This document shows, piece after piece, positions 1-58,290 of a stretch of 58,290 nt of DNA; the stretch's first letter is position 1; the number at the start of each line of letters is the position of its first letter. Origin of the DNA: Candidatus Bipolaricaulota bacterium. GTDB taxonomy: Bacteria; Bipolaricaulota; Bipolaricaulia; Bipolaricaulales; Bipolaricaulaceae. The position numbers and the translations under genes are program-made. The notes under the pieces were generated by a model. That model saw only the letters and a list, made by a program, of their open reading frames with translations, had not been told where the DNA came from and did not search any database. The stretch is from contig JACIWJ010000002.1 in assembly GCA_014361015.1 (NCBI GenBank), forward strand, positions 1-58,290. The letters are read 5' to 3'.

Positions 1-191
1 TAGAACGGGACCGTCCCGGAGATGATGAGGTTCTGCATGAGCCCGATCGGGCACACGGTGATCGCGAGCGGGCAGGCGTAACAGTGGAGCCCGGGGAAGA
101 GGAGGTGGGTCATCCCGATCCCCGTGACCCCGAACACGCCGAGGAGGATCCCCAGGGACTGGGTCCCCCGACGGAGCGTGCGCAGCGTCAC
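1..191 (-). CDS. 4Fe-4S polyferredoxin-like membrane protein (partial, N-terminal part)
   Basis: Only the first 63 codons are in the window; the gene runs off the left edge. It starts at GTG 191, which overlaps the TGA stop of the upstream thioredoxin gene (GTGA), so the two are translationally coupled. A hydrophobic segment at about residues 12-35 is followed by a C-Y-A-C-P...C-P-I-G-L motif. That motif is typical of NapH/CcoG/NosR-type membrane ferredoxins, where such cysteines bind a 4Fe-4S cluster or sit in a CxxCP motif. With the double-thioredoxin neighbour it may pass electrons in a periplasmic thiol pathway; this is inference. Too little is visible to assign a subfamily. Confidence 0.6.
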   Translation of the reverse strand, partial: MTLRTLRRGTQSLGILLGVFGVTGIGMTHLLFPGLHCYACPLAITVCPIGLMQNLIISGTVPF

Positions 192-2281
192 CGGATCTCC
201 CCGAGGGCGGCGAGGATCCGCGCCGCGAGGTCGCTCGTGCCGAACAGGACCCGCCCCGTCTCCACAACGAGGACCGCCGGGACGATGGCCTTCCCCGACT
301 GCACGACCCCGGCTTCCTCAGCACGGGTTCGGTCTTGCTCGGCGTCGGCCAGCTCATAGGTGATCCGCGGGCTGACCTGCGCCACCTCCGTCACGAGGGC
401 CTTGGCGTAGGGGCAGGACTTGCACCACGGGGTATAGAACACCACGAGATGGGCCGACCCGGGGAACGCGGCCAGCGCGTCCCGCGCCGCGGCGGAGAGG
501 GTTGGAGCTTCCGCACGGGCTTCCTCGATCCCCACGCACGCCGTGCACAGGACGCTTGCGATCCGCCACGCCTGGGTCGCCTGTCCGCGAAGCATCCCCA
601 CGGCGAGGCTCGCCCCCGCCACCCCGGCCAGCACGAGCGCGACGACGAACAGCCCCCGACCGCGCAGCACCACCGCGAGGACCAAGCCGATCCCGAGGGC
701 GACGAGGAGCCACCACGCGGGGACCCCGGACGGCCGCGGTGCGGTCTCCCCACGCGCGAACGCGACGCCCGCCACATCCCGGATCTGGAAGCAGGAATCA
801 CCGATGCAGTAGTGGTACACGATCTCGATCGTTCCGGAGAAGGGGGGGACCGCCCCGGCGAGCTCGACTGGGACCTCCACCTCCCGCTCCCCGAACCCCG
901 CGATCGTACCCACCTCGATCGGAGGGGCCGTGACCCCAGCGGGAAGGTCAGTCAAGGTGATCGTGACCTCCTCCGCATCGTAGGGGGAAGCGTTGGTCAG
1001 CTTCACGGGGAAGGAGCTGGCCGCATCGGGAGCCAGGCCGACCTCGGTCGGGGCGGCGAGGTCGAGGATCGACTGGGCGGGGCCGATCGGGGGGGCCGCC
1101 AGAAGCGCGCTCTCCGCCCCAGCCTCCGGGCGCGGAACGGCCAGGAGCTCCTTCACCCGCTGCTCCAGCTCGCTCCCGTGGAGGTCACGGTACCGGATGA
1201 CCCCCTCCCGGTCGAGGAGGTACGACGTGGGAATCTGGTACACCCGGTACAGCTGGGCAAGCGAGTTATCCCAGCTTCGCCCCTCGAACGCCACCGGCCA
1301 CGGGATGCCCGGGGAGGCCAGCACCGCCCGCAGATCCCGCTCGCTCGTGTCCAGGCTCAGCCCGACGATCTCGAGCCCCTCGTCGCGGTACGCCGCATAG
1401 AGGTTGAGGAGGCCGGGGAGCTCGGCCATGCACGGCCCGCACCAGGTGGCCCAGAAGTCCACGAGCACGACCTTCCCGCGGAGGTCGGACAGGGCGATCG
1501 GGTCGCCGGCGGGAAAGGTGGAGAACGAGAACTGCGGGGCGGGGTGACCGGGGAGGAGGGGGGGCTTCGGGGGGACGTAGGCCGTGGGAGCCAGCTCCAC
1601 AACTGCCCCATCCGGCGCGACCCACGCCAGGCGGAAGCTCCTCCCGCCGACGGTGAACGCCTCGTCAAGCGTGAACCGCTCGTGGCCGTCCGGATCTCCG
1701 TGGACGACCCCGTCCCCATCCGCGTCCACGGCGTAGAAGTCGCCCTTCGTGCCGAACACGCCGTCCAGGTCGCCATCCACGAGGATGAACGTGGCACGCG
1801 TGTCGTCCACCACGAACTCGCCGTGGCGAGGGGCCCCGCCGAGGAGGTACACGTACCCCCGCCCCTCCGGCCAGAGCACGGTGATCCGGTAGGGGTAGGT
1901 CTCGCCATCCGCCGGGGAGGCAAGCAACTCGAACGTCCACGTGATCTGCCCTGCACCACGCGTGCCCGGCACCGCCTCCTCGGGGAGGAGGCGCAGGTCG
2001 CGGTCCGCGTCCACCCACAGGTCGACCTCCTCCCCGCCCCGTACCCCAAGGAGGAACGCGTACCGGGCCGTGCCGAGGGCGATCTCCCCCCACTGGGCGA
2101 GGGTGAGGGGCGGCCCGTCGAACCGCACCTCCTGAGCGGGTGTTGCCCGCAGGCGAAGGGGGGCAAGCGCCTGCGCCCAGTCCCCGTACAGATCATCAGG
2201 AGCAGGGACGAGGTGGAGCTCCTGCCCCACCGCCCCCCCGAGGGCGGCGCACACAAGGAGTATCACTGCCGCTGTCCTCAT
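188..2281 (-). CDS. Membrane-anchored double-thioredoxin (TlpA-like) protein
   Basis: A 697-residue exported protein. A signal peptide (about residues 1-20, ending VGQ) is followed by a beta-rich region with Asp/Gly calcium-loop-like stretches (VDGDLDG, VDADGDG, about 165-195). A TlpA/AhpC-type thioredoxin domain follows (about 245-385, active site WCGPC near 279). Next come a NEW3/CARDB-like beta domain (about 405-510) and two adjacent hydrophobic helices (about 520-566). A second thioredoxin domain ends the protein, with CKSC near residue 619. Two redox centres flanking a membrane hairpin suggest thiol or electron transfer across or at the membrane, as in cytochrome maturation or DsbD-like relays. 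It starts at ATG 2281, overlapping the gltX stop (ATGA). Confidence 0.8.
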   Translation of the reverse strand: MRTAAVILLVCAALGGAVGQELHLVPAPDDLYGDWAQALAPLRLRATPAQEVRFDGPPLTLAQWGEIALGTARYAFLLGVRGGEEVDLWVDADRDLRLLPEEAVPGTRGAGQITWTFELLASPADGETYPYRITVLWPEGRGYVYLLGGAPRHGEFVVDDTRATFILVDGDLDGVFGTKGDFYAVDADGDGVVHGDPDGHERFTLDEAFTVGGRSFRLAWVAPDGAVVELAPTAYVPPKPPLLPGHPAPQFSFSTFPAGDPIALSDLRGKVVLVDFWATWCGPCMAELPGLLNLYAAYRDEGLEIVGLSLDTSERDLRAVLASPGIPWPVAFEGRSWDNSLAQLYRVYQIPTSYLLDREGVIRYRDLHGSELEQRVKELLAVPRPEAGAESALLAAPPIGPAQSILDLAAPTEVGLAPDAASSFPVKLTNASPYDAEEVTITLTDLPAGVTAPPIEVGTIAGFGEREVEVPVELAGAVPPFSGTIEIVYHYCIGDSCFQIRDVAGVAFARGETAPRPSGVPAWWLLVALGIGLVLAVVLRGRGLFVVALVLAGVAGASLAVGMLRGQATQAWRIASVLCTACVGIEEARAEAPTLSAAARDALAAFPGSAHLVVFYTPWCKSCPYAKALVTEVAQVSPRITYELADAEQDRTRAEEAGVVQSGKAIVPAVLVVETGRVLFGTSDLAARILAALGEIR

Positions 2282-3588
2282 CCTCGTCTCCTCTCTGCCT
2301 CCGCCGCCGCGTCCCGCAGCCGGGCAGCGACGATCTCCTTCCCCACCACGGCGAGCAGCTCAAACAGCCCGGGCCCGACCCGTGACCCGGTCACCGCGAC
2401 CCGCACCGCGGGGGCGAGGGCCTTCATCGGCAACCCCGCGGCATCCGCCGTCCCCCTGAGGACGGCCTCGAACCCGTGGGCGGTGGGGTCGGCGAGCCCC
2501 TCCACCCGCGTCGCCAACTTGCGGAGGGCGGACGCGACCTCTGGGACGAACAGGTCCTGGGCATCATCGGGAAGGTCGATCGCGCCGGGGAGGTAGGGTC
2601 GCGCGCGGTCCGCCATCTCGACGAGCGTCTTGCCGCGCTCGCGGAGGAGGACCGCGGCCCGGGCAAGCTTGTCCCGACCCACCGCCTCGACCGCGGCCCG
2701 ATCCGCGACGCCGCGCGCGACGATCCGCTCTGCGAGGAGGTCCGCCAGCCGGTACGGGTCCAGCCGCCGCAGCCACTCATGGTTGAGCCAGAGGAGCTTC
2801 TCCTCGTCGAACACCGCCGCCGCCGTGTTCACCCCGGGGAGGTCGAACAGGGCCACCAGTTCGTCGCGGGAGAACACCTCCTGGTCCCCATGGGACCAGC
2901 CAAGGCGGGCGAGGAAGTTCACGAGCGCCTCGGGGAGGATCCCCCGCTCGTCGTAATCGAGGACCGACCCCGCCCCATGGCGCTTGGAGAGCTTCGTCCG
3001 ATCCGGGCCGAGGATGAGGGGGACGTGAGCGAACGCGGGTGGCGACCACCCCAGCGCCGCGTAGATGAGGAGCTGCTTGGGGGTGTTGTTGAGGTGCTCG
3101 GCGCCGCGGATAACGTGGGTGATCCCCATGTCGTGGTCGTCCACCACGCACGCGAAGTTGTAGGTGGGGGTGGCATCGGAACGAAGGATGACGAGGTCCC
3201 TGAGCTCGCGGTGCTCGACCGTGACGTCGCCCGCGAGGAGGTCGGGCACAGTGGTGGCCCCGTCCGTGGGGACCCTGAACCACAGGGCGCCCTCGGATTC
3301 GTACGCCGCTCCCTGGCGCACGAGCTCGGCGGCGACCTCGCGGTGCCGCGCGAAGCGATCCGTCTGGCGGTACACCTCGTCCCAGTCCAACCCCAGCCAG
3401 CGCAGGGACGCGAAGATCTGCTCGATCGCCTGATCGGTGGACCGCGTGCGGTCCGTGTCCTCGATGCGGAGGATGAACGTCCCCTTATGGTGCCGAGCAT
3501 AGAGCCAGTTGAAGAGGGCGGTGCGGGCCCCCCCCACGTGGAGGTACCCCGTGGGGCTGGGCGCGAACCGAACACGCACAGGATCCAT
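2278..3588 (-). CDS. gltX: Glutamyl-tRNA synthetase
   Basis: A cytoplasmic class I synthetase that charges tRNA-Glu (and possibly tRNA-Gln, where Gln is made by amidotransfer). The N-terminus has the expected FAPSPTGYLHVGGA motif (HIGH equivalent), and the KMSKS equivalent is KLSKRHG near residue 200. At 436 residues it is slightly short for the family (about 465-490), with the shortening in the C-terminal anticodon-binding region. The open frame extends far upstream, but homology begins at MDPVRV. ATG 3588 lies 7 bases after a good promoter -10, so a leaderless start is likely; ATG 3597 (MQAMDP) is the alternative. It overlaps the downstream thioredoxin gene by 4 bases. Confidence 0.95.
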   Translation of the reverse strand: MDPVRVRFAPSPTGYLHVGGARTALFNWLYARHHKGTFILRIEDTDRTRSTDQAIEQIFASLRWLGLDWDEVYRQTDRFARHREVAAELVRQGAAYESEGALWFRVPTDGATTVPDLLAGDVTVEHRELRDLVILRSDATPTYNFACVVDDHDMGITHVIRGAEHLNNTPKQLLIYAALGWSPPAFAHVPLILGPDRTKLSKRHGAGSVLDYDERGILPEALVNFLARLGWSHGDQEVFSRDELVALFDLPGVNTAAAVFDEEKLLWLNHEWLRRLDPYRLADLLAERIVARGVADRAAVEAVGRDKLARAAVLLRERGKTLVEMADRARPYLPGAIDLPDDAQDLFVPEVASALRKLATRVEGLADPTAHGFEAVLRGTADAAGLPMKALAPAVRVAVTGSRVGPGLFELLAVVGKEIVAARLRDAAAEAERRRG

Positions 3589-3595
3589 GGCCTGC

Positions 3596-3624
3596 ATTCT
3601 ACCGGCCCCATGTGGAGGTCCCAA
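3596..3624 (-). promoter_or_regulatory. gltX promoter, leaderless arrangement
   Basis: Reading the minus strand, -35 is TTGGGA (3624-3619), the spacer is 17 bases and -10 is TAGAAT (3601-3596). The gltX ATG lies 7 bases after the -10, where transcription would normally begin, and there is no Shine-Dalgarno sequence. It is back to back with the plus-strand promoter of the RAM-domain gene. Confidence 0.6.
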
Positions 3625-3630
3625 GGAACT

Positions 3631-3659
3631 TTGCCTCCGCCGGCGCTGGCGGCTACCAT
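3631..3659 (+). promoter_or_regulatory. Promoter of the RAM-domain gene
   Basis: -35 TTGCCT (3631-3636), 17-base spacer, -10 TACCAT (3654-3659). The start codon at 3686 is preceded by a full Shine-Dalgarno AGGAGGT (3674-3680), so this transcript should have a leader, unlike the divergent gltX. Confidence 0.55.
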
Positions 3660-3685
3660 CGCCGGGAGAGCCAAGGAGGTCCCTG

Positions 3686-3949
3686 ATGTCAGTCGCAGCA
3701 TACGTCCTCGTCCGCTGTCGCGGTGCGACGGAGGGCAAGATCGCGGAAATCATCCGCCGCCAGCCCCACGTCCGGCGCGTGGACACCGTGTTCGGAGACT
3801 ACGACATCATCGCCTACCTCGAGTTCGAGGAGCTCCCGTCCAGCTTCTCCGTGGCGGAGCTCCACAACATCGTGACCGAGGAGATCCGCAAGGTGGAGGG
3901 TGTGTCCTCGACGAGCACCCACATCGTGACGAAGAAGTTCACCGACTAG
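3686..3949 (+). CDS. Stand-alone Lrp/AsnC ligand-binding (RAM) domain protein
   Basis: An 87-residue protein with only the C-terminal effector-binding domain of Lrp/AsnC regulators (AYVLVRC..., EGVSSTSTHIV) and no helix-turn-helix. Such stand-alone RAM domains form amino-acid-binding oligomers and may act with full-length Lrp proteins. ATG 3686 is chosen over upstream ATGs because AGGAGGT sits 5 bases before it and family similarity begins there. It is the first gene before a saccharopine-dehydrogenase-like gene (31-base gap) and argF, so a link to amino-acid metabolism is plausible. Confidence 0.85.
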   Translation: MSVAAYVLVRCRGATEGKIAEIIRRQPHVRRVDTVFGDYDIIAYLEFEELPSSFSVAELHNIVTEEIRKVEGVSSTSTHIVTKKFTD

Positions 3950-3980
3950 ATCACACCCCAAACGAAGGATGTGAACACGC

Positions 3981-5213
3981 ATGAAGATCCTCGTCCTCGG
4001 GGGAACAGGGAAGATCGGGGCCGCCGTGGCGTGGGACCTCGCCCGGGAGGACGGCGTGGGCGCGGTGGGCCTCGTCGCCCGCTCGGCGGAGGCCCTCAGG
4101 CGAACAGAACGGTGGATCGGGAGCGAGAAGATCGTCCTCCATCCCGGCGACGTTACCGGGCCTGACCTGGAAGGGGTCCTCGGGGGGTACGAGGTGGTGG
4201 TGATCGCCCTCCCCGACCGGCGCACGAGCTACCGAGCCGCCCACCAGGCCATCGCGCAGGGGGTGCACGTCGTGGACATGCTCGAGGAGTACCACCGCCG
4301 CCCTGACCCGTACGAGACGGAAGGGCTCGAGCTCCCGCCCGGGATGACGGCCGCGGAGTACGGAGAGTGGCTCCACGAGCAAGCCCTGCGCAATGAGGTC
4401 ACGTTCCTCGACGGGATCGGGTTCGCCCCCGGGATCTCCAACATCACCGTCGGGGAAGGGATCCGCAAGCTTGACCAGGCCGTGTCGGCGGTGGCGCGGG
4501 TGGGGGGGATTCCCGACAAGGCCGCGGCGGCCCGCCATCCCCTGCGATACATGGTGACGTGGGCGTTCGACCACGTGCTGCGCGAGTACATGATCAAGGT
4601 CCAGGTGAAGAAGGACGGGCAGGTGGTGGAGGTCGACGCCCTCACCGACCGGGAGACGTTCCCGTTCCGGCAGTTCGGTGTCGATGAGGTACTGGAGTGC
4701 GCAATCACCCCGGGCATGCCCTCCTTCATCTACACACGGCCCGAGCTCCGCGACTTCGCCGAGAAGACGATCCGCTGGCCGGGCCACTACGCGGCGGTGG
4801 ACGTGCTGCGGGAGTGCGGGCTGCTCGACCTGAAACCTGTCCAGATCGATGGGGTGGAGGTCGTGCCCCGGGAGGTGCTGGCGCGGGTCCTCTCCCCGCG
4901 GCTCCGCCCCGGACCGGAAGAGGGGGACGTGTGCGTGATGTGGAACACGGTGCTCGGGACGAAGGCCGGTCGGCCGGCCCGAGTGGACTACTACCTGTGG
5001 GACACGGCCGACCCCAGGACGGGGATCTCCGCGATGGCCCGCGTCACCGGGTTCGCCGCGGCGATCGGGGCCCGCTTCGTGGGGGAGGGGAAGATCCGCA
5101 CGCGGGGGATCGTGGCCCCGGAGGACGCGATCGGCGGGGACCTCTACCCGGAGTTCATCGCCGAGCTCGCCCGTCGCGGGATCGCAGTGCGGGAAGTGGA
5201 GTCGCTCTCGTAG
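3981..5213 (+). CDS. Saccharopine dehydrogenase-like NAD(P)-dependent oxidoreductase
   Basis: 410 residues. The N-terminus is a Rossmann fold with a nucleotide-binding loop (VLGGTGKIGAAVA, residues 4-16), and the rest matches the saccharopine dehydrogenase family (Sacchrp_dh_NADP plus C-terminal domain). The family includes lysine-pathway saccharopine reductase, carboxynorspermidine dehydrogenase and uncharacterised members, so the substrate cannot be fixed from sequence. It begins 31 bases after the RAM-domain gene and is followed 13 bases later by argF, so it is probably an amino-acid biosynthetic or degradative enzyme in that operon. Confidence 0.8.
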   Translation: MKILVLGGTGKIGAAVAWDLAREDGVGAVGLVARSAEALRRTERWIGSEKIVLHPGDVTGPDLEGVLGGYEVVVIALPDRRTSYRAAHQAIAQGVHVVDMLEEYHRRPDPYETEGLELPPGMTAAEYGEWLHEQALRNEVTFLDGIGFAPGISNITVGEGIRKLDQAVSAVARVGGIPDKAAAARHPLRYMVTWAFDHVLREYMIKVQVKKDGQVVEVDALTDRETFPFRQFGVDEVLECAITPGMPSFIYTRPELRDFAEKTIRWPGHYAAVDVLRECGLLDLKPVQIDGVEVVPREVLARVLSPRLRPGPEEGDVCVMWNTVLGTKAGRPARVDYYLWDTADPRTGISAMARVTGFAAAIGARFVGEGKIRTRGIVAPEDAIGGDLYPEFIAELARRGIAVREVESLS

Positions 5214-5226
5214 GGAGGTATCTGTC

Positions 5227-6138
5227 GTGAAGCGGGATTTCGTGCGCATCGCCGACTGGTCGGCCCACGAGCTGTGGGACGCCCTCGACCTCGCCCGGCA
5301 TCTCAAGCGGGAGCATCGGGCGGGGATCTCGCACCGGGACGTGCTCGCCGGGAGGACCCTCGCCATGATCTTCCAGAAGCCGTCGCTGCGGACGCGGGTC
5401 TCGTTCGAGGTCGGGATGACGCAGCTCGGCGGCCACGCCCTGTACCTCGGCCCCGACGACATCAAGCTCGGGAAGCGGGAGACGACGGAGGACATCGCCC
5501 TCAACCTCTCCCGCTACGCCGATGGGATCATGGCGCGCGTGTTCGGGCACGACGTGGTGGAGGAGCTCGCACGGTACGCGACCGTCCCCGTGATCAACGG
5601 GCTCTCCGATCTCCACCACCCCTGCCAGGCCCTCGCGGACATGCTCACCATCCTCGAGCGCAGGCGGGACCTGGCGGGGACGACCCTCGCCTTCATCGGG
5701 GACGGGAACAACGTCGCCCACTCCCTCATCGAGGCTGCAGCGCGGCTGGGCGTGCGGTTCCGCATCGCCTGCCCCGAGGGCCACGAGCCGCAGCGGGAGA
5801 TCGTGGAGGCAGCACGGGCCGACGGGGCAGCGGTGGAGGTCATCCACGACCCCCGGGCGGCGGCGCGCGGAGCGGATGTTCTGTACACGGACGTGTGGGC
5901 GAGCATGGGCCAGGAGGAAGAGGCCACCGCGCGGCGAAAGCGGTTCCAAGGGTTTTCGATCGACGGCGACCTCCTATCCCTTGCCCACCCCCAGTGCCTC
6001 GTCATGCACTGCCTTCCCGCCCACTACGGGGAGGAGATCACCTACGAGGCCTCCCGGGCTCCGAACTCGGTCCTGTTCGACCAGGCGGAGAACCGCCTCC
6101 ACGCCCAGAAAGCGCTCCTCGCCCTCCTTCTCGCCTGA
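5227..6138 (+). CDS. argF: Ornithine carbamoyltransferase
   Basis: 303 residues, the normal length. It joins carbamoyl phosphate and ornithine to give citrulline in arginine synthesis (or the reverse in the deiminase pathway). The carbamoyl-phosphate loop is visible as KPSLRTRVSFE near residues 49-59, then HPCQALAD (about 133), DVWASMGQE (about 222) and the catalytic HCLPAH motif (about 261). It starts at GTG 5227, after a purine-rich GGGAGG about 7 bases upstream. No other arg genes are next to it; the RAM-domain protein and saccharopine-type reductase upstream share its operon. Confidence 0.95.
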   Translation: MKRDFVRIADWSAHELWDALDLARHLKREHRAGISHRDVLAGRTLAMIFQKPSLRTRVSFEVGMTQLGGHALYLGPDDIKLGKRETTEDIALNLSRYADGIMARVFGHDVVEELARYATVPVINGLSDLHHPCQALADMLTILERRRDLAGTTLAFIGDGNNVAHSLIEAAARLGVRFRIACPEGHEPQREIVEAARADGAAVEVIHDPRAAARGADVLYTDVWASMGQEEEATARRKRFQGFSIDGDLLSLAHPQCLVMHCLPAHYGEEITYEASRAPNSVLFDQAENRLHAQKALLALLLA

Positions 6139-6170
6139 GGGGGCCTACCCGCCACGTGGTGGGAGCCCCC
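6139..6170. terminator. Hairpin between convergent argF and fpg
   Basis: GGGGGC (6139-6144) and GCCCCC (6165-6170) form an outer stem, with CCC-CCAC and GTGG-GGG pairing inside it. The hairpin lies directly after the argF stop and overlaps the last codons of fpg. There is no long U-run on either side, so it may be a weak or Rho-assisted two-way terminator. Confidence 0.4.
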
Positions 6171-6981
6171 CGCTTCCCCCCTGGCAGCGCGGGCAGTAGT
6201 TCGTGCGCGCCCCATCGTAGAGGATCTCCGCGATCGGGGTGCCGCACTCCGGGCAGGGGGCGCCCTTCCGCCCGTGGACGGAGAGAAAGTCCCGGATCTC
6301 CCGCTCGAAGAGGGCGTCTCCCGTCCGGCCGCGGATCTCGGCGATCGCCCACCGCAGGGTATCCCCGATCGCTCGCCACAGGTGTTCTTGCTCCTCCGCG
6401 GTCAGCGTGTGGCCGTAGCGAACCGGGGACAGCCTGGCCCGGAACAGGATCTCGTCCGCGTAGGCGTTTCCGATCCCCGCGATCAGGGACTGATCGGTGA
6501 GGATCCGCTTGAGGGGGCGACGCCGCCCCGCAACGAGGCCCCGCAGGACATCCACGGTGAACTCCTCCGACAGGGGCTCGCGGCCCAGGTTCTGGAGGGG
6601 CTCGGCCGCGACGAGATCGGACACCATCCAGGCGGCTGCCAAGCGCGGTGACCGCGCCTCGATGAGGCGCAGATCGGTCCCGTCCTCGAACGCCACGCGC
6701 AGATCGGTCGCGGTGGTCGGGGGATAACCGCGGTCCCCGTGCCACAGCCACGCCCAGCGCATGAGGTGGACGAGAAGGTGGAGATCGGAGCCGAAGGAAA
6801 AGGCGAGGTACTTCCCTCGCCTGCCGATGGCCTGGAGTTCCCTCCCCACCAGGAGAGCCACCCCCTCCTCGCGCGTGCGGAGGAGGCCGACGCGGTTCAC
6901 CTCGACCCCCCGGACCACCTGCCCCACGATCCGGGGGGTGAGGATGTCCTTCACGACCTCCAGGTCAGGGAGCTCCGGCAA
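6145..6981 (-). CDS. mutM: Formamidopyrimidine-DNA glycosylase (Fpg/Nei family)
   Basis: A base-excision repair glycosylase/AP lyase, about 278 residues. The start is TTG 6981, giving the P-E-L-P N-terminus whose proline is the catalytic nucleophile; ATGs further upstream are spurious. Also visible are RRGKYLAF (DNA-phosphate-binding Lys), the helix-two-turn-helix GIGNAYADEILF and a C-terminal zinc finger with CPECG and CPRCQ. In the zinc-finger hairpin the conserved Arg appears one position later than usual (A-R-T-N-Y-C), so damage preference (Fpg or Nei type) is uncertain. The start lies 1 base after the stop of the upstream gene. Confidence 0.9.
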   Translation of the reverse strand: MPELPDLEVVKDILTPRIVGQVVRGVEVNRVGLLRTREEGVALLVGRELQAIGRRGKYLAFSFGSDLHLLVHLMRWAWLWHGDRGYPPTTATDLRVAFEDGTDLRLIEARSPRLAAAWMVSDLVAAEPLQNLGREPLSEEFTVDVLRGLVAGRRRPLKRILTDQSLIAGIGNAYADEILFRARLSPVRYGHTLTAEEQEHLWRAIGDTLRWAIAEIRGRTGDALFEREIRDFLSVHGRKGAPCPECGTPIAEILYDGARTNYCPRCQGGSGGLPPRGG

Positions 6982-6982
6982 C

Positions 6983-7570
6983 TCACTTCCCGAGGAAGAA
7001 CAGGAACGGGAAGATCCAGGGGAAGCAGCATGGATCACAGCCAGGGGTATAGCACGGCTCGCACGTTGTCGGGGCCGCCGACACCTTGAGGTACGGGTCA
7101 CACAAGGAGAACCCGCACGCCCTTGAGGCCGGCCGACACCACGCGTACCAACATCCCCCTGTCGGCGCCACGATCTTGACGTGGGTCACCACATCGCCCC
7201 CCGTGGTCGCGACCACGATCTTGTAGAACCCCGGCGCCACCTGGACCCCTGTGAGATCACGCTGGTCCCAGACGATCTCCGTGTTCGCGGGGACCGGCAT
7301 GGGGTAGACGTAGCTGTACACGACCCCATCCTCAAACGCTTCCACCGACCACCCGGTGATCATCGTCGTCGTCGCGCACGGGTTGCAGCAGAAGATCCCC
7401 CACGGGATGACCAGCTTTACCAGGATCGGCTCCCCGGCCCAGAACGTCGTGTAGCAGGAGGGTTCCGGCGCCGGAGGGGGCGCACAGGGGTCACACCACC
7501 CCTGGCCCACCGCCAACCCTCCCCCCAACAGCGCGACGGCCAACGTCGCAAGCAGCGCCCGCTTCATCAT
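6983..7570 (-). CDS. Cys-rich secreted protein of unknown function
   Basis: 195 residues starting at ATG 7570 (ATG ATG AAG), with GGAGGTGG a few bases upstream. A clear signal peptide (KRALLATLAVALLGGGLAVGQG) leads to a mature protein with about 17 cysteines, often in pairs or CxxC (WCDPC, CCNPC, CEPCYTPGCDPCC). The middle holds one FlgD-Ig-like beta segment (LTGVQVAPGFYKIVV). It ends in a very hydrophobic FPWIFPFLFFLGK tail that could insert in a membrane. I do not recognise a family. Its disulfide potential may relate to the thioredoxin protein at 188-2281, but that is speculative. It is the promoter-proximal gene before fpg. Confidence 0.7.
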   Translation of the reverse strand: MMKRALLATLAVALLGGGLAVGQGWCDPCAPPPAPEPSCYTTFWAGEPILVKLVIPWGIFCCNPCATTTMITGWSVEAFEDGVVYSYVYPMPVPANTEIVWDQRDLTGVQVAPGFYKIVVATTGGDVVTHVKIVAPTGGCWYAWCRPASRACGFSLCDPYLKVSAAPTTCEPCYTPGCDPCCFPWIFPFLFFLGK

Positions 7571-7588
7571 ACAACCACCTCCATTCCA

Positions 7589-7594
7589 ATTGTA
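7589..7594 (-). promoter_or_regulatory. Possible -10 box of the Cys-rich gene
   Basis: TACAAT on the minus strand, 18 bases before ATG 7570 with GGAGGTGG between. No good -35 is visible at 16-18 bases; TGAAAC at 18 bases is the best match. Confidence 0.35.
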
Positions 7595-7663
7595 CACCGA
7601 GCGGCGCCCTGGGTTTCACCGTCCCCGGGCCACCGGGCGCGCCGGCGCCCCGCGGCGGGACCT

Positions 7664-8551
7664 CTACCCCCCGGGTGCGAGGAGGAACAGGGTGAGGGGA
7701 AGGGTTGCCACGGAGAGGACGGTGGACAGGAAGAGGACCGACGCCGCCAAATCCGGTCTCCGGTTGTACTGCGAGGCGAGCAGGAACGCGTTCACCGCGG
7801 TGGGGACGCTTCCCTCGACGATGAGGCTCCCCCGGAGGAGACCTTGGACTCGAAACGCGCTGGCGAGGACCCACGCCAGCGCCGCTCCCCCCACCAGCCG
7901 GAGGAGGGAGAGGGCGAGGGCCGGGCGGGCCACGCGTACCCCGCGGACCTGCGCGAGCTCGAGCCCAAGGAGGATGAGGAAGAGGGGGATTGCCCCTCCG
8001 GCGAGGAGCCCCGTCGCCCGCGCGACGAAGGCGGGCATCCCCACCCCGCGCACGAGGAACGCAGCCCCCACGGCGTAGAGCCACGGCACGCGCAGCAAGG
8101 TTCCCCAGATCCTCCTCCCCCCCTGCTCATCCCACGCCGCCACCGCCACCCCGAGGGTGGCGAGGAGGACAGTGTGGGCGGTCAGGAACACGATGCCTAC
8201 GTCCACTCCGCCCTGTCCGTAGGCGAACAGGAGGATGGGGAGCCCGAGGTTCCCGCAGTTCCCGAACGTGAGGACGAGCGACGCCACCGCCCGGCCTGCC
8301 CGATCAGAGCCGAACAGGATCCGTCCCACCCCAAGCGACAGGGCGAACATCGCCCCGAGGTGAGCGAGGGCAAACAGGACGACCGTCCCCGAGGCGGTGA
8401 GGTCCGCCGTGCGCAGGGACTCGAAGATGAGCGCCGGAGAGAGCACCCAGAACGCGACCTGGGCCAGCGGCCGCGCCGGGACTCGCCCCAGACGACCCAA
8501 GGCCCAGCCCACCCCAGCGAGAAGAAACGTGGGCAGGAGGATGGAGAACAT
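7664..8551 (-). CDS. AEC family transporter
   Basis: 295 residues, almost wholly hydrophobic, with about 8-10 predicted membrane helices. The N-terminus (MFSILLPTFLLAGVGWALGR) and the LSPALIFESL stretch are characteristic of the auxin efflux carrier (AEC)/malate permease family, which exports or imports small carboxylates or amino-acid-like anions. The substrate is not predictable. It is monocistronic, divergent from the THEP1 NTPase gene, with no clear Shine-Dalgarno upstream of ATG 8551. Confidence 0.85.
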   Translation of the reverse strand: MFSILLPTFLLAGVGWALGRLGRVPARPLAQVAFWVLSPALIFESLRTADLTASGTVVLFALAHLGAMFALSLGVGRILFGSDRAGRAVASLVLTFGNCGNLGLPILLFAYGQGGVDVGIVFLTAHTVLLATLGVAVAAWDEQGGRRIWGTLLRVPWLYAVGAAFLVRGVGMPAFVARATGLLAGGAIPLFLILLGLELAQVRGVRVARPALALSLLRLVGGAALAWVLASAFRVQGLLRGSLIVEGSVPTAVNAFLLASQYNRRPDLAASVLFLSTVLSVATLPLTLFLLAPGG

Positions 8552-8599
8552 GGGGGAACGGTACGCAGTAGCGAGGGCGACGTCACCCCTTCGGGGGGC

Positions 8600-8605
8600 T
8601 ACAAT
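8600..8605 (+). promoter_or_regulatory. Probable -10 box for the THEP1 gene
   Basis: TACAAT in the context GGCTACAATG. It overlaps the upstream in-frame ATG at 8604, so that ATG cannot be the start. Transcription from here would give only about a 10-base leader before ATG 8622. No clear -35 is seen. Confidence 0.4.
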
Positions 8606-8621
8606 GCCGGACGCTCACCCC

Positions 8622-9137
8622 ATGAAGATCGCGATCACGGGAGACCCCGGGTCCGGGAAATCCACCCTCGTCAGGCGGGTCGTGGAGCGTGCGCCCCTCT
8701 TCGCGGGGGGCATGGTCACCGCCGAGATCAGGAAGTGCGGCCGCCGCGTGGGGTTCTCCGTGTGTGACCTTTCCACAGGCGCGGAGGGGATCCTCGCCCA
8801 CCTCCATCTCGCCGCCGGGCCCTCGTTTGGACGGTACCGCCTCAACCTGCGCGATCTTGACGAGATCGGTGTCCGGGCGATCGAGCGGGCGATCGAGGAC
8901 GCCCAGCTGGTGGTGGTGGACGAGGTCGGGCCGATGGAGCTCCGCTCCCCGCGGTTCGTCCGCGCCGTGGAGCGGGCGCTCCAGGAGGCGCAACACCTCC
9001 TTCTCACCGTCCACCGCGCCTCGAACCATCCCCTCGCCTACACAATCCGCCACGGGGTGGATCACCTGTTCCGCCTCACCCACGCGGGCCGGGAGCAAGT
9101 GCTCGCCGAGGTCCTCCACCACCTGACGGCCGGCTAG
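8622..9137 (+). CDS. THEP1-type nucleoside-triphosphatase
   Basis: 171 residues. The Walker A loop GDPGSGKST starts at residue 7, and VVVDEVGPMEL is the Walker B segment; both are typical of the THEP1 family of thermophilic bacteria and archaea, which hydrolyse ATP, GTP and other NTPs in vitro and have no settled biological role. ATG 8622 gives the usual compact N-terminus MKIAITGDPGSGKS. The upstream ATG at 8604 overlaps the -10 box and is rejected. It ends convergent with the glycosyltransferase gene (4-base overlap). Confidence 0.9.
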   Translation: MKIAITGDPGSGKSTLVRRVVERAPLFAGGMVTAEIRKCGRRVGFSVCDLSTGAEGILAHLHLAAGPSFGRYRLNLRDLDEIGVRAIERAIEDAQLVVVDEVGPMELRSPRFVRAVERALQEAQHLLLTVHRASNHPLAYTIRHGVDHLFRLTHAGREQVLAEVLHHLTAG

Positions 9138-10270
9138 CCCGCGGGAGCGGGTAGACCGCACAGGGCCGCGATCTCGTCCGCGACGTCGAACGCGGCGTTG
9201 GGGAAGGCGATCGCGCGCGCCCGTTCCGCGCGGCGCGCGAGCTCGCCCGGCGTGGCCAGCCACCGGCGGAGGACGGCCACCGCCTCCGCCGGGGTGGAGG
9301 CAGCCTCCCCGGCACCGGCCCCCACCACGAACGGGATGTTCGGCCTCTCCTGGGCCATCCCCCCGATGAGGATCATCGGGAGCCCGGAGATGGCGGCCTC
9401 CCCGATCACCCCAGGCCCGGGCTTGCCCACGAACACGTCCGCCGCGCGCATCATCACCTCGAGGTTCGTGACGAACCCACAGATCCGCGCCGGGACGCGC
9501 CAAGGGTAGCGCCCCAGTCTCTCCACAAGGGCCTGATTGCGACCGGCGATGACAACAAGCTCGACCGGGAGCTCGGCCCGATCGATGGCCCGCGCCACCC
9601 GCTCGATGCCCCCCATCCCCTCCCCTCCCCCGATGAGGAGGACGATCGGGCGACTGGCCTCCCAGCCCAGCTCCTGTCGAGCTTGGGCCTTGTCCTTGTC
9701 GTAGAGGGCGAACTTGGGGTGGGCAGGATGGCCCACCACGCGCAGCCTATCTGGGCTCAGTCCCAACTGCCGCCCTCGCTCATAGGCGTTCTGGCACGGG
9801 ACAAGGCACCGATCCACGTCGGGGTGGTACCAACCGCTGTGGGGGTTCGCGAGATCCGTGACCACGGTGACGATGGGGAACTCCCGCGCCGCAGTCCGGC
9901 GCAGGGCCACCGCGAGCTCGCTGAACGCCGGGTGGAGGACAACGATCACGTCCCATACCCGGGACCTCCACGCCGCCCGCCGCACCCGAGGGACGGCGAG
10001 CCGCGGGAGCTGCCTTCGCCCGACCCGCGTGGCGATGAGGCGATCCGTCACGGTCACGAACAGGTTCCAGGATGGCTCATGGTAGCGGACCCACAACGGG
10101 TAGATCTCCGGAGCTCGGTTCCAGGGGAAGTACCCGCAGGCGCGGAACGCGTCGAAGTAGTCACAGGCGAACGCGCCCGGATAACGGAGGGCAAGGGCCG
10201 CTTCAATCGCCCGCCCTGCAGACCGATGGCCCCCCCCCGTGTCCGACATGAACAACCCAACCTGAATCAC
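9134..10270 (-). CDS. MGDG synthase-like glycosyltransferase (GT28 type)
   Basis: About 378 residues. The N-terminus has the MGDG-synthase signature FMSDTGGGHRSAGRAIEAAL, and the C-terminal half has the GT-B donor-site segment (VGKPGPGVIGEAAISGLPMIL). Relatives are processive diacylglycerol glycosyltransferases and MurG-like enzymes, so a glycolipid or cell-envelope role is likely. GTG 10270 is chosen because AGGGAGGGG lies just before it and because the promoter places transcription start near 10284, downstream of the longer GTG 10288. It is transcribed alone from its own promoter. Confidence 0.85.
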   Translation of the reverse strand: MIQVGLFMSDTGGGHRSAGRAIEAALALRYPGAFACDYFDAFRACGYFPWNRAPEIYPLWVRYHEPSWNLFVTVTDRLIATRVGRRQLPRLAVPRVRRAAWRSRVWDVIVVLHPAFSELAVALRRTAAREFPIVTVVTDLANPHSGWYHPDVDRCLVPCQNAYERGRQLGLSPDRLRVVGHPAHPKFALYDKDKAQARQELGWEASRPIVLLIGGGEGMGGIERVARAIDRAELPVELVVIAGRNQALVERLGRYPWRVPARICGFVTNLEVMMRAADVFVGKPGPGVIGEAAISGLPMILIGGMAQERPNIPFVVGAGAGEAASTPAEAVAVLRRWLATPGELARRAERARAIAFPNAAFDVADEIAALCGLPAPAG

Positions 10271-10290
10271 GACCCCTCCCTGGGTCACGA

Positions 10291-10320
10291 ACTATACGGG
10301 CCCCGTGCGACCCCGGTCAA
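10291..10320 (-). promoter_or_regulatory. Promoter of the MGDG-synthase-like gene
   Basis: -35 TTGACC (10320-10315), 18-base spacer, -10 TATAGT (10296-10291), one of the best matches in the window. The -35 box overlaps the TGA stop codon (10319-10317) of the acyltransferase gene upstream. Confidence 0.7.
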
Positions 10321-11066
10321 GCCCGCTCCCGCGGGGCGATCCACCGCGGGCCCGGCAGGGCATAGGCGTCACGGTAGAACTCCCCGAACACGCGTTCCAC
10401 CTGACGCATCATCCGGTCCACGTCCTCCCCTTCGGGCCGGGACGGATCGGGGAGGATCGGAGGGGCGAACCGCACCACCACCCCTCCCAGGCGGCGCGTC
10501 TCGCGCAGGATCCGCACAAACATGCGCCAGAGCGGATCCGCCTCCGCCCCCGGGCGGTAGACGTACGCGTTCCCGAGGAGCACAGGGACGATCGGGGCTC
10601 CGCTGCGATGGGCGAGCTTCGCCACCCCCGGATAGAGGCGCCCCGCCCAGTAGCGGTGCCCCTCGGGGAACACCATCACACTTCCCCCACCCGCGAGGTA
10701 GCGCGCGGCTGCGGCGAGGGTTCGTGCGTTGAGGGCACCCTTCTCCCACGGATCGAGGGCCACCCGGAACCGGAAGAACGCCTGGTAGAAGAAGCGGAGC
10801 CAGGGATGGCGCTCGTCGACGTGGAACAGGGCCCGCGCTCGCCATCGGCCGGAGTGACGGACGACGAACAGGGGATCGAACGAACCGACGTGGGTCACGC
10901 AGAAGAGACAGGGTCCACGCGGAGGACGGCCCACGGCCCGGGACGGCACGACGAGGGGGAGGAGAACCGCGGCGAGGAAGTACACGCACCACACCGCCTC
11001 GTAGGGCAAGGCACCGAGGAGGGCCCCGATGCGGCGGGCGAACCCGTTACCTCCTTCTTGGCTCAC
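10317..11066 (-). CDS. 1-acyl-glycerol-3-phosphate acyltransferase-like (PlsC family)
   Basis: About 249 residues. An N-terminal hydrophobic helix (YFLAAVLLPLVV) precedes a PlsC domain with a variant of the H-x4-D catalytic motif (THVGSFDP: His and Asp spaced as required) and the FPEGHR substrate-binding block. The enzyme would add an acyl chain in phospholipid or glycolipid synthesis at the membrane. The start is uncertain: GTG 11066 overlaps the GT2 gene by 20 bases, while a strong AAGGAGGT at the GT2 stop has no good start codon after it. Neighbours (GT2, MGDG-like GT) support an envelope-lipid role. Confidence 0.8.
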   Translation of the reverse strand: MSQEGGNGFARRIGALLGALPYEAVWCVYFLAAVLLPLVVPSRAVGRPPRGPCLFCVTHVGSFDPLFVVRHSGRWRARALFHVDERHPWLRFFYQAFFRFRVALDPWEKGALNARTLAAAARYLAGGGSVMVFPEGHRYWAGRLYPGVAKLAHRSGAPIVPVLLGNAYVYRPGAEADPLWRMFVRILRETRRLGGVVVRFAPPILPDPSRPEGEDVDRMMRQVERVFGEFYRDAYALPGPRWIAPRERA

Positions 11067-11790
11067 GGGACCCCGGAGGATCGGTCCAGTACCGCGGGCC
11101 GGGGATCCGGTCCCATCCCGTGGCCACGTCCAGCCAGTACCGGAACGCCACCAGCCCCCCTCGAACCAGGCCCAGGCGCGCGAACCGGCGGTTCGAGGTG
11201 TAGCAGGGGATCGTGGGGACGAACCGCACCCGCCCCACCCTCTCCAAGAGCCGCGCGAGGCGGAAATCGGGGGACGCCCGCTCCTCCAGGGGGGGGTACC
11301 CCCCAACGGCAAAATACGCTTCCCGGCGCATCCCCATGTTCGCCGCCCCACACAGGTGGACCCGACAGAGGAGGGATAGCCAGGCCAGTACGCAGTACCC
11401 CCCGGCCTCCAGGACGCGGCGGACGCGCCCGCTCTCCCGAAACCCCATCGGGCCGTACACGGCCACCGTTCCCTCCCGACGGAGCTCCCCCACCATCCGC
11501 TCCAACCACCGCGGGGGGTACACCGTGTCCGCGTCGGCACCGACAACGAACGCGCCGCGTGCCTCGCTGAACCCGCGGTGCATCGCCGGGAGCGCTCCCC
11601 GCTTGGGCTCGACAATCACCCGATCGGCAAACCGAGCAGCGATCTGGGGGCTGCGGTCCGTGCTCCCGTTGTCCACGACGAGGAGCTCAAAATCCCGCCA
11701 CGTTTGGGCGCGCAGCGAGCGGAGCGTCTCCTCGAGTGTCCCCTCCTCGTTCAGGACCGGGACCACGACCGTGACCTGCGGCGCGTCCAT
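11047..11790 (-). CDS. Glycosyltransferase family 2
   Basis: 247 residues. A GT-A fold with VVVPVLNEEGTLEETLRSL at the N-terminus, LLVVDNGSTDRS and the metal/nucleotide D-x-D (GADADTVYPP) near residue 85. A hydrophobic C-terminal part may dock to the membrane. It probably transfers a sugar to a lipid or polysaccharide. It begins 3 bases after leuS ends and is followed by the acyltransferase, so it is likely cotranscribed. Confidence 0.85.
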   Translation of the reverse strand: MDAPQVTVVVPVLNEEGTLEETLRSLRAQTWRDFELLVVDNGSTDRSPQIAARFADRVIVEPKRGALPAMHRGFSEARGAFVVGADADTVYPPRWLERMVGELRREGTVAVYGPMGFRESGRVRRVLEAGGYCVLAWLSLLCRVHLCGAANMGMRREAYFAVGGYPPLEERASPDFRLARLLERVGRVRFVPTIPCYTSNRRFARLGLVRGGLVAFRYWLDVATGWDRIPGPRYWTDPPGSREPRRR

Positions 11791-11793
11791 CCC

Positions 11794-14355
11794 CTACCGG
11801 ACGACGATGGACACGAGCTTCCCCGGGACGGCGATCACGCGGACGACCTCCTTCCCCTGGAGCCGTTCCTGGACCTCGCGTGCGGCGAGGGCTGCCTCCT
11901 GGAGGGCGTGCGGGTCGGAGGCAACGGGGACGGGCACGCACACGTGCGCCCGGACCCTGCCGTTGACCTGGACGGGGATCTCCACCTCCTCCCCCACAAC
12001 GGCCGCCGGATCGTAGGTCGGCCAGGGGGTGTCGAGGACCGGTTGCTTCTCTCCTAGCCGGTGCCAGAGCTCCTCGGCCAGAAACGGGGTGAACGGGGAG
12101 AGGACGAGGATGAGATCGCGAACGACCCGCCGCACGAGGCGGGGGTCGGCCTCTCCCGCCTCGACGTAGGCCCCGAGCTCGTTGGCGAGCTCCATGATCG
12201 CCGCGATGGCCGTGTTCAGGCCCAATCCCCCCTCGAACTCCTCGGTCACCTTCTTCACCGTCGCGTGGAGCTTCTGCCACAGGGCCCGCTCCGCCGAGCC
12301 GAACCCCGACGGGTCGGGGTCGCCGCGAACGTTGGCTACGCGGGGCACCTCTCCGACGACCAGGTTCCACACCCGGTTCAGAAACCGCCAGGCCCCACGG
12401 ATCCCGTCCTCCGACCACCCGATGTCCCGGTCCGGCGGGCCCATGAACAGGGTGTACAGCCGCTCCGTGTCCGCCCCGTACCGGGCGATGACGTCCGAAG
12501 GGTCCACCACGTTGCGCTTCGACTTCGACATCGCGAAGTAGTCCGTGGCCACCTCGGACCCACACTTCGTGCACCGCCTCCCCTCCACCTCGTGGGGGTA
12601 CAGCCAGCCATGCTCGGGACACCTGTAGGCGGTGTGGCAGACCATCCCCTGGGTGAAGAGGCGCTTGAACGGCTCCGTGAACCCGACGTACCCCAGGTCG
12701 TACAGGGCCTTGGTGATGAACCGGGAGTAGAGGAGGTGGAGGATCGCGTGCTCGACCCCCCCCACGTAGAGATCGACCGGGAGCCAGCGGTTCACATCCT
12801 CGGTCACGAACGGGACCCGCTCCTCGTGCGGGGACACGAACCGCAGGAAGTACCACGACGAGTCCACGAACGTGTCCATCGTATCCGTGTCCCGCCTCGC
12901 CCCATCCCCGCACCGCGGGCAGACCGTGTCCGCGTAGCCGGGGATATCCGCCAGCCCCATCTTCCCGATGAACGGGACGTCGGGGAGGAGGACGGGCAGC
13001 TCCTCCTCCGGGACGGGAACCACCCCGCAGCGATCGCAGTACACGATCGGGATCGGCGCCCCCCAGTACCGCTGACGGGAGATGAGCCAGTCTCGCAGCC
13101 GGTAGACGACCGCACGCCGGCCGATCCCTTGCTCCTCGAGGTAGGCGATCGTGCGCGCGATCGCCTCTTCCCCTGGGGTCCCCGTGAGCGGGCCGGAAGC
13201 GACCATCGTCCCCGGTTCCACCAACGCCTCGCTCAGCTCGTCCGGGTCGGGGATCGACCCGTCAGGGGCGGCGATCACGACCCGCACCGGAAGGCCGTGC
13301 GCGCGGGCGAACTGGAAATCGCGCTCGTCGTGGGCGGGCACCGCCATCACCGCCCCCGTACCGTAGGTCGGCATCACGTAGTCGGCGATCCAGATCGGGA
13401 TCGGCTCCCCCGTGACCGGGTTCAGAGCATGGCTCCCCAGGAACAGGCCCGTCTTCGGCCGCGCGGTCGAAGTGCGCTCCACCTCCGTGGCGCGGGCCGC
13501 TTCCTTCCGGTAGCGCTCCACCTCCGCGCACCGGTCGGGCGCGGTCAGCCCTTCCACGAGCGGGTGCTCCGGGGCCAGCACGAGGAACGTTGCTCCCCAC
13601 AGAGTGTCGGGCCGGGTGGTGAACACCTCGATCGGATCACCCCGCGCGGTGCGGAAGGTCACCGTCGCCCCCTCCGAGCGGCCGATCCAGTTCTCCTGCA
13701 TCTTCTTCACGTGCTCGGGCCACTCCAGACCCGCGAGGTCGGCGAGCAACCGGTCGGCGTAGGCCGTGATCCGGAAGAACCACTGGTCGAGGTCCCGCTG
13801 CTCGGGCGGGGTCCCGCAGCGTTCACACTCGCCTCCCACTACCTGCTCATTGGCGAGCACGGTCTGGCAGCTCGGGCAGTAGTTCACGGTCGCCCGTTTC
13901 TTGTAGGCCAGTCCGCTCTCGTAGAGCTTCAGGAAGAGCCACTGCGTCCAGCGGTAGTAGTCAGGGAGGCAGGTCGTGACCTCCCGGTCCCAGTCGTACT
14001 CGATCCCCCAGGCCCGGAACTGGTTCTTGGCGTAGGCGATGTTGTCGAACGTCCACTGGCGAGGGTGGATCCCCCGCTCGATCGCCGCGTTCTCGGCCGG
14101 GAGGCCGAACGCGTCCCACCCCATCGGGTTCAGGACGTCGTAGCCGCGCATCCGGAGGAAGCGCACGATCGCATCCCCAATGATGTAGTTCCGACCGTGG
14201 CCGACGTGGAGGTAGCCCGACGGGTAAGGGAACATGTTCAGGTAGTAGAACTTGTTCGTGGGGCGCGCGGTGTCGACGCGGAAGTACCCCTTCTCCCGCC
14301 AGAAACCGCGCCATCGATCCTCGATGGCCTTCGGGTCGTAAGGTTCGCTCCTCAC
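11794..14355 (-). CDS. leuS: Leucyl-tRNA synthetase
   Basis: 853 residues, normal for the bacterial enzyme. HIGH motif [10 protein letters not shown] is near residue 45 and KMSKS motif AMSKSKRN near residue 610. The editing (CP1) domain is present ([14 protein letters not shown]), with zinc-type CxxC pairs (YCPSC, CERCG). The true start is GTG 14355 (V-R-S-E-P-Y-D), overlapping the phosphohexomutase stop as GTGA; the open frame further upstream is antiparallel noise of that gene. Confidence 0.97.
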
Positions 14356-15812
14356 AGCAGTCCTCCCCGCGCCAGCCGTTCCGCCTCGTCGAGCACGGTT
14401 CGGACACACTCCGGGGAATCCATCTCGCAGTACAGACGGAGAATCGGCTCGGTGCCCGAGGCGCGAAACAGGACCCAGCCTCGATCGAGGCGCAGCTTGA
14501 GCCCATCCAGGGTTTCCACCTTCGCCACCCGCTGGTCGGCCAACCGCTCCGGGGGCGCCTTCTCCAACCGCGCCATGACCTCGAGACGCTCGGGAAGCGC
14601 CAGGTCGCGCCGCGCGTAGTGGTGAGGGCCAACCAGGGAGAACAGCTCGGCGACCAGCGCCCCGATCGGCTTCCCCGTGGCTGCCACGAGCTCGAGGAGG
14701 TAGAGGTTCGACAGGACCCCGTCGCGCTCTGGGATGTGCCAGCCGTACCCGTAGCCGCCGGACTCCTCGGCGGCGAACGCCGCCCTCCCCGTCACGAGGT
14801 CCTCCACCGCCCACTTGAACCCGATCCGGATCTCCCGCCACGGAACGCCCGCCAGGTCGGCGAGCTTGCCGATCATATCCGTGAGGGCGAACGACTTCAG
14901 GACCGGTCCGGACAGGTCTCGGTGCCGCACGAGATGCCACAGGATGAGGGACGCCGTGCGGTGGGTGTCCAGGAACGTGCCCCCTTCGTCCATCCCCGCG
15001 GCCCGGTCGCCATCGCCGTCGGTGATCAGGCCGACCACGATCCGCCCCCGCGCCCGCGCCTTGAGGGACCGGATTACCGCCTTCAGGGGGACGACCGTCT
15101 CCGGGAGAGGTTCGGGTTTGCGGCCCCCGAAGAGGGGATCCACGGTCGAGCGCACCTCGAGGTGAGGGATGCGCACCGCCCGCAGGAGCTCGGCCAGGTA
15201 CCCTTGGGCCGAGCCGTACATCGCGTCCACGACGACGTACAGCGGGGCGCGGCCCAGCCCGCGCAGGTCCACCGCCGCCCGCAGCCGGGCGAGGTACTCC
15301 TCCTTGATCTCCCTCGTCTCCAGCGGAGGATCTCCGACCGCGGGGGCGCAGGGAGGGAGGTGCGACTCGATCAAGGCCGTGATCTCGGGCGTCGCCGACC
15401 CCCCGTACTCGGGCTTGAACTTGACCCCGTTCCACCGGGGCGGGTTGTGGGAGGCGGTGATCATCGCCCCTCCCGCCAGTTGCCACTCCACGATCGCCGC
15501 CGACAGGGCGGGGGTGGGGACGGGAGTGGCGGTGACCGTCACCGGGATCCCACGCTCGGCCACGACCCTTCCCAGATGACGGGCGAACTCCGCGGACGAG
15601 AACCGCGTGTCGTAGCCGATGATCAGCCCCGCCGCTGCCGGACGGCAAGGCACGCCCCACGCCTGATAGGGGGGGAGATCCCGTCGCTCCGGAGCGTGGA
15701 GGAGCGCGGCGATCGCCGCCCCCACCCGGGCCACGTTGGCGTACGTGAAGTCGTCGGCGATCACGCCGCGCCAGCCATCCGTTCCAAACTTGATCCTATC
15801 GCTTGCCACCAC
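14352..15812 (-). CDS. Phosphoglucomutase/phosphomannomutase family protein
   Basis: 486 residues. Four-domain alpha-D-phosphohexomutase: TASHNP phosphoserine loop (near residue 120), metal-binding DGDGDR (near 265), sugar-specificity loop EESGGYGYG (near 350) and phosphate-binding RASGTEP near the C-terminus. It interconverts hexose 1- and 6-phosphates to feed nucleotide-sugar synthesis; glucose, mannose or glucosamine cannot be told apart, though the GEMS-like specificity loop of glucosamine mutase is absent. It starts at GTG GTG 15812. The small gene upstream overlaps by 17 bases. Confidence 0.9.
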
Positions 15813-16053
15813 GTCGGTCCTTCTGCGGTGGACGCGCGAGGTCCACCCGCACGATGTGGGGGGGTATCTCGATCCCGTCCGTCTGAAGGAGGTCGGCGAT
15901 CAGCTCCATGGGGAGGGCGGTCTCGATCCACAGGTCACGGAGCGACACGATCCCATTGCGCACCGGAACGCGCTGCAGCGCCCGCTCGATCGCCCGCCGA
16001 TACCCATCCATCATTCGGGACAGGTCCTGCTCCAGCGTCTCCATACCCCCCAC
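15796..16053 (-). CDS. Small protein, possibly winged-helix-like
   Basis: About 82-85 residues. No family is recognised. A charged helical N-terminus (METLEQDLSRMMDGYRRAIE) is followed by a segment (VSLRDLW..ALPMELIADLL..IEIPP) with the rhythm of a winged-helix or DeoR-like unit. The start may be GTG 16053 or ATG 16044. It lies between DUF4139 (stop at 16054) and the phosphohexomutase (17-base overlap), which supports it being translated. Confidence 0.6.
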   Translation of the reverse strand: MGGMETLEQDLSRMMDGYRRAIERALQRVPVRNGIVSLRDLWIETALPMELIADLLQTDGIEIPPHIVRVDLARPPQKDRRGGKR

Positions 16054-17289
16054 TCAGTACCGCCACTCCACGGTGTAGCGGACCTCCGCCTCCCCCAACC
16101 CGGGCACCGTGACCCGGAACAGGACCCGTTGGGCATCGAGACGCTCGTAGGGGAGGGTGGAGTCGGTGATCGTCCACGTCCCGGGGAGGGTCTCCACCAC
16201 TTCGACCTCGACCGGCGCCTCCTTGGCGGAGCGGAGGGTGATTCGGTACGCGTCCCGATACAGGTTCTCCGTGAGCCGCTGCCGGGATTCCTGGACCCGC
16301 TCCCCGGTCAGGTCGAACGCGGCCCCCACGGCGAGATCGAGTTCGCAGCCGACCGGTGTATGGCCGATAGACGCCGCCCCCACGAAGAGCTCGCCACCTT
16401 CATCGTAGAACCGAACCTCCCCCGCGGGAAGGGGAGCGAGGGCGTTCGTGAACCGGACCCGCACCTCGACGGTCCCGCCCGCGAATCGGTACGCACGGGC
16501 GTAGGGGAGGGTCCCAGACAAGAGGGGAGCCAACGCAACCCCCTGCGTGAGGTCGAGGCGCTCCGGGAGCGCGTAGCGGTGGTACTCGAACCCCGCGGCG
16601 ACGTCGAACTCGGGGGCGAGGGCGAGGGTGCGTACCCCAAGACCGTCGGGTGCCGCCGCCGTCGGACGGTACACTTCGCCTGCGACGAGGGAGACCTCGG
16701 CCCCCACGAAATCGACGCCGGTCCGGTTCTCCAACGTCGCCACCCCGCGGAGGACGAGCTCGTCCTCTCCCAGGGATGCGGTGTAGGCCGCGCGCCACGC
16801 GAGGCCCTCGGCGAGGTAGCGCAGGCCGATCGCCGCCCGCCCCGGCTCCGCCGCGCGGTAGCGGATGGCGAGGGCAAGGCCCGGCACACCCGTGGCTTCC
16901 CCGGGGGCGACGATCCGATCGTAGGCAGGCAGGAACACGAGGCCGTCCGCGGTGCTCAGGACAAGTGCCGGCACCGTGGCGAGGAGGCGGCCGACAACGC
17001 GCTCCCCATGGGCGAACACCGTGACAGAACTCCCCACAAGGCTCTCCACCGTGGGGAGGTCGGCCCACTGGGGGTCGATCCGTGTCGCGGTCAAACCCTC
17101 GACCACCAGGCTGTCGACGAGCATCGTCACGGGGAAGTCCCTCAGGAGGAGATCTCCTTCCGGAGCGAGGAGGACGGACCTCGTCTCGGCGATGAACCCG
17201 AATCCACCCGAGTAGATTGTGACCACGGGCGCCGCGGCGCCGGCCGCAGCCACCACGCCTCCCACGGCCAGGGCAACCATCCTGAGCAT
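16054..17289 (-). CDS. DUF4139-type secreted beta protein
   Basis: About 411 residues. A signal peptide (VALAVGGVVAAAGAAAP) leads to a beta-rich exported protein. The segment LRYLAEGLAWRAAYTASL followed by LRGVATLENRTGVDFVGAEVSLVAGEV matches the DUF4139 family (YLAxxLxWxAxY; N-x-TGxD), which is periplasmic or surface exposed with no agreed function. ATG 17289 is preferred because AGGCAGGTG lies about 7 bases upstream and the promoter excludes ATG 17313. It is the first gene of the unit running to the acyltransferase. Confidence 0.75.
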   Translation of the reverse strand: MLRMVALAVGGVVAAAGAAAPVVTIYSGGFGFIAETRSVLLAPEGDLLLRDFPVTMLVDSLVVEGLTATRIDPQWADLPTVESLVGSSVTVFAHGERVVGRLLATVPALVLSTADGLVFLPAYDRIVAPGEATGVPGLALAIRYRAAEPGRAAIGLRYLAEGLAWRAAYTASLGEDELVLRGVATLENRTGVDFVGAEVSLVAGEVYRPTAAAPDGLGVRTLALAPEFDVAAGFEYHRYALPERLDLTQGVALAPLLSGTLPYARAYRFAGGTVEVRVRFTNALAPLPAGEVRFYDEGGELFVGAASIGHTPVGCELDLAVGAAFDLTGERVQESRQRLTENLYRDAYRITLRSAKEAPVEVEVVETLPGTWTITDSTLPYERLDAQRVLFRVTVPGLGEAEVRYTVEWRY

Positions 17290-17311
17290 GTGCATCACCT
17301 GCCTCGCTGTC

Positions 17312-17339
17312 ATCTTACCCCGCGGGGGGAAGGGCGCAA
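17312..17339 (-). promoter_or_regulatory. Promoter of the DUF4139 operon
   Basis: -35 TTGCGC (17339-17334), 16-base spacer, -10 TAAGAT (17317-17312). Transcription would start near 17305, leaving a leader of about 15 bases with a Shine-Dalgarno before ATG 17289. Confidence 0.5.
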
Positions 17340-17366
17340 CGGGCCAGATTCTCGGAGCACGGGGGG

Positions 17367-18542
17367 CTAGCGGGGGGCAACCGCGGGGAGGCGTCGCCGA
17401 GGGGGGAGCAGGGCGCAGAGGGCATCGCGCAGAGCAGCCATGTTGTCCCCCCGTCTCGCGGACACGACGACGTGGGGCACCGCCTCCAGCCGCAGCGCGT
17501 CGAGGCGGGCCAACTCCTCGGGAGTCCGAACGAGGTCGACTTTGTTCAGGACGTGAAGCGTGGGAGGGGAAACGCGGTCCGCGCCCACCACCTCCGCAAC
17601 GACCTCGCGCACCACCCGCAGGTGATCCGGGGCGGCAGGGGAAGCTGCGTCGAGGACGAGGAGGAGGGCCGCCGCGTCGCGCACCGCCCCCAACGAAGCC
17701 CGGAACGCGGGAACGAGCTCGTGGGGCAGATCGCGGATGAACCCCACCGTGTCCGTGAGCAGGGCCTCGCCGCCGCGGAGGGCCACCCGCCGCACACGCG
17801 TGTCAAGGGTCGCGAACAGCTTGTCCTCCACGAGCACGTCGCATCCGGTGAGGCGATTGAAGAGGGTCGACTTGCCGGAGTTCGTGTACCCCACGATCGC
17901 GATCTCCGGAGGGCCCTCCCGGCGACGGCGGGCCTGTTGGACCGCGCGATCCTGGGCCGCCTTGCGGAGCTCCCGGCGCACGGCCTGGATCCGGCGGCGA
18001 ATCGCCCTCCGGCCCTGCTCGAGGCGCGTCTCCCCCGGTCCGCTCGTGCCGATCCCACCACCGGGATCGGTCAGGGCCTGTCCCCATCCGCGCAGCCGGG
18101 GCAGGAGGTACTCCAGCTGGGCCAGCTCCACGGCGAGGGCCGCTTCCCTCGTTCCCGCGCGCTGGGCGAAGATGTCGAGGATGAGCTGGGAGCGGTCCAC
18201 GACCTTCAGGCCCGTCGCCTCCTCCAGGTTGCGGGCCTGGGCCGGGGAGATCTCCGATCCAACGATGAGCGTGTCCGCTCCGGCCAGCCGCGCCTGAGCA
18301 CGGATCTCCTCGGCTTTCCCTCTCCCGACGAACGTCCCCGGGTCAGGGCGGGAGCGGTGCTGCACCGCGCGGCCCCGGACGTGCACACCAGCGGTGGCCG
18401 CCAATGCGGAGAGCTCCGCCCATCGGTCCTCCTCATCCGCTCCCGGCGGGACCACGTCCACCAGGATCGCGTTCTCCCCCCCGTACACCCGGGCCCGTCG
18501 GCCCAGGTAGTCCTCGATCGTTGGAATCAGTCCGCGGCCCAT
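17367..18542 (-). CDS. hflX: GTPase HflX
   Basis: 391 residues. The N-terminal HflX domain (FVGRGKAEEI, TLIVGSEISPAQARNLEE) is followed by a coiled linker (LRKAAQDRAVQQARRRR) and a G domain: G1 GYTNSGKS, G3 DTVGFI, G4 NKVD. HflX binds ribosomes and splits stalled 70S particles after heat stress. It overlaps murA by 16 bases and is the last gene of the rho-M23-murA-hflX run. Confidence 0.95.
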   Translation of the reverse strand: MGRGLIPTIEDYLGRRARVYGGENAILVDVVPPGADEEDRWAELSALAATAGVHVRGRAVQHRSRPDPGTFVGRGKAEEIRAQARLAGADTLIVGSEISPAQARNLEEATGLKVVDRSQLILDIFAQRAGTREAALAVELAQLEYLLPRLRGWGQALTDPGGGIGTSGPGETRLEQGRRAIRRRIQAVRRELRKAAQDRAVQQARRRREGPPEIAIVGYTNSGKSTLFNRLTGCDVLVEDKLFATLDTRVRRVALRGGEALLTDTVGFIRDLPHELVPAFRASLGAVRDAAALLLVLDAASPAAPDHLRVVREVVAEVVGADRVSPPTLHVLNKVDLVRTPEELARLDALRLEAVPHVVVSARRGDNMAALRDALCALLPPRRRLPAVAPR

Positions 18543-19768
18543 ACCTCCGCACCCAGACGACGCAGCCCTCCGGGGAGGTCGGCATAGCCGCGGGCGATGT
18601 GCTCCTCCCCCCGAATCTCCGTGCGGTCAGCAGCGGCGAGGGCGGCCAGGACGAGCGCGGCGCCCGCCCGGATGTCCGTCGCCTCCACCTCCGCCCCGCG
18701 GAGCGTCTCCACCCCGTCGGTGAGGACGGTGTCCCCACTCACCCGGATCTGAGCCCCCATCCGCGCCAGCGCCCCCACGTAGTTGAACCGGGAGGCGAAC
18801 ACGGTCTCCCGCACCGTGGACCGGCCACGCGCGGTGGACAGGAACGCGATCATCGGTGGCTGGAGGTCGGTCGGAAAGCCGGGGTAGGGGAGGGTCTGGA
18901 CGTTCACCGCCTCCGGACGTCCATCGACCCCAACCGTGATTCGGTCCCCGTCCGTCTCCACCGTTGCCCCCGCCTCGCTCAGCTTGGCGAGGAGGGCATC
19001 GAGGTGGTCGGGACGGGCCCCTTCCACCGTGACCTCGCCGCGGGTGATCGCGCCAGCGAGAACGTACGTCCCGGCCTCGACGCGGTCCGGGATCACGCGG
19101 TGGACGGCCCCGCCGAGGGACGCCTGCCCGCAGATCGTGATCCGGTCTCCCCACCAGGTCACCTCCGCCCCCATCGCCGCGAGGAGGTCCGCCAGGTCCA
19201 CCACCTCCGGCTCGCGGGAGGGGTTGACGATCGACGTCGTCCCGTGGGCGAGCGCCGCGGCGAGGAGGAGCTGCTCGGTGGCGCCCACCGAGGGGTAATC
19301 GAGGTACACCGTGGTCCCCTTCAGGCGAGCCGCCTGGGCGTGGACCGTCCCCCCGCGGAGGTCGAGCGATGCCCCCAACCGGCGCAGGCCCATGAGGTGG
19401 AGGTCCACCGGACGCGGCCCGATCGCACACCCTCCCGGCAGCGGCATCCAGGCCTCCTTCGTGCGGGCGAGCAGGGGACCCAACGCGAGGAACGAGGCCC
19501 GCATGCGCTGGACGAGCGCCGGCGGCGCCTCCTGGGCCAGCTCCCCTCCTCCCGTGAGGACGATCACCGAGTCCTGCCACGTCGCCTCCTTGCCCAACGC
19601 GCGCGCCAGCGCCACCGCCGACTCCACGTCGAGGAGGTGGGGGACGTTCTCGAGGATCACGGGCTCCGTAGTGAGGAGGCTCGCCATCACCGCGGGCAGC
19701 ACGGCGTTCTTGGAGCCGGCGGCCCGCACCGTGCCCCGCAGGGGCCGCCCGCCCTCGACGCGGATCAC
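18527..19768 (-). CDS. murA: UDP-N-acetylglucosamine 1-carboxyvinyltransferase
   Basis: 413 residues, normal length. First committed step of peptidoglycan synthesis: transfer of enolpyruvate from PEP to UDP-GlcNAc. Seen are the substrate-binding AAGSKNAVLPAVMA near residue 17 and the catalytic Cys in PGGCAIGPRPVDLHL near residue 110. That Cys is the fosfomycin target, so sensitivity is predicted at enzyme level. GTG 19768 overlaps the M23 gene stop as GTGA. Confidence 0.96.
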   Translation of the reverse strand: MIRVEGGRPLRGTVRAAGSKNAVLPAVMASLLTTEPVILENVPHLLDVESAVALARALGKEATWQDSVIVLTGGGELAQEAPPALVQRMRASFLALGPLLARTKEAWMPLPGGCAIGPRPVDLHLMGLRRLGASLDLRGGTVHAQAARLKGTTVYLDYPSVGATEQLLLAAALAHGTTSIVNPSREPEVVDLADLLAAMGAEVTWWGDRITICGQASLGGAVHRVIPDRVEAGTYVLAGAITRGEVTVEGARPDHLDALLAKLSEAGATVETDGDRITVGVDGRPEAVNVQTLPYPGFPTDLQPPMIAFLSTARGRSTVRETVFASRFNYVGALARMGAQIRVSGDTVLTDGVETLRGAEVEATDIRAGAALVLAALAAADRTEIRGEEHIARGYADLPGGLRRLGAEVWAAD

Positions 19769-20607
19769 GGCAAGACCGACAGTGGGTCCACCGCTACACC
19801 ATCGCAGCGGACCTCGAAGTGGAGGTGGGGACCGGTGGAGAGGCCGGTGGTACCGGAAAGGGCGATCGCTTGCCCGACCTCCACGAACTGGCCGACCTCA
19901 ACGAGGAGCTGAGACAGGTGACCGTAGTACGTCGTGTAACCGTCCCCATGGTCCAAAACCACGAGAAGACCGTATCCCCCCTCCCAGCCCGCGGTGGTCA
20001 CCCGCCCCGGGGCCGCGGCATGGACGCGCGTTCCCTCGGCAACCGCCAGGTCGATCCCCGCGTGGAACGACGGCACCTGATGGATGGGGTGGATCCGGGG
20101 CCCGTAGGGGGAGGAGACCGGCCCGCGGGCAGGCCAGACGAAGCGGGTCCCCAGGCCCCTGCCGAGCGCCACCGCCGTGGCCTGGGGGACAACCGACGGC
20201 GCCGGGACGAAGACCCGCGTCCCGGCCATGGGCTCCCCGCTCAAACCGTTCGCCACCCGGATCGCCCCCTCTGTCACCCCATAGCTCACGGCGATATCCG
20301 CCAGCGACTGACCGGGGCGCACGACGTGGAGCACCCCTCCCACTGGAAGGAGGAGCTGCTGCCCCGGCTGGAGCCGCGTGGAATCGACGTCGTTGCTGGC
20401 GAGGAGGTGGTCGACGGGGACTCCGGTCCGCTTGGCGATCCCGGCTAGGGTGTCCCCGGCCTGCACGGTGTACGTGGACCACGTGGTACGGGTGCCGGCG
20501 ATCGGAACGACCGGACCTCCGACGGGAGCGGCGGAGAGGAACGGGAAGAGAAGGAGGGGAAAGAGGACGAGGGCCAACGCCACCACCAGGAACGGGTTTT
20601 CACTCAC
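19765..20607 (-). CDS. LysM-LysM-M23 peptidoglycan endopeptidase
   Basis: 280 residues. One N-terminal membrane anchor or signal (about 8-28) is followed by two LysM repeats (YTVQAGDTLAGIAKRTGV; HVVRPGQSLADIAVSYGV) and an M23 metallopeptidase domain. The zinc ligands are seen as HAGID and HLHFE. It probably cuts or remodels peptidoglycan outside the membrane, or acts as an EnvC/NlpD-type activator. GTG 20607 overlaps the end of rho by 8 bases, and the downstream murA start overlaps its stop. Confidence 0.92.
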   Translation of the reverse strand: MSENPFLVVALALVLFPLLLFPFLSAAPVGGPVVPIAGTRTTWSTYTVQAGDTLAGIAKRTGVPVDHLLASNDVDSTRLQPGQQLLLPVGGVLHVVRPGQSLADIAVSYGVTEGAIRVANGLSGEPMAGTRVFVPAPSVVPQATAVALGRGLGTRFVWPARGPVSSPYGPRIHPIHQVPSFHAGIDLAVAEGTRVHAAAPGRVTTAGWEGGYGLLVVLDHGDGYTTYYGHLSQLLVEVGQFVEVGQAIALSGTTGLSTGPHLHFEVRCDGVAVDPLSVLP

Positions 20608-21847
20608 TGTTCATCAGCTCCAGGAACTGCTTGTTCGTTCGCGTCTGCTCCATCTTGCCCTTGATGAACTCCAGCGCCGCGCCGGGGTCGGGCATCTCGA
20701 TCAAGAGCTTACGGAGGATCCACACCCGGCGAAGGACATCTGGCTGGAGCAGCAGTTCCTCTTTTCTCGTGCCGGATTGGACGAGGTCGATCGCGGGAAA
20801 GATGCGGCGGTTGGCGAGATCGCGGTTCAGGACGAGCTCCATGTTCCCCGTGCCCTTGAACTCCTCGAACACGACCTGGTCGAGCCGCGAACCGGTGTCG
20901 ATGAGGGCGGTGGCGATGATCGTGAGCGACCCCCCCTCCTCGATGTTGCGGGCCGCGCCGAAGAACTCCTTCGGCTTGTAGAGCGCGGTGGGGTCGATGC
21001 CGCCGGAGAGGAGCTTGCCGGAGGGGCTGATGGAGAGGTTGTACGCCCGCCCGAGCCGGGTGAGGGAGTCCATGAGGATCACCACGTCGTACCCCGATTC
21101 GACGAGGCGCTTCCCCTCCGCGGTCGCCAGCTCGGCGATCCGGGTGTGGTGCTGGGGTTCCATGTCGAACGTGGCGGCGATGACCTCGGCCTTCTTGACG
21201 GAGCGCCGGAAGTCGGTCACCTCCTCCGGCCGCTCGTCGACGAGGAGGATGAGGAGCCGGACGTCGGGGTGGTTGGCCTCGATGCCCTGGGCGATGTGCT
21301 TGAGGAGCGTCGTCTTCCCCGCCTTGGGCGGGGACACGATCAGCCCACGCTGGCCCTTCCCGATCGGGGAGAAGAGGTCGATCATCCGCGTCGAGGGCTC
21401 GTCCGGATCGTGCTCGAGGACGAGGTGCTCGTTCGGGTGGAGCGGGGTCAGCTGCTGGAAGTCCACCCGCTTCCGCACCCGTTCGGGATCCATCCCGCTG
21501 ACCTGGTCCACCTTGAGGAGGGCGAAGTACCGTTCTCCCTCCCGCGGCTGCCGGACCGGCCCGCGCACGAGGTCCCCGTCCTTGAGCGCAAACCGCTTGA
21601 TCTGGGACGGGGACACGTACACGTCGTATCGGCTGGGGAGGCAGGACCGCTCGCGGAGGAACCCGTAGCCATCGGGCATGATCTCGAGGACCCCCTCCAC
21701 GGACAGCTCCTGTCGCTCGGCCAGAACGCGCATCACCGCCAACTCGAGCTCGACCGACGACAGGTCACCGCTTCCGTTGACCCCGAGGGTTTGAGCCAGT
21801 CCCGTCAGCTTCTCCAGCCCCAGGCCGCGGACTTCGCTCATTTCCAT
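20600..21847 (-). CDS. rho: Transcription termination factor Rho
   Basis: 415 residues. N-terminal Rho_N helices (residues 1-45), cold-shock RNA-binding domain (ILEIMPDGYGFLR), Walker A PPKAGKTTL, Walker B VVILMDSLTRLGRA and R-loop/Q-loop region. It forms a hexameric RNA helicase that ends transcription. ATG 21847 has AGAGGTGA upstream. Rho-dependent termination fits the scarcity of hairpins with U-runs in this window. Confidence 0.97.
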   Translation of the reverse strand: MEMSEVRGLGLEKLTGLAQTLGVNGSGDLSSVELELAVMRVLAERQELSVEGVLEIMPDGYGFLRERSCLPSRYDVYVSPSQIKRFALKDGDLVRGPVRQPREGERYFALLKVDQVSGMDPERVRKRVDFQQLTPLHPNEHLVLEHDPDEPSTRMIDLFSPIGKGQRGLIVSPPKAGKTTLLKHIAQGIEANHPDVRLLILLVDERPEEVTDFRRSVKKAEVIAATFDMEPQHHTRIAELATAEGKRLVESGYDVVILMDSLTRLGRAYNLSISPSGKLLSGGIDPTALYKPKEFFGAARNIEEGGSLTIIATALIDTGSRLDQVVFEEFKGTGNMELVLNRDLANRRIFPAIDLVQSGTRKEELLLQPDVLRRVWILRKLLIEMPDPGAALEFIKGKMEQTRTNKQFLELMNSE

Positions 21848-21885
21848 GGCACATCACCTCTGACGATTCAGTTCGTGCGGCTCGC

Positions 21886-21901
21886 GGAGACGACGGTCTC
21901 C
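21886..21901. terminator. Short perfect hairpin between GT2 and rho
   Basis: GGAGAC, a 4-base loop, then GTCTCC. It lies just after the GT2 gene stop (21912) on the minus strand and in the leader of rho. No U-run follows. It could be a weak terminator or an element for rho autoregulation. Confidence 0.3.
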
Positions 21902-21911
21902 GGGCCTCTGT

Positions 21912-22547
21912 TCACAGCTTGCGGAAGAACGACCGAGCAACATCCCAGTACATGGCCATGCGGTCGGTGAAGCCGAGCCAGAACCCACGCTTCTCCTCCT
22001 TGCGGACATGGCTCACGCCGTGCAGCTCGACCTTCTTCTTCCGCCACCCTTCCTTCATGGCCAGCCGAGTCAACGCCGTCTCGATCCCAAACTCCGTGTC
22101 TTCAACCGCCCCCCGGGCCCGTTCCCAGTGGGCGCGGGACATCACCCGCTGCCCGGACAGGAACGCCGCGATCCGCTGCGAGAGGTCCGTCCCAAGACGG
22201 CCGTTGCGGAACACGCCGATCACCACGTCCACGTCCCCGGCCCGGTAGGCTTGGATCAGGTCCGCCACGTGGGATGGGGTCAGACCCGTGAGGTCGGCAT
22301 CGAGGAACAGGAGAACGTCTCCGTGGGCCGCCTCCACCCCAGCCGCCATCGCCGCCGCCTTTCCGCGGTTCTCCGGCAGGCGCACCACACGCACCGCAAA
22401 CTCCTCCGCCACTTCTGCGGTCGCATCGGTGGACCCATCGTCCACGACGACGACCTCATCCACGGCAGGGGAGGAGAGGAGGGGTTGGAGCACAGCCGCG
22501 ATCCGTTCCGCTTCGTTGAAAGCCGGGATAATGGCCGAGACCTTCAT
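21912..22547 (-). CDS. Glycosyltransferase family 2 (GpgS/dolichol-phosphate-mannose type)
   Basis: 211 residues, a bare GT-A domain: SAIIPAFNEAERIAAVL, VVVDDGSTDAT, NRGKAAAMAAGV and DADL metal site near residue 92. It lacks the C-terminal membrane domain of many DPM synthases. It is close in pattern to glucosyl-3-phosphoglycerate synthases and DPM-like enzymes; the acceptor is unknown. It has its own good promoter and may read on into rho. Confidence 0.85.
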   Translation of the reverse strand: MKVSAIIPAFNEAERIAAVLQPLLSSPAVDEVVVVDDGSTDATAEVAEEFAVRVVRLPENRGKAAAMAAGVEAAHGDVLLFLDADLTGLTPSHVADLIQAYRAGDVDVVIGVFRNGRLGTDLSQRIAAFLSGQRVMSRAHWERARGAVEDTEFGIETALTRLAMKEGWRKKKVELHGVSHVRKEEKRGFWLGFTDRMAMYWDVARSFFRKL

Positions 22548-22573
22548 TGGGTACCTTGACCTGCGCAGCGATC

Positions 22574-22602
22574 AGTATAGCGAGGGGTTGGGAACGTTTC
22601 AA
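22574..22602 (-). promoter_or_regulatory. Promoter of the GT2 (and possibly rho) unit
   Basis: -35 TTGAAA (22602-22597), 17-base spacer, -10 TATACT (22579-22574), a near-consensus sigma-70 site. The -35 box contains the TGA stop (22601-22599) of proS. Confidence 0.75.
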
Positions 22603-24326
22603 CCGCCCTCGGCGCGGAGGAGATCGCCCACGGAGCGTTGGATCGCAGCCAGATCGGCGGAAACGACATCCCGAACGCCATCGCGCCGTCGTTCGATCTC
22701 CACCTCCCCTTTGCGCAGGCTGCGCGGACCGATGACCACCAGCACCGGGATCCCGACGAGTTTTGCGTCGTGGAACTTCTCCCCCGGGGTCCGCTCCCGG
22801 TCATCGAGGAGGACATCGAGACCCAGCTGGGCGAGGTGGGCAGCGATCGACGTGGCAAGCGCGAGCTGCGGTTGCGCGGTGGGGTTGAGGACCGTCACCA
22901 GGGCGTGGAACGGGGTCACAGACGCGGGCCACACGATCCCCTCCTCGTCGTGGTGGGATTCGATCACCGCCGCCAGGAGGCGGCCGATCCCGATCCCGTA
23001 GCAGCCCATGACGAGGGGCCGCGCCTGACCCGCCCGATCGAGGAACGTCGCCCCCAGCGCCTGGGAGTACTTCGTCCCCAGCTTGAAGATGTGTCCGAGT
23101 TCGATCCCCCGCCGGACGCGCAGCGTTCCCCCGCAGCGGACGCAGGGGTCCCCGTCGCGGGCGAGGGCGACGTCGCCGACGAGCGACGCCTGGAAGTCGC
23201 GGGGGAAGTTCACGTTGCGGAGGTGGAACCCCTCCTTGTTCGCGCCGGCCACGAGGTTCCGTGCTCCCGGGATCGAGTCGTCGACCACGATGACCACCCC
23301 GGGTCCGGAGATGCCGATCGGGGACGCGTACCCGGGCACCGCGCCGCTGGCGGCGATCTCCTCCTCCGAAGCAGGGGCGAGCTCGGCCGTGCCGAGGAGG
23401 CGGGCGAGCTTGGCCTCGTTGACCTCGAGGTCGCCGCGGATCACGACGAACGCAAGCCTGTCCCCAGCCCGGAAGAACACGGCCTTGGCCGTCCGGCGTG
23501 GGGGGACGCCGAGGAAGCTGGCCACCTCTTCGATCGTGTCGCAGCCGGGGGTCGCCACCTCCTCCAGGGGGCGCAACTCCTCGTCGGGATCTGATCTCTT
23601 GTCCGCAACTGCCCCCTCCCGGTTCGCAGCGTACCCGCACCCCGTACACCGCACGAACGTGTCCTCGCCCCCGTCGTTGGGGAGCATGAACTCGTGGGAC
23701 CCCGATCCCCCCATGAGGCCCGGATCGGCCTCCACCGGGACGGGGGCGAGCCCACAGCGGCGGAAGATCCTCTCGTAGGCGCGGTACACCTCCGGGTAGT
23801 ACCGGTCGAGATCGGCTGCGTCCTCGTGGAAGCTGTACCCGTCCTTCATCGTGAACTCGCGGACCCGGACGAGGCCCCCCCGCGCGCGTGGCTCATCGCG
23901 GAACTTGGTTTGGATCTGGTACAACATCAGCGGGAGCTGGCGCCAGGACTGGATCTCGCGCCGGGCGAGGTCGGTCACGACCTCCTCGTGGGTCGGGCCG
24001 AGGACCATTTCCCGCCCCGCCCGGTCCTGGAACCGGATGAGAATCTCCCCGGCGTCCACCAACCTTCCCGTCTTCGCCCACAGCTCCGCCGGGTGCACGA
24101 CCGGCATGTGGAGCTCAGCTCCCCCGATCGCGTCCATCTCCTCGCGCACGATCGCCTCCACCTTGCGCAGGGCACGCCACCCAAACGGAAGGTACGTGTA
24201 GATCCCCGCCGCGAGCGGCCGAATCATCCCCGCGCGCAGCATCAGCACGTGGCTCGGGAGGTCGGCCTCCGCGGGCTCCTCCTTCCAAGTGGGGAGGAAG
24301 TACCGGCTCCAACGGACGTAGGCCAT
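22599..24326 (-). CDS. proS: Prolyl-tRNA synthetase (bacterial type)
   Basis: 575 residues, bacterial-type ProRS with the class II motifs (motif 2 FRDEPRARGGLVRVREFTMKD; motif 3 GCYGIGIGRLLAA) and the central YbaK-like editing insertion. The start is ATG 24326 (M-A-Y-V-R-W-S-R-Y-F), 14 bases after the helicase stop; 13 upstream in-frame residues overlap that gene and look spurious. Confidence 0.95.
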   Translation of the reverse strand: MAYVRWSRYFLPTWKEEPAEADLPSHVLMLRAGMIRPLAAGIYTYLPFGWRALRKVEAIVREEMDAIGGAELHMPVVHPAELWAKTGRLVDAGEILIRFQDRAGREMVLGPTHEEVVTDLARREIQSWRQLPLMLYQIQTKFRDEPRARGGLVRVREFTMKDGYSFHEDAADLDRYYPEVYRAYERIFRRCGLAPVPVEADPGLMGGSGSHEFMLPNDGGEDTFVRCTGCGYAANREGAVADKRSDPDEELRPLEEVATPGCDTIEEVASFLGVPPRRTAKAVFFRAGDRLAFVVIRGDLEVNEAKLARLLGTAELAPASEEEIAASGAVPGYASPIGISGPGVVIVVDDSIPGARNLVAGANKEGFHLRNVNFPRDFQASLVGDVALARDGDPCVRCGGTLRVRRGIELGHIFKLGTKYSQALGATFLDRAGQARPLVMGCYGIGIGRLLAAVIESHHDEEGIVWPASVTPFHALVTVLNPTAQPQLALATSIAAHLAQLGLDVLLDDRERTPGEKFHDAKLVGIPVLVVIGPRSLRKGEVEIERRRDGVRDVVSADLAAIQRSVGDLLRAEGG

Positions 24327-24339
24327 GATGGGCCTGAGG

Positions 24340-26760
24340 TTAGCGAAAAAGCGCGCCCAGGGCAACGACCAACTGGTCTGGATCGTCCATCCACCGGGCC
24401 TGGACGGGGAGCACGCTCAAGAACGCTTCCCCGTACGTGCGCGTGGCGAGGCGCGGATCGGCGAGGAGGAGGGCTCCTCGGTCAGTGGGGGTGCGCACGA
24501 GCCGTCCCACCCCCTGGCGCAGGCGGAGCACTGCCTGCGGGAGGAACAGCTCCTGGAACGGGCTTCCCCCCCGAGCGAGGATCCGTTCGGACTGGGCCTC
24601 GACCAGTGGGTCGGTGGGGACAGGGAACGGCAGCCGCACCACGAGGAGGAGCTCCAGCTCCTCCCCCGGAAGGTCGATCCCCTCCCACAGCGTGTCCAGG
24701 CCGAGGAGGACCACCGGCGGGGGGTGGTTGCGGAACCGGGCGAGGAGCCCCTCGCGCTCCCCGTCACGGCGCTGGGCGAGGTGGGGCGTTCCCGCGAGGC
24801 GGGCCGCGGTGGCGTCGAGGAGGCGGCGGGACGTGAACAGGGCGAGGGCCCGCCGCGGCACCACGGTCAGCACCCGGCGCAGCGTGGCGGCGAGGGCCTC
24901 CGGGAACCGCGGATCGTCGGGATGGGGAAGATAGCGGAGAACGAACGCCCCCACGCGATCGTAGGGAAAGGGCGAGGGCCATCCCTGGAACGGGGGGGCG
25001 GGGTCAAGCCCGAGGTCGCGAGCGAGGGCCCTCCCGTCGTCGCCCACGGAGAGGGTGGCCGAGGTGAGGACCGCCCCCTCCAGGTTCGGCCACAGGGCCG
25101 CGCCGAGGTGGTCACCGACGTCCACGGGGGACGCGGTAAGGGTGAGACCATGCCTTTCTCGGGCGTACCAGAACACGGTTCCCTCGCCCTCGGGACGGAG
25201 GAGATACCCCACCAAGGACGCGACGCGCCGGATCTCGCCCCCCAGGCTGCGGGCCTGGGCAGCGTCCTCGTCCGGAAGATCGTGGGCGATCCCAGCGATT
25301 GCCTCAGCGAGGTCGTCCAGCGCCTCCTCGAGAAGAGTCCCCCCGGGAAGGAGGGGGGCGATGTCCTCCCTCCCGTACCGGCCGACTTCCGGGGGCAGGG
25401 TCGCCCCCGCCGTGGCCCAGAACCGGCGGTGGGCCGCTGCGGCCCGTTCCCAAGCCTCCGCCGCGCGCTCCACGCCTGCGGCATCCCCCCACGCCGCGAG
25501 CAGGCCCGCCGGGCCGCGCCGGAGTTCGCCCAACAGGCGGGGGATCACCGGGGGAGAGAGGGACACGCTCAAGGCATCACGAACCGCGGTGGGAAGGGCA
25601 TGGGCCTCGTCCACGACGAGGAGGTCGTACGGGCCGAGGATCGTCCCCCCGCTGGCGAGGTCGGCGCCGAGGAGGGCATGGTTGACGACGACGAGCCGCG
25701 CCGCGCGGGCCCGCTCCCGCGCCCGGCGCGACGGGCACCGCTCCCAGAACGGGCACGTCCACCCCCCACAGCGGTAGGGGAGGTCGGGAAGCTGGCGGAC
25801 GATCTCCTGGCCCGCGGGAGTTGCCCGCAGCCCGGCCAGCTCGTCGAGATCCCCGGTCTCCGTCCGCGCCGCCCACACGAGGAGCGGGACGAGGACCTCG
25901 CGCGAGACAAGCTGGTGCCGAACCTCCTCCAGCCGCCTCAGGCAGAGGTAGTTCTCCCGCCCCTTGAGGAGCGCGCACGGGAGATCCATCCCCAGCCGTT
26001 CGACGAGGAATGGAAGGTCGCGGCGCCACAGCTGTTCCTGGAGGGCGCGGGTGCGGGTGGCGACGACGGCCCGCCCCTTCCCCGCCGCGAGGCGGAGGAG
26101 GAGCGGGACGAGGTACCCGATCGTCTTCCCCGTCCCCGGCCCTGCCTCGAGGAGGCGGACGCCTCCGCCCACGAACGCCTCCCCCGCCGCTCGAGCGTAG
26201 GCGAGCTGCCCCTCGCGGCGGGCAAGGGGACCGGCGGTCGTGAGGAGGTCGAACGCAGCGTCCACCGTGGGTGGAACCGGGAACGATCTCTTCCCCCGTT
26301 GGGGAGGCGGGGGGGGACCGATCCAGCTTGGGTCGGGGAGGAGGCCGGCGAGGAGAGCCCGTGCGTCGGGAGGGAGCTCCCCGGCGGCAGCGAGGAGGCG
26401 GAGGAAGAGATGGCCTGTCGCCTCCGCCCGGCCCACGGCATCGTCCGCCACCGGGATCCCCACCCGGCGGGCAAGGTCAGGGAGCGACGCGTCTGGCGCC
26501 TCCGGCCACACCGCCCACGCCAGAGCTCGCGTGTCCACCCACGGCGGGCCCAGCCCGACCGCCGCCGGTCCGATCGCAGCCCGCAGGGAGGCGCTGTCGT
26601 GCGTGACAGCCGGCAGCCCGGCGAACGGGCGCAGCTGGATCCCCGCGGTCGGGGAAGCGGGGAGAGGAAGCGCCACCCGGGCGATGATCTCTCCAGCGCG
26701 AACGTGAACGGCGCCCAGGGCCTCCCCCCCCAGGGCGAGGGCGACGAACTCGACGTTCAC
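24340..26760 (-). CDS. dinG: DinG/XPD-like Fe-S DNA helicase with degenerate exonuclease domain
   Basis: 806 residues. The first 135 residues follow the DEDDh exonuclease fold of Firmicutes-type DinG (WVDTRALAWAVWPE..LPDLARRVGI), but the acidic residues normally used for metal binding are missing. Then an SF2 helicase: Walker A EAGPGTGKT (about 205), four Fe-S cysteines (NYLCLRR, then C-x4-C-x5-C in CGGWTCPFWERC), DEAH box VVDEAHAL and the helicase C motif VRLPFPVPTDPLV. It should unwind 5'-tailed DNA, R-loops or D-loops. GTG 26760 overlaps the CBS gene stop. Confidence 0.88.
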   Translation of the reverse strand: MNVEFVALALGGEALGAVHVRAGEIIARVALPLPASPTAGIQLRPFAGLPAVTHDSASLRAAIGPAAVGLGPPWVDTRALAWAVWPEAPDASLPDLARRVGIPVADDAVGRAEATGHLFLRLLAAAGELPPDARALLAGLLPDPSWIGPPPPPQRGKRSFPVPPTVDAAFDLLTTAGPLARREGQLAYARAAGEAFVGGGVRLLEAGPGTGKTIGYLVPLLLRLAAGKGRAVVATRTRALQEQLWRRDLPFLVERLGMDLPCALLKGRENYLCLRRLEEVRHQLVSREVLVPLLVWAARTETGDLDELAGLRATPAGQEIVRQLPDLPYRCGGWTCPFWERCPSRRARERARAARLVVVNHALLGADLASGGTILGPYDLLVVDEAHALPTAVRDALSVSLSPPVIPRLLGELRRGPAGLLAAWGDAAGVERAAEAWERAAAAHRRFWATAGATLPPEVGRYGREDIAPLLPGGTLLEEALDDLAEAIAGIAHDLPDEDAAQARSLGGEIRRVASLVGYLLRPEGEGTVFWYARERHGLTLTASPVDVGDHLGAALWPNLEGAVLTSATLSVGDDGRALARDLGLDPAPPFQGWPSPFPYDRVGAFVLRYLPHPDDPRFPEALAATLRRVLTVVPRRALALFTSRRLLDATAARLAGTPHLAQRRDGEREGLLARFRNHPPPVVLLGLDTLWEGIDLPGEELELLLVVRLPFPVPTDPLVEAQSERILARGGSPFQELFLPQAVLRLRQGVGRLVRTPTDRGALLLADPRLATRTYGEAFLSVLPVQARWMDDPDQLVVALGALFR

Positions 26761-27194
26761 CGCCGGAGGCGGTGGAGGAGGTCGATCCTCCGCACCACCC
26801 CCACCAGCCGGTTCTCGTCATCCAACACGGGGATCTGCTTCAGGCCCTTGCGGATCAAGAGGTCGGCGAGGTGGAGGTCGCTGTCGTCGGGACGGGCCGC
26901 GATCACCTCGCGGACCATGAACTCCGCGATCGGCTTCCCCCCGATTTCGTGCAGCTTACGGCCCAGCTGGTCGAGGCTGGGGAGGAACGCCGTCGACTGG
27001 AGCATGTCCACGTACCCCGGCAGCAGGGCCCGGATGAGGTCTCGCTCGGAGATGATTCCCACCACCCGCCCGTCCTCGTCCACAACCGGAAGCGAGTCGA
27101 GGCCGGACTGATGGAGGAGGTAGATGACGTGGACCACCGTGGTTTCGAGCTCCACCGAGGTGAGGTCGCGGCGCATGAACTCGTACGCCTTCAC
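26757..27194 (-). CDS. Tandem CBS domain protein
   Basis: 145 residues made of two CBS motifs (LPVVDEDGRVVGIISERDLI and IPVLDDENRLVGVVRRIDLL) separated by about 45 residues. CBS pairs bind adenine nucleotides or SAM and usually regulate a partner. Translation starts at GTG 27194, overlapping the stop of the PfkB kinase gene (GTGA) with GGGGGGACGG upstream. Coupling to a sugar-phosphate kinase suggests an energy sensor for that step, which is inference. Confidence 0.88.
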   Translation of the reverse strand: MKAYEFMRRDLTSVELETTVVHVIYLLHQSGLDSLPVVDEDGRVVGIISERDLIRALLPGYVDMLQSTAFLPSLDQLGRKLHEIGGKPIAEFMVREVIAARPDDSDLHLADLLIRKGLKQIPVLDDENRLVGVVRRIDLLHRLRR

Positions 27195-28159
27195 CCGTCC
27201 CCCCTTTGCCGCACGGCCACGTGGGCAAGCTCGCGGCGGATCGCGGCCTCGTCCAGACAGAGCTTCTCCTCGACCTCCGCCGTGGCCACCGCCGCCGCCA
27301 TCCCGTACCGGACCGCCTCCACCAGCCCCTCCCCGCGGAGGAGCGCCACGAGGAGCCCACCCACGAGCGCGTCGTCCGCACCCACGAGGTTCTTGAACGT
27401 GGTGAGCGGCACCCGGGCCTCGAACTCCCACACCCCATCGCGCGTGACGAGGATGTCGCCCGTGACGTGGTGCGAGATGAGGCATACCCCGACCCCCTGC
27501 TCCACGACCTTCTTTCCGGCGCGCACGATCTCCTCGGCCGTGCCCACCGGCATGCCCCCCAGTTGCAGTTCCGCCCGCACGTCCGGCTTCAGCAGGAACG
27601 GACCCTCCTCGATTGTGTGCGCGAGGGGCTCCCCTCCGGCGTGGACAACCACGCGGGCCCCCGCGGCATGGGCGATGCGGACGAGCGTGCGATAGCAATC
27701 GAGAGGGCATCCCGACGGGATGGCCCCCCCCAGGACGACGTAGTCCGCCCGCCGGACCATCCGCTCGTACTTGCGGAGGAAGATGCCCAAAGCTTCCTCC
27801 AACACCGGCGGTCCCTCCTCGTGGATGAGGAGCGGGTGGTACTCGCGGCCCTTCGCGATCACCGTGACGTTCGTCCGGTTCTCCCCCGGCATCCACACGA
27901 AGTTCGCCGTCACCCCGCGGGAGAGGAGGTCCTGGAGGATGATCTGGCCCGTGTGCCCGGCGAGGAACCCCAGGGCCACCGTCTCCACCCCGTGCGCGGC
28001 GAGAACCGTGGAGACATTGATCCCCTTCCCCCCCGCCGAGGTGAGGGACCTCGTGGCCCGGATGAGGATCGCCTCCTCCGGCTGGTCGAGGGAGAGGGGG
28101 AGCGCGTCGACCCAGTAGAACTTGTCGAGGGTCGGGTTGAGGGTGACGGTGAGGATCAT
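27191..28159 (-). CDS. PfkB-family hexose kinase (1-phosphofructokinase-like)
   Basis: 322 residues. LNPTLDKFYWVD at the N-terminus and GGKGINVSTVLAAHGV are the substrate-side signature of 1-phosphofructokinase/tagatose-6-phosphate kinase (LacC/FruK). Two C-terminal motifs differ from the norm: KPN-x2-E reads KPDVRAE, and the catalytic GAGD anion hole reads GADD (VGADDALVGG), with the base Asp kept. ATP or phosphate handling may be altered. ATG 28159 overlaps the miaB stop (ATGA). No PTS or fructose genes are nearby. Confidence 0.85.
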   Translation of the reverse strand: MILTVTLNPTLDKFYWVDALPLSLDQPEEAILIRATRSLTSAGGKGINVSTVLAAHGVETVALGFLAGHTGQIILQDLLSRGVTANFVWMPGENRTNVTVIAKGREYHPLLIHEEGPPVLEEALGIFLRKYERMVRRADYVVLGGAIPSGCPLDCYRTLVRIAHAAGARVVVHAGGEPLAHTIEEGPFLLKPDVRAELQLGGMPVGTAEEIVRAGKKVVEQGVGVCLISHHVTGDILVTRDGVWEFEARVPLTTFKNLVGADDALVGGLLVALLRGEGLVEAVRYGMAAAVATAEVEEKLCLDEAAIRRELAHVAVRQRGDG

Positions 28160-29454
28160 CCCGCCTCCCCCAGCCGCCCGTGGAGCGCCCCCGGTGTTGC
28201 CTCCTCGATCGTCACCATTGCGAACCGCCCGATCATAGCGGGATCCCCGGGGAAGAGCACGGTGCGGAAGTCGCGCGTTTTCCCGACGAGGCACCCCTTC
28301 TCGCGGAGGAACGCCTCGACGAGGACCTCGGCCACCGTCCCGACCCGTGCCCGGTGCAGATCGAGCGCGACCCGGCGCGCCGCGGCGAGGGTCCTCGCCA
28401 GCCGGTGCGCCTTCTCCCCTGGGGGAACGTCATCCGGCATCCCGGCCGCCCGCGTCCCCGGCCGGGGGGAGTAGGCCGCCGCGTACACCGTCCCGAACCG
28501 CGCCTCGTCGATGAGGGACAGGGTGAGGGCGAAGTCCTCCTCCGTCTCCCCAGGGAACCCGACGATGACGTCGGTCGTCACGTTCACCCCCGGGATCGCC
28601 TCCCGCAGGCGGCGGACGAGGGCGAGGAACCCCTCTCGCGTGTAGCCGCGGTTCATCGCGCGCAGGATACGGTCGCTTCCCGACTGGACGGCGAGGTGGA
28701 CGTGGGAGCAGAGGTTCCCGCCCTCGGCGAGGACCGCGATTACCTCGTCCGTCATGTACGCCGGGTGCGAGGTCGTGAACCGGATCCGCGGGATGGGGAC
28801 CTGCCGCACGGCGCGGAGGAGCCGGGCGAAGCTCGTCCCATCCCCCAGATCGTGGCCGTAGGCGTCCACGTTCTGCCCGAGGAGCGTCGCCTCCTGGTAC
28901 CCCGCCTGAGAGAGGTCTCGGAGCTCGGCCAGAACGTCCCCCATCGGCCGCGAGCGGAGCGGCCCCCGCACCCGGGGGACGACGCAGTAGGCGCAGGCGT
29001 GCGAGCAGCCCTCCGCGATCGTCACATAGGCCTGGAAGGGGCTCCGCCGGAGGATGGGCAACCGCTCGGGTCCGTTCGGGGTCGGGAGGCAGACGAACCG
29101 CTCCCCGGCCCACGCGCGATCGATGAGGGCAGGGAGATCGCAGAGCCCACTCGTCCCAAACGCGAAGTTCGCCCCCGGGAGGAGGCCGAGGATCCCCTCC
29201 CCCCGGCCCTGGGCCATGCACCCCCCGACTCCGATCAGGACCGGGCGAATCCGCCGCAACCGCTGGAGCTCCCCCACCCGGCCGATCACCTTGTCCTCCG
29301 CCCGCCCGCGGACCATGCACGTGTTGAGGAGGATCACGTCAGCCTCTTCGGGCGCGTCGACCAGGCGGTAGCCCGCCTGGAGGAGGACACCGGCAATCCC
29401 CTCGCTCGTGTGCTCGTTCTGCTGGCAGCCCCAGGTCAAGATGCACGCCTTCAT
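28156..29454 (-). CDS. miaB: tRNA-2-methylthio-N6-dimethylallyladenosine synthase
   Basis: 432 residues. A radical-SAM methylthiotransferase acting on A37 of tRNAs reading UNN codons. The N-terminal UPF0004 domain has cysteines in TWGCQQNEHTS and LNTCMVR, followed by the radical SAM cysteines C-x3-C-x2-C (CSHACAYC) and a C-terminal TRAM domain. These bind two 4Fe-4S clusters. The start is ATG 29454 (GTG 29457 just before). It could be an MtaB-like relative, but the Q-Q-N-E-H-T-S pattern favours MiaB. Confidence 0.93.
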   Translation of the reverse strand: MKACILTWGCQQNEHTSEGIAGVLLQAGYRLVDAPEEADVILLNTCMVRGRAEDKVIGRVGELQRLRRIRPVLIGVGGCMAQGRGEGILGLLPGANFAFGTSGLCDLPALIDRAWAGERFVCLPTPNGPERLPILRRSPFQAYVTIAEGCSHACAYCVVPRVRGPLRSRPMGDVLAELRDLSQAGYQEATLLGQNVDAYGHDLGDGTSFARLLRAVRQVPIPRIRFTTSHPAYMTDEVIAVLAEGGNLCSHVHLAVQSGSDRILRAMNRGYTREGFLALVRRLREAIPGVNVTTDVIVGFPGETEEDFALTLSLIDEARFGTVYAAAYSPRPGTRAAGMPDDVPPGEKAHRLARTLAAARRVALDLHRARVGTVAEVLVEAFLREKGCLVGKTRDFRTVLFPGDPAMIGRFAMVTIEEATPGALHGRLGEAG

Positions 29455-29461
29455 CACCCGA

Positions 29462-29491
29462 ACGATACCCGGTGGGGGCCTTCCCGGTCCA
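29462..29491 (-). promoter_or_regulatory. Possible miaB promoter
   Basis: -35 TGGACC (29491-29486), 18-base spacer, -10 TATCGT (29467-29462), then 7 bases to ATG 29454. Both boxes are 4-of-6 matches; support comes from the spacing shared with other leaderless starts in the window. Confidence 0.35.
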
Positions 29492-29515
29492 CGGACAACG
29501 GACTACGGCCTGCGA

Positions 29516-30169
29516 TCACGGGCCAGGGCTCTTCTCCCGGTACCTGTAGGCGATGAACACCTGTCGATCGAGGACTTCCGCCACGCCGGCTCTTCCCAGC
29601 GCTCGCTCCACGAACGGGCGCAGGCTGGAGCGGAGGTTCTCCGAGTAGTCCGCGCAGAGGACGCCTTCTTCCCCCAGCGAGCGAATCGCCGTCGCGAGGA
29701 GAACGGCTCCCACCCGCTGCGCGTTCTGGTACCGCGGATCGATGACCACGCCGGTGAGGAAGAACACCTCGCCCCGCGCCGCCAGTTCCGCGAACCGCTG
29801 GGCGTAGTAGGGGGGGCTGATCCACGGGATCTTCTCCAGCGCCGTGGTGATCACGCACAGCCCTGCCGCGTTTCCGTTCACGTACGCGACGTACTTGCGA
29901 AAGTCGGGGTCACGGAGGAGCTCCTCGAACTGGGGGCGCGTGTAGCTGCCGTGGCGCATCGGCGTCGCCGTCGCAAGCGGGGTGAACGCCGCGCGATAGA
30001 TGGACCACAGCCGGTCGACCTCCGCCGCATCCGCGATCACCGCCTTCTCCTGAACCTCGATTCGCTGCGCCACTTCCACCTCGGCGATCGCGATCGTCCT
30101 CCCGGCAGCGCGATCGCGTTCGGACAACAATCGCCTGACCCATTCTAGCCCCTGAGCGTCTGCCCTCAA
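29516..30169 (-). CDS. GNAT-like acetyltransferase domain protein
   Basis: Up to 217 residues. The core (YVNGNAAGLCVITTALEKIPW, then FFLTGVVIDPRYQNAQRVGAVLLATAIRSL) resembles a GNAT fold, but the acetyl-CoA loop (Q/R-x-x-G-x-G/A) is imperfect (YQNAQRVG). The start is uncertain: TTG 30169 overlaps a promoter-like sequence, so a start further in, for example at GTG near residues 28-30, is possible. The frame stays open for about 110 bases upstream without a start codon. Substrate unknown. Confidence 0.6.
   Translation of the reverse strand: MRADAQGLEWVRRLLSERDRAAGRTIAIAEVEVAQRIEVQEKAVIADAAEVDRLWSIYRAAFTPLATATPMRHGSYTRPQFEELLRDPDFRKYVAYVNGNAAGLCVITTALEKIPWISPPYYAQRFAELAARGEVFFLTGVVIDPRYQNAQRVGAVLLATAIRSLGEEGVLCADYSENLRSSLRPFVERALGRAGVAEVLDRQVFIAYRYREKSPGP
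30142..30169 (-). promoter_or_regulatory. Promoter-like element at the 5' end of the GNAT-like gene
   Basis: -35 TTGAGG (30169-30164), 16-base spacer, -10 TAGAAT (30147-30142). If used, translation must start inside the annotated frame, downstream of about 30135. Confidence 0.45.
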
Positions 30170-30513
30170 ACGCAGGTCCGCCTCGATCGCCTGCGGGCCT
30201 GGATCGTGCGGTCCCGCCGGCTTGCCGGGGCCGACCGCGTGACGGGAGTCCTCGACACCCTGGTCATCCTCAAGCCAGGTCCTGGTCGATGGTCGCTATC
30301 TCGTCAGCGGAACGGGGTGCGTTCCTCGCTCCCCGATCGGGTGGGATCCTTTCCAAGCTGGGAACACAGAGGAGTGGGGGCAAGGGGGTGGCGGGAACCG
30401 TCGCGCCCCGCGTCACCGTGGGGAGGTTCGGCGCAGCGCGCTTACCTGGCCCGGAAGGTTCGCGACCCATCCCTTCCCGAAGCGGAGGGGAGGCGTGAGC
30501 GCGGGCCGGCTCC
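30170..30513. other. Intergenic region upstream of hyuA, no gene recognised
   Basis: This region lies between divergent genes. The part nearest the GNAT-like gene (to about 30285) is open in that gene's frame but has no start codon. Short open frames on the plus strand lack Shine-Dalgarno sites and have no recognisable similarity. I see no riboswitch, tRNA or repeat. The length could hold operators for the hyuAB promoter. Confidence 0.4.
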
Positions 30514-30542
30514 TTGCCGCCATGCGGGGGCGGACCTACACT
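30514..30542 (+). promoter_or_regulatory. hyuAB promoter, leaderless arrangement
   Basis: -35 TTGCCG (30514-30519), 17-base spacer, -10 TACACT (30537-30542). GTG 30551 follows 8 bases after the -10 and ATG 30557 follows 14 bases after it. No Shine-Dalgarno is present. Confidence 0.6.
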
Positions 30543-30550
30543 CCCGCCCC

Positions 30551-32569
30551 GTGGGGATGGCGATTGGGATCGACATCGGGGGGACGTTCACGGACGTCGT
30601 CGTCCTCGACGCAGGCGGGCTGCGCCTCCACAAGTTCCCCACCACGCCCGACGACCCCGCCCGCGGCGTCCTCGCTGCGCTGGCGGAGCTGATCGCGCGG
30701 GGTGAAATCGAACCGCGCTCCGTGAACCGGGTCGCCCACGGGTCGACGGTGGCAACGAACGCCGTCCTCGAGGGGAAGCTGGGGAAGACGGCCCTCGTCA
30801 CCACCGAGGGGTTCCGCGACGTCCTCGAGATCGGCCGCCAGAACCGGCCTTCCCTCTACGACCTCTTCTTCACCCGCCCCCGGCCGATCGTCCCCCGGGA
30901 ACTCCGGTTCGAGGTCCCGGAGCGGGTCGGTGCGGATGGCGCCGTCGTCCGCCCCCTGGACCGCGAAGCCGTGGCCCGGCTCCTCCCCGCCCTCCGCGCG
31001 AATGACGTCCAGGCGGTGGCGGTGTGCTTCCTCTTCTCGTTCCTCAACCCTGCCCACGAGCACGAGGCAGGGGAGATCCTCGCCGAGCTCGGGGTTCCGA
31101 TCACCCTGTCGAGCGACCTCCTCCCCGAGTTCCGGGAGTACGAGCGGACCTCGACCACGGTGATCAACGCCGCCCTGCGGCCGGTCGTGGGGGGGTACCT
31201 GGCCGCGCTCGAGGGGGGCTCGGCCCGGCTCGGGCTCCCCGGCCGGTGGGGGGTGATGGCGTCGAGCGGGGCGATCGTCCCCGCGACGACGGCGGAGCGG
31301 GAGCCGGCGCGGATCCTCCTCTCCGGCCCCGCGGGCGGGGTGGAAGGGGCGCGCGGGGTCGGCCTCCGCTCGGGGTTCCCGGATCTGATCACGCTCGACA
31401 TGGGCGGAACGAGCTGCGACGTCGCCCTCGTTCAGGGAGGAGCCGTCACCCGCACCGTGGGGGGTACGGTCGGCGGGTGTCCCGTAGCCCTCCCGATGAC
31501 GGACGTTCACACGATCGGTGCTGGCGGGGGGAGCCTCGCCCGGCTCGACCCGGGCGGCGCCCTCCGGGTGGGGCCGGAAAGCGCGGGGGCGGACCCCGGC
31601 CCGGCGTGCTACGGCCGCGGAGGGCACGAGCCCACGGTCACCGACGCCCACCTCGTCCTCGGCCACATCCTCCCGGCGTTCCCCCTGGGCGGGCTCCCCC
31701 CTCTCGACCGCGACGCCGCCCGGCGGGCGATCGCCCGGATCGCCGCGCCCCTCGGGATGACGGTCGAGGAGGCAGCCCTGGGGATCCTCGCGGTCGCCGA
31801 TGCGGCGATGGAGCGGGCGATCCGCGTGATCTCCGTGGAGCGGGGCCAGGACCCAGGGGGGTTCGCCCTCCTCGCGTTCGGGGGCGCCGGCCCGCTCCAC
31901 GCCGTGTCCCTCGCCCGGAGGCTCCGCATCCCGAGAGTGCTCATCCCGCCCACGGCGGGGGTCCTGTCCGCGCTCGGGCTCCTCCTCGCCGAGGTCGGGC
32001 ACGACACGAGCCAGGGGATCGTCCGCCCGCTCAGGTCGATCCCAGTCGCCGAGCTGGACATGATCCTCGACCGGCTGCGGAGGAGGGCGGAGCTCGTCGG
32101 CCAGGGGGCGCCAAGGGAGGCCGTCCGGTTCGCGGCCGTCGCCGCCCTCCGCTACGCGAGCCAGGCCCACGAGCTCGACGTCGCGATCCCTTCGGGAGAC
32201 GTCGGCCCGGAGTGGGTCGCGGAGCTGGAGGCGGCGTTCCACGAGGCGCACGCGCAGCGGTACGGCCACGCCGCGCCGGAGGAGGAGGTCGAGCTCGTCG
32301 CCCTCCGCGTCCGGGCGAGCGTGCCCCCAGCCGAGGCAGACCTTCAGCCGGCACTGCTTCCCGCTTCTGAGCTCCCCACGACCTGTCCGGCGTGGTTCGA
32401 CCGGAAGGGCCCCATCCCGGCGCGGGTCATCCCTCGGGCCAACCTCGGCCCGGGTGCGAGGATCGAGGGACCGGCGGTCGTCGTTGGATCGGACGCGACG
32501 GCCCTCCTTCCCCCCGGGAGCCAGGGGACCGTGGACGGGCACGGGGTGCTCGTGGTGGAGGTTGGATGA
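30551..32569 (+). CDS. hyuA: Hydantoinase/oxoprolinase A subunit (HyuA-like)
   Basis: 672 residues (from GTG 30551; ATG 30557 is an equal candidate). ASKHA-fold ATPase with GIDIGGTFTDVVV at the N-terminus and HGSTVATNAVLEGKLG. The central block includes DMGGTSCDVALV and IGAGGGS. Together with HyuB it would carry out ATP-dependent ring opening or carboxylation of hydantoin-, 5-oxoproline- or acetone-like substrates; the exact substrate is not readable. The stop overlaps the hyuB start (ATGA), so subunits are coupled. Confidence 0.9.
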   Translation: MGMAIGIDIGGTFTDVVVLDAGGLRLHKFPTTPDDPARGVLAALAELIARGEIEPRSVNRVAHGSTVATNAVLEGKLGKTALVTTEGFRDVLEIGRQNRPSLYDLFFTRPRPIVPRELRFEVPERVGADGAVVRPLDREAVARLLPALRANDVQAVAVCFLFSFLNPAHEHEAGEILAELGVPITLSSDLLPEFREYERTSTTVINAALRPVVGGYLAALEGGSARLGLPGRWGVMASSGAIVPATTAEREPARILLSGPAGGVEGARGVGLRSGFPDLITLDMGGTSCDVALVQGGAVTRTVGGTVGGCPVALPMTDVHTIGAGGGSLARLDPGGALRVGPESAGADPGPACYGRGGHEPTVTDAHLVLGHILPAFPLGGLPPLDRDAARRAIARIAAPLGMTVEEAALGILAVADAAMERAIRVISVERGQDPGGFALLAFGGAGPLHAVSLARRLRIPRVLIPPTAGVLSALGLLLAEVGHDTSQGIVRPLRSIPVAELDMILDRLRRRAELVGQGAPREAVRFAAVAALRYASQAHELDVAIPSGDVGPEWVAELEAAFHEAHAQRYGHAAPEEEVELVALRVRASVPPAEADLQPALLPASELPTTCPAWFDRKGPIPARVIPRANLGPGARIEGPAVVVGSDATALLPPGSQGTVDGHGVLVVEVG

Positions 32570-34140
32570 ACGGGATCGACCCGATCGCGCTCGAGGTCCT
32601 CCGCCACGCCCTGGCGAGCGTGGCCGAGGAGATGAACGCGAACCTGGTCCGGTCCTCGTACAGCCCGAACATCAAGGAACGCCGGGACTGCTCGTCGGCC
32701 CTGTTCACAGCGGATGGTGAGCTCGTCGCCCAGGCCGAGTCGATCCCGGTCCACCTCGGGGCGATGCCGTTCTCCGTCCGATCCGCGCTCGGGGCCGTGC
32801 GGGAGTGGCACGAGGGGGACGTCGTCGTCCTCAACGACCCGTACCTCGGCGGCGCGCACCTCCCCGACCTCACGTTCGTCGCCCCTGTCTTCGCCGGGGC
32901 GGAACTCGCGGCGTTCGTCGCCTGCCGGGCCCACCACGCCGACATCGGCGGGGCGGCGCCGGGGAGCCTTTCCCCGAGCGCGGGGGACATCTACGCCGAG
33001 GGGCTCAGGATCCCGCCGGTGCGGCTCTGGAAGCGTGGGGACTTCGACGAGGACCTCCTCCGGCTCCTCCTCCACAACGTCCGGACGCCCGACGAGCGGT
33101 GGGGCGACCTCCGCGCCCAGCACGCAGCGTGCCGGACCGGGATCGCCCGGGTCCGGGACCTCGTCGCCCGCTACGGGGCGGGGCTCCTCCGAGAGGGGAT
33201 GGCGGGGGTGATCGACTACAGCGAGCGGCGGATGCGGACGGAGATCCGGTGCCTACCTCGGGGCAGTGCGGAGTTCGAAGACGCTCTCGACGACGACGGA
33301 ACCGGGAGCGGCCCGCTCCCGATCCGGGCCCGGGTCGAGCTCCAGGGAGACCGGGTGCGGGTCGACTTCGCCGGGACCGCTCCCCAAGCCCGGGGGCCGA
33401 TCAACGCCGGGCTCGCCGTGACGACATCCGCGGTGTACTTCGCCCTGCGCGCGGTGACCGACCCCACGATCCCCCCCAACGCCGGCTGCTATCGCCCGAT
33501 CGAAATCGGCATCCCGGAAGGCTCGCTCGTGAACCCGCGCCCACCGGCCCCGGTGGTGGGAGGGAACCTCGAGACCTCGCAGCGGATCGTCGACGTCGTC
33601 CTCGGGGCCCTCGCCCAGATCGTCCCCGACCGGGTTCCCGCGGCGAGCCAGGGGACGATGAACAACGTCGCGATCGGGGGCACCGACCCCCGGACCGGTA
33701 GGCCCTACGCGTTCTACGAGACGATCGGGGGCGGCGCGGGGGCCCGACCCACCGGGGACGGGGTGGACGGGGTCCACACCGGGATGACGAACACCCTCAA
33801 CACCCCGGTGGAGGCCCTCGAGCTCGCGTACCCGCTGCGGGTCGAGCGGTACGAACTGCGACCCAGCAGCGGGGGGGAGGGACGGTTCCGGGGCGGGTGG
33901 GGGATCCGGCGCGACCTCACGCCGCTCGGGCACACCGCCCACGTGTCCCTGCTCACCGACCGCCGGGTGGGCCGGCCCTACGGCCTCGCCGGCGGGGAGC
34001 CGGGAGCACCGGGGGAGAACGTCCTCATCCGAGACGGTGAGGAGATTCCCCTCCCCGGCAAGGCCGAGTTCGACCTCCGCCCGGGTGAGGTCCTGAGCGT
34101 CCGCACCCCCGGTGGGGGCGGGTACGGCCCCCCTGCCTAG
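32566..34140 (+). CDS. hyuB: Hydantoinase/oxoprolinase B subunit (HyuB-like)
   Basis: 524 residues. [24 protein letters not shown] is the standard opening of the hydantoinase_B family; also visible are [43 protein letters not shown] and the glycine-rich end RTPGGGGYG. The final TAG lies in a CTAG that also serves as the stop of convergent livF. Confidence 0.92.
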
Positions 34141-34721
34141 GACCGCACGGGTTTGAGCCCGAGAACGCTCGTCGCGATCCCCAGGGCGGCGAGGCTCGCG
34201 AACAGCTGGCGGACGAGGAGCGGGGATAGCCCGAGGGAAGGCTCGTCGAGAAGGAGGACCCGCGGCCGCGCCATCAGCGCCCGGCCGATGGCGAGCATCT
34301 GCTGCTCCCCTCCGCTCAGGGTGCCGGCGAGCTGCCGCGTCCGGCCTCTCAGTGCCGGGAAGCGGTTCAGCACTTCCGCCTGATCCTCACGGATCGTCCT
34401 ACCGTCGCGCCGCGCGTAGGCTCCCATCCGAAGGTTCTCGGCCACCGTGAGGTCGGGAAACAGCTGCCGCCCCTCGGGAACCTGGGTGACCCCGAGCCGC
34501 ACGATGCGCTCCGGGGGCAGGCGGTCGATCCGCGTCCCGTCGAGCAAGATCTGCCCCGACCGCGGGCGGATGAGGCCCGAGGTGGTGTTCATGAGCGTCG
34601 TCTTCCCCGCGCCGTTCGCGCCCAGCACCGCCACGAGCGACCCTCGGGGCACCTCGAACGTGACGTCCTTCAGGGCGTGGATCGGCCCGTAGAAGGTGTT
34701 GACCCCCTCATACCGGAGCAC
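34137..34721 (-). CDS. livF: Branched-chain amino acid ABC transporter ATPase LivF, C-terminally truncated
   Basis: 194 residues from GTG 34721 (AGGAGGT 5 bases upstream). Walker A GANGAGKTT, Q-loop region VTQVPEGRQLFPDL, signature LSGGEQQ and Walker B LLLDEPSLGL are intact. The family normally continues about 40 residues with the H-loop (LVEQN) and a C-terminal helical part. Here, after LVRQLF, the frame runs into an unrelated tail (ASLAALGIATSVLGL...) and stops at CTAG shared with hyuB. Without the switch His, ATP hydrolysis should be impaired unless LivG compensates. Confidence 0.85.
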   Translation of the reverse strand: MLRYEGVNTFYGPIHALKDVTFEVPRGSLVAVLGANGAGKTTLMNTTSGLIRPRSGQILLDGTRIDRLPPERIVRLGVTQVPEGRQLFPDLTVAENLRMGAYARRDGRTIREDQAEVLNRFPALRGRTRQLAGTLSGGEQQMLAIGRALMARPRVLLLDEPSLGLSPLLVRQLFASLAALGIATSVLGLKPVRS

Positions 34722-35487
34722 GGTCCACCTCCTCGCCAAGGTAGGCCTCGACGACCCGGGGGTTCGTCTGGATCTCGTGGGGCGTCCCCTCCGCGATCTT
34801 GCGGCCGAAGTCCAAGACCACGATCCGGTCGCAGACCTCCATCACGAGCGACATGTCGTGCTCGACGAGGAGAACGGTCACCCCGCGCTCGTCGCGAACG
34901 CGGCGGATGAACTGGCCCATCGCCTGGGTCTCCGTGGCGTTCATCCCCGCCACCGGTTCGTCGAGGAGCACCAGACGGGGCTTCGCCATGAGGGCCCGCA
35001 CGAGCTCAACCGCCTTCTGGCTTCCGTAGGGGAGCATCGACGCGGGCATGGGAGCGAGGGCCCCCATCCCGAAGGCATCGAGCATGGCCATCACCTCGGT
35101 CACCGCCGCTCGTTCCTCCTCGCGGCCCATCCCAAGCGCAAGTCCGAGAATGGAGCCCCGGAACTGGGTGTGGCGCCCCGCCAGGAGGTTGTCGCGCACC
35201 GAGAGGTACGGGAACAGCCCCAGGTTCTGGAACGTGCGAGCGATGCCAAGCCCCACGATCTCGTGCGGGGCTGCCCGAAGAAGGTTCTTCCCCTCGAACT
35301 CGATCGCGCCCTTGGTGGGATCGAAGAACCGCGAGATGAGGTTGAACACGGTGGTCTTCCCAGCGCCGTTGGGGCCGATGAGCCCCACGATCTCTCCCCG
35401 CTCCACCTCGAAGCTGACGTCATCCACCGCGGTCAACCCACCGAACCGCTTCGTCAACCCCTGTACTGCCAGCAGCCGCTCAGCCAC
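34708..35487 (-). CDS. livG: Branched-chain amino acid ABC transporter ATPase LivG
   Basis: 259 residues from GTG 35487. Complete ABC ATPase: Walker A GPNGAGKTT, Q-loop IARTFQNLGLF, Walker B LVLLDEPVAGMN and H-loop LVEHDMSLV, with the LivG C-terminal extension. The signature position reads LPYGSQKAVELVRAL in place of LSYGxQ, which is common for LivG. It overlaps livM by 8 bases and livF by 14. Confidence 0.93.
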   Translation of the reverse strand: MAERLLAVQGLTKRFGGLTAVDDVSFEVERGEIVGLIGPNGAGKTTVFNLISRFFDPTKGAIEFEGKNLLRAAPHEIVGLGIARTFQNLGLFPYLSVRDNLLAGRHTQFRGSILGLALGMGREEERAAVTEVMAMLDAFGMGALAPMPASMLPYGSQKAVELVRALMAKPRLVLLDEPVAGMNATETQAMGQFIRRVRDERGVTVLLVEHDMSLVMEVCDRIVVLDFGRKIAEGTPHEIQTNPRVVEAYLGEEVDRAPV

Positions 35488-36469
35488 GGCTCGCCCCCCC
35501 CTGGACGAACTCGACCACCGCCCGCAGGGGCCTCGGCATCGCCCGGACCTTGTCCGGCGCAGTCCACTTGCGGACGAACCCCCAGATCCCAAACGGCATG
35601 AAGATCACGATTCCGATGAGCGAGGCGCCGTAGATGATCGACTGCAGCCCCCGGAACCCGCTCAGCCAGTGTGGGAGGTAGGTGAGGAACAGGGCGCCGA
35701 GGACGGGTCCCGGGAGGGACGCCATACCCCCCAGGGCGATCATGATGAACAGGTCGATCGACTTCGCCAGGCCGAACTCCGCCGGACTGATGTACCCCAC
35801 GACGTGGGCGTAGAGCCCACCCGCCAGGCCGGCGTACAGCGCACTCACGAAGAACGCCAACGCCTTGTACCGGGCAAGGCTCACCCCGCAGGCTTGAGCC
35901 GCCGCGCTCTTGTCGCGGATGGCGATGAACGCCCGGCCGACCCGCGACCGGACGAGGTTCCGCGCCATCAGGATGAGCACCACGACCATCGCCAGCGCGA
36001 GGTAGAACATCGCCACGTCGTTCTGTACGTCGAGTCCGAACAGGTTCGCCCGCGGGACCCGCATCCCTTGGTACCCGCCGGTGACCGAGGCCCAACGGGG
36101 CAGCGCCTCGGCGACGGCGGTGCCGAAGGCGAGGGTGGCGATCGCGAGGTAGATCGCGCTCAGCCGGAGCGCGGGGATGAGGAGGATGAACCCGGCCAGC
36201 CCGCTCAGGAGGCCCGCGAGAGGGATGCCGACCCAGAAGGGGATCCCGAAGTACTGTGCCAGGAGGGCGGTTCCGTACGCTCCGATCGCGAGGAACCCTG
36301 CGTGCCCGATCGACAGCTGCCCGGTGAACCCGGTGAGGAGGGCCAGCCCCACGGCGGCGATGACCTTCACCGCCGCCAGGTTGAGGAGGTAGAGGTTGTA
36401 GCTTCGCAGGACGAGGGGTGCGAGGGCAAGCAGGGCAACGACCAGCGTCCAGAAGATGATCCTCTTCAT
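35480..36469 (-). CDS. livM: Branched-chain amino acid ABC transporter permease LivM
   Basis: 329 residues with about 8-10 membrane helices. The family signature GQLSIGHAGFLAIGAYG is near residue 52, and the coupling region RVGRAFIAIRDKSAAAQACG near residue 190. ATG 36469 overlaps the livH stop (ATGA). It forms the membrane channel with LivH. Confidence 0.93.
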   Translation of the reverse strand: MKRIIFWTLVVALLALAPLVLRSYNLYLLNLAAVKVIAAVGLALLTGFTGQLSIGHAGFLAIGAYGTALLAQYFGIPFWVGIPLAGLLSGLAGFILLIPALRLSAIYLAIATLAFGTAVAEALPRWASVTGGYQGMRVPRANLFGLDVQNDVAMFYLALAMVVVLILMARNLVRSRVGRAFIAIRDKSAAAQACGVSLARYKALAFFVSALYAGLAGGLYAHVVGYISPAEFGLAKSIDLFIMIALGGMASLPGPVLGALFLTYLPHWLSGFRGLQSIIYGASLIGIVIFMPFGIWGFVRKWTAPDKVRAMPRPLRAVVEFVQGGASRG

Positions 36470-37347
36470 CCGTGGCCTCCCACAGACCGCTCGCCCAAGA
36501 GGCCGTGGGGCCGGAACACGAGCACGAGGATGATCAGGGTGAACACGAACGTCGTCTTGAGGGGGGCGATCGCCGGCGGCATGTACCCGCTGAACAGGTT
36601 CTCGATCACGCCGAGCAGGAGCCCCCCCACCACCGCCCCGGGGAGGCTCGTGAACCCGCCGAGCACCGCCGCGGCGATCGCCTTGATCATGACGAAGATC
36701 ATCGACGACAGGTCGAGGAACACGATTGGGGCGACGAGGCACCCCGCGATCGCGCCCGTCCCGAGCCCCAGCGCCCAGCTCCACGTCCCGATCCGACCGA
36801 CGTTGATCCCCATCAGCTGCGCCGCCCGCTTGTTCTGCGACGTAGCCCGCATCGCGATCCCGACCTTGGTGAACTTGAAGACGGCGAACAGGAGGAGGGA
36901 CACCGCGAGCGCCACCCCGAACACAACGAGATCGTGCTGACGCAGGACCACGTCCCCGATGAACACGGGAGGCCCGCGCAAGACGTAGGGGAACGGCCGT
37001 GAGTCGATGAGGCCCATCCACAGGGCAATCGCCTGGAGGATCATCCCCACCCCGAGCGTGGCGATGAACAGGCTCGTCACCGGGGCGTTCTTCGCCCACC
37101 GGAGGAGCCCGCGATCGATCACAATCCCCAGGAGGGCCCCGACGACAAGGGCTGCGCCCAGCGCCGCCGGGAGCGGCAGGCCGTAGTTGCGGAACAGCAA
37201 GAGGGCGATGAACGTGCTGAACATCGCCATGTCCCCCTGGCCGAAGTTGAGGATGTGGGTCGTCTTGTAGATGAGGATCAGGCCGAGGGCCATGATCCCG
37301 TAGAGACTCCCAGCCGCCAGCCCGCTGACGATCAGCTGTGCCAACAC
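36466..37347 (-). CDS. livH: Branched-chain amino acid ABC transporter permease LivH
   Basis: 293 residues with about 8 helices. LNFGQGDMAMFSTFIA near residue 34 and the coupling helix GIAMRATSQNKRAAQLMGI near residue 172 are typical of LivH. First gene of livHMGF, starting at GTG TTG 37347 after a leader of about 110 bases that holds a palindrome and a small hairpin. No substrate-binding protein (LivJ/K) is in the window, so the ligand (branched-chain amino acid, urea, amide or other) is open. Confidence 0.92.
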   Translation of the reverse strand: MLAQLIVSGLAAGSLYGIMALGLILIYKTTHILNFGQGDMAMFSTFIALLLFRNYGLPLPAALGAALVVGALLGIVIDRGLLRWAKNAPVTSLFIATLGVGMILQAIALWMGLIDSRPFPYVLRGPPVFIGDVVLRQHDLVVFGVALAVSLLLFAVFKFTKVGIAMRATSQNKRAAQLMGINVGRIGTWSWALGLGTGAIAGCLVAPIVFLDLSSMIFVMIKAIAAAVLGGFTSLPGAVVGGLLLGVIENLFSGYMPPAIAPLKTTFVFTLIILVLVFRPHGLLGERSVGGHG

Positions 37348-37424
37348 GCGCCATCCGCCCCCACGCCTACCTCTCCCTCCCCGAGGGTGCGCCTCGCTTT
37401 CGTCGAGGGGTGCCCTACGCCCGT

Positions 37425-37440
37425 CCGGTCCGCGGACCGG
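37425..37440. promoter_or_regulatory. Candidate TetR operator in the liv leader
   Basis: A perfect 16-base palindrome, CCGGTCCG/CGGACCGG, about 25 bases downstream of the livH -10. It resembles the palindrome at 38793-38810 at the 5' end of the double TetR gene (shared core CCGCGG and CC/GG ends). A further small hairpin (CCTCG, 7-base loop, CGAGG, 37392-37408) lies between it and livH. Confidence 0.5.
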
Positions 37441-37464
37441 CCTATGACACCTGAATCACCTCTC

Positions 37465-37493
37465 AGCATAGCGTGGAGCCGGGCCGTCGTCAA
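37465..37493 (-). promoter_or_regulatory. livHMGF promoter
   Basis: -35 TTGACG (37493-37488), 17-base spacer, -10 TATGCT (37470-37465). It lies just after the stop of the TetR gene, so the liv operon can be regulated separately from it. Confidence 0.7.
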
Positions 37494-37502
37494 CCCATCG
37501 GC

Positions 37503-38783
37503 TCAGCCGGTTCGCTCGACCCCGTGCAGGATGAACTCCGTCAGCGACGGCAACACCTCCTCAGCCGGCCGGCTCGGCTTCTCCCACAGCGCCCACCGCT
37601 GGCCGCTGAAGTGGGCGATCCCGAGAAGAGCGTAGGCAAGAGCCTCCGGATCGCAGCGGCGGATCTCCCCACGATCCATGCCCGCCGCCAGCCCGCGCAC
37701 GTACCCCTCGGCCAACCGCTCGTAGTACCACCGTCCCACGCCCTCGTCCACGAACTCCGCCTCGCGGACGATCCGGTACGCCCCAGGGTGATCCCGCACC
37801 CACTGCAGGAAGGACCGCAATCCAATACTCTCCGCCACCCGTCGATCGCCGCACCCGGCCACGGCGAGGGTCTGCCGGTGGCGGAACTGGCGACTGATCT
37901 CTCGCACCAACTCACTGAACACGGCGACCTTGCTCGGGAAGTGAAGGTAGAACGTGCCCTGCCCCACCCCAGCGAGGTAGGTGATCGTCGAGATCGTCGT
38001 CCGGTGAAACCCCGCTTGGCCGAACGCGCGCTCCGCAGCGCGCAAGAGCGCCCTCCGCGTCGCCTCCGCTCCTTCGCGATCCTCCTCCGCGGGCGGGCTC
38101 GTCGGCGCAAGAGCCGAGGCCACCCGCCGCCCGTCGTCCACCACCGCTCGCGGGCCGGCAATGCCCCTCCGGATCAGATCCGCACCCACGCGCCGCGCCC
38201 CTTTGGGAACGGCCCTGCCCCCCCACATCACGTACCGCAGGGCGAGGAAGAACACCACCCCGAGGATGGCATACGCCACCACTTCGGGATCGACACCGCG
38301 GAAGTCGCCGACCGTGACCCCTTCGCGGACGACCGCGACCAGCTCATCGCAGATCGCCCCGTAGAACCGCATCGGGATCTCCGGACTCACGAACTCCCCC
38401 TCGCGGAACACCTGGAACGTGCCCGCGTTCTCCGTGATGTAGTCGAGGAGCGTCCCATAGGCACGAAGGAGCTTCTCTCGGGGCGCGGCCGCGGCTCCGA
38501 CGGCCCGCGCCAGCCGCGCGATCAGCCTGTCTTGAAGGTCCTCGACCAGGCGCACGTAGACCTCTTCCTTGTTCGCGAAGTAGAGGTAGAACGTGCCCTG
38601 GGCGATCCCCGCCCGCCGGCAGATCGCCGACACGGAGGCACGCTCGTACCCTCGCTCGCGGAACACCTCCGCCGCGTTGCGCAGGATGTGCTCCAGCGTC
38701 TTCTGGCCGCGGGCCGTGCGTGGCAGCCGCGTGATCGCCTTCTCCCCCCCTGTTCCCATGCCTCCCCGCCAGGATCCCCTCAC
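37503..38783 (-). CDS. Tandem (double) TetR-family regulator
   Basis: 426 residues holding two complete TetR units in one chain. The first HTH (ILRNAAEVFRERGYERASVSAICRRAG..GTFYLYFANKEE) is followed by a ligand domain to about residue 210. After a charged Pro/Ala linker, a second HTH (LLRAAERAFGQAGFHRTTISTITYLAG..GTFYLHFPSK) with its own ligand domain ends the protein. TetR proteins are normally single-unit dimers, so this could be a pseudo-dimer or a four-HTH dimer. GTG 38783 is chosen for GGAGGAACG just upstream; ATG 38759 and GTG 38822 are alternatives. It precedes livHMGF. Confidence 0.85.
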   Translation of the reverse strand: MRGSWRGGMGTGGEKAITRLPRTARGQKTLEHILRNAAEVFRERGYERASVSAICRRAGIAQGTFYLYFANKEEVYVRLVEDLQDRLIARLARAVGAAAAPREKLLRAYGTLLDYITENAGTFQVFREGEFVSPEIPMRFYGAICDELVAVVREGVTVGDFRGVDPEVVAYAILGVVFFLALRYVMWGGRAVPKGARRVGADLIRRGIAGPRAVVDDGRRVASALAPTSPPAEEDREGAEATRRALLRAAERAFGQAGFHRTTISTITYLAGVGQGTFYLHFPSKVAVFSELVREISRQFRHRQTLAVAGCGDRRVAESIGLRSFLQWVRDHPGAYRIVREAEFVDEGVGRWYYERLAEGYVRGLAAGMDRGEIRRCDPEALAYALLGIAHFSGQRWALWEKPSRPAEEVLPSLTEFILHGVERTG

Positions 38784-38792
38784 CGTTCCTCC

Positions 38793-38810
38793 GCCCGCCC
38801 GCGGGCGGGC
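38793..38810. promoter_or_regulatory. Candidate autoregulatory operator of the double TetR gene
   Basis: A perfect 18-base palindrome, GCCCGCCCG/CGGGCGGGC, between the presumed -10 (38830-38835) and GTG 38783. Its inner 16 bases match the liv-leader palindrome at 12 of 16 positions, including the central CCGCGG. Confidence 0.45.
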
Positions 38811-38829
38811 TTCCTGGCGCACGGGAGGG

Positions 38830-38835
38830 AGTGTA
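38830..38835 (-). promoter_or_regulatory. Possible -10 box of the double TetR gene
   Basis: TACACT on the minus strand, followed by CCCTCCC and GTG 38822. The sequence after the box closely resembles the hyuA start region (TACACTCCCGCCCCGTG). No -35 match is seen. Confidence 0.35.
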
Positions 38836-38892
38836 CATCGTCTCCTTCCCTCCGCGGGACGGGGCGCGCCCCAAGGGCACGTTGGGACCCCA

Positions 38893-41775
38893 TCACGGGA
38901 CCACGTGCACCAGGAGGCCTACCTCGCCGGTGAGGTCGGCGTCGTCGGTCACGAGCAAGACCACGAGGTAGAACCCCGGCTCGGGGAACGTCCACTCCAC
39001 GCGGATCCCCTCGGCATCGAAGATCCCGTCACCGGTGAAATCCCAGTCATAGCTCACGATCTCCCCCAGTGACGCCCGCGCATCGAACGCGACGGGCTCC
39101 CCCGCCCGAGGCACGGGCGGCTCCCACGTGAAGTCGGCCACCGGGGGTTGGTACACGACCACGACCGGCCGCGGCCTCTGCCAGGCCCCGAACAGCACCT
39201 CTTCGGTTGCACCCGGCGGGAGCGGCACCACCGCCGCCGGGGTGGTGAGCTCGTAGCGCTCGGGAAGAGAGATCGCATCCACCATCACCCGGTACTCGCC
39301 CCCCGGGAGGTCGAGGAACGAGAACGCCCCCGCCGGATTGGTGTGTCCCTCCGCGACCATCTCCCCGTCCCGCTCGAGGACGAGGCGCACCCGACCCAGT
39401 CCTCCCTCGCCCACGTCGCGGGTCCCGCTCCGGTCCTGGTCGTCGTACACCACACCGGAGATCTCACCCAACCGCTCACAGGGGATGTGCACCCTCGTCC
39501 GGCCGGCGAGCGCGACCTCGACCTCGAGGGGGAGCTCGACCCGAGGGCGGACCCCCGGCGGCAGGCGGTCGACGCTCAGGCCGTAGGTCCCCGGAGAGAG
39601 GGGGGGAAACAGGAACCGCCCGTCGGCCCCGCTCGCCACTTGGGTCCCCGCCACGGCCAGCACCGCCCCCGCTACCCCTGGCTCCCCAGGGTCCGGACGG
39701 CCGTTCTCGTTCTCGTCCACGAACACCGTGCCTTCGACCCACCCCTTGACGGGGAGGAACGGCGGGGTGGCGACGAACCCATGTTCGAACCCCACCTCCC
39801 CGTACAGGGCGCGCGCTTGGCCCGAAGGGCCCCACCGCACATCGAGACGGGCGGTGATCGAGGTGGCGGGGGACAAGGCAAATGGGATCCCGATCCCCAC
39901 GCTTCCTCCATCCGAGGCGTGGTGGAAACCGAGGACGAGGCCGGCCGGCGTGCGCCACTCGACGCTGACCTGGTTCGTCATCGTCACGAAGCTCTCGTCG
40001 CGGTAGGCGACCGCCTGGCGGAGGTCGAGGGCCGCCTTCGTCTGACCCCAGGCGATGGTGAATCGCTGACCGTACGCCTCGACCCGCTCGCTCGTCGCCA
40101 CGATGGGGTCCTCCTCCCACCCCCACCGTCCGCTCAGCCGGAACACGAGCCAGGACACGTCAATGACCATCGCCAGATCGAGGAGGCGGTTCCGCCGGTC
40201 CACGGCCGGACCAGGACCGAACCCCTGGTGGCGACGGAACGCCGCCGTTGCGAACAGCGCCACCGGGTATCCCGTGGGGGACCAACCCACCGCCGCGGTG
40301 AGGTCGGAGTAGACCATGGTTGGGACGAGGGCGATGTCGAGGACGTTGTCCCTCTCCCACCGCGTTGTGAACGCGAGCCCCACCGGATCCAGCGCCAGCT
40401 GCCCGGAGAGGCTAATCCCCGCCCTGTCCGCGCGGGGACTGGGGAATCGTGGTCCCACTGCGTAGGCATCGGCGTGGAGATCGACCGTTGCCCCCCCCGT
40501 GGCGGTAAGGCCAACGAGGAGCGCTACGTCGAGGTACGGACCCGCGACTGCCAGTCCCGTCTCCCCATGCAGGGCGAGGCCGTCCTGGATCCAGCCCGTG
40601 ATCCACAGGGCCCCGGCACGGACCTGGTTGACCCCTCGCGCCTCCCGAACCGCCATCCCCAGCTCCCCCCACGTCCCGAGCCATGCCCCGCGCGCGGCGA
40701 ACCTCCCCTCGTCCCCCCGCCACCCCGTGATGAGGGCCGCGCATCCGCTTGCAGTTGTGACCCCGGCGCTCATCCCATTGGCCCCCAGCGGGAGGAGGAG
40801 CGACGAGAGATCCAGGCCGACCTCGCCCACCTCGGCCCACACCCACCCTTGATCGTAGCGCACTGAGAACCAGGACAGGCTGTACGGGTTCGGCCCCCAC
40901 GGTCCGGTCACGTGCAGGTGGAGGCCCACCTCTCCTCCCAAGACCTCGCCCCCCCCGGACAGGGAAAGGAGCGAAAGCCGACGACCGGAGATGGGGTCGT
41001 ATCCGAGCCTCCCCCCCAGGCGCATCTCCAGCTCGGAGAGGACCGTCCCCATGATCACCTCCGGGCCGGGGGGAAGGACCGTCGTGAACCACGCCGCGCG
41101 GGCCTCGGCCCCCTCGCTGGAGAGGACGGTCACGGTGAGGAGATCGCGCCCCGGCGCCGCCCCGGCGGGGATGGAGAGGGTCAAGCGGAGGGTCGCCCGC
41201 TCCGCTGGGGGAAGGGCGGTCTCGCGCGGCTCGACCTGCACCGGCCAGCCGTGGGAGGAGGAGACGTCCGCGGTGAACCGGTCGAGCACGTTCCCCCGGT
41301 TCACGATGACAAGCTCGTAGCTTACGGAATCACCGGGTTGGCCCTCGCCCGCCCGCGGGGGGAGGACCTCCACCCCGGCCAGCGTCAGAACGCGGACCGT
41401 CGCCTCCGCGTACCCCTCCTCGCCGTCCGCGGCGAGGGCCCGGAGCCCCACAGCGTGAGCGCCCGCCTTCGCCGTGCGCGGCACGACCACCGTCAAGAAC
41501 ACCCCCTCCTCCCCTCCTGGGGGCAAGATGACAGCGTCCGGAACGCCGAGGTGGTCCCAGCCCTCCGGGACGTGCGCGGCGAGGGTCACCTCGACCGAGG
41601 ACGGGCCCGGATTGGCCACCGCGAACACCACGATCGCAAGGTCGCCGGGGGCCACCGTGCGCGGCGGGGAGAGGACGGAGACGGCCGCCCCCACCCCAGC
41701 CCACGACCCCACGAGCAGGCCCGCCACCACGGCCAATCCTCCCCCTGCGCCCACGCGCGCCGATCGGGAAACCAT
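38893..41775 (-). CDS. Large secreted beta protein with SdrD-B and PKD domains
   Basis: 960 residues. Signal peptide (about 1-30, GGGLAVVAGLLVGSWAGVGA), then two NEW3/CARDB-like beta domains (about 30-235) and a long amphipathic beta region with alternating hydrophobics (about 245-680) that could be a barrel. Two SdrD-B-like repeats follow (GTVFVDENENGRPDPGEPGV near 690; GVVYDDQDRSGTRDVGEGG near 780), then a C-terminal PKD domain (ADFTWEPPVPRAGEPVAFDA.., YDWDFTGDG; about 870-958). This looks like a cell-surface or outer-membrane adhesin or assembly protein. It is the last gene of the riboswitch-controlled cluster. Confidence 0.75.
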   Translation of the reverse strand: MVSRSARVGAGGGLAVVAGLLVGSWAGVGAAVSVLSPPRTVAPGDLAIVVFAVANPGPSSVEVTLAAHVPEGWDHLGVPDAVILPPGGEEGVFLTVVVPRTAKAGAHAVGLRALAADGEEGYAEATVRVLTLAGVEVLPPRAGEGQPGDSVSYELVIVNRGNVLDRFTADVSSSHGWPVQVEPRETALPPAERATLRLTLSIPAGAAPGRDLLTVTVLSSEGAEARAAWFTTVLPPGPEVIMGTVLSELEMRLGGRLGYDPISGRRLSLLSLSGGGEVLGGEVGLHLHVTGPWGPNPYSLSWFSVRYDQGWVWAEVGEVGLDLSSLLLPLGANGMSAGVTTASGCAALITGWRGDEGRFAARGAWLGTWGELGMAVREARGVNQVRAGALWITGWIQDGLALHGETGLAVAGPYLDVALLVGLTATGGATVDLHADAYAVGPRFPSPRADRAGISLSGQLALDPVGLAFTTRWERDNVLDIALVPTMVYSDLTAAVGWSPTGYPVALFATAAFRRHQGFGPGPAVDRRNRLLDLAMVIDVSWLVFRLSGRWGWEEDPIVATSERVEAYGQRFTIAWGQTKAALDLRQAVAYRDESFVTMTNQVSVEWRTPAGLVLGFHHASDGGSVGIGIPFALSPATSITARLDVRWGPSGQARALYGEVGFEHGFVATPPFLPVKGWVEGTVFVDENENGRPDPGEPGVAGAVLAVAGTQVASGADGRFLFPPLSPGTYGLSVDRLPPGVRPRVELPLEVEVALAGRTRVHIPCERLGEISGVVYDDQDRSGTRDVGEGGLGRVRLVLERDGEMVAEGHTNPAGAFSFLDLPGGEYRVMVDAISLPERYELTTPAAVVPLPPGATEEVLFGAWQRPRPVVVVYQPPVADFTWEPPVPRAGEPVAFDARASLGEIVSYDWDFTGDGIFDAEGIRVEWTFPEPGFYLVVLLVTDDADLTGEVGLLVHVVP

Positions 41776-41864
41776 CCTCCCATGTCTACGCAGCCAGCCC
41801 GCGGGGGGGGAGGAAGGAGGTCCGCGATGGAAGGGAAGTCCTGCCCGGCGCGGGGCTCGCCCTG

Positions 41865-42869
41865 CTACGGGGCGCGGGACGCGAGAAGCTCCGTCAGAGC
41901 CTCGACATCCCGCTCATCAACCCGCCCGTCGTTGTTGAAGTCAAACGCCCGAACGTTGGTCTGAACCTGCGGGCTCATCCACGCCGCCCGGAACAGCTCC
42001 ACGTCCCGCTCGGCAAACACCTCATCCCCGTCGAGGTCCTCGTACAGGCCATCCCCGTCCAAGTCGCGGGAAACCGCGTCCCCAGCGACCGGAGCGAGGG
42101 ACAGAGGCCGCACCCGGAGGTAGGCCTGGGCGGCGATGATCTCCTCCCCCCCGGGGTCCACCCGCGCTACCACAAGGTACATCCCGGGGGCAGGGCGAAG
42201 CTCCGTCTCCACGACCAACCGCCGTACCCCGCCGGGGAGGCAGGGGAAGGGATCCGGCTCGATCTGCACCACCTGCCCACCCTGTGAGTCGTAGATCTGG
42301 ACCTCGGACCGCACCTGGCGCAGGTTCACCACCCCGGGGTTGGCGAACTCCATCACGACCCACAGCGGGTTCAGGCCCCCGAACTCCAAGCGGCGGACCT
42401 GCCCCTGGGCTGGCGCCGTTCCCACCGTGGCATAGACCTTGATCCCGATGCGCCTGGCCACCATCACCGTCGTCCCCCCGTGGTCCACCGGCCGCGGCTC
42501 GCCGTGGACGAACACGATCCCCCAGTGCGTACCCACCGGGGCGTCAGCGGGGACGTGGAGCGTTCCCCTCACTTCCCGAGTCTCGCCGGGGCCCAACGAG
42601 AAGGAACCAGGAGCCACCGAGAGCCACGCGGCAAGCGAGCGCGGGAGCGTTCCCGGAGGGTAGAACCGATTCCCTCCCGCTTCATCGCGATCCCAGTCCC
42701 CAACGTAGACGGAGAACGTCTCCGCAACCGCCGTCTCATTGCGGGCGAGGAACGAGAACGTGTAAACCTGGCCCGGGGCCACGTTGAGATCCACTTCGAG
42801 GAGGTCGACCTCGAGGGCCAGGCCCGTGAGGCCCAGCAGCAGGGTCGAGATCCAGAGGAGGTTCCTCAT
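41865..42869 (-). CDS. WxL-interacting-protein-like (DUF916/DUF3324) protein with C-terminal dockerin
   Basis: 334 residues from ATG 42869. A signal peptide (NLLWISTLLLGLTGLALE) precedes two Ig-like domains laid out as in Firmicute WxL-interacting proteins: VDLNVAPGQVYTFSFLARNET.. with PGETREVRGTLHVPADAPVGTHWGIVF, then FANPGVVNLRQVRSEVQIYD..PGMYLVVARV. Instead of the usual membrane anchor it ends in a dockerin: two calcium loops (DLDGDGLYEDLDGDE; DFNNDGRVDERDVEAL) at about 275-330. It would be exported and may anchor or chaperone the neighbouring W-x-L proteins. The -10 TATAAT lies 7 bases before the start. Confidence 0.75.
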   Translation of the reverse strand: MRNLLWISTLLLGLTGLALEVDLLEVDLNVAPGQVYTFSFLARNETAVAETFSVYVGDWDRDEAGGNRFYPPGTLPRSLAAWLSVAPGSFSLGPGETREVRGTLHVPADAPVGTHWGIVFVHGEPRPVDHGGTTVMVARRIGIKVYATVGTAPAQGQVRRLEFGGLNPLWVVMEFANPGVVNLRQVRSEVQIYDSQGGQVVQIEPDPFPCLPGGVRRLVVETELRPAPGMYLVVARVDPGGEEIIAAQAYLRVRPLSLAPVAGDAVSRDLDGDGLYEDLDGDEVFAERDVELFRAAWMSPQVQTNVRAFDFNNDGRVDERDVEALTELLASRAP

Positions 42870-42876
42870 CGCGGGG

Positions 42877-42882
42877 ATTATA
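42877..42882 (-). promoter_or_regulatory. -10 box of the dockerin gene, leaderless
   Basis: A consensus TATAAT 7 bases before ATG 42869. No good -35 at 16-18 bases (CTGACC is 20 bases upstream). An inverted repeat GCACCG/CGGTGC that includes the stop of the gene upstream sits just before it. Confidence 0.45.
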
Positions 42883-42893
42883 CGCACCGCGGC

Positions 42894-43817
42894 CTACGGT
42901 GCGGTCAGCGTGTACGTGAAGCGAAGCTCGTACGTGCCGGGAACCGTGGTGTCGTAGTCCACCCGGAGCCGCAGGGCGACCTCCAGCCACAGGCCGGTAC
43001 CGGCAGTCCCCCCCGCTACCCTCTGCTGCCCCGTGGACAACCCGACGTAGCTCGTCTGGGGGCCAGCGACGCCTGGCCCAACGGCACTGACCCGCCATTC
43101 GAGGTGGGAACACGGTTTGCCGGGCGGAGGTTGGGACCCGGTGTACGCCCACGTCGCCGCATCAGCGGCCACGTGGAGAGACCACGCGGTAGCGCTCGAC
43201 ACCGTGATCCGCTGCGCCGGGGAAACCTCGCGGTAGCCCGCATCGTAGTGGGCGAGGGCCAGCTCCCCTAGATCCACGAGCTGCGGGGTCACGACCAGCG
43301 CCTGGATGATCCCTTCCCGGTAGTGCACGCGCACCGCCACCCAGTCGAGCTCGGCATAGCCCTGGGCACGAACCCGAACCCAAAACAGCCCGCCCCCCAG
43401 CTCTCCTGGTGTCCAGGTCCGGCCCCAGACGTCGGTGCTTCCCCCCAGTACGTGGTCTCGCCAGTGCACGGGGTGGAGGCGCCCGGTGGTGTAGCCGGCG
43501 GTCGTCCAGGTCATCCCCCCGTCACCGGAGAGCTCGACGGCGAGGGCCCCCGACCGCGTCGGCGACCTCCGCGCCCGGACGAGGACCTCGATTCCCACGA
43601 TCTCGCTCCCCACGGGTACGACGATTCCAAAGCCCCCGTAGCGGTGGACCTGGTCCAGCCCGACAGCGAACGGGCCGTCGGGGGCATGCGCCCCCGGGCC
43701 ATCCACGAACTGACCCTCATCGGCTGACGGACTCAGCCAGCCCGTGTCCTGGGCCAGTCCCGTGGCCCCCAGGAGGAACAGCGTCAGCAGGAGGACCCGC
43801 CGGTTCAAGGCCTTCAT
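42894..43817 (-). CDS. Secreted W-x-L-like surface protein (long paralogue)
   Basis: 307 residues from ATG 43817. Signal peptide (VLLLTLFLLGATGLAQ), then a beta-sandwich-like N-terminal half with a discoidin- or flagellin-like pattern (VGSEIVGIEVLVRARRS.., GGMTWTTAGY). The C-terminal half (about 185-307) is related to the protein at 43891-44400: shared W-x-L segment (TAWSLHVAADAATW), AGGTAG..LWLEVALRLRVDYD and an identical FTYTLTAP ending. Probably exported and held on the surface. It lies between a strong hairpin and the dockerin gene. Confidence 0.7.
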   Translation of the reverse strand: MKALNRRVLLLTLFLLGATGLAQDTGWLSPSADEGQFVDGPGAHAPDGPFAVGLDQVHRYGGFGIVVPVGSEIVGIEVLVRARRSPTRSGALAVELSGDGGMTWTTAGYTTGRLHPVHWRDHVLGGSTDVWGRTWTPGELGGGLFWVRVRAQGYAELDWVAVRVHYREGIIQALVVTPQLVDLGELALAHYDAGYREVSPAQRITVSSATAWSLHVAADAATWAYTGSQPPPGKPCSHLEWRVSAVGPGVAGPQTSYVGLSTGQQRVAGGTAGTGLWLEVALRLRVDYDTTVPGTYELRFTYTLTAP

Positions 43818-43840
43818 CGCCCATCTGCTCCCAGGAAGAA

Positions 43841-43875
43841 GGGCAGCCCGGATCACCTGTGAACCCGGGCTGCCC
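43841..43875 (-). terminator. Strong hairpin terminator between two W-x-L-like genes
   Basis: GGGCAGCCCGG pairs with CCGGGCTGCCC (11 bp), extended inside by GTTCAC/GTGATC with one mismatch. On the minus-strand transcript it is followed by UUCUUCC. It lies 16 bases after the end of the 169-residue protein gene and would separate or attenuate expression of the next gene. Confidence 0.6.
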
Positions 43876-43890
43876 ACGTTCGAACCCTCA

Positions 43891-44400
43891 TCACGGGGCA
43901 GTGAGCGTGTAGGTGAACGCCAGGCTGTAGTCACCAGCCGGGTCGTTCTCCCAGCTCACGAGGACCTGGAAGTCCATGGAGAGCTGGATGTTCCCGCCCC
44001 TCGTTCCCTCGGCCACCTTCTTCGCCCCCGTCGTGAGGGCGGTGAACGTGTCCGCGTACGAGGACACGCGGCCATCCGCGGTCCCAGCCTGGAACAGAAG
44101 GTCGGTGGACGGCTTCGCCCACGGCCCGGTCCACGTGCTGGCATCGGCTGCGACGCTCAGGGCCCAGCTCTTGTTGCTCCAGATCTGGATCCCCTGCGCA
44201 GAGAGAACGGTCTTCCCCCCTGCGTCGTAGTCGCCCTCGGTCAGCGCGCCGAAGTTGATCGTGCTCGTCGAGAGCGAGAGCCGGATCAACGTCGGCACCG
44301 TGAACTGCGCCGTCGAGCCCGCCGTGACCTGCGCCAGCCCGGCCACGCCCACCAGCAGCCCCAAAGCCAAGATACCAACGACCAGCGTACGAACCTGCAT
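43891..44400 (-). CDS. Small secreted W-x-L-like protein under c-di-GMP riboswitch
   Basis: 169 residues from ATG 44400 (GGAGGTG Shine-Dalgarno). Signal peptide (TLVVGILALGLLVGVAGLAQ), then a single all-beta domain: QFTVPTLIRLSLSTSTINFG, YDAGGKTVLSAQGIQIWSNK, the W-A-L motif (SWALSVAADASTW) and the FTYTLTAP end. The order resembles the WxL domain of Gram-positive surface proteins, but it is too short and divergent for a firm family call. The Shine-Dalgarno sits inside a hairpin directly after a c-di-GMP aptamer, so translation should respond to the second messenger. Confidence 0.75.
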   Translation of the reverse strand: MQVRTLVVGILALGLLVGVAGLAQVTAGSTAQFTVPTLIRLSLSTSTINFGALTEGDYDAGGKTVLSAQGIQIWSNKSWALSVAADASTWTGPWAKPSTDLLFQAGTADGRVSSYADTFTALTTGAKKVAEGTRGGNIQLSMDFQVLVSWENDPAGDYSLAFTYTLTAP

Positions 44401-44405
44401 CACTG

Positions 44406-44528
44406 CACCTCCAAGAAGTTTGAGTTGTGCTTCTCTTGGAGGTGTTTCGGCAGCCCAGCCATCTCCCGACAGGAGACCTGTGGCTTTGCGTCCCCGGGTC
44501 GCCCCGGGTTTGCCCGTTCGATCACCTC
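44406..44528 (-). ncRNA. Cyclic di-GMP class I (GEMM-I) riboswitch with SD-sequestering platform
   Basis: On the minus strand the aptamer core (44515-44447) shows GGGCAAACC, P2 stem CCCGGG-GCGA-CCCGGG with a GNRA tetraloop, the conserved GACGCAAAGCC, a P3 stem starting with AGCC and closing with GGCT, and GGGCTGCCGA. Outside it GAGGTG (44528-44523) can pair with CACCTC (44444-44439) to close P1. The same CACCTC region can instead pair over 11 bp (44444-44434 with 44416-44406) with TCTTGGAGGTG, which is the Shine-Dalgarno of the downstream gene. Ligand binding should favour P1 and free the Shine-Dalgarno, an ON switch. Confidence 0.9.
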
Positions 44529-44677
44529 TTGTTTTGGCTGAAAACCGTTCTCCTGTGCTCGCGAACCCCTCGCCCTGGCTCCCACCTCCTTCCCATACGA
44601 TCCTAGTGGCCCGACCCACGGGCTTTCGGCCAGCGTCCACCTCCCCGCGTCGCGTCCGTCCAGCGGCGTGGGCACGT
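44529..44677 (-). other. Leader region between gene 44678-45151 and riboswitch 1
   Basis: No gene is seen. A small hairpin GCCCG/CGGGC (GCCCG-TGGGT-CGGGC on the minus strand) follows the upstream gene. TAGGAT and a GGGAAGGAGGTGGGAGCC purine stretch occur downstream of it, but no convincing promoter is visible, so the second riboswitch may be served by read-through from the upstream promoter. Confidence 0.35.
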
Positions 44678-45151
44678 CTATCCCTCGACTGCGTAGATCA
44701 GGGTGAGCGTACGCTCACCGCTCCACCCGGCCTCGCCCAGGTTCACTCGGTAGTCGAGCACGATCTCGTGCACGCCGGGCAGACCCCGCGCGAGGACCAG
44801 CCCTTCCGGCTGAACCGGCCTGTATTCTCCACTCCCGATGCGCAGCTCCACAATCCCCCAGGGGGAGAGGTCTGAGGAGCGAACGACGAGTGTCCACGGC
44901 ACGTTGCTGCGCACGACAAGGGTAACCGCCTGCCGCAGCTCGACGGGTTCCGAGCGATCGGGCACCGGAGAGGGGATCTTCACCGCAACGGGGATCTCCC
45001 GGCCGGAATCCTTCATACCCAGAACGGAGAGACGAGTGAGCGCGGGAATGGTGACCGTGGCTTGCGCCCCCACCGTGGTGGACCTCGCCCAACCGAGGAC
45101 ACTCCCCGCCGTCAGCCCGACCAACGCCAGCACAACCGCCTTCCTGACCAT
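44678..45151 (-). CDS. Small secreted W-x-L-like protein abutting a c-di-GMP riboswitch
   Basis: 157 residues from ATG 45151. Signal peptide (AVVLALVGLTAGSVLGWA), then one beta domain similar to the protein at 43891-44400: ATVTIPALTRLSVL, VPWTLVVRSSDLSPW (W-T-L) and C-terminal RTLTLIYAVEG. No Shine-Dalgarno lies before ATG 45151; the last conserved bases of a c-di-GMP aptamer (TGCCGA) end 3 bases upstream. First gene of the cluster, read from the promoter at 45294-45321. Confidence 0.75.
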   Translation of the reverse strand: MVRKAVVLALVGLTAGSVLGWARSTTVGAQATVTIPALTRLSVLGMKDSGREIPVAVKIPSPVPDRSEPVELRQAVTLVVRSNVPWTLVVRSSDLSPWGIVELRIGSGEYRPVQPEGLVLARGLPGVHEIVLDYRVNLGEAGWSGERTLTLIYAVEG

Positions 45152-45154
45152 GCT

Positions 45155-45236
45155 TCGGCAACCCAGCCATCCCTGAGGGATCTGTCGGCTTTGCGCCCCC
45201 ACGTTGCCGTGGGTTTGCCCTTATCGGACGGTCGAG
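45155..45236 (-). ncRNA. Cyclic di-GMP class I (GEMM-I) riboswitch at the start codon
   Basis: The minus-strand core (45220-45155) shows AGGGCAAACC, P2 CCCACG-GCAA-CGTGGG with a GNRA tetraloop, GGCGCAAAGCC, P3 AGCC..GGCT and GGGTTGCCGA, all conserved in the GEMM-I family. The aptamer ends 3 bases before ATG 45151, leaving no room for a classical expression platform. CTGACC upstream (near 45242-45237) could pair with GGTCAG spanning the second and third codons. The two aptamers in this cluster share the core but not the platform. Confidence 0.9.
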
Positions 45237-45293
45237 GTCAGCTGCCCGGTATTCCCCTCCTTTTCCCAGTCTCGGGCCTTGGTAGTTGAAACC

Positions 45294-45321
45294 ATTATAT
45301 ACGGGTGCCTTCCCGCGGCAA
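45294..45321 (-). promoter_or_regulatory. Promoter of the c-di-GMP-controlled cluster
   Basis: -35 TTGCCG (45321-45316), 16-base spacer, -10 TATAAT (45299-45294, consensus). Transcription would start near 45287 and give a leader of about 135 bases with the riboswitch at its 3' end. Confidence 0.7.
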
Positions 45322-45458
45322 GTACATCTGTTACACCTGCGCCGGTGACTGGGGCGAAGCCCTCTCCTCGTCCGCATGCACGTGAACCACAGCGAGGGGG
45401 GCGCCGTGCCCGGTTGGTGCAAGCCTGGCGGTCCCCGTCGCAGCAAGGCCGCGCTGGC
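45322..45458. other. Spacer between divergent units
   Basis: No gene, repeat or RNA recognised on either strand. Confidence 0.3.
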
Positions 45459-45464
45459 TACAAT
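45459..45464 (+). promoter_or_regulatory. Possible -10 box for the 149-residue anchored protein gene
   Basis: TACAAT in GGCTACAATG, the same context as 8600-8605. ATG 45507 is 42 bases downstream with AGGAGG between. No -35 match. Confidence 0.35.
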
Positions 45465-45506
45465 GTCCGGGGCGGATCGAAGATTCCGCGGCGCGAGGAG
45501 GAACGG

Positions 45507-45956
45507 ATGAGAGCGAGAACCCTGATCGGGGTAGCCGTTATCAGCGTGGTGACCGTCCTGATCGTGATCGTCCTGTGGCCGGCCCCTGATCCCCTGGCCC
45601 GCGTGGAGACGGTGGTCATCCGCCCGCCCGATTGGGAGAAGGAACCCGCCAACCCGGCGGTGCGCGTGCCGTTCATGGACGGGCTGACCGTGACGCTGGG
45701 AGAGAGGAACATCCGCATCGTCGCTGACCCCCAGGCCGCAGACGCGATCCTCGTCGTGCGGGACATCCGGGTGGAGTCGCTCGAATTCCGGTTGGAGTCC
45801 GGACAGCTCGCGGGACGGGTGAGCGCGACGTGTGTACTGACCGAGGTCCGCACCGGGGAGACGCGGATCATGGATTTCGCCCTCGACATCAAGGACGGTG
45901 ACGTACGGGCCACGCTCGTCGCCCGCAAGTTCTGGCAGTTCTGGAAGCGGGGCTAG
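45507..45956 (+). CDS. Small membrane-anchored protein of unknown function
   Basis: 149 residues from ATG 45507 (AGGAGG 5 bases upstream). One N-terminal transmembrane segment (LIGVAVISVVTVLIVIVLW), then an exported alpha/beta domain: DPQAADAILVVRDIRVE.., SATCVLTEVRTGETRIMDFAL. The strand pattern recalls LptE-like or other small envelope assembly proteins, but I do not recognise the family. It is divergent from the c-di-GMP cluster and 16 bases before rimI. Confidence 0.6.
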   Translation: MRARTLIGVAVISVVTVLIVIVLWPAPDPLARVETVVIRPPDWEKEPANPAVRVPFMDGLTVTLGERNIRIVADPQAADAILVVRDIRVESLEFRLESGQLAGRVSATCVLTEVRTGETRIMDFALDIKDGDVRATLVARKFWQFWKRG

Positions 45957-45972
45957 CGGGCCGAGGGACCAC

Positions 45973-46428
45973 GTGCGGGTTCGCTTCGGGCGACGAACCG
46001 ATCTCCCCGCGATCGCGGCGATCGAGGCGGCGAGCTTCCCCCACCCCTGGCCATCGGACCTCCTCGCCGCGTACCTCGACGACGAGGGAACCGTGGTCCT
46101 CGTGGCCGAGGAGGGATCACCGATCGGGTTCCTGATCGCCTGCCGCGAGCGCGCCGCGGAGGTGCCGGTGTTCCACATCCACGACCTGGCGGTGGCCCCT
46201 CCCCACCGCCGGAGGGGGGCCGCGAGCGCTCTCCTCGGCGAGCTCATGCGGATCGCGGTCGCAGAGCGGATCGCGCTCCTTCGGCTCGAGGTGCGCATCG
46301 CGAACGAGGCCGCGCGCCGGTTCTACGAGCGCTGGGGGTTCAGGCCGACCCGCCGGCTCGGTCGGTACTACGAGGATGGCGGGGACGCCCTTCGCATGGA
46401 GCTCGATCTCCACCCGCGCCAGTCCTAG
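45973..46428 (+). CDS. rimI: Ribosomal protein S18-alanine N-acetyltransferase-like GNAT
   Basis: 151 residues from GTG 45973. GNAT fold with acetyl-CoA loop PPHRRRGAASALL near residue 80, LRLEVRIANEAARRFYERWGF and a RimI-type start (IAAIEAASFPHPW). It probably acetylates a protein N-terminus (S18). GAGGGACC lies before the start. It overlaps the exchanger gene by 4 bases at the 3' ends. Confidence 0.85.
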   Translation: MRVRFGRRTDLPAIAAIEAASFPHPWPSDLLAAYLDDEGTVVLVAEEGSPIGFLIACRERAAEVPVFHIHDLAVAPPHRRRGAASALLGELMRIAVAERIALLRLEVRIANEAARRFYERWGFRPTRRLGRYYEDGGDALRMELDLHPRQS

Positions 46429-47420
46429 CCCGGCCGCGCGAGCGAGAACACGACGAGCATCGTCCCGATCCAAGCGCCGAGGATGACCAGGGCGAGGAGC
46501 CGGGATGCGGCCAGCCTGTCCCGCGTCCGAAGGACGAGGACCAGCGGTCCCAGCCCCATCATCAGGAGGGCCCCCAACCCGGCCACAAGGTGTGACCGGT
46601 CGAGGAGGGCGAACAGCGGCCACGGGTAGATGAGGTCCGCCAACGCCAGCACGAGCACGTTGAACGCGCAGCTCCCGTAGACGTTCCCGAGGGCCATCTC
46701 CTCGGATCCCAGCCGCAGCGCCCCCCACGTCACGCTCGTCTCGGGCATCGTGGTCACGATCGCCACGGCCAGGACGCCCATGAAGCTCCCCGAGATCCCG
46801 AGGATGTCCGCCAGGCGGTCCGCGCTCGCCGCGAGAACGGGGGCCGCCACGAGGACGCCGGCCGCGGCGAGGCCGAACCCAGCCCAGGCCCGTTTCGCCG
46901 ACCCGGGGGGACCATCCACAGCGGTGCCCGCGAGCTCCCCGACCTCCACCCCACGGGCGCGGTACACCGCCACCATCCCCAAGAGGTACCCGCCGAGGAT
47001 GAGCAGCGTCCCCAGGCTCACCGGGCCCAGGTTCACCGGGCGGTCGAGGGCCACCAGCACCACGACCACGCCCGTCAGGGCGAGGGCCGTCACGACGAGA
47101 AGCCGCTGATCACGGGTGGCTCGGGCAACCGCCACCGTGGGGAACAGGCTCAACAGCGAGGCGAGGACGACGACGTTGAGCATGTTCGCTCCAAGGACGT
47201 TGCCACCAGCGAGGGCTGGCGCATCGAGGCGAACGGCCGCCAGGTTCGTGACGAGCTCGGGCAGTGACGTGGCAACGGCGAGGAGGATCGTCCCCACCCA
47301 CAGCCGACCCAGCCCCGTCGTCTCGGCGAGAAGATCGCCAGCCTGGGATAGGGCGAGGCCGCTGCGCACCACCACCGCTGCGCTGACGAGGAACAGCGCC
47401 GACCACGCGAGCGCGTGCAT
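46425..47420 (-). CDS. Sodium/calcium exchanger family (CaCA) protein
   Basis: 331 residues with about 10 membrane helices and the two inverted alpha repeats of CaCA antiporters: ATSLPELVTNL with GNVLGANMLNVVVLA (about 50-90) and VTTMPETSVT with GNVYGSCAFNVLVLAL (about 220-255). It would exchange Ca2+ (or another cation) for Na+ or H+ across the inner membrane. The start is ATG 47420; the much longer frame upstream runs into the tRNA and is not coding. Confidence 0.9.
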   Translation of the reverse strand: MHALAWSALFLVSAAVVVRSGLALSQAGDLLAETTGLGRLWVGTILLAVATSLPELVTNLAAVRLDAPALAGGNVLGANMLNVVVLASLLSLFPTVAVARATRDQRLLVVTALALTGVVVVLVALDRPVNLGPVSLGTLLILGGYLLGMVAVYRARGVEVGELAGTAVDGPPGSAKRAWAGFGLAAAGVLVAAPVLAASADRLADILGISGSFMGVLAVAIVTTMPETSVTWGALRLGSEEMALGNVYGSCAFNVLVLALADLIYPWPLFALLDRSHLVAGLGALLMMGLGPLVLVLRTRDRLAASRLLALVILGAWIGTMLVVFSLARPG

Positions 47421-47538
47421 CAGGGGGACCGACGCCCCTTCCCGCCCGCAGCCACAGAGCAAGCACGGCCGCGTTCGCCAAGCCGCGCGCGTCGAGGTGC
47501 GATGGCCGCTCGATTCTCTGTCAACAGAGCGATCTCCC

Positions 47539-47614
47539 TGGTGGAGCCGACGGGAGTCGAACCCGTGGCCTCTAGCATGCCATGCTAGCGCTCTCCCAGC
47601 TGAGCTACGGCCCC
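47539..47614 (-). tRNA. tRNA-Ala (GGC anticodon)
   Basis: A 76-base cloverleaf with encoded CCA. Acceptor GGGGCCG/CGGCTCC contains the G3:U70 wobble that identifies tRNA-Ala. Anticodon stem CTAGC/GCTAG encloses the loop ATGGCAT with anticodon GGC (reads GCC). The T arm is ACGGG-TTCGACT-CCCGT. It lies between gyrB and the exchanger gene. Confidence 0.97.
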
Positions 47615-47624
47615 ACGTGATTCT

Positions 47625-47640
47625 CCCCGCCAGGGCGGGG
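47625..47640. terminator. Hairpin after gyrB
   Basis: CCCCGCC, short loop, GGCGGGG between the gyrB stop and the tRNA gene. No U-run. It could end gyrB transcripts or mark tRNA 5' processing. Confidence 0.35.
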
Positions 47641-47650
47641 GATGCAACTA

Positions 47651-49558
<1,908 letters not shown>

Positions 49559-49566
49559 CGCTCCCA

Positions 49567-49595
49567 AGTGTACCCCGAACCAGGAAAACCCGCAA
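49567..49595 (-). promoter_or_regulatory. gyrB promoter
   Basis: -35 TTGCGG (49595-49590), 17-base spacer, -10 TACACT (49572-49567), then 9 bases to ATG 49558. A leader of 0-3 bases is expected. Confidence 0.6.
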
Positions 49596-49683
49596 ACAGT
49601 CGGCACTTGGCCCCCGGAGACCGGGCGCATGTCTCTGGCCCCACCGCTGACCGGAGGGTAACCTTCGGCTGAAAGGGGGCAGA

Positions 49684-50805
49684 TTGCGGCTTCTGGAGTG
49701 GCAGGGGCGGGACATCTTGGACCGGGAGGGGATCCCGACACCGAGGGGGGGACGGGCCACCGTGCCGGGCGAGGCGCGAAGGGTCGCCGCGGACCTCGGA
49801 ACGCCGGTCGTCCTCAAGGCGCAACTGCCGGTGGGGGGGAGGGGGAAAGCAGGAGGGATCCGCACCGCCCGCGACCCGGACGAGGCGGCGCGGATCGCCG
49901 CGGAGATGCTCGGGTCGCCGCTCAAGGGGCTACCGATCAAGGAGCTTCTCGTCGTAGAGGCGATCGCGGTGAAGTCCGAGCATTATCTGTCCGTCACGCT
50001 CGACCGCCGTACCCGAACCCCGGTCATGATCTACTCGCCCAGAGGCGGGGTGGACATCGAAGACGTCGCCCGTGCTGACCCCGGAGCGATCCGCCAGGTT
50101 CACGTCCCGCCCCTGGAGGGTCCGCTCTCGTTCCGCCTGCGCTGCCTGGTGTCCCCCGCTCCGCCCGAGCTCCGCAAGGCCCTCGCCGAGATCGCGGCCA
50201 AGCTCTACCGTGTCTTCACCCGTTACGAGGCGACCCTCGCCGAGATCAACCCCCTTGGGGAGACGGACCACGGCCTCGTCGCCCTCGACGCGAAGCTCAT
50301 CCTGGACGATGACCACCAGCCCGGAGAGCAGTTCACCGGCCTCACCGATGCCGCGGCGGACCCCCTCGAGGCGGAGGCCCGTGGACTGGGGATGAGCTAC
50401 GTCCGGCTCGATGGGGACATTGGGATCCTCGGAAACGGTGCCGGGCTCGTGATGGCCACCCTCGACCTCGTCGCCCGGGCCGGCGGCCGCCCGGCGAACT
50501 TCCTCGACATCGGAGGAGGAGCGCGGGCGGACCGGGTGCGCAAAGGGGTGGAGCTCGTCCTGCGCGATGGGCGAGCGAAAGTGCTGTTCGTAAACGTGTT
50601 CGGGGGCATCACGCGCTGCGACGTCGTGGCCCAAGGGGTGGTTGAGGCGACCCATGGGCTCTCCTTCCCCGTGGTGATCCGACTCACGGGGACGAACGAG
50701 GCGGACGGAAGGGAGGTTTTGGCGCGCGGGGGGCTATCCCCCGTGCGCACGATGGAGGAGGGCGCGGCCCGTGCGGTGGCGCTCGCCAAGGAGGCTGCAT
50801 CATGA
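49684..50805 (+). CDS. sucC: Succinate-CoA ligase (ADP-forming) beta subunit-like
   Basis: 373 residues from TTG 49684 (AAAGGGGGC upstream). ATP-grasp N-terminal domain (VVLKAQLPVGGRGKAGGI), AEINPLG metal site, and C-terminal CoA-ligase domain with FLDIGGGA and NVFGGITRCD. It makes or uses acyl-CoA with ATP/ADP; succinate is the usual substrate. The alpha subunit (sucD), normally next to it, is absent; the next gene is a SpoIVB-like protein with a 4-base overlap. Confidence 0.88.
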   Translation: MRLLEWQGRDILDREGIPTPRGGRATVPGEARRVAADLGTPVVLKAQLPVGGRGKAGGIRTARDPDEAARIAAEMLGSPLKGLPIKELLVVEAIAVKSEHYLSVTLDRRTRTPVMIYSPRGGVDIEDVARADPGAIRQVHVPPLEGPLSFRLRCLVSPAPPELRKALAEIAAKLYRVFTRYEATLAEINPLGETDHGLVALDAKLILDDDHQPGEQFTGLTDAAADPLEAEARGLGMSYVRLDGDIGILGNGAGLVMATLDLVARAGGRPANFLDIGGGARADRVRKGVELVLRDGRAKVLFVNVFGGITRCDVVAQGVVEATHGLSFPVVIRLTGTNEADGREVLARGGLSPVRTMEEGAARAVALAKEAAS

Positions 50806-52553
50806 CGAAGCTTGGGTTGGTGATGGCGTGGTGCGTGGGCCTTGTCGCCCTGGGGATGGACACGATCCCGCTTGCCGAGATCGAGCCGGGGATGACGGGG
50901 TACGGGTTGACGGTGGTGGCGGGGACGGAGATCTCCCGGTTCGAGGTCGAAGTGGTGGCCGTCCTCGACGAACCGGGGTCCAGGAACGATTTCATCATCG
51001 TCCGCGCCTCCGGGCCGGCCATCACCCGCTCCGGCGGGATCGCCCAGGGGATGTCGGGGAGCCCGGTCTACCTCGACGGCCGGCTGGCCGGGGCCCTGTC
51101 GCGCGCCGCCACCTGGGCCGCGGACCGGGAGCGCCCGCTCGGCCTCGTGACCCCGATCGAGGCGATGCTCGACGTCCTCGCCGAGATCGTACCGACCAAG
51201 ACGCAACCCTCCCCCGCGGATGGGGTCCAGGCCACGGAGGACGGGTGCGATGCTTTCCAATTCAGCCCCGCAAGCTCCCCCTCCAGCGATGAAGCGCTGT
51301 CCGCGCCCGTGACGGCGAGCGGCCTCTCCGCGCGAGCGCTGGCAACGCTCGAACAGGGGGTCGACCTCCGCCTGGCCTGGCACCCCCTGCTCGATCTCCT
51401 CCCCGCGTGGCGCGGTGGGGTGCCGGGACTCCTCGACCTCGGTGTATCCCGCGTCGTCGCCGCCCCAGCCGTGCCGACCACGACCCCGGGCCTCCCCCTC
51501 GTCCCCGGGGCTCCGGTCGGGGTGGGGCTCACCACCGGCGACGTCACGATCGGGGCCCTGGGAACGGTGACGCTCGTGGAGAAGAACGCCGTGCTCGCGT
51601 TCGGCCACCCGTTCCTGTTCACCGGTTCAACGCGCTATTTCCTCACGAGCGCGCACATCTTCGATACGGTGGCCGCTCTCGACTCCCCCTACAAGCTGGG
51701 GGCGGTGGGCGAGGTCGTGGGCGGGGTGTTCGCCGACCGTTGGACGGCCGTCGGAGGGGTCGTCGGCCGCATCCCCAGCGGAATCGCGGTCGACTTCCGC
51801 ATCCGCGATGCGAGCCGCGCCACTGAACAGGCGCTTCAGGTCGAGATCGTGGACGAACCCCGCCTCTCGGCGCTCCTCCTCTACGTCGCTGGGCTGGAGG
51901 CGGCGGACGAGGCCCTCGATCGGATCGGCCAGGGGACGGTCGCCGTTCAATACACGATCACCGGGCGCGGGCTTCCGCGCCCCCTCGTCCGCGAGGACGT
52001 GTTCCTCTCCACCCAAGACGTCGCCATCTACGTGCCGTGGGAGGCGGCCATCATCGCGGACATCCTCGCCTACAACGAGTTCGGCGACCCCCACCTCCAG
52101 ACGGTGACCGTGGAGGCCACGGTCCAGCCGGGCTTCTCCGCCACCGAGGTCGTGTCCCTGGAGACGGAGCGGGACGCGTACGCTCCCGGGGACAGGGTCA
52201 GCTTCCTCGTCACCCTCCGCGGGTGGCGCGGTGTGGTCGAGCACTGGGAAGGGTGGCTGGAGATCCCCGCGGACATCGTCACCCCATACGTCGAGCTGCG
52301 CGCGTACGGGGGACCCCGCCCGCGGGAGAGGGGGGAGGGCCCGCCAACGCTCGAATCGCTCCACGACCTCCTCGACTACATCGAGGGAATCCCATCCAAT
52401 GACACGTTGACCGTGGAGCTGTTCGCGGTTGACCCCATTTCGAGCGTGATCGGCGAGACGTGGGTGTACGGGGTGGATGGAATCGCCGACCGGATCCCCG
52501 GGTCGGTGGTGTACGGCGAGGTGTCCCTCATCCTCCCGATCGAGGGGGAGTAG
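50802..52553 (+). CDS. SpoIVB/S55-like peptidase domain protein
   Basis: 583 residues. N-terminal signal or anchor (LGLVMAWCVGLVALGM), then an S55 domain: IEPGMTGYGLTVVAGTEI and the serine motif GGIAQGMSGSPVY near residue 85; a second block NAVLAFGHPF..TSAHIF near 265. A long C-terminal beta region follows (about 350-583). In Bacillus SpoIVB processes SpoIVFA at sporulation; no sporulation genes are seen here, so another envelope protease role is likely. It overlaps sucC and precedes murF by 3 bases. Confidence 0.78.
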   Translation: MTKLGLVMAWCVGLVALGMDTIPLAEIEPGMTGYGLTVVAGTEISRFEVEVVAVLDEPGSRNDFIIVRASGPAITRSGGIAQGMSGSPVYLDGRLAGALSRAATWAADRERPLGLVTPIEAMLDVLAEIVPTKTQPSPADGVQATEDGCDAFQFSPASSPSSDEALSAPVTASGLSARALATLEQGVDLRLAWHPLLDLLPAWRGGVPGLLDLGVSRVVAAPAVPTTTPGLPLVPGAPVGVGLTTGDVTIGALGTVTLVEKNAVLAFGHPFLFTGSTRYFLTSAHIFDTVAALDSPYKLGAVGEVVGGVFADRWTAVGGVVGRIPSGIAVDFRIRDASRATEQALQVEIVDEPRLSALLLYVAGLEAADEALDRIGQGTVAVQYTITGRGLPRPLVREDVFLSTQDVAIYVPWEAAIIADILAYNEFGDPHLQTVTVEATVQPGFSATEVVSLETERDAYAPGDRVSFLVTLRGWRGVVEHWEGWLEIPADIVTPYVELRAYGGPRPRERGEGPPTLESLHDLLDYIEGIPSNDTLTVELFAVDPISSVIGETWVYGVDGIADRIPGSVVYGEVSLILPIEGE

Positions 52554-52556
52554 ACG

Positions 52557-53936
52557 ATGTGGGACCTGCGCGAGGCCGCAGAGGCGCTCGAGGCCCGGCT
52601 CATCCGACCGATGGGGCCATTCGCCGTCTCTGGCGCCACCTGCGACTCCCGCCGGGTCCAACCGGGGGACGTGTTCATCGCCCTCATCGGCAGTCGGGCC
52701 AATGGCCACGACTTCCTCGACGAGGCGTTCGCCCGGGGAGCGGTGGGGGCTGTCGTGTCCCGCGATCCGGGATCGGGAAGCAATCTCCTCCTCGTCCCCG
52801 ACGTCCCGACCGCCCTTCGCGAACTCGCTTCCTGGCGTCGAGCGATGATCGAGGCCCCGATCGTCGCGGTTACGGGCTCGTTCGGGAAGACGACGATGAA
52901 GGAACTCGCCGCGGCTGCCCTCTCCGCTCGCTACCGCACCTACCGCGCCCCCGAAAGCTACAACACGGAGATCGGAGTGCCGTTGGCCATCCTCTCCATC
53001 CCAGACGATGTGGAAGCTGCGGTGTTCGAGCTGGGGATGACGGCCCAGGGGGAGATCCGCGCCCTGGGCGAGCTCCTGCGGCCGTGGGCGGGGATCATCA
53101 CCTCGGTGGGCCCCGCCCACCTCGGAGGCCTCGGATCACTGGACGCGATCGCGGACGCGAAGTGGGAGCTCGCCGCGGTCCTCCCCGAGGAGGGGATCCT
53201 CGCCCTGGGGTGGGATTCCCCCCACCTCAGGGCAAGGTCGGAGCGATACCCCGGTCTCTGCTTGCGGTTTGGGGGCAACGCCGAGGCCGACTTCTACCCC
53301 CGGGAGATGGTCACCGACCGCCCCGAGGGGGTGGCGTTCCGCACCGTGACGCCGATGGGTGAGATCCCTGTCCAGCTGAAGCTTCTTGGGGAACACGTCC
53401 CCGTGTTGGCGTGCGGGGCGATCGCCCTCGCCTGGGGGATGGGGGTCCCAGAGAAGAGCGCTGCCCAGGCGCTTGCCCACGTGGAACCGATCCCCCACCG
53501 CTTGCAGCTCCGGCCGACCGCGTTCGGGTGGATCCTCGACGACTGCTACAACGCGAACCCTCTCTCCATGCGCTCGGCTCTCCGCACGTTGGCCACGCTC
53601 CAGGTTCCCGCCGCGCGCCGGGTGTTCCTGTTTGGGGACATGCTCGACCTCGGGCTCGACGAGGATCACTTCCATGCCCAGGTGGTTCGGGAAGCGCGGA
53701 ACCTCAATCTGGACGCCGTCTTCTGCTACGGTCCCCGCGCGGCGCGGGCGTTCCGGCTCTGGGACGGCCCGGGCGCGGCGGAGGCGGACGACCTCGGGGC
53801 CCTGCTCAGCACGGTTCGAAAGGAGGTGTGGTCGGCGCCGACCCTCCTCCTCGTCAAGGGATCGCGGGGCATGGCCCTCGAACGGGCAATCGAGGCGCTG
53901 GTGAACAGCGTCACCACGAGCGGCCCCACAGGATGA
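52557..53936 (+). CDS. murF: UDP-N-acetylmuramoyl-tripeptide-D-alanyl-D-alanine ligase
   Basis: 459 residues. Mur ligase: N-terminal substrate domain, ATP loop VTGSFGKTTMKE near residue 103, central ELGMTAQGEI and C-terminal DDCYNANPLSM near residue 325. It adds D-Ala-D-Ala to the UDP-MurNAc-tripeptide in the cytoplasm. GAGGGGGAG precedes the ATG. The 3' end overlaps the convergent MFS gene by 26 bases. Confidence 0.94.
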   Translation: MWDLREAAEALEARLIRPMGPFAVSGATCDSRRVQPGDVFIALIGSRANGHDFLDEAFARGAVGAVVSRDPGSGSNLLLVPDVPTALRELASWRRAMIEAPIVAVTGSFGKTTMKELAAAALSARYRTYRAPESYNTEIGVPLAILSIPDDVEAAVFELGMTAQGEIRALGELLRPWAGIITSVGPAHLGGLGSLDAIADAKWELAAVLPEEGILALGWDSPHLRARSERYPGLCLRFGGNAEADFYPREMVTDRPEGVAFRTVTPMGEIPVQLKLLGEHVPVLACGAIALAWGMGVPEKSAAQALAHVEPIPHRLQLRPTAFGWILDDCYNANPLSMRSALRTLATLQVPAARRVFLFGDMLDLGLDEDHFHAQVVREARNLNLDAVFCYGPRAARAFRLWDGPGAAEADDLGALLSTVRKEVWSAPTLLLVKGSRGMALERAIEALVNSVTTSGPTG

Positions 53937-55113
53937 ACCCGGCCGCGGCGGCGAACCCGAGGCCGGCCACAGCCCCCCACATCGCGAGCGGAGAGGTGGG
54001 AAAAGCGTCGAGCAATGCTCCGCCCACGAACGCGCCGAGCGACCAACCCAGGGTCTCCGCGAGGCCGAACGCCCCAAGATAACGTCCCCGGCGCCCCGGT
54101 GGAGCAAGGTCCGCCGTCACGGCGAGCGTGTTCGGGGCGTAGACCATCTCCCCAAGCGTCACCACGACCATCGCTCCGAGGAGGGCGGGGTAGGCCCTGA
54201 GCCAACCGAACGCGAGGTAGCCCAACCCATAGAGGAAGCTCCCCGCGGCGAGGAGCCACCCCCGCGGGAGCCGAGCCAGGGCGCGGGCGAGCGGGTACTG
54301 GAACAGAACCACGAGGAATCCGTTCAGGGTGAGAAGCCCGCCGAACTCCGCCTCCGTGAGGCCGAGCCGATCCACGGTGAACACGGACAGGGTGGACACG
54401 AGCTGCCCGGCGACCACGAACACGAGGAGGGAGAGCGCCACGAACCCCGCGAACCGCTGGTCGGCGATGAGCTCCCGGAATCCCCCCCTCATCACCCGGT
54501 CCCCTTCCGCCCGCCCCGGTTCGCGAGCGCAGCGGGCGAGGAGCACAAACGATCCCGCGGTGATGACCGCTGTGGTGAGGAACAAGGTCCAATAGGGCAA
54601 CCAGGAGGCCATGTACCCCCCGATGGCCGGCCCCGCTGCCCACCCGACGTTCCCTCCGACCCGGAGGAGCCCGTATGCCTCCATCCGCCGCCCCGGTCCC
54701 GCCGAGTCGGCGACGAGGGCCGTGGTCGCGCTCATCGCGAGCGCGCCCGTGATGCGCACCGCGAGGTAGACGGCGACGATTGCCCACACCGGGCCATCGG
54801 TCGCGACGAGGGCCGTCAGCCCGAGGAACAGGGCGACCCGTCCCCCGACCGCACCGAGCACCGTCGGCCGTCGTCCGACCCGGTCCGCGAGCTCCCCCCC
54901 CACCACCCGCCCCACCGCGCTCACGAGGCCGTGGGCGAGCGCGATCGCCCCGACGAGGGTCATCGCCAAGCCCCGATCCCGGTGCAAGTAGAGGGAGATG
55001 AACGGCAAGGCGATCGAGAACCCAGCGGAGGTGATGAGCTGGCTTGCGACGAGGACCCACAACGTCCGGTCGAACCGGGCGAGCTCCCCGCGCAGCCTGG
55101 CCAAGCGCGACAC
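53911..55113 (-). CDS. MFS transporter
   Basis: 400 residues with 12 predicted helices. The MFS loop 2-3 motif is visible (GGELADRVGRRPTV, near residue 75). It resembles drug/H+ antiporter-type MFS exporters; substrate unknown. It starts at GTG 55113, 2 bases after the DUF554 gene ends, so they are probably cotranscribed. Confidence 0.88.
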   Translation of the reverse strand: MSRLARLRGELARFDRTLWVLVASQLITSAGFSIALPFISLYLHRDRGLAMTLVGAIALAHGLVSAVGRVVGGELADRVGRRPTVLGAVGGRVALFLGLTALVATDGPVWAIVAVYLAVRITGALAMSATTALVADSAGPGRRMEAYGLLRVGGNVGWAAGPAIGGYMASWLPYWTLFLTTAVITAGSFVLLARCAREPGRAEGDRVMRGGFRELIADQRFAGFVALSLLVFVVAGQLVSTLSVFTVDRLGLTEAEFGGLLTLNGFLVVLFQYPLARALARLPRGWLLAAGSFLYGLGYLAFGWLRAYPALLGAMVVVTLGEMVYAPNTLAVTADLAPPGRRGRYLGAFGLAETLGWSLGAFVGGALLDAFPTSPLAMWGAVAGLGFAAAAGFILWGRSW

Positions 55114-55115
55114 GG

Positions 55116-55808
55116 TCAGAGGAACGAAACGGCCCAGGCCAGGATGGGCGCGAGCAAGAGCGCGGGGAGGAAGTCCGCCGCCTCCACCTCCCGCATCCTG
55201 AGGAGCCGGATCCCGAGGAGGAGGACGATCGCCCCCCCCGCGGCGGAGAGCTCCCCCGCCGGCCCCGCCTCGGGGGAGAACCCCACGAGGTGGGAGGAGA
55301 GGAGCATCGCTGCGGCCGTGATCCCACCCTGATACACGAAGATCACGATCAGGGAAAGCAGGACGCCGGGTCCGAGGGCGGTGGCGAGGGTGAGGGCCGA
55401 TATCCCATCGAGGATCGACTTCGCGCCGAGGAGCGACCAGTCGCCGTACAGGCCATCCTGGATCGCCCCGAGGAGCGCCATCGGGCCCACACAGAACAGG
55501 AGGCTCGCCGTGAGGAAACCTTCCCCGAGCGGGTGCCCGCGGAACAGGCGCTCCACGCGCCGCGTAGCCCGCTCGAGGCGCTCCCCCAGCCGGAGCGCCG
55601 TCCCGATCGCCCCACCGAGGATCACGGACACCATGAGGACGAGAACTTCCCCTGTGCCCAGCGCAAGCCGCAGCCCGAGAACCACGGTGGCCGCCCCCAC
55701 CCCCACCGTCGCCCCCTCCCGCACCCGGGACGGGACGCGCGCCCCGAGGGCCCAGCCGAGGAGCCCCCCCACGAGCACCGTCCCCATGTTGACCCAGGTC
55801 CCGACCAT
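55116..55808 (-). CDS. DUF554 (YdfK-like) membrane protein
   Basis: 230 residues from ATG 55808 (MVGTWVNMGTVLVGGLLG), the characteristic DUF554 opening; further in are CVGPMALLGAIQDGLYGD and GGITAAAMLL. About six to seven helices. A transport role is suspected for the family, without a known substrate. Upstream in-frame starts (to 55829) extend into the mscL promoter region and are less likely. Confidence 0.85.
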   Translation of the reverse strand: MVGTWVNMGTVLVGGLLGWALGARVPSRVREGATVGVGAATVVLGLRLALGTGEVLVLMVSVILGGAIGTALRLGERLERATRRVERLFRGHPLGEGFLTASLLFCVGPMALLGAIQDGLYGDWSLLGAKSILDGISALTLATALGPGVLLSLIVIFVYQGGITAAAMLLSSHLVGFSPEAGPAGELSAAGGAIVLLLGIRLLRMREVEAADFLPALLLAPILAWAVSFL

Positions 55809-55853
55809 GGCAGCGAATGGTAGCCCCACGGGACGAGCGCGACAGCCCCCGAT

Positions 55854-55882
55854 TTGGCGGGGCCGGCCCCCATCACTACACT
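55854..55882 (+). promoter_or_regulatory. mscL promoter
   Basis: -35 TTGGCG (55854-55859), 17-base spacer, -10 TACACT (55877-55882). Followed by AAGGGGGG and ATG 55906, so this transcript carries a normal leader. Confidence 0.65.
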
Positions 55883-55905
55883 GCTCACATCAAGGGGGGA
55901 TTGCC

Positions 55906-56346
55906 ATGGGGAAGGAGTTCAAAGCGTTCATCGTCAAGGGGAACCTCGTCCAGATCGCGGTGGCGTTCATCATGGGTGTTGCGTTCGGCGCGGTCGTGAG
56001 TTCGTTCGTGAACGACCTCATCATGCCCATCATCGGGAAGCTTGTCGGGAACGTGGACTTCGCCAACCTGTACGTCAACCTGTCGGGACAGACCTACGAG
56101 TCGGCAGCGGCGGCGCGGGCGGCAGGAGCGGCCGCGATCTACTACGGCGCGTTCATCAATGCCGTCGTGAACTTCCTCATCATCGCGGCCGTGGTGTTCC
56201 TGATCGTCAAGGCGTACGGGAGGCTGGAGAAGCCCAAGGTCGCCCCCGCCCCGACCACGAAGGAGTGTCCGTTCTGCAAGACCCAGATCCCACTCGAGGC
56301 CACGCGGTGCCCCAACTGCACGTCCGAGCTGGGAGGCAGGGGGTAG
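55906..56346 (+). CDS. mscL: Large-conductance mechanosensitive channel with C-terminal zinc ribbon
   Basis: 146 residues. The MscL core is clear: FKAFIVKGNLVQIAVAFIMGVAFGAVV (TM1 pore helix), FVNDLIMPIIG, and TM2 GAFINAVVNFLIIAAVVFLIVKA. In place of the usual charged C-terminal helical bundle it ends with a zinc ribbon (CPFCKTQIPLEATRCPNC). It opens under membrane tension to release osmolytes on hypo-osmotic shock. Confidence 0.93.
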   Translation: MGKEFKAFIVKGNLVQIAVAFIMGVAFGAVVSSFVNDLIMPIIGKLVGNVDFANLYVNLSGQTYESAAAARAAGAAAIYYGAFINAVVNFLIIAAVVFLIVKAYGRLEKPKVAPAPTTKECPFCKTQIPLEATRCPNCTSELGGRG

Positions 56347-56403
56347 GGCACACGAGAAGAGGACTTCATCCAGCTCGGGGCCACCCGCGCCGCGCTCCCG
56401 GAC
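56347..56403. other. Intergenic, nothing recognised
   Basis: Short spacer between mscL and the 30-residue frame; no terminator with a U-run is visible. Confidence 0.3.
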
Positions 56404-56496
56404 CTAGCCGGTGCGGGCGATCATCGGCACCGCAACGATCGCCGCCAACGCCAAAGCCCCAGCGATGGCCATCAAGATCCGATCGCGTCTGCACAC
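56404..56496 (-). CDS. Possible 30-residue membrane miniprotein
   Basis: GTG 56496 is preceded by GGGGAGGAGG with 6-base spacing, one of the strongest Shine-Dalgarno sites in the window. The product is a basic N-terminus (CRRDR) and a single transmembrane helix (ILMAIAGALALAAIVAVPMIA), stop at 56404. No family is recognised. It lies 3' of the ACT-domain gene on the same strand. Confidence 0.5.
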   Translation of the reverse strand: MCRRDRILMAIAGALALAAIVAVPMIARTG

Positions 56497-56650
56497 GTTC
56501 AACCTCCTCCCCAAACCGTGCGGAAGGACCTTGCCCCCACCCTGTGGAAGGTCGGTGAAAGGACGATGGATCTTCCCGCGATGGCGGGGGAAGTCCGCGC
56601 CCGCTGTCCGCCCCCCACGGGACACCCCCCGCGGACCGCCACCGGTCCGG
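56497..56650. other. Region between miniprotein and ACT gene
   Basis: It contains an inverted repeat GACCTT/AAGGTC (about 56527-56553) with a 15-base loop that could form a small hairpin in the leader of the miniprotein. Nothing else is recognised. Confidence 0.3.
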
Positions 56651-57055
56651 CTACTTCTCGCGGAGGAGAAGGACCGCCTTCCCGTTGTTCGTACACGAGA
56701 AGACGACGACCGCACTCTGGCTCGCGTCGGAAGCGCTCGCGTACAGATAACGGATGTCCAGACCCTGCCGCGCCAGGACCTCGGTGATCCGCCGCAGGAA
56801 CCCCGCGCGATGGGGGAGCTCCACGACGACGACCTCCCGCTCCTCGACCTCGAACTCCGCCTTGCGGAGCGCATCAAGGGCGTAGGTGGGGGCATCGGGC
56901 ACCAAGTGCAGCTCCGCGTGGTCGCCGTGGACCATCACCGCAACGGCCAGGATGTTGATCCCCTGCTCGGCGAGGGCTCGGGCGATGTTGGCCAACACCC
57001 CCACCCGATTCGCGGTGACCACCACCAGCTCTCTCCCCATCGTGGCTTCGCGCAT
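56651..57055 (-). CDS. Tandem ACT-domain protein
   Basis: 134 residues made of two ACT domains: ELVVVTANRVGVLANIARALAEQGINI and VVVVELPHRAGFLRRITEVLARQGLDI. ACT pairs bind amino acids and regulate enzymes or act alone as sensors; this resembles the amino-acid-binding ACT proteins common in acetogens and Clostridia. ATG 57055 has GGAGG 5 bases upstream; ATG 57040 is an alternative. A TACACT box (57080-57075) could be its -10. Confidence 0.85.
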   Translation of the reverse strand: MREATMGRELVVVTANRVGVLANIARALAEQGINILAVAVMVHGDHAELHLVPDAPTYALDALRKAEFEVEEREVVVVELPHRAGFLRRITEVLARQGLDIRYLYASASDASQSAVVVFSCTNNGKAVLLLREK

Positions 57056-57074
57056 CGATGCCTCCGCAGGCGGT

Positions 57075-57080
57075 AGTGTA
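57075..57080 (-). promoter_or_regulatory. Possible -10 box of the ACT gene
   Basis: TACACT on the minus strand, 19 bases before ATG 57055 with GGAGG between. Only a weak -35 (TGGGCT at 17 bases). Confidence 0.4.
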
Positions 57081-57132
57081 CCCTGTCCGAGCGAAGGAGC
57101 CCATCCACTGTCCCAAGCCCGTGCGGGCCTGC

Positions 57133-57138
57133 TATAAT
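57133..57138 (+). promoter_or_regulatory. -10 box of metG
   Basis: Consensus TATAAT, 21 bases before GTG 57160. The -35 region is poor (TGTCCC at 18 bases). Confidence 0.5.
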
Positions 57139-57159
57139 CGCCCCCTTGTCGAGGGAACT

Positions 57160-58290
57160 GTGAACACCGCTGTCGAACGGATCCTGGTGTGCAGTGCCTG
57201 GCCCTACGGATCGGGCGTGCCCCACCTGGGGAACCTCATCGGGTGCCTCCTTTCCGGGGATGCGTTCACCCGTTTCTACCGGCTGCGCGGATACGAGACC
57301 CTGCACGTATCGGGGACGGATGCCCACGGGACGAAGGTCGAGTACGAGGCAGCACGGCTCGGGATGCACCCGCGCGATCTCGCCGAGCAGGTCCATGAGG
57401 CCATCGTCCGCGTCCTCGCCCAGTTCGAGATCGCGATCGACAACTACACCACGACCGAGTCCCCCGTTCACCACGAGTTCGTGACCTGGATCTACCGGGA
57501 GATGGAGAAGAACGGGTACATCGTGTCCCAGGAGGAGGCGCGGGCGTTCTGCGCGGGGTGTAGCCGATTCCTCGCCGATCGGTTCATCATCGGCACCTGC
57601 CCGCGGTGCGGGTACCTCCACGCCCAGGGCAACCAGTGCGATGCGTGCGGGGCACTGCTCGAACCGGAGGCGCTCCGCGCTCCTCACTGCGCGTTCTGCG
57701 GCTCATCCAACGTCGCCGCCCGCCTCACCCGCCACTGGTACCTCGACCTCGAGAAGCTGACCCCGAAGCTTCTCGCCTACGCGAGAAGCCGGGATTTCCG
57801 CGGGAACGTGCGGCTGTTCACGGAGCGACTGATCGAGGACGGGCTCCGGCCCCGGGCGGTGACCCGCGACATCCAGTGGGGCATCCCCGCCCCGTTCGCC
57901 GGGGCCGAGGGGAAGGTCATCTACGTGTGGGCGGAAGCCGCATTGGGCTACGTATCCGCGACGATCGAACACTTCCGCCGCCGGGGAGAGGAGGACCGGT
58001 GGCGGGAGTTCTGGTTCGGGGACAAGGTGTGGCAGATCTACACCCAAGCCAAGGACAACATCCCGTTCCACACGATCATCTTCCCCGCCCAGCTCCTCGC
58101 CTCAGGCCACGGGTTCCACCTTCCCGATCAGATCGCGGCCACGGAGTACTTGAACTGGATGGGAGGGGAGCAGTTCTCCAAGACCCGCCGGATCGGGATC
58201 TTCGCCGATGAGGCCCTGGAGCTCCTGCCCCCCGTGTACTGGCGGTTCTACCTCTTCTACAACCGCCCCGAATCCAAAGACGTCGAGTTC
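57160..58290 (+). CDS. metG: Methionyl-tRNA synthetase (partial, N-terminal 377 residues)
   Basis: It runs off the right edge of the window with an open frame. GTG 57160 follows GAGGG at 5 bases. Class I synthetase: AWPYGSGVPHLGNLIG (HIGH equivalent), HVSGTDAHGTK, and a zinc-binding connective peptide with four CxxC pairs (CAGCSRF, CPRCG, CDACG, CAFCG). WGIPAPF and the KMSKS equivalent QFSKTRR near residue 340 follow. It charges tRNA-Met; the anticodon-binding and any C-terminal dimer domain lie outside the window. Confidence 0.94.
   Translation, partial: MNTAVERILVCSAWPYGSGVPHLGNLIGCLLSGDAFTRFYRLRGYETLHVSGTDAHGTKVEYEAARLGMHPRDLAEQVHEAIVRVLAQFEIAIDNYTTTESPVHHEFVTWIYREMEKNGYIVSQEEARAFCAGCSRFLADRFIIGTCPRCGYLHAQGNQCDACGALLEPEALRAPHCAFCGSSNVAARLTRHWYLDLEKLTPKLLAYARSRDFRGNVRLFTERLIEDGLRPRAVTRDIQWGIPAPFAGAEGKVIYVWAEAALGYVSATIEHFRRRGEEDRWREFWFGDKVWQIYTQAKDNIPFHTIIFPAQLLASGHGFHLPDQIAATEYLNWMGGEQFSKTRRIGIFADEALELLPPVYWRFYLFYNRPESKDVEF

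Follow-up and report, generated by a model that had tools for sequence, protein, structure and literature searches.

What do five consecutive genes of Bipolaricaulota, a deep-branching, uncultured bacterial phylum, build at the cell surface, and how would c-di-GMP act on it? A first-pass annotation of the window, the 58,290-nucleotide stretch of DNA analysed here, had described these minus-strand genes as encoding exported beta-rich proteins of a WxL-like surface module. The layout was confirmed: open reading frames lie at 45151-44678, 44400-43891, 43817-42894, 42887-41865 and 41775-38893, and each protein begins with a signal-peptide-like stretch. Upstream lies a sigma-70-type promoter (TTGCCG-16-TATAAT, 45294..45321, minus strand; 10/12 match, one found versus 0.1 expected in shuffles), and this strong site forms the boundary of the region at 45321-45294. 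Pfam and NCBIfam searches of the five proteins gave genuine Pfam matches to SdrD_B (1e-16), PKD (3e-10) and dockerin (7e-7) domains, no usher, chaperone or WxL match, and no match of any kind for the three subunit proteins. The operon contains no catalytic domain. We consider it moderately probable that the product is a chaperone-usher-like pilus, a surface fibre of Bipolaricaulota whose chaperone is of WxLIP lineage.

The two small proteins are PIL1 (169 aa, P0001; 43891..44400, minus strand), a putative major pilin with an N-terminal extension and the C-terminus FTYTLTAP, and PIL2 (157 aa, P0002; 44678..45151, minus strand), a small exported subunit without a Pfam match that HMM comparison identifies as a remote paralogue of the PIL1 family. 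Both had been said to carry W-x-L motifs. One motif is present per subunit domain, but the second is missing: among 88 subunit family members, the first motif occurs in 73 and two W-x-L motifs in a single member, and 73/88 end in [YF]-T-x in place of the second. The Pfam WxL profile (PF13731) matched in none of 100 genomes of the phylum, with a positive Lactococcus control, and in none of 34 + 30 subunit members, so the small proteins could not be upheld as WxL proteins. HHalign similarity of the subunits to WxL was confined to the last 18 columns, at 1.5-23%; in global mode the subunit family scored 36% to E. coli pilins versus 4% to WxL. Because neither comparison is significant, we rejected membership in both families and filed the subunits in neither. 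The PIL profile touches the filament protein TLP-2 from N-terminal residue 6 onward (E 0.01), a marginal match that weakens to 0.67 with a wider PIL profile. A regular-expression count of the N-terminal strand pattern was dropped, as it matched signal peptides.

A two-domain, tip-like subunit had been missed altogether. ADH (307 aa, P0005; 42894..43817, minus strand), characterised by AlphaFold2 (pLDDT 92.9), Foldseek and alignment, consists of an N-terminal CBM-like jelly roll and a C-terminal PIL1-like domain without the N-terminal extension; that its C-terminus repeats the small-protein domain corrects the earlier description. Foldseek matched the N-domain to CBM22 (4xup, 4.4e-6) and the C-domain to the TLP-1a filament (9ikj, 4.5e-5, prob 1.00) and TLP-1b (9ikk, 2.2e-4); CupB6 and PapG, both tip adhesins, ranked lower. 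Alignment with PIL1 places the extra domain exactly where PIL1 carries its N-terminal extension, which is the layout of pilus tip adhesins.

The fourth protein, CHAP (41865..42887, minus strand; 340 aa from a GTG, with the ATG at 42869 as probable start), is a two-Ig, WxLIP-like putative periplasmic chaperone. Its proposed kinship with WxL-interacting proteins (DUF916-DUF3324) was borne out at the level of remote homology: HHalign to Firmicutes WxLIP gave 95.8/96.8% over 211-214 columns across both domains (PGBD and HBD), the reference set being an alignment of real plasmid records that a consensus-like probe had retrieved. The Pfam profile WxLIP_PGBD is sub-threshold in a relative (E 2.8e-5) and exceeds its cut-off in 2/100 genomes, and Pfam WxLIP has no match in the window CHAP itself. 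Outside the phylum, a WxLIP_PGBD match is present in Thermotoga. Lys150 is invariant in CHAP; the WxLIP motif NQIDKxxxYFDLK and a C-terminal transmembrane helix are absent, the protein ending in a dockerin or directly after domain 2. HHalign against PapD-type chaperones (PF00345; FimC/SfmC/YadV/EcpB) gave 0.3-3% with shallow E. coli reference alignments, and a PDB profile search with CHAP returned dockerins only. In a published model, a WxLIP hairpin strand inserts into WxL beside the WxL N-terminus (PMC10599100); CHAP is a putative strand-donating periplasmic chaperone. The type I-like dockerin (41889..42044, minus strand), to which the first-pass annotation had given weight, is a real domain but not an essential one: it is missing from CHAP in other genera (L069, L039, L064, L071, L040 and L050), and no cohesin was found in the genome (93.6% complete). 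It is a lineage-specific addition, and because most other genera lack it and the genome has no cohesin, we rejected it as a key part.

The last and largest protein, USH (960 aa, P0004; 38893..41775, minus strand), had been annotated as an SdrD-B/PKD protein; those domains are real, but its central outer-membrane beta-barrel had been overlooked. Pfam, AlphaFold2 (pLDDT 87.8) and Foldseek together give two N-terminal NEW3/Ig domains, a barrel of about 26 strands (residues 249-669; 39769..41031, minus strand), and SdrD_B, transthyretin-like and PKD domains. In the PDB, USH matches ushers best, namely FimD (9fy9, 1.6e-14; 3rfz, 1.8e-14) and PapC (7lhg, 7.8e-12), over 700-890 columns and ahead of all other barrels, with part of the match due to the Ig-like domains and with low TM-scores (0.28/0.38; barrel alone 0.45). 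Classical ushers have 24 strands, with a plug inserted between strands 6 and 7, whereas the USH model has about 26 strands, a longest inter-strand loop of 10 residues and no inserted plug. HHalign against known ushers gave 0.2% with shallow E. coli reference alignments, and the usher profile PF00577 matched in 0/100 genomes. As modelled, USH has the usher fold, with periplasmic beta domains on either side of a large barrel.

The five-gene set occurs across Bipolaricaulota. CHAP is present in 84/100 genomes of the phylum and in 37/38 of the good genomes, many families have a full-length USH, and the operon's gene order is kept in 13 genomes; in locus L151, three subunit genes lie beside CHAP/USH. 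The order riboswitch-PIL-riboswitch-PIL-CHAP-USH is seen again in other families; with many of these loci chosen for a nearby riboswitch, this speaks for recurrence rather than frequency. Outer-membrane Omp85 was found in the same genome and in 37/40 genomes of the order.

The claim that a c-di-GMP-I aptamer precedes each small gene held up. The aptamer cores at 44523-44445 (62.8 bits, E 1.7e-12) and 45228-45153 (61.3 bits, E 4.4e-12) both exceed the curated cut-off of 59 bits for c-di-GMP-I-GGC (RF03167) as well as that of RF01051, and they are the only such matches in this genome. Among relatives, both sides are changed in a compensatory manner in 9/21 P2/P3 pairs. The aptamers are conserved, together with the gene order, in 13/13 operon genomes, and c-di-GMP riboswitches recur on subunit genes throughout the phylum, supporting the proposed direct riboswitch control. 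Two GGDEF proteins are encoded in the same genome, and such proteins are present in 40/40 genomes. All 70 aptamers carry a G at the base adjoining P2, which we take to be nucleotide 20 of Vc2. Selectivity is decided by A or G at nucleotide 20 (PMC6456294), which leads us to expect c-di-GMP rather than cGAMP; the latter is held unlikely, and c-di-GMP is the predicted ligand of both aptamers, as judged from sequence.

The two predicted outputs are opposite. Two mutually exclusive folds compete in riboswitch 2 (44406..44535, minus strand): P1 (GAGGUG/CACCUC), and a hairpin of 12 bp (44444-44406) in which the PIL1 Shine-Dalgarno, GGAGGUG, is sequestered. The hairpin appears in the minimum free energy structure (z -3.2), both alternative folds are available in 13/13 genomes, and P1 is 100% paired among relatives with five double changes, all consistent with a conserved translational ON switch. 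In riboswitch 1 (45136..45246, minus strand), the AUG of PIL2 sits within the 3' arm of the aptamer-closing stem P1, from which a translational OFF switch is predicted. This stem is present as a 12-bp version in locus L054, and a GUC->GCC change is compensated in the g6/g7 genomes; P1 is absent from the minimum free energy structure of the window sequence alone (z -1.2), and a good Shine-Dalgarno was not found for PIL2. Riboswitch 1 resembles an OFF switch, a direction we infer from the leader. The module had been proposed to be turned on by c-di-GMP, which fits riboswitch 2, the predicted direction of riboswitch 1 being the opposite.

In the fibre that we favour, PIL1 and PIL2 would be the subunits, and ADH, in which a carbohydrate-binding-like domain is joined to a subunit domain without N-terminal extension, would form the tip. 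CHAP would cap subunits in the periplasm by strand donation, the USH barrel would be the outer-membrane pore through which the fibre is put together and which anchors it, and subunits may join to form the filament by N-terminal strand exchange. Transcription would start from one promoter, with c-di-GMP acting at translation. When c-di-GMP is bound, P1 of riboswitch 2 would stay paired and break the hairpin over the PIL1 Shine-Dalgarno, to the benefit of PIL1 and the downstream genes, while riboswitch 1 would trap the PIL2 start codon in P1; c-di-GMP would thereby shift both the mix and the amount of subunits. A surface or biofilm role, as originally suggested, is likely.

A true but very divergent chaperone-usher branch, whose three parts all go back to the ancestor of chaperone-usher systems and whose usher-less relative is Gram-positive WxL/WxLIP, is a less probable reading to which we give a minority share of belief. 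The usher fold match, the tip and subunit layout and the subunits' slightly better score against E. coli pilins than against WxL favour it, as would the conserved Lys in the CHAP strand RIGIKVYATV, which in our view recalls the PapD strand IKLFYRP; but chaperone and usher lack significant sequence homology, and the barrel has 26 strands and no plug. It is improbable that the genes specify a surface complex like the WxL type of Firmicutes, without a fibre, in which a WxLIP-like protein stabilises small proteins on the wall or surface. CHAP is homologous to WxLIP over both domains, and a small subunit, a large subunit with a C-terminal subunit domain and a WxLIP make up described WxL clusters (PMC10599100), but the small proteins lack a WxL profile match and a second W-x-L, CHAP lacks a C-terminal transmembrane helix, and the structures that best match the barrel are ushers. 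In such a complex, the 960-aa barrel protein would merely be an outer-membrane anchor. Very unlikely is a c-di-GMP-controlled adhesin or carbohydrate-degradation module, with the barrel as general anchor and the CBM-like protein and dockerin recruiting polysaccharide or enzymes, which the CBM22-like ADH fold and the dockerin suggest but which the missing cohesin, the absence of the dockerin from most other genera, the lack of a catalytic domain and the multiplication of subunit genes beside CHAP/USH oppose.

If the chaperone-usher-like fibre is real, an entire candidate phylum would possess a pathway of pilus assembly not described before, built from protein families not known for such a task, invisible to usher and pilin profiles and directly under RNA sensors of a biofilm signal. 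The role of the Gram-positive WxL/WxLIP proteins is debated; they would be linked to the chaperone-usher principle, and the TLP-1 environmental filaments would gain a possible assembly partner family. More speculatively, and with rather little confidence, WxL/WxLIP and Gram-negative chaperone-subunit pairs could be the ends of one ancient donor-strand system, with Bipolaricaulota as an intermediate in which opposite switches exchange one subunit for the other with rising c-di-GMP; a WxLIP-type chaperone, an usher-like barrel and pilin-like subunits would occur there together.

Compared with chaperone-usher pili (type 1 FimA-FimC-FimD-FimH; P pili), the Bipolaricaulota set shares subunits, a two-domain tip, a two-Ig chaperone and an outer-membrane barrel closest in the PDB to FimD/PapC, with N-terminal extensions on the subunits and none on the tip. 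It differs in lacking Pfam usher/PapD matches and HHalign similarity, in the ~26 strands, missing plug and C-terminal SdrD_B/TTR/PKD domains of USH, and in its WxLIP-kind chaperone and direct riboswitch control. With Firmicutes WxL/WxLIP clusters (PF13731, PF06030, PF11797) it has in common CHAP homology spanning PGBD and HBD, a single conserved W-x-L, a Y-x-x-x-x-[YF]-T-L-x-x-P-like subunit end, and the set of small subunit, large subunit and WxLIP; unlike them, it has subunits without a WxL profile match whose second motif is [YF]TL, an outer-membrane barrel in a diderm host, and a CHAP without transmembrane anchor, bearing a dockerin in one lineage. The TLP-1a/TLP-1b environmental filaments (CryoSeek) resemble the ADH C-domain by fold. 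At the sequence level, the subunit profile shows a weak likeness to TLP filaments, starting at the N-terminus, that is not significant with the wider profile; TLP-1, whose role is taken from PDB titles and chain counts, has a 236-residue subunit of ~15% identity from an environmental source. No report of a pilus-like assembly set as a target of c-di-GMP-I riboswitches was found in the literature searched. Both aptamers resemble RF03167/RF01051 riboswitches in exceeding the curated cut-offs and in the G at the specificity position, but here two lie within one operon with opposite predicted outputs, a compact test case for an effect of c-di-GMP on subunit composition besides fibre amount.

Five minus-strand genes follow a single promoter (45321–45294): PIL2 (45151–44678) and PIL1 (44400–43891), encoding putative fibre subunits; ADH (43817–42894), encoding a tip-like protein; CHAP (42887–41865), encoding a putative chaperone that resembles Gram-positive WxL-interacting proteins (WxLIPs); and USH (41775–38893), encoding an usher-like barrel protein. 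One c-di-GMP-I-GGC aptamer lies immediately ahead of PIL2 (riboswitch 1) and one ahead of PIL1 (riboswitch 2), the only two in the 1.50-Mb genome. Bipolaricaulota were formerly known as Acetothermia/OP1, and the host is diderm by gene content: Omp85 is found in its genome and in 37/40 genomes of the order. Directly downstream of the operon, the minus strand encodes a protein of 439 aa that carries two tandem TetR units, both complete (37503–38822).

The aptamer class occurs in 38/40 genomes of the order, with 2–8 copies apiece, and in 94/100 genomes across the phylum (38/38 of the good ones), and was found in none of 14 control genomes. The order aptamer-PIL2-aptamer-PIL1-ADH-CHAP-USH is conserved in 13 genomes. 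Loci from other genera and families show CHAP-USH-aptamer-PIL-aptamer-PIL (L039, L069); further arrangements are aptamer-PIL-aptamer-PIL-CHAP-USH (L155–L157), aptamer-PIL-CHAP-USH (L167), and three aptamers with three subunits, CHAP and USH (L151). Such recurrence goes beyond chance. CHAP relatives are present in 84/100 phylum genomes (35/39 genera) and full-length USH relatives in many families; the USH tally of 100/100 genomes takes in matches to single Ig-like domains.

Two full aptamers precede a single subunit gene in L157 and L155. Degenerate short copies (25–30 bits) stand immediately before a full aptamer at L156:4575-4748, L155:9123-9298 and L166:4763-4940, a possible tandem arrangement. 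Other genomes of the genus carry a second aptamer cluster (L035:6559-13377; also L033, L038 and L058), absent from the window's genome, in which aptamers alternate with a subtilase (PF00082), a ∼115-aa ribbon-helix-helix-like protein (N-terminus MQVTLY/MQVTMY) and a ∼1600-aa DUF7507/LTD surface protein, in that order and each preceded by an aptamer. A conserved ∼105–115-aa protein (MQVTLYYSGED..., weak RHH_1 match) repeatedly adjoins c-di-GMP-I-GGC aptamers (L052:12702-13155, L040:7088-7564, L068:4826-5400, L071:8473-8940, L048:6890-7429). The gene that follows an aptamer at L041:6770-10185 encodes an exported, NosD-like right-handed beta-helix protein of 1053 aa.

Riboswitch 2 has two competing folds: CACCUC serves either as the 3′ arm of the aptamer-closing stem P1 or as the 5′ strand of a 12-bp hairpin in which the Shine-Dalgarno sequence GGAGGUG is buried, and both alternatives are present in 13/13 genomes. 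Pairing is 100% in P1, where five of the 13 show an A-U to G-C change and the cells changed on both sides outnumber those in every one of 500 shuffles, and 88.8% in the hairpin. Ligand binding would retain P1 and expose the ribosome site, turning PIL1 ON. P1 of riboswitch 1 pairs its 3′ arm, GCAUGGUCAGG, with CUGACC, and the PIL2 start codon falls within that 3′ arm; the second codon (GUC/GCC) covaries with the opposite arm, and P1 reaches 12 continuous pairs in one relative. Ligand would here block initiation of PIL2 (OFF), a weaker prediction than the ON of riboswitch 2 because the fold of the window's own sequence lacks that pairing. The base taken as nucleotide 20 is G in 70/70 aptamers, a feature shared with c-di-GMP-selective riboswitches (PMC6456294). 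The host encodes two GGDEF proteins, and such proteins are present in 40/40 genomes of the order.

A single family unites PIL1 and PIL2 with ADH, in the latter's C-terminal half. Between signal peptide and common domain, the PIL proteins carry a short alternating-apolar stretch (STAQFTVP, QATVTIP; VHVRWTI and NVNASFTI in relatives), which in ADH is replaced by an entire other domain. The AlphaFold2 model of ADH (pLDDT 92.9) matches the carbohydrate-binding module CBM22 (4.4e-6) and the environmental cryo-EM filaments TLP-1a and TLP-1b (4.5e-5 and 2.2e-4, prob 1.00 for both); its matches further include CupB6, a tip adhesin, and the PapG-PapD-PapC complex. As the match table carries no query coordinates, we read from alignment lengths and fold types that CBM22 probably corresponds to the first part and TLP-1a/b to the second. 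By sequence, the subunit profile reaches TLP-2, starting at its N-terminus (E 0.01); this link is lost with a wider profile (0.67).

CHAP comprises two Ig-like domains plus, in the host lineage, a dockerin; no cohesin was found in the host genome. Relatives in other genera lack the dockerin and fall just below the Pfam WxLIP_PGBD cut-off (E 2.8e-5), which two phylum genomes pass. In profile-profile comparison with six Firmicutes WxLIPs (L112–L117), CHAP scored 95.8% (96.8% with a wider family), with both domains covered, versus 0.3–3% against E. coli chaperones. The WxLIPs likewise matched none of those chaperones, so the contrast does not stem from a general Ig signal. Among the controls, the diderm Thermotoga maritima, outside the phylum, also exceeds the WxLIP_PGBD cut-off; the WxLIP lineage therefore reaches beyond Gram-positives.

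The USH model (confidence 87.8 overall, barrel mostly >90) places two NEW3-like domains before a barrel of ∼26 strands (residues 249–669, longest loop ≤10 residues) and three C-terminal beta domains. Among all solved structures it matches the FimD and PapC ushers best, with alignments of 700–890 columns; sequence methods do not detect this similarity.

In published modelling, one strand of WxLIP slots in next to the N-terminus of WxL (PMC10599100): the donor-strand principle. CHAP may hold subunits by the same kind of strand donation and then pass them to USH, where the next subunit's N-terminal strand would displace that of CHAP. The open literature searched yielded no paper linking WxL and chaperone-usher systems in this sense, and none on Bipolaricaulota riboswitches. 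We conclude that this pilus-like system is real, spans the phylum and is controlled by riboswitches, and that its chaperone is of unexpected lineage. Part for part, the system corresponds to a chaperone-usher pilus (major subunit, minor subunit, tip, chaperone, outer-membrane barrel), down to a two-domain tip with a sugar-binding-like head, a two-Ig chaperone and a barrel with periplasmic beta domains. Most likely it works like a chaperone-usher system; we assign it to neither that family nor the WxL family, since defining sequence features of both were sought and not found.
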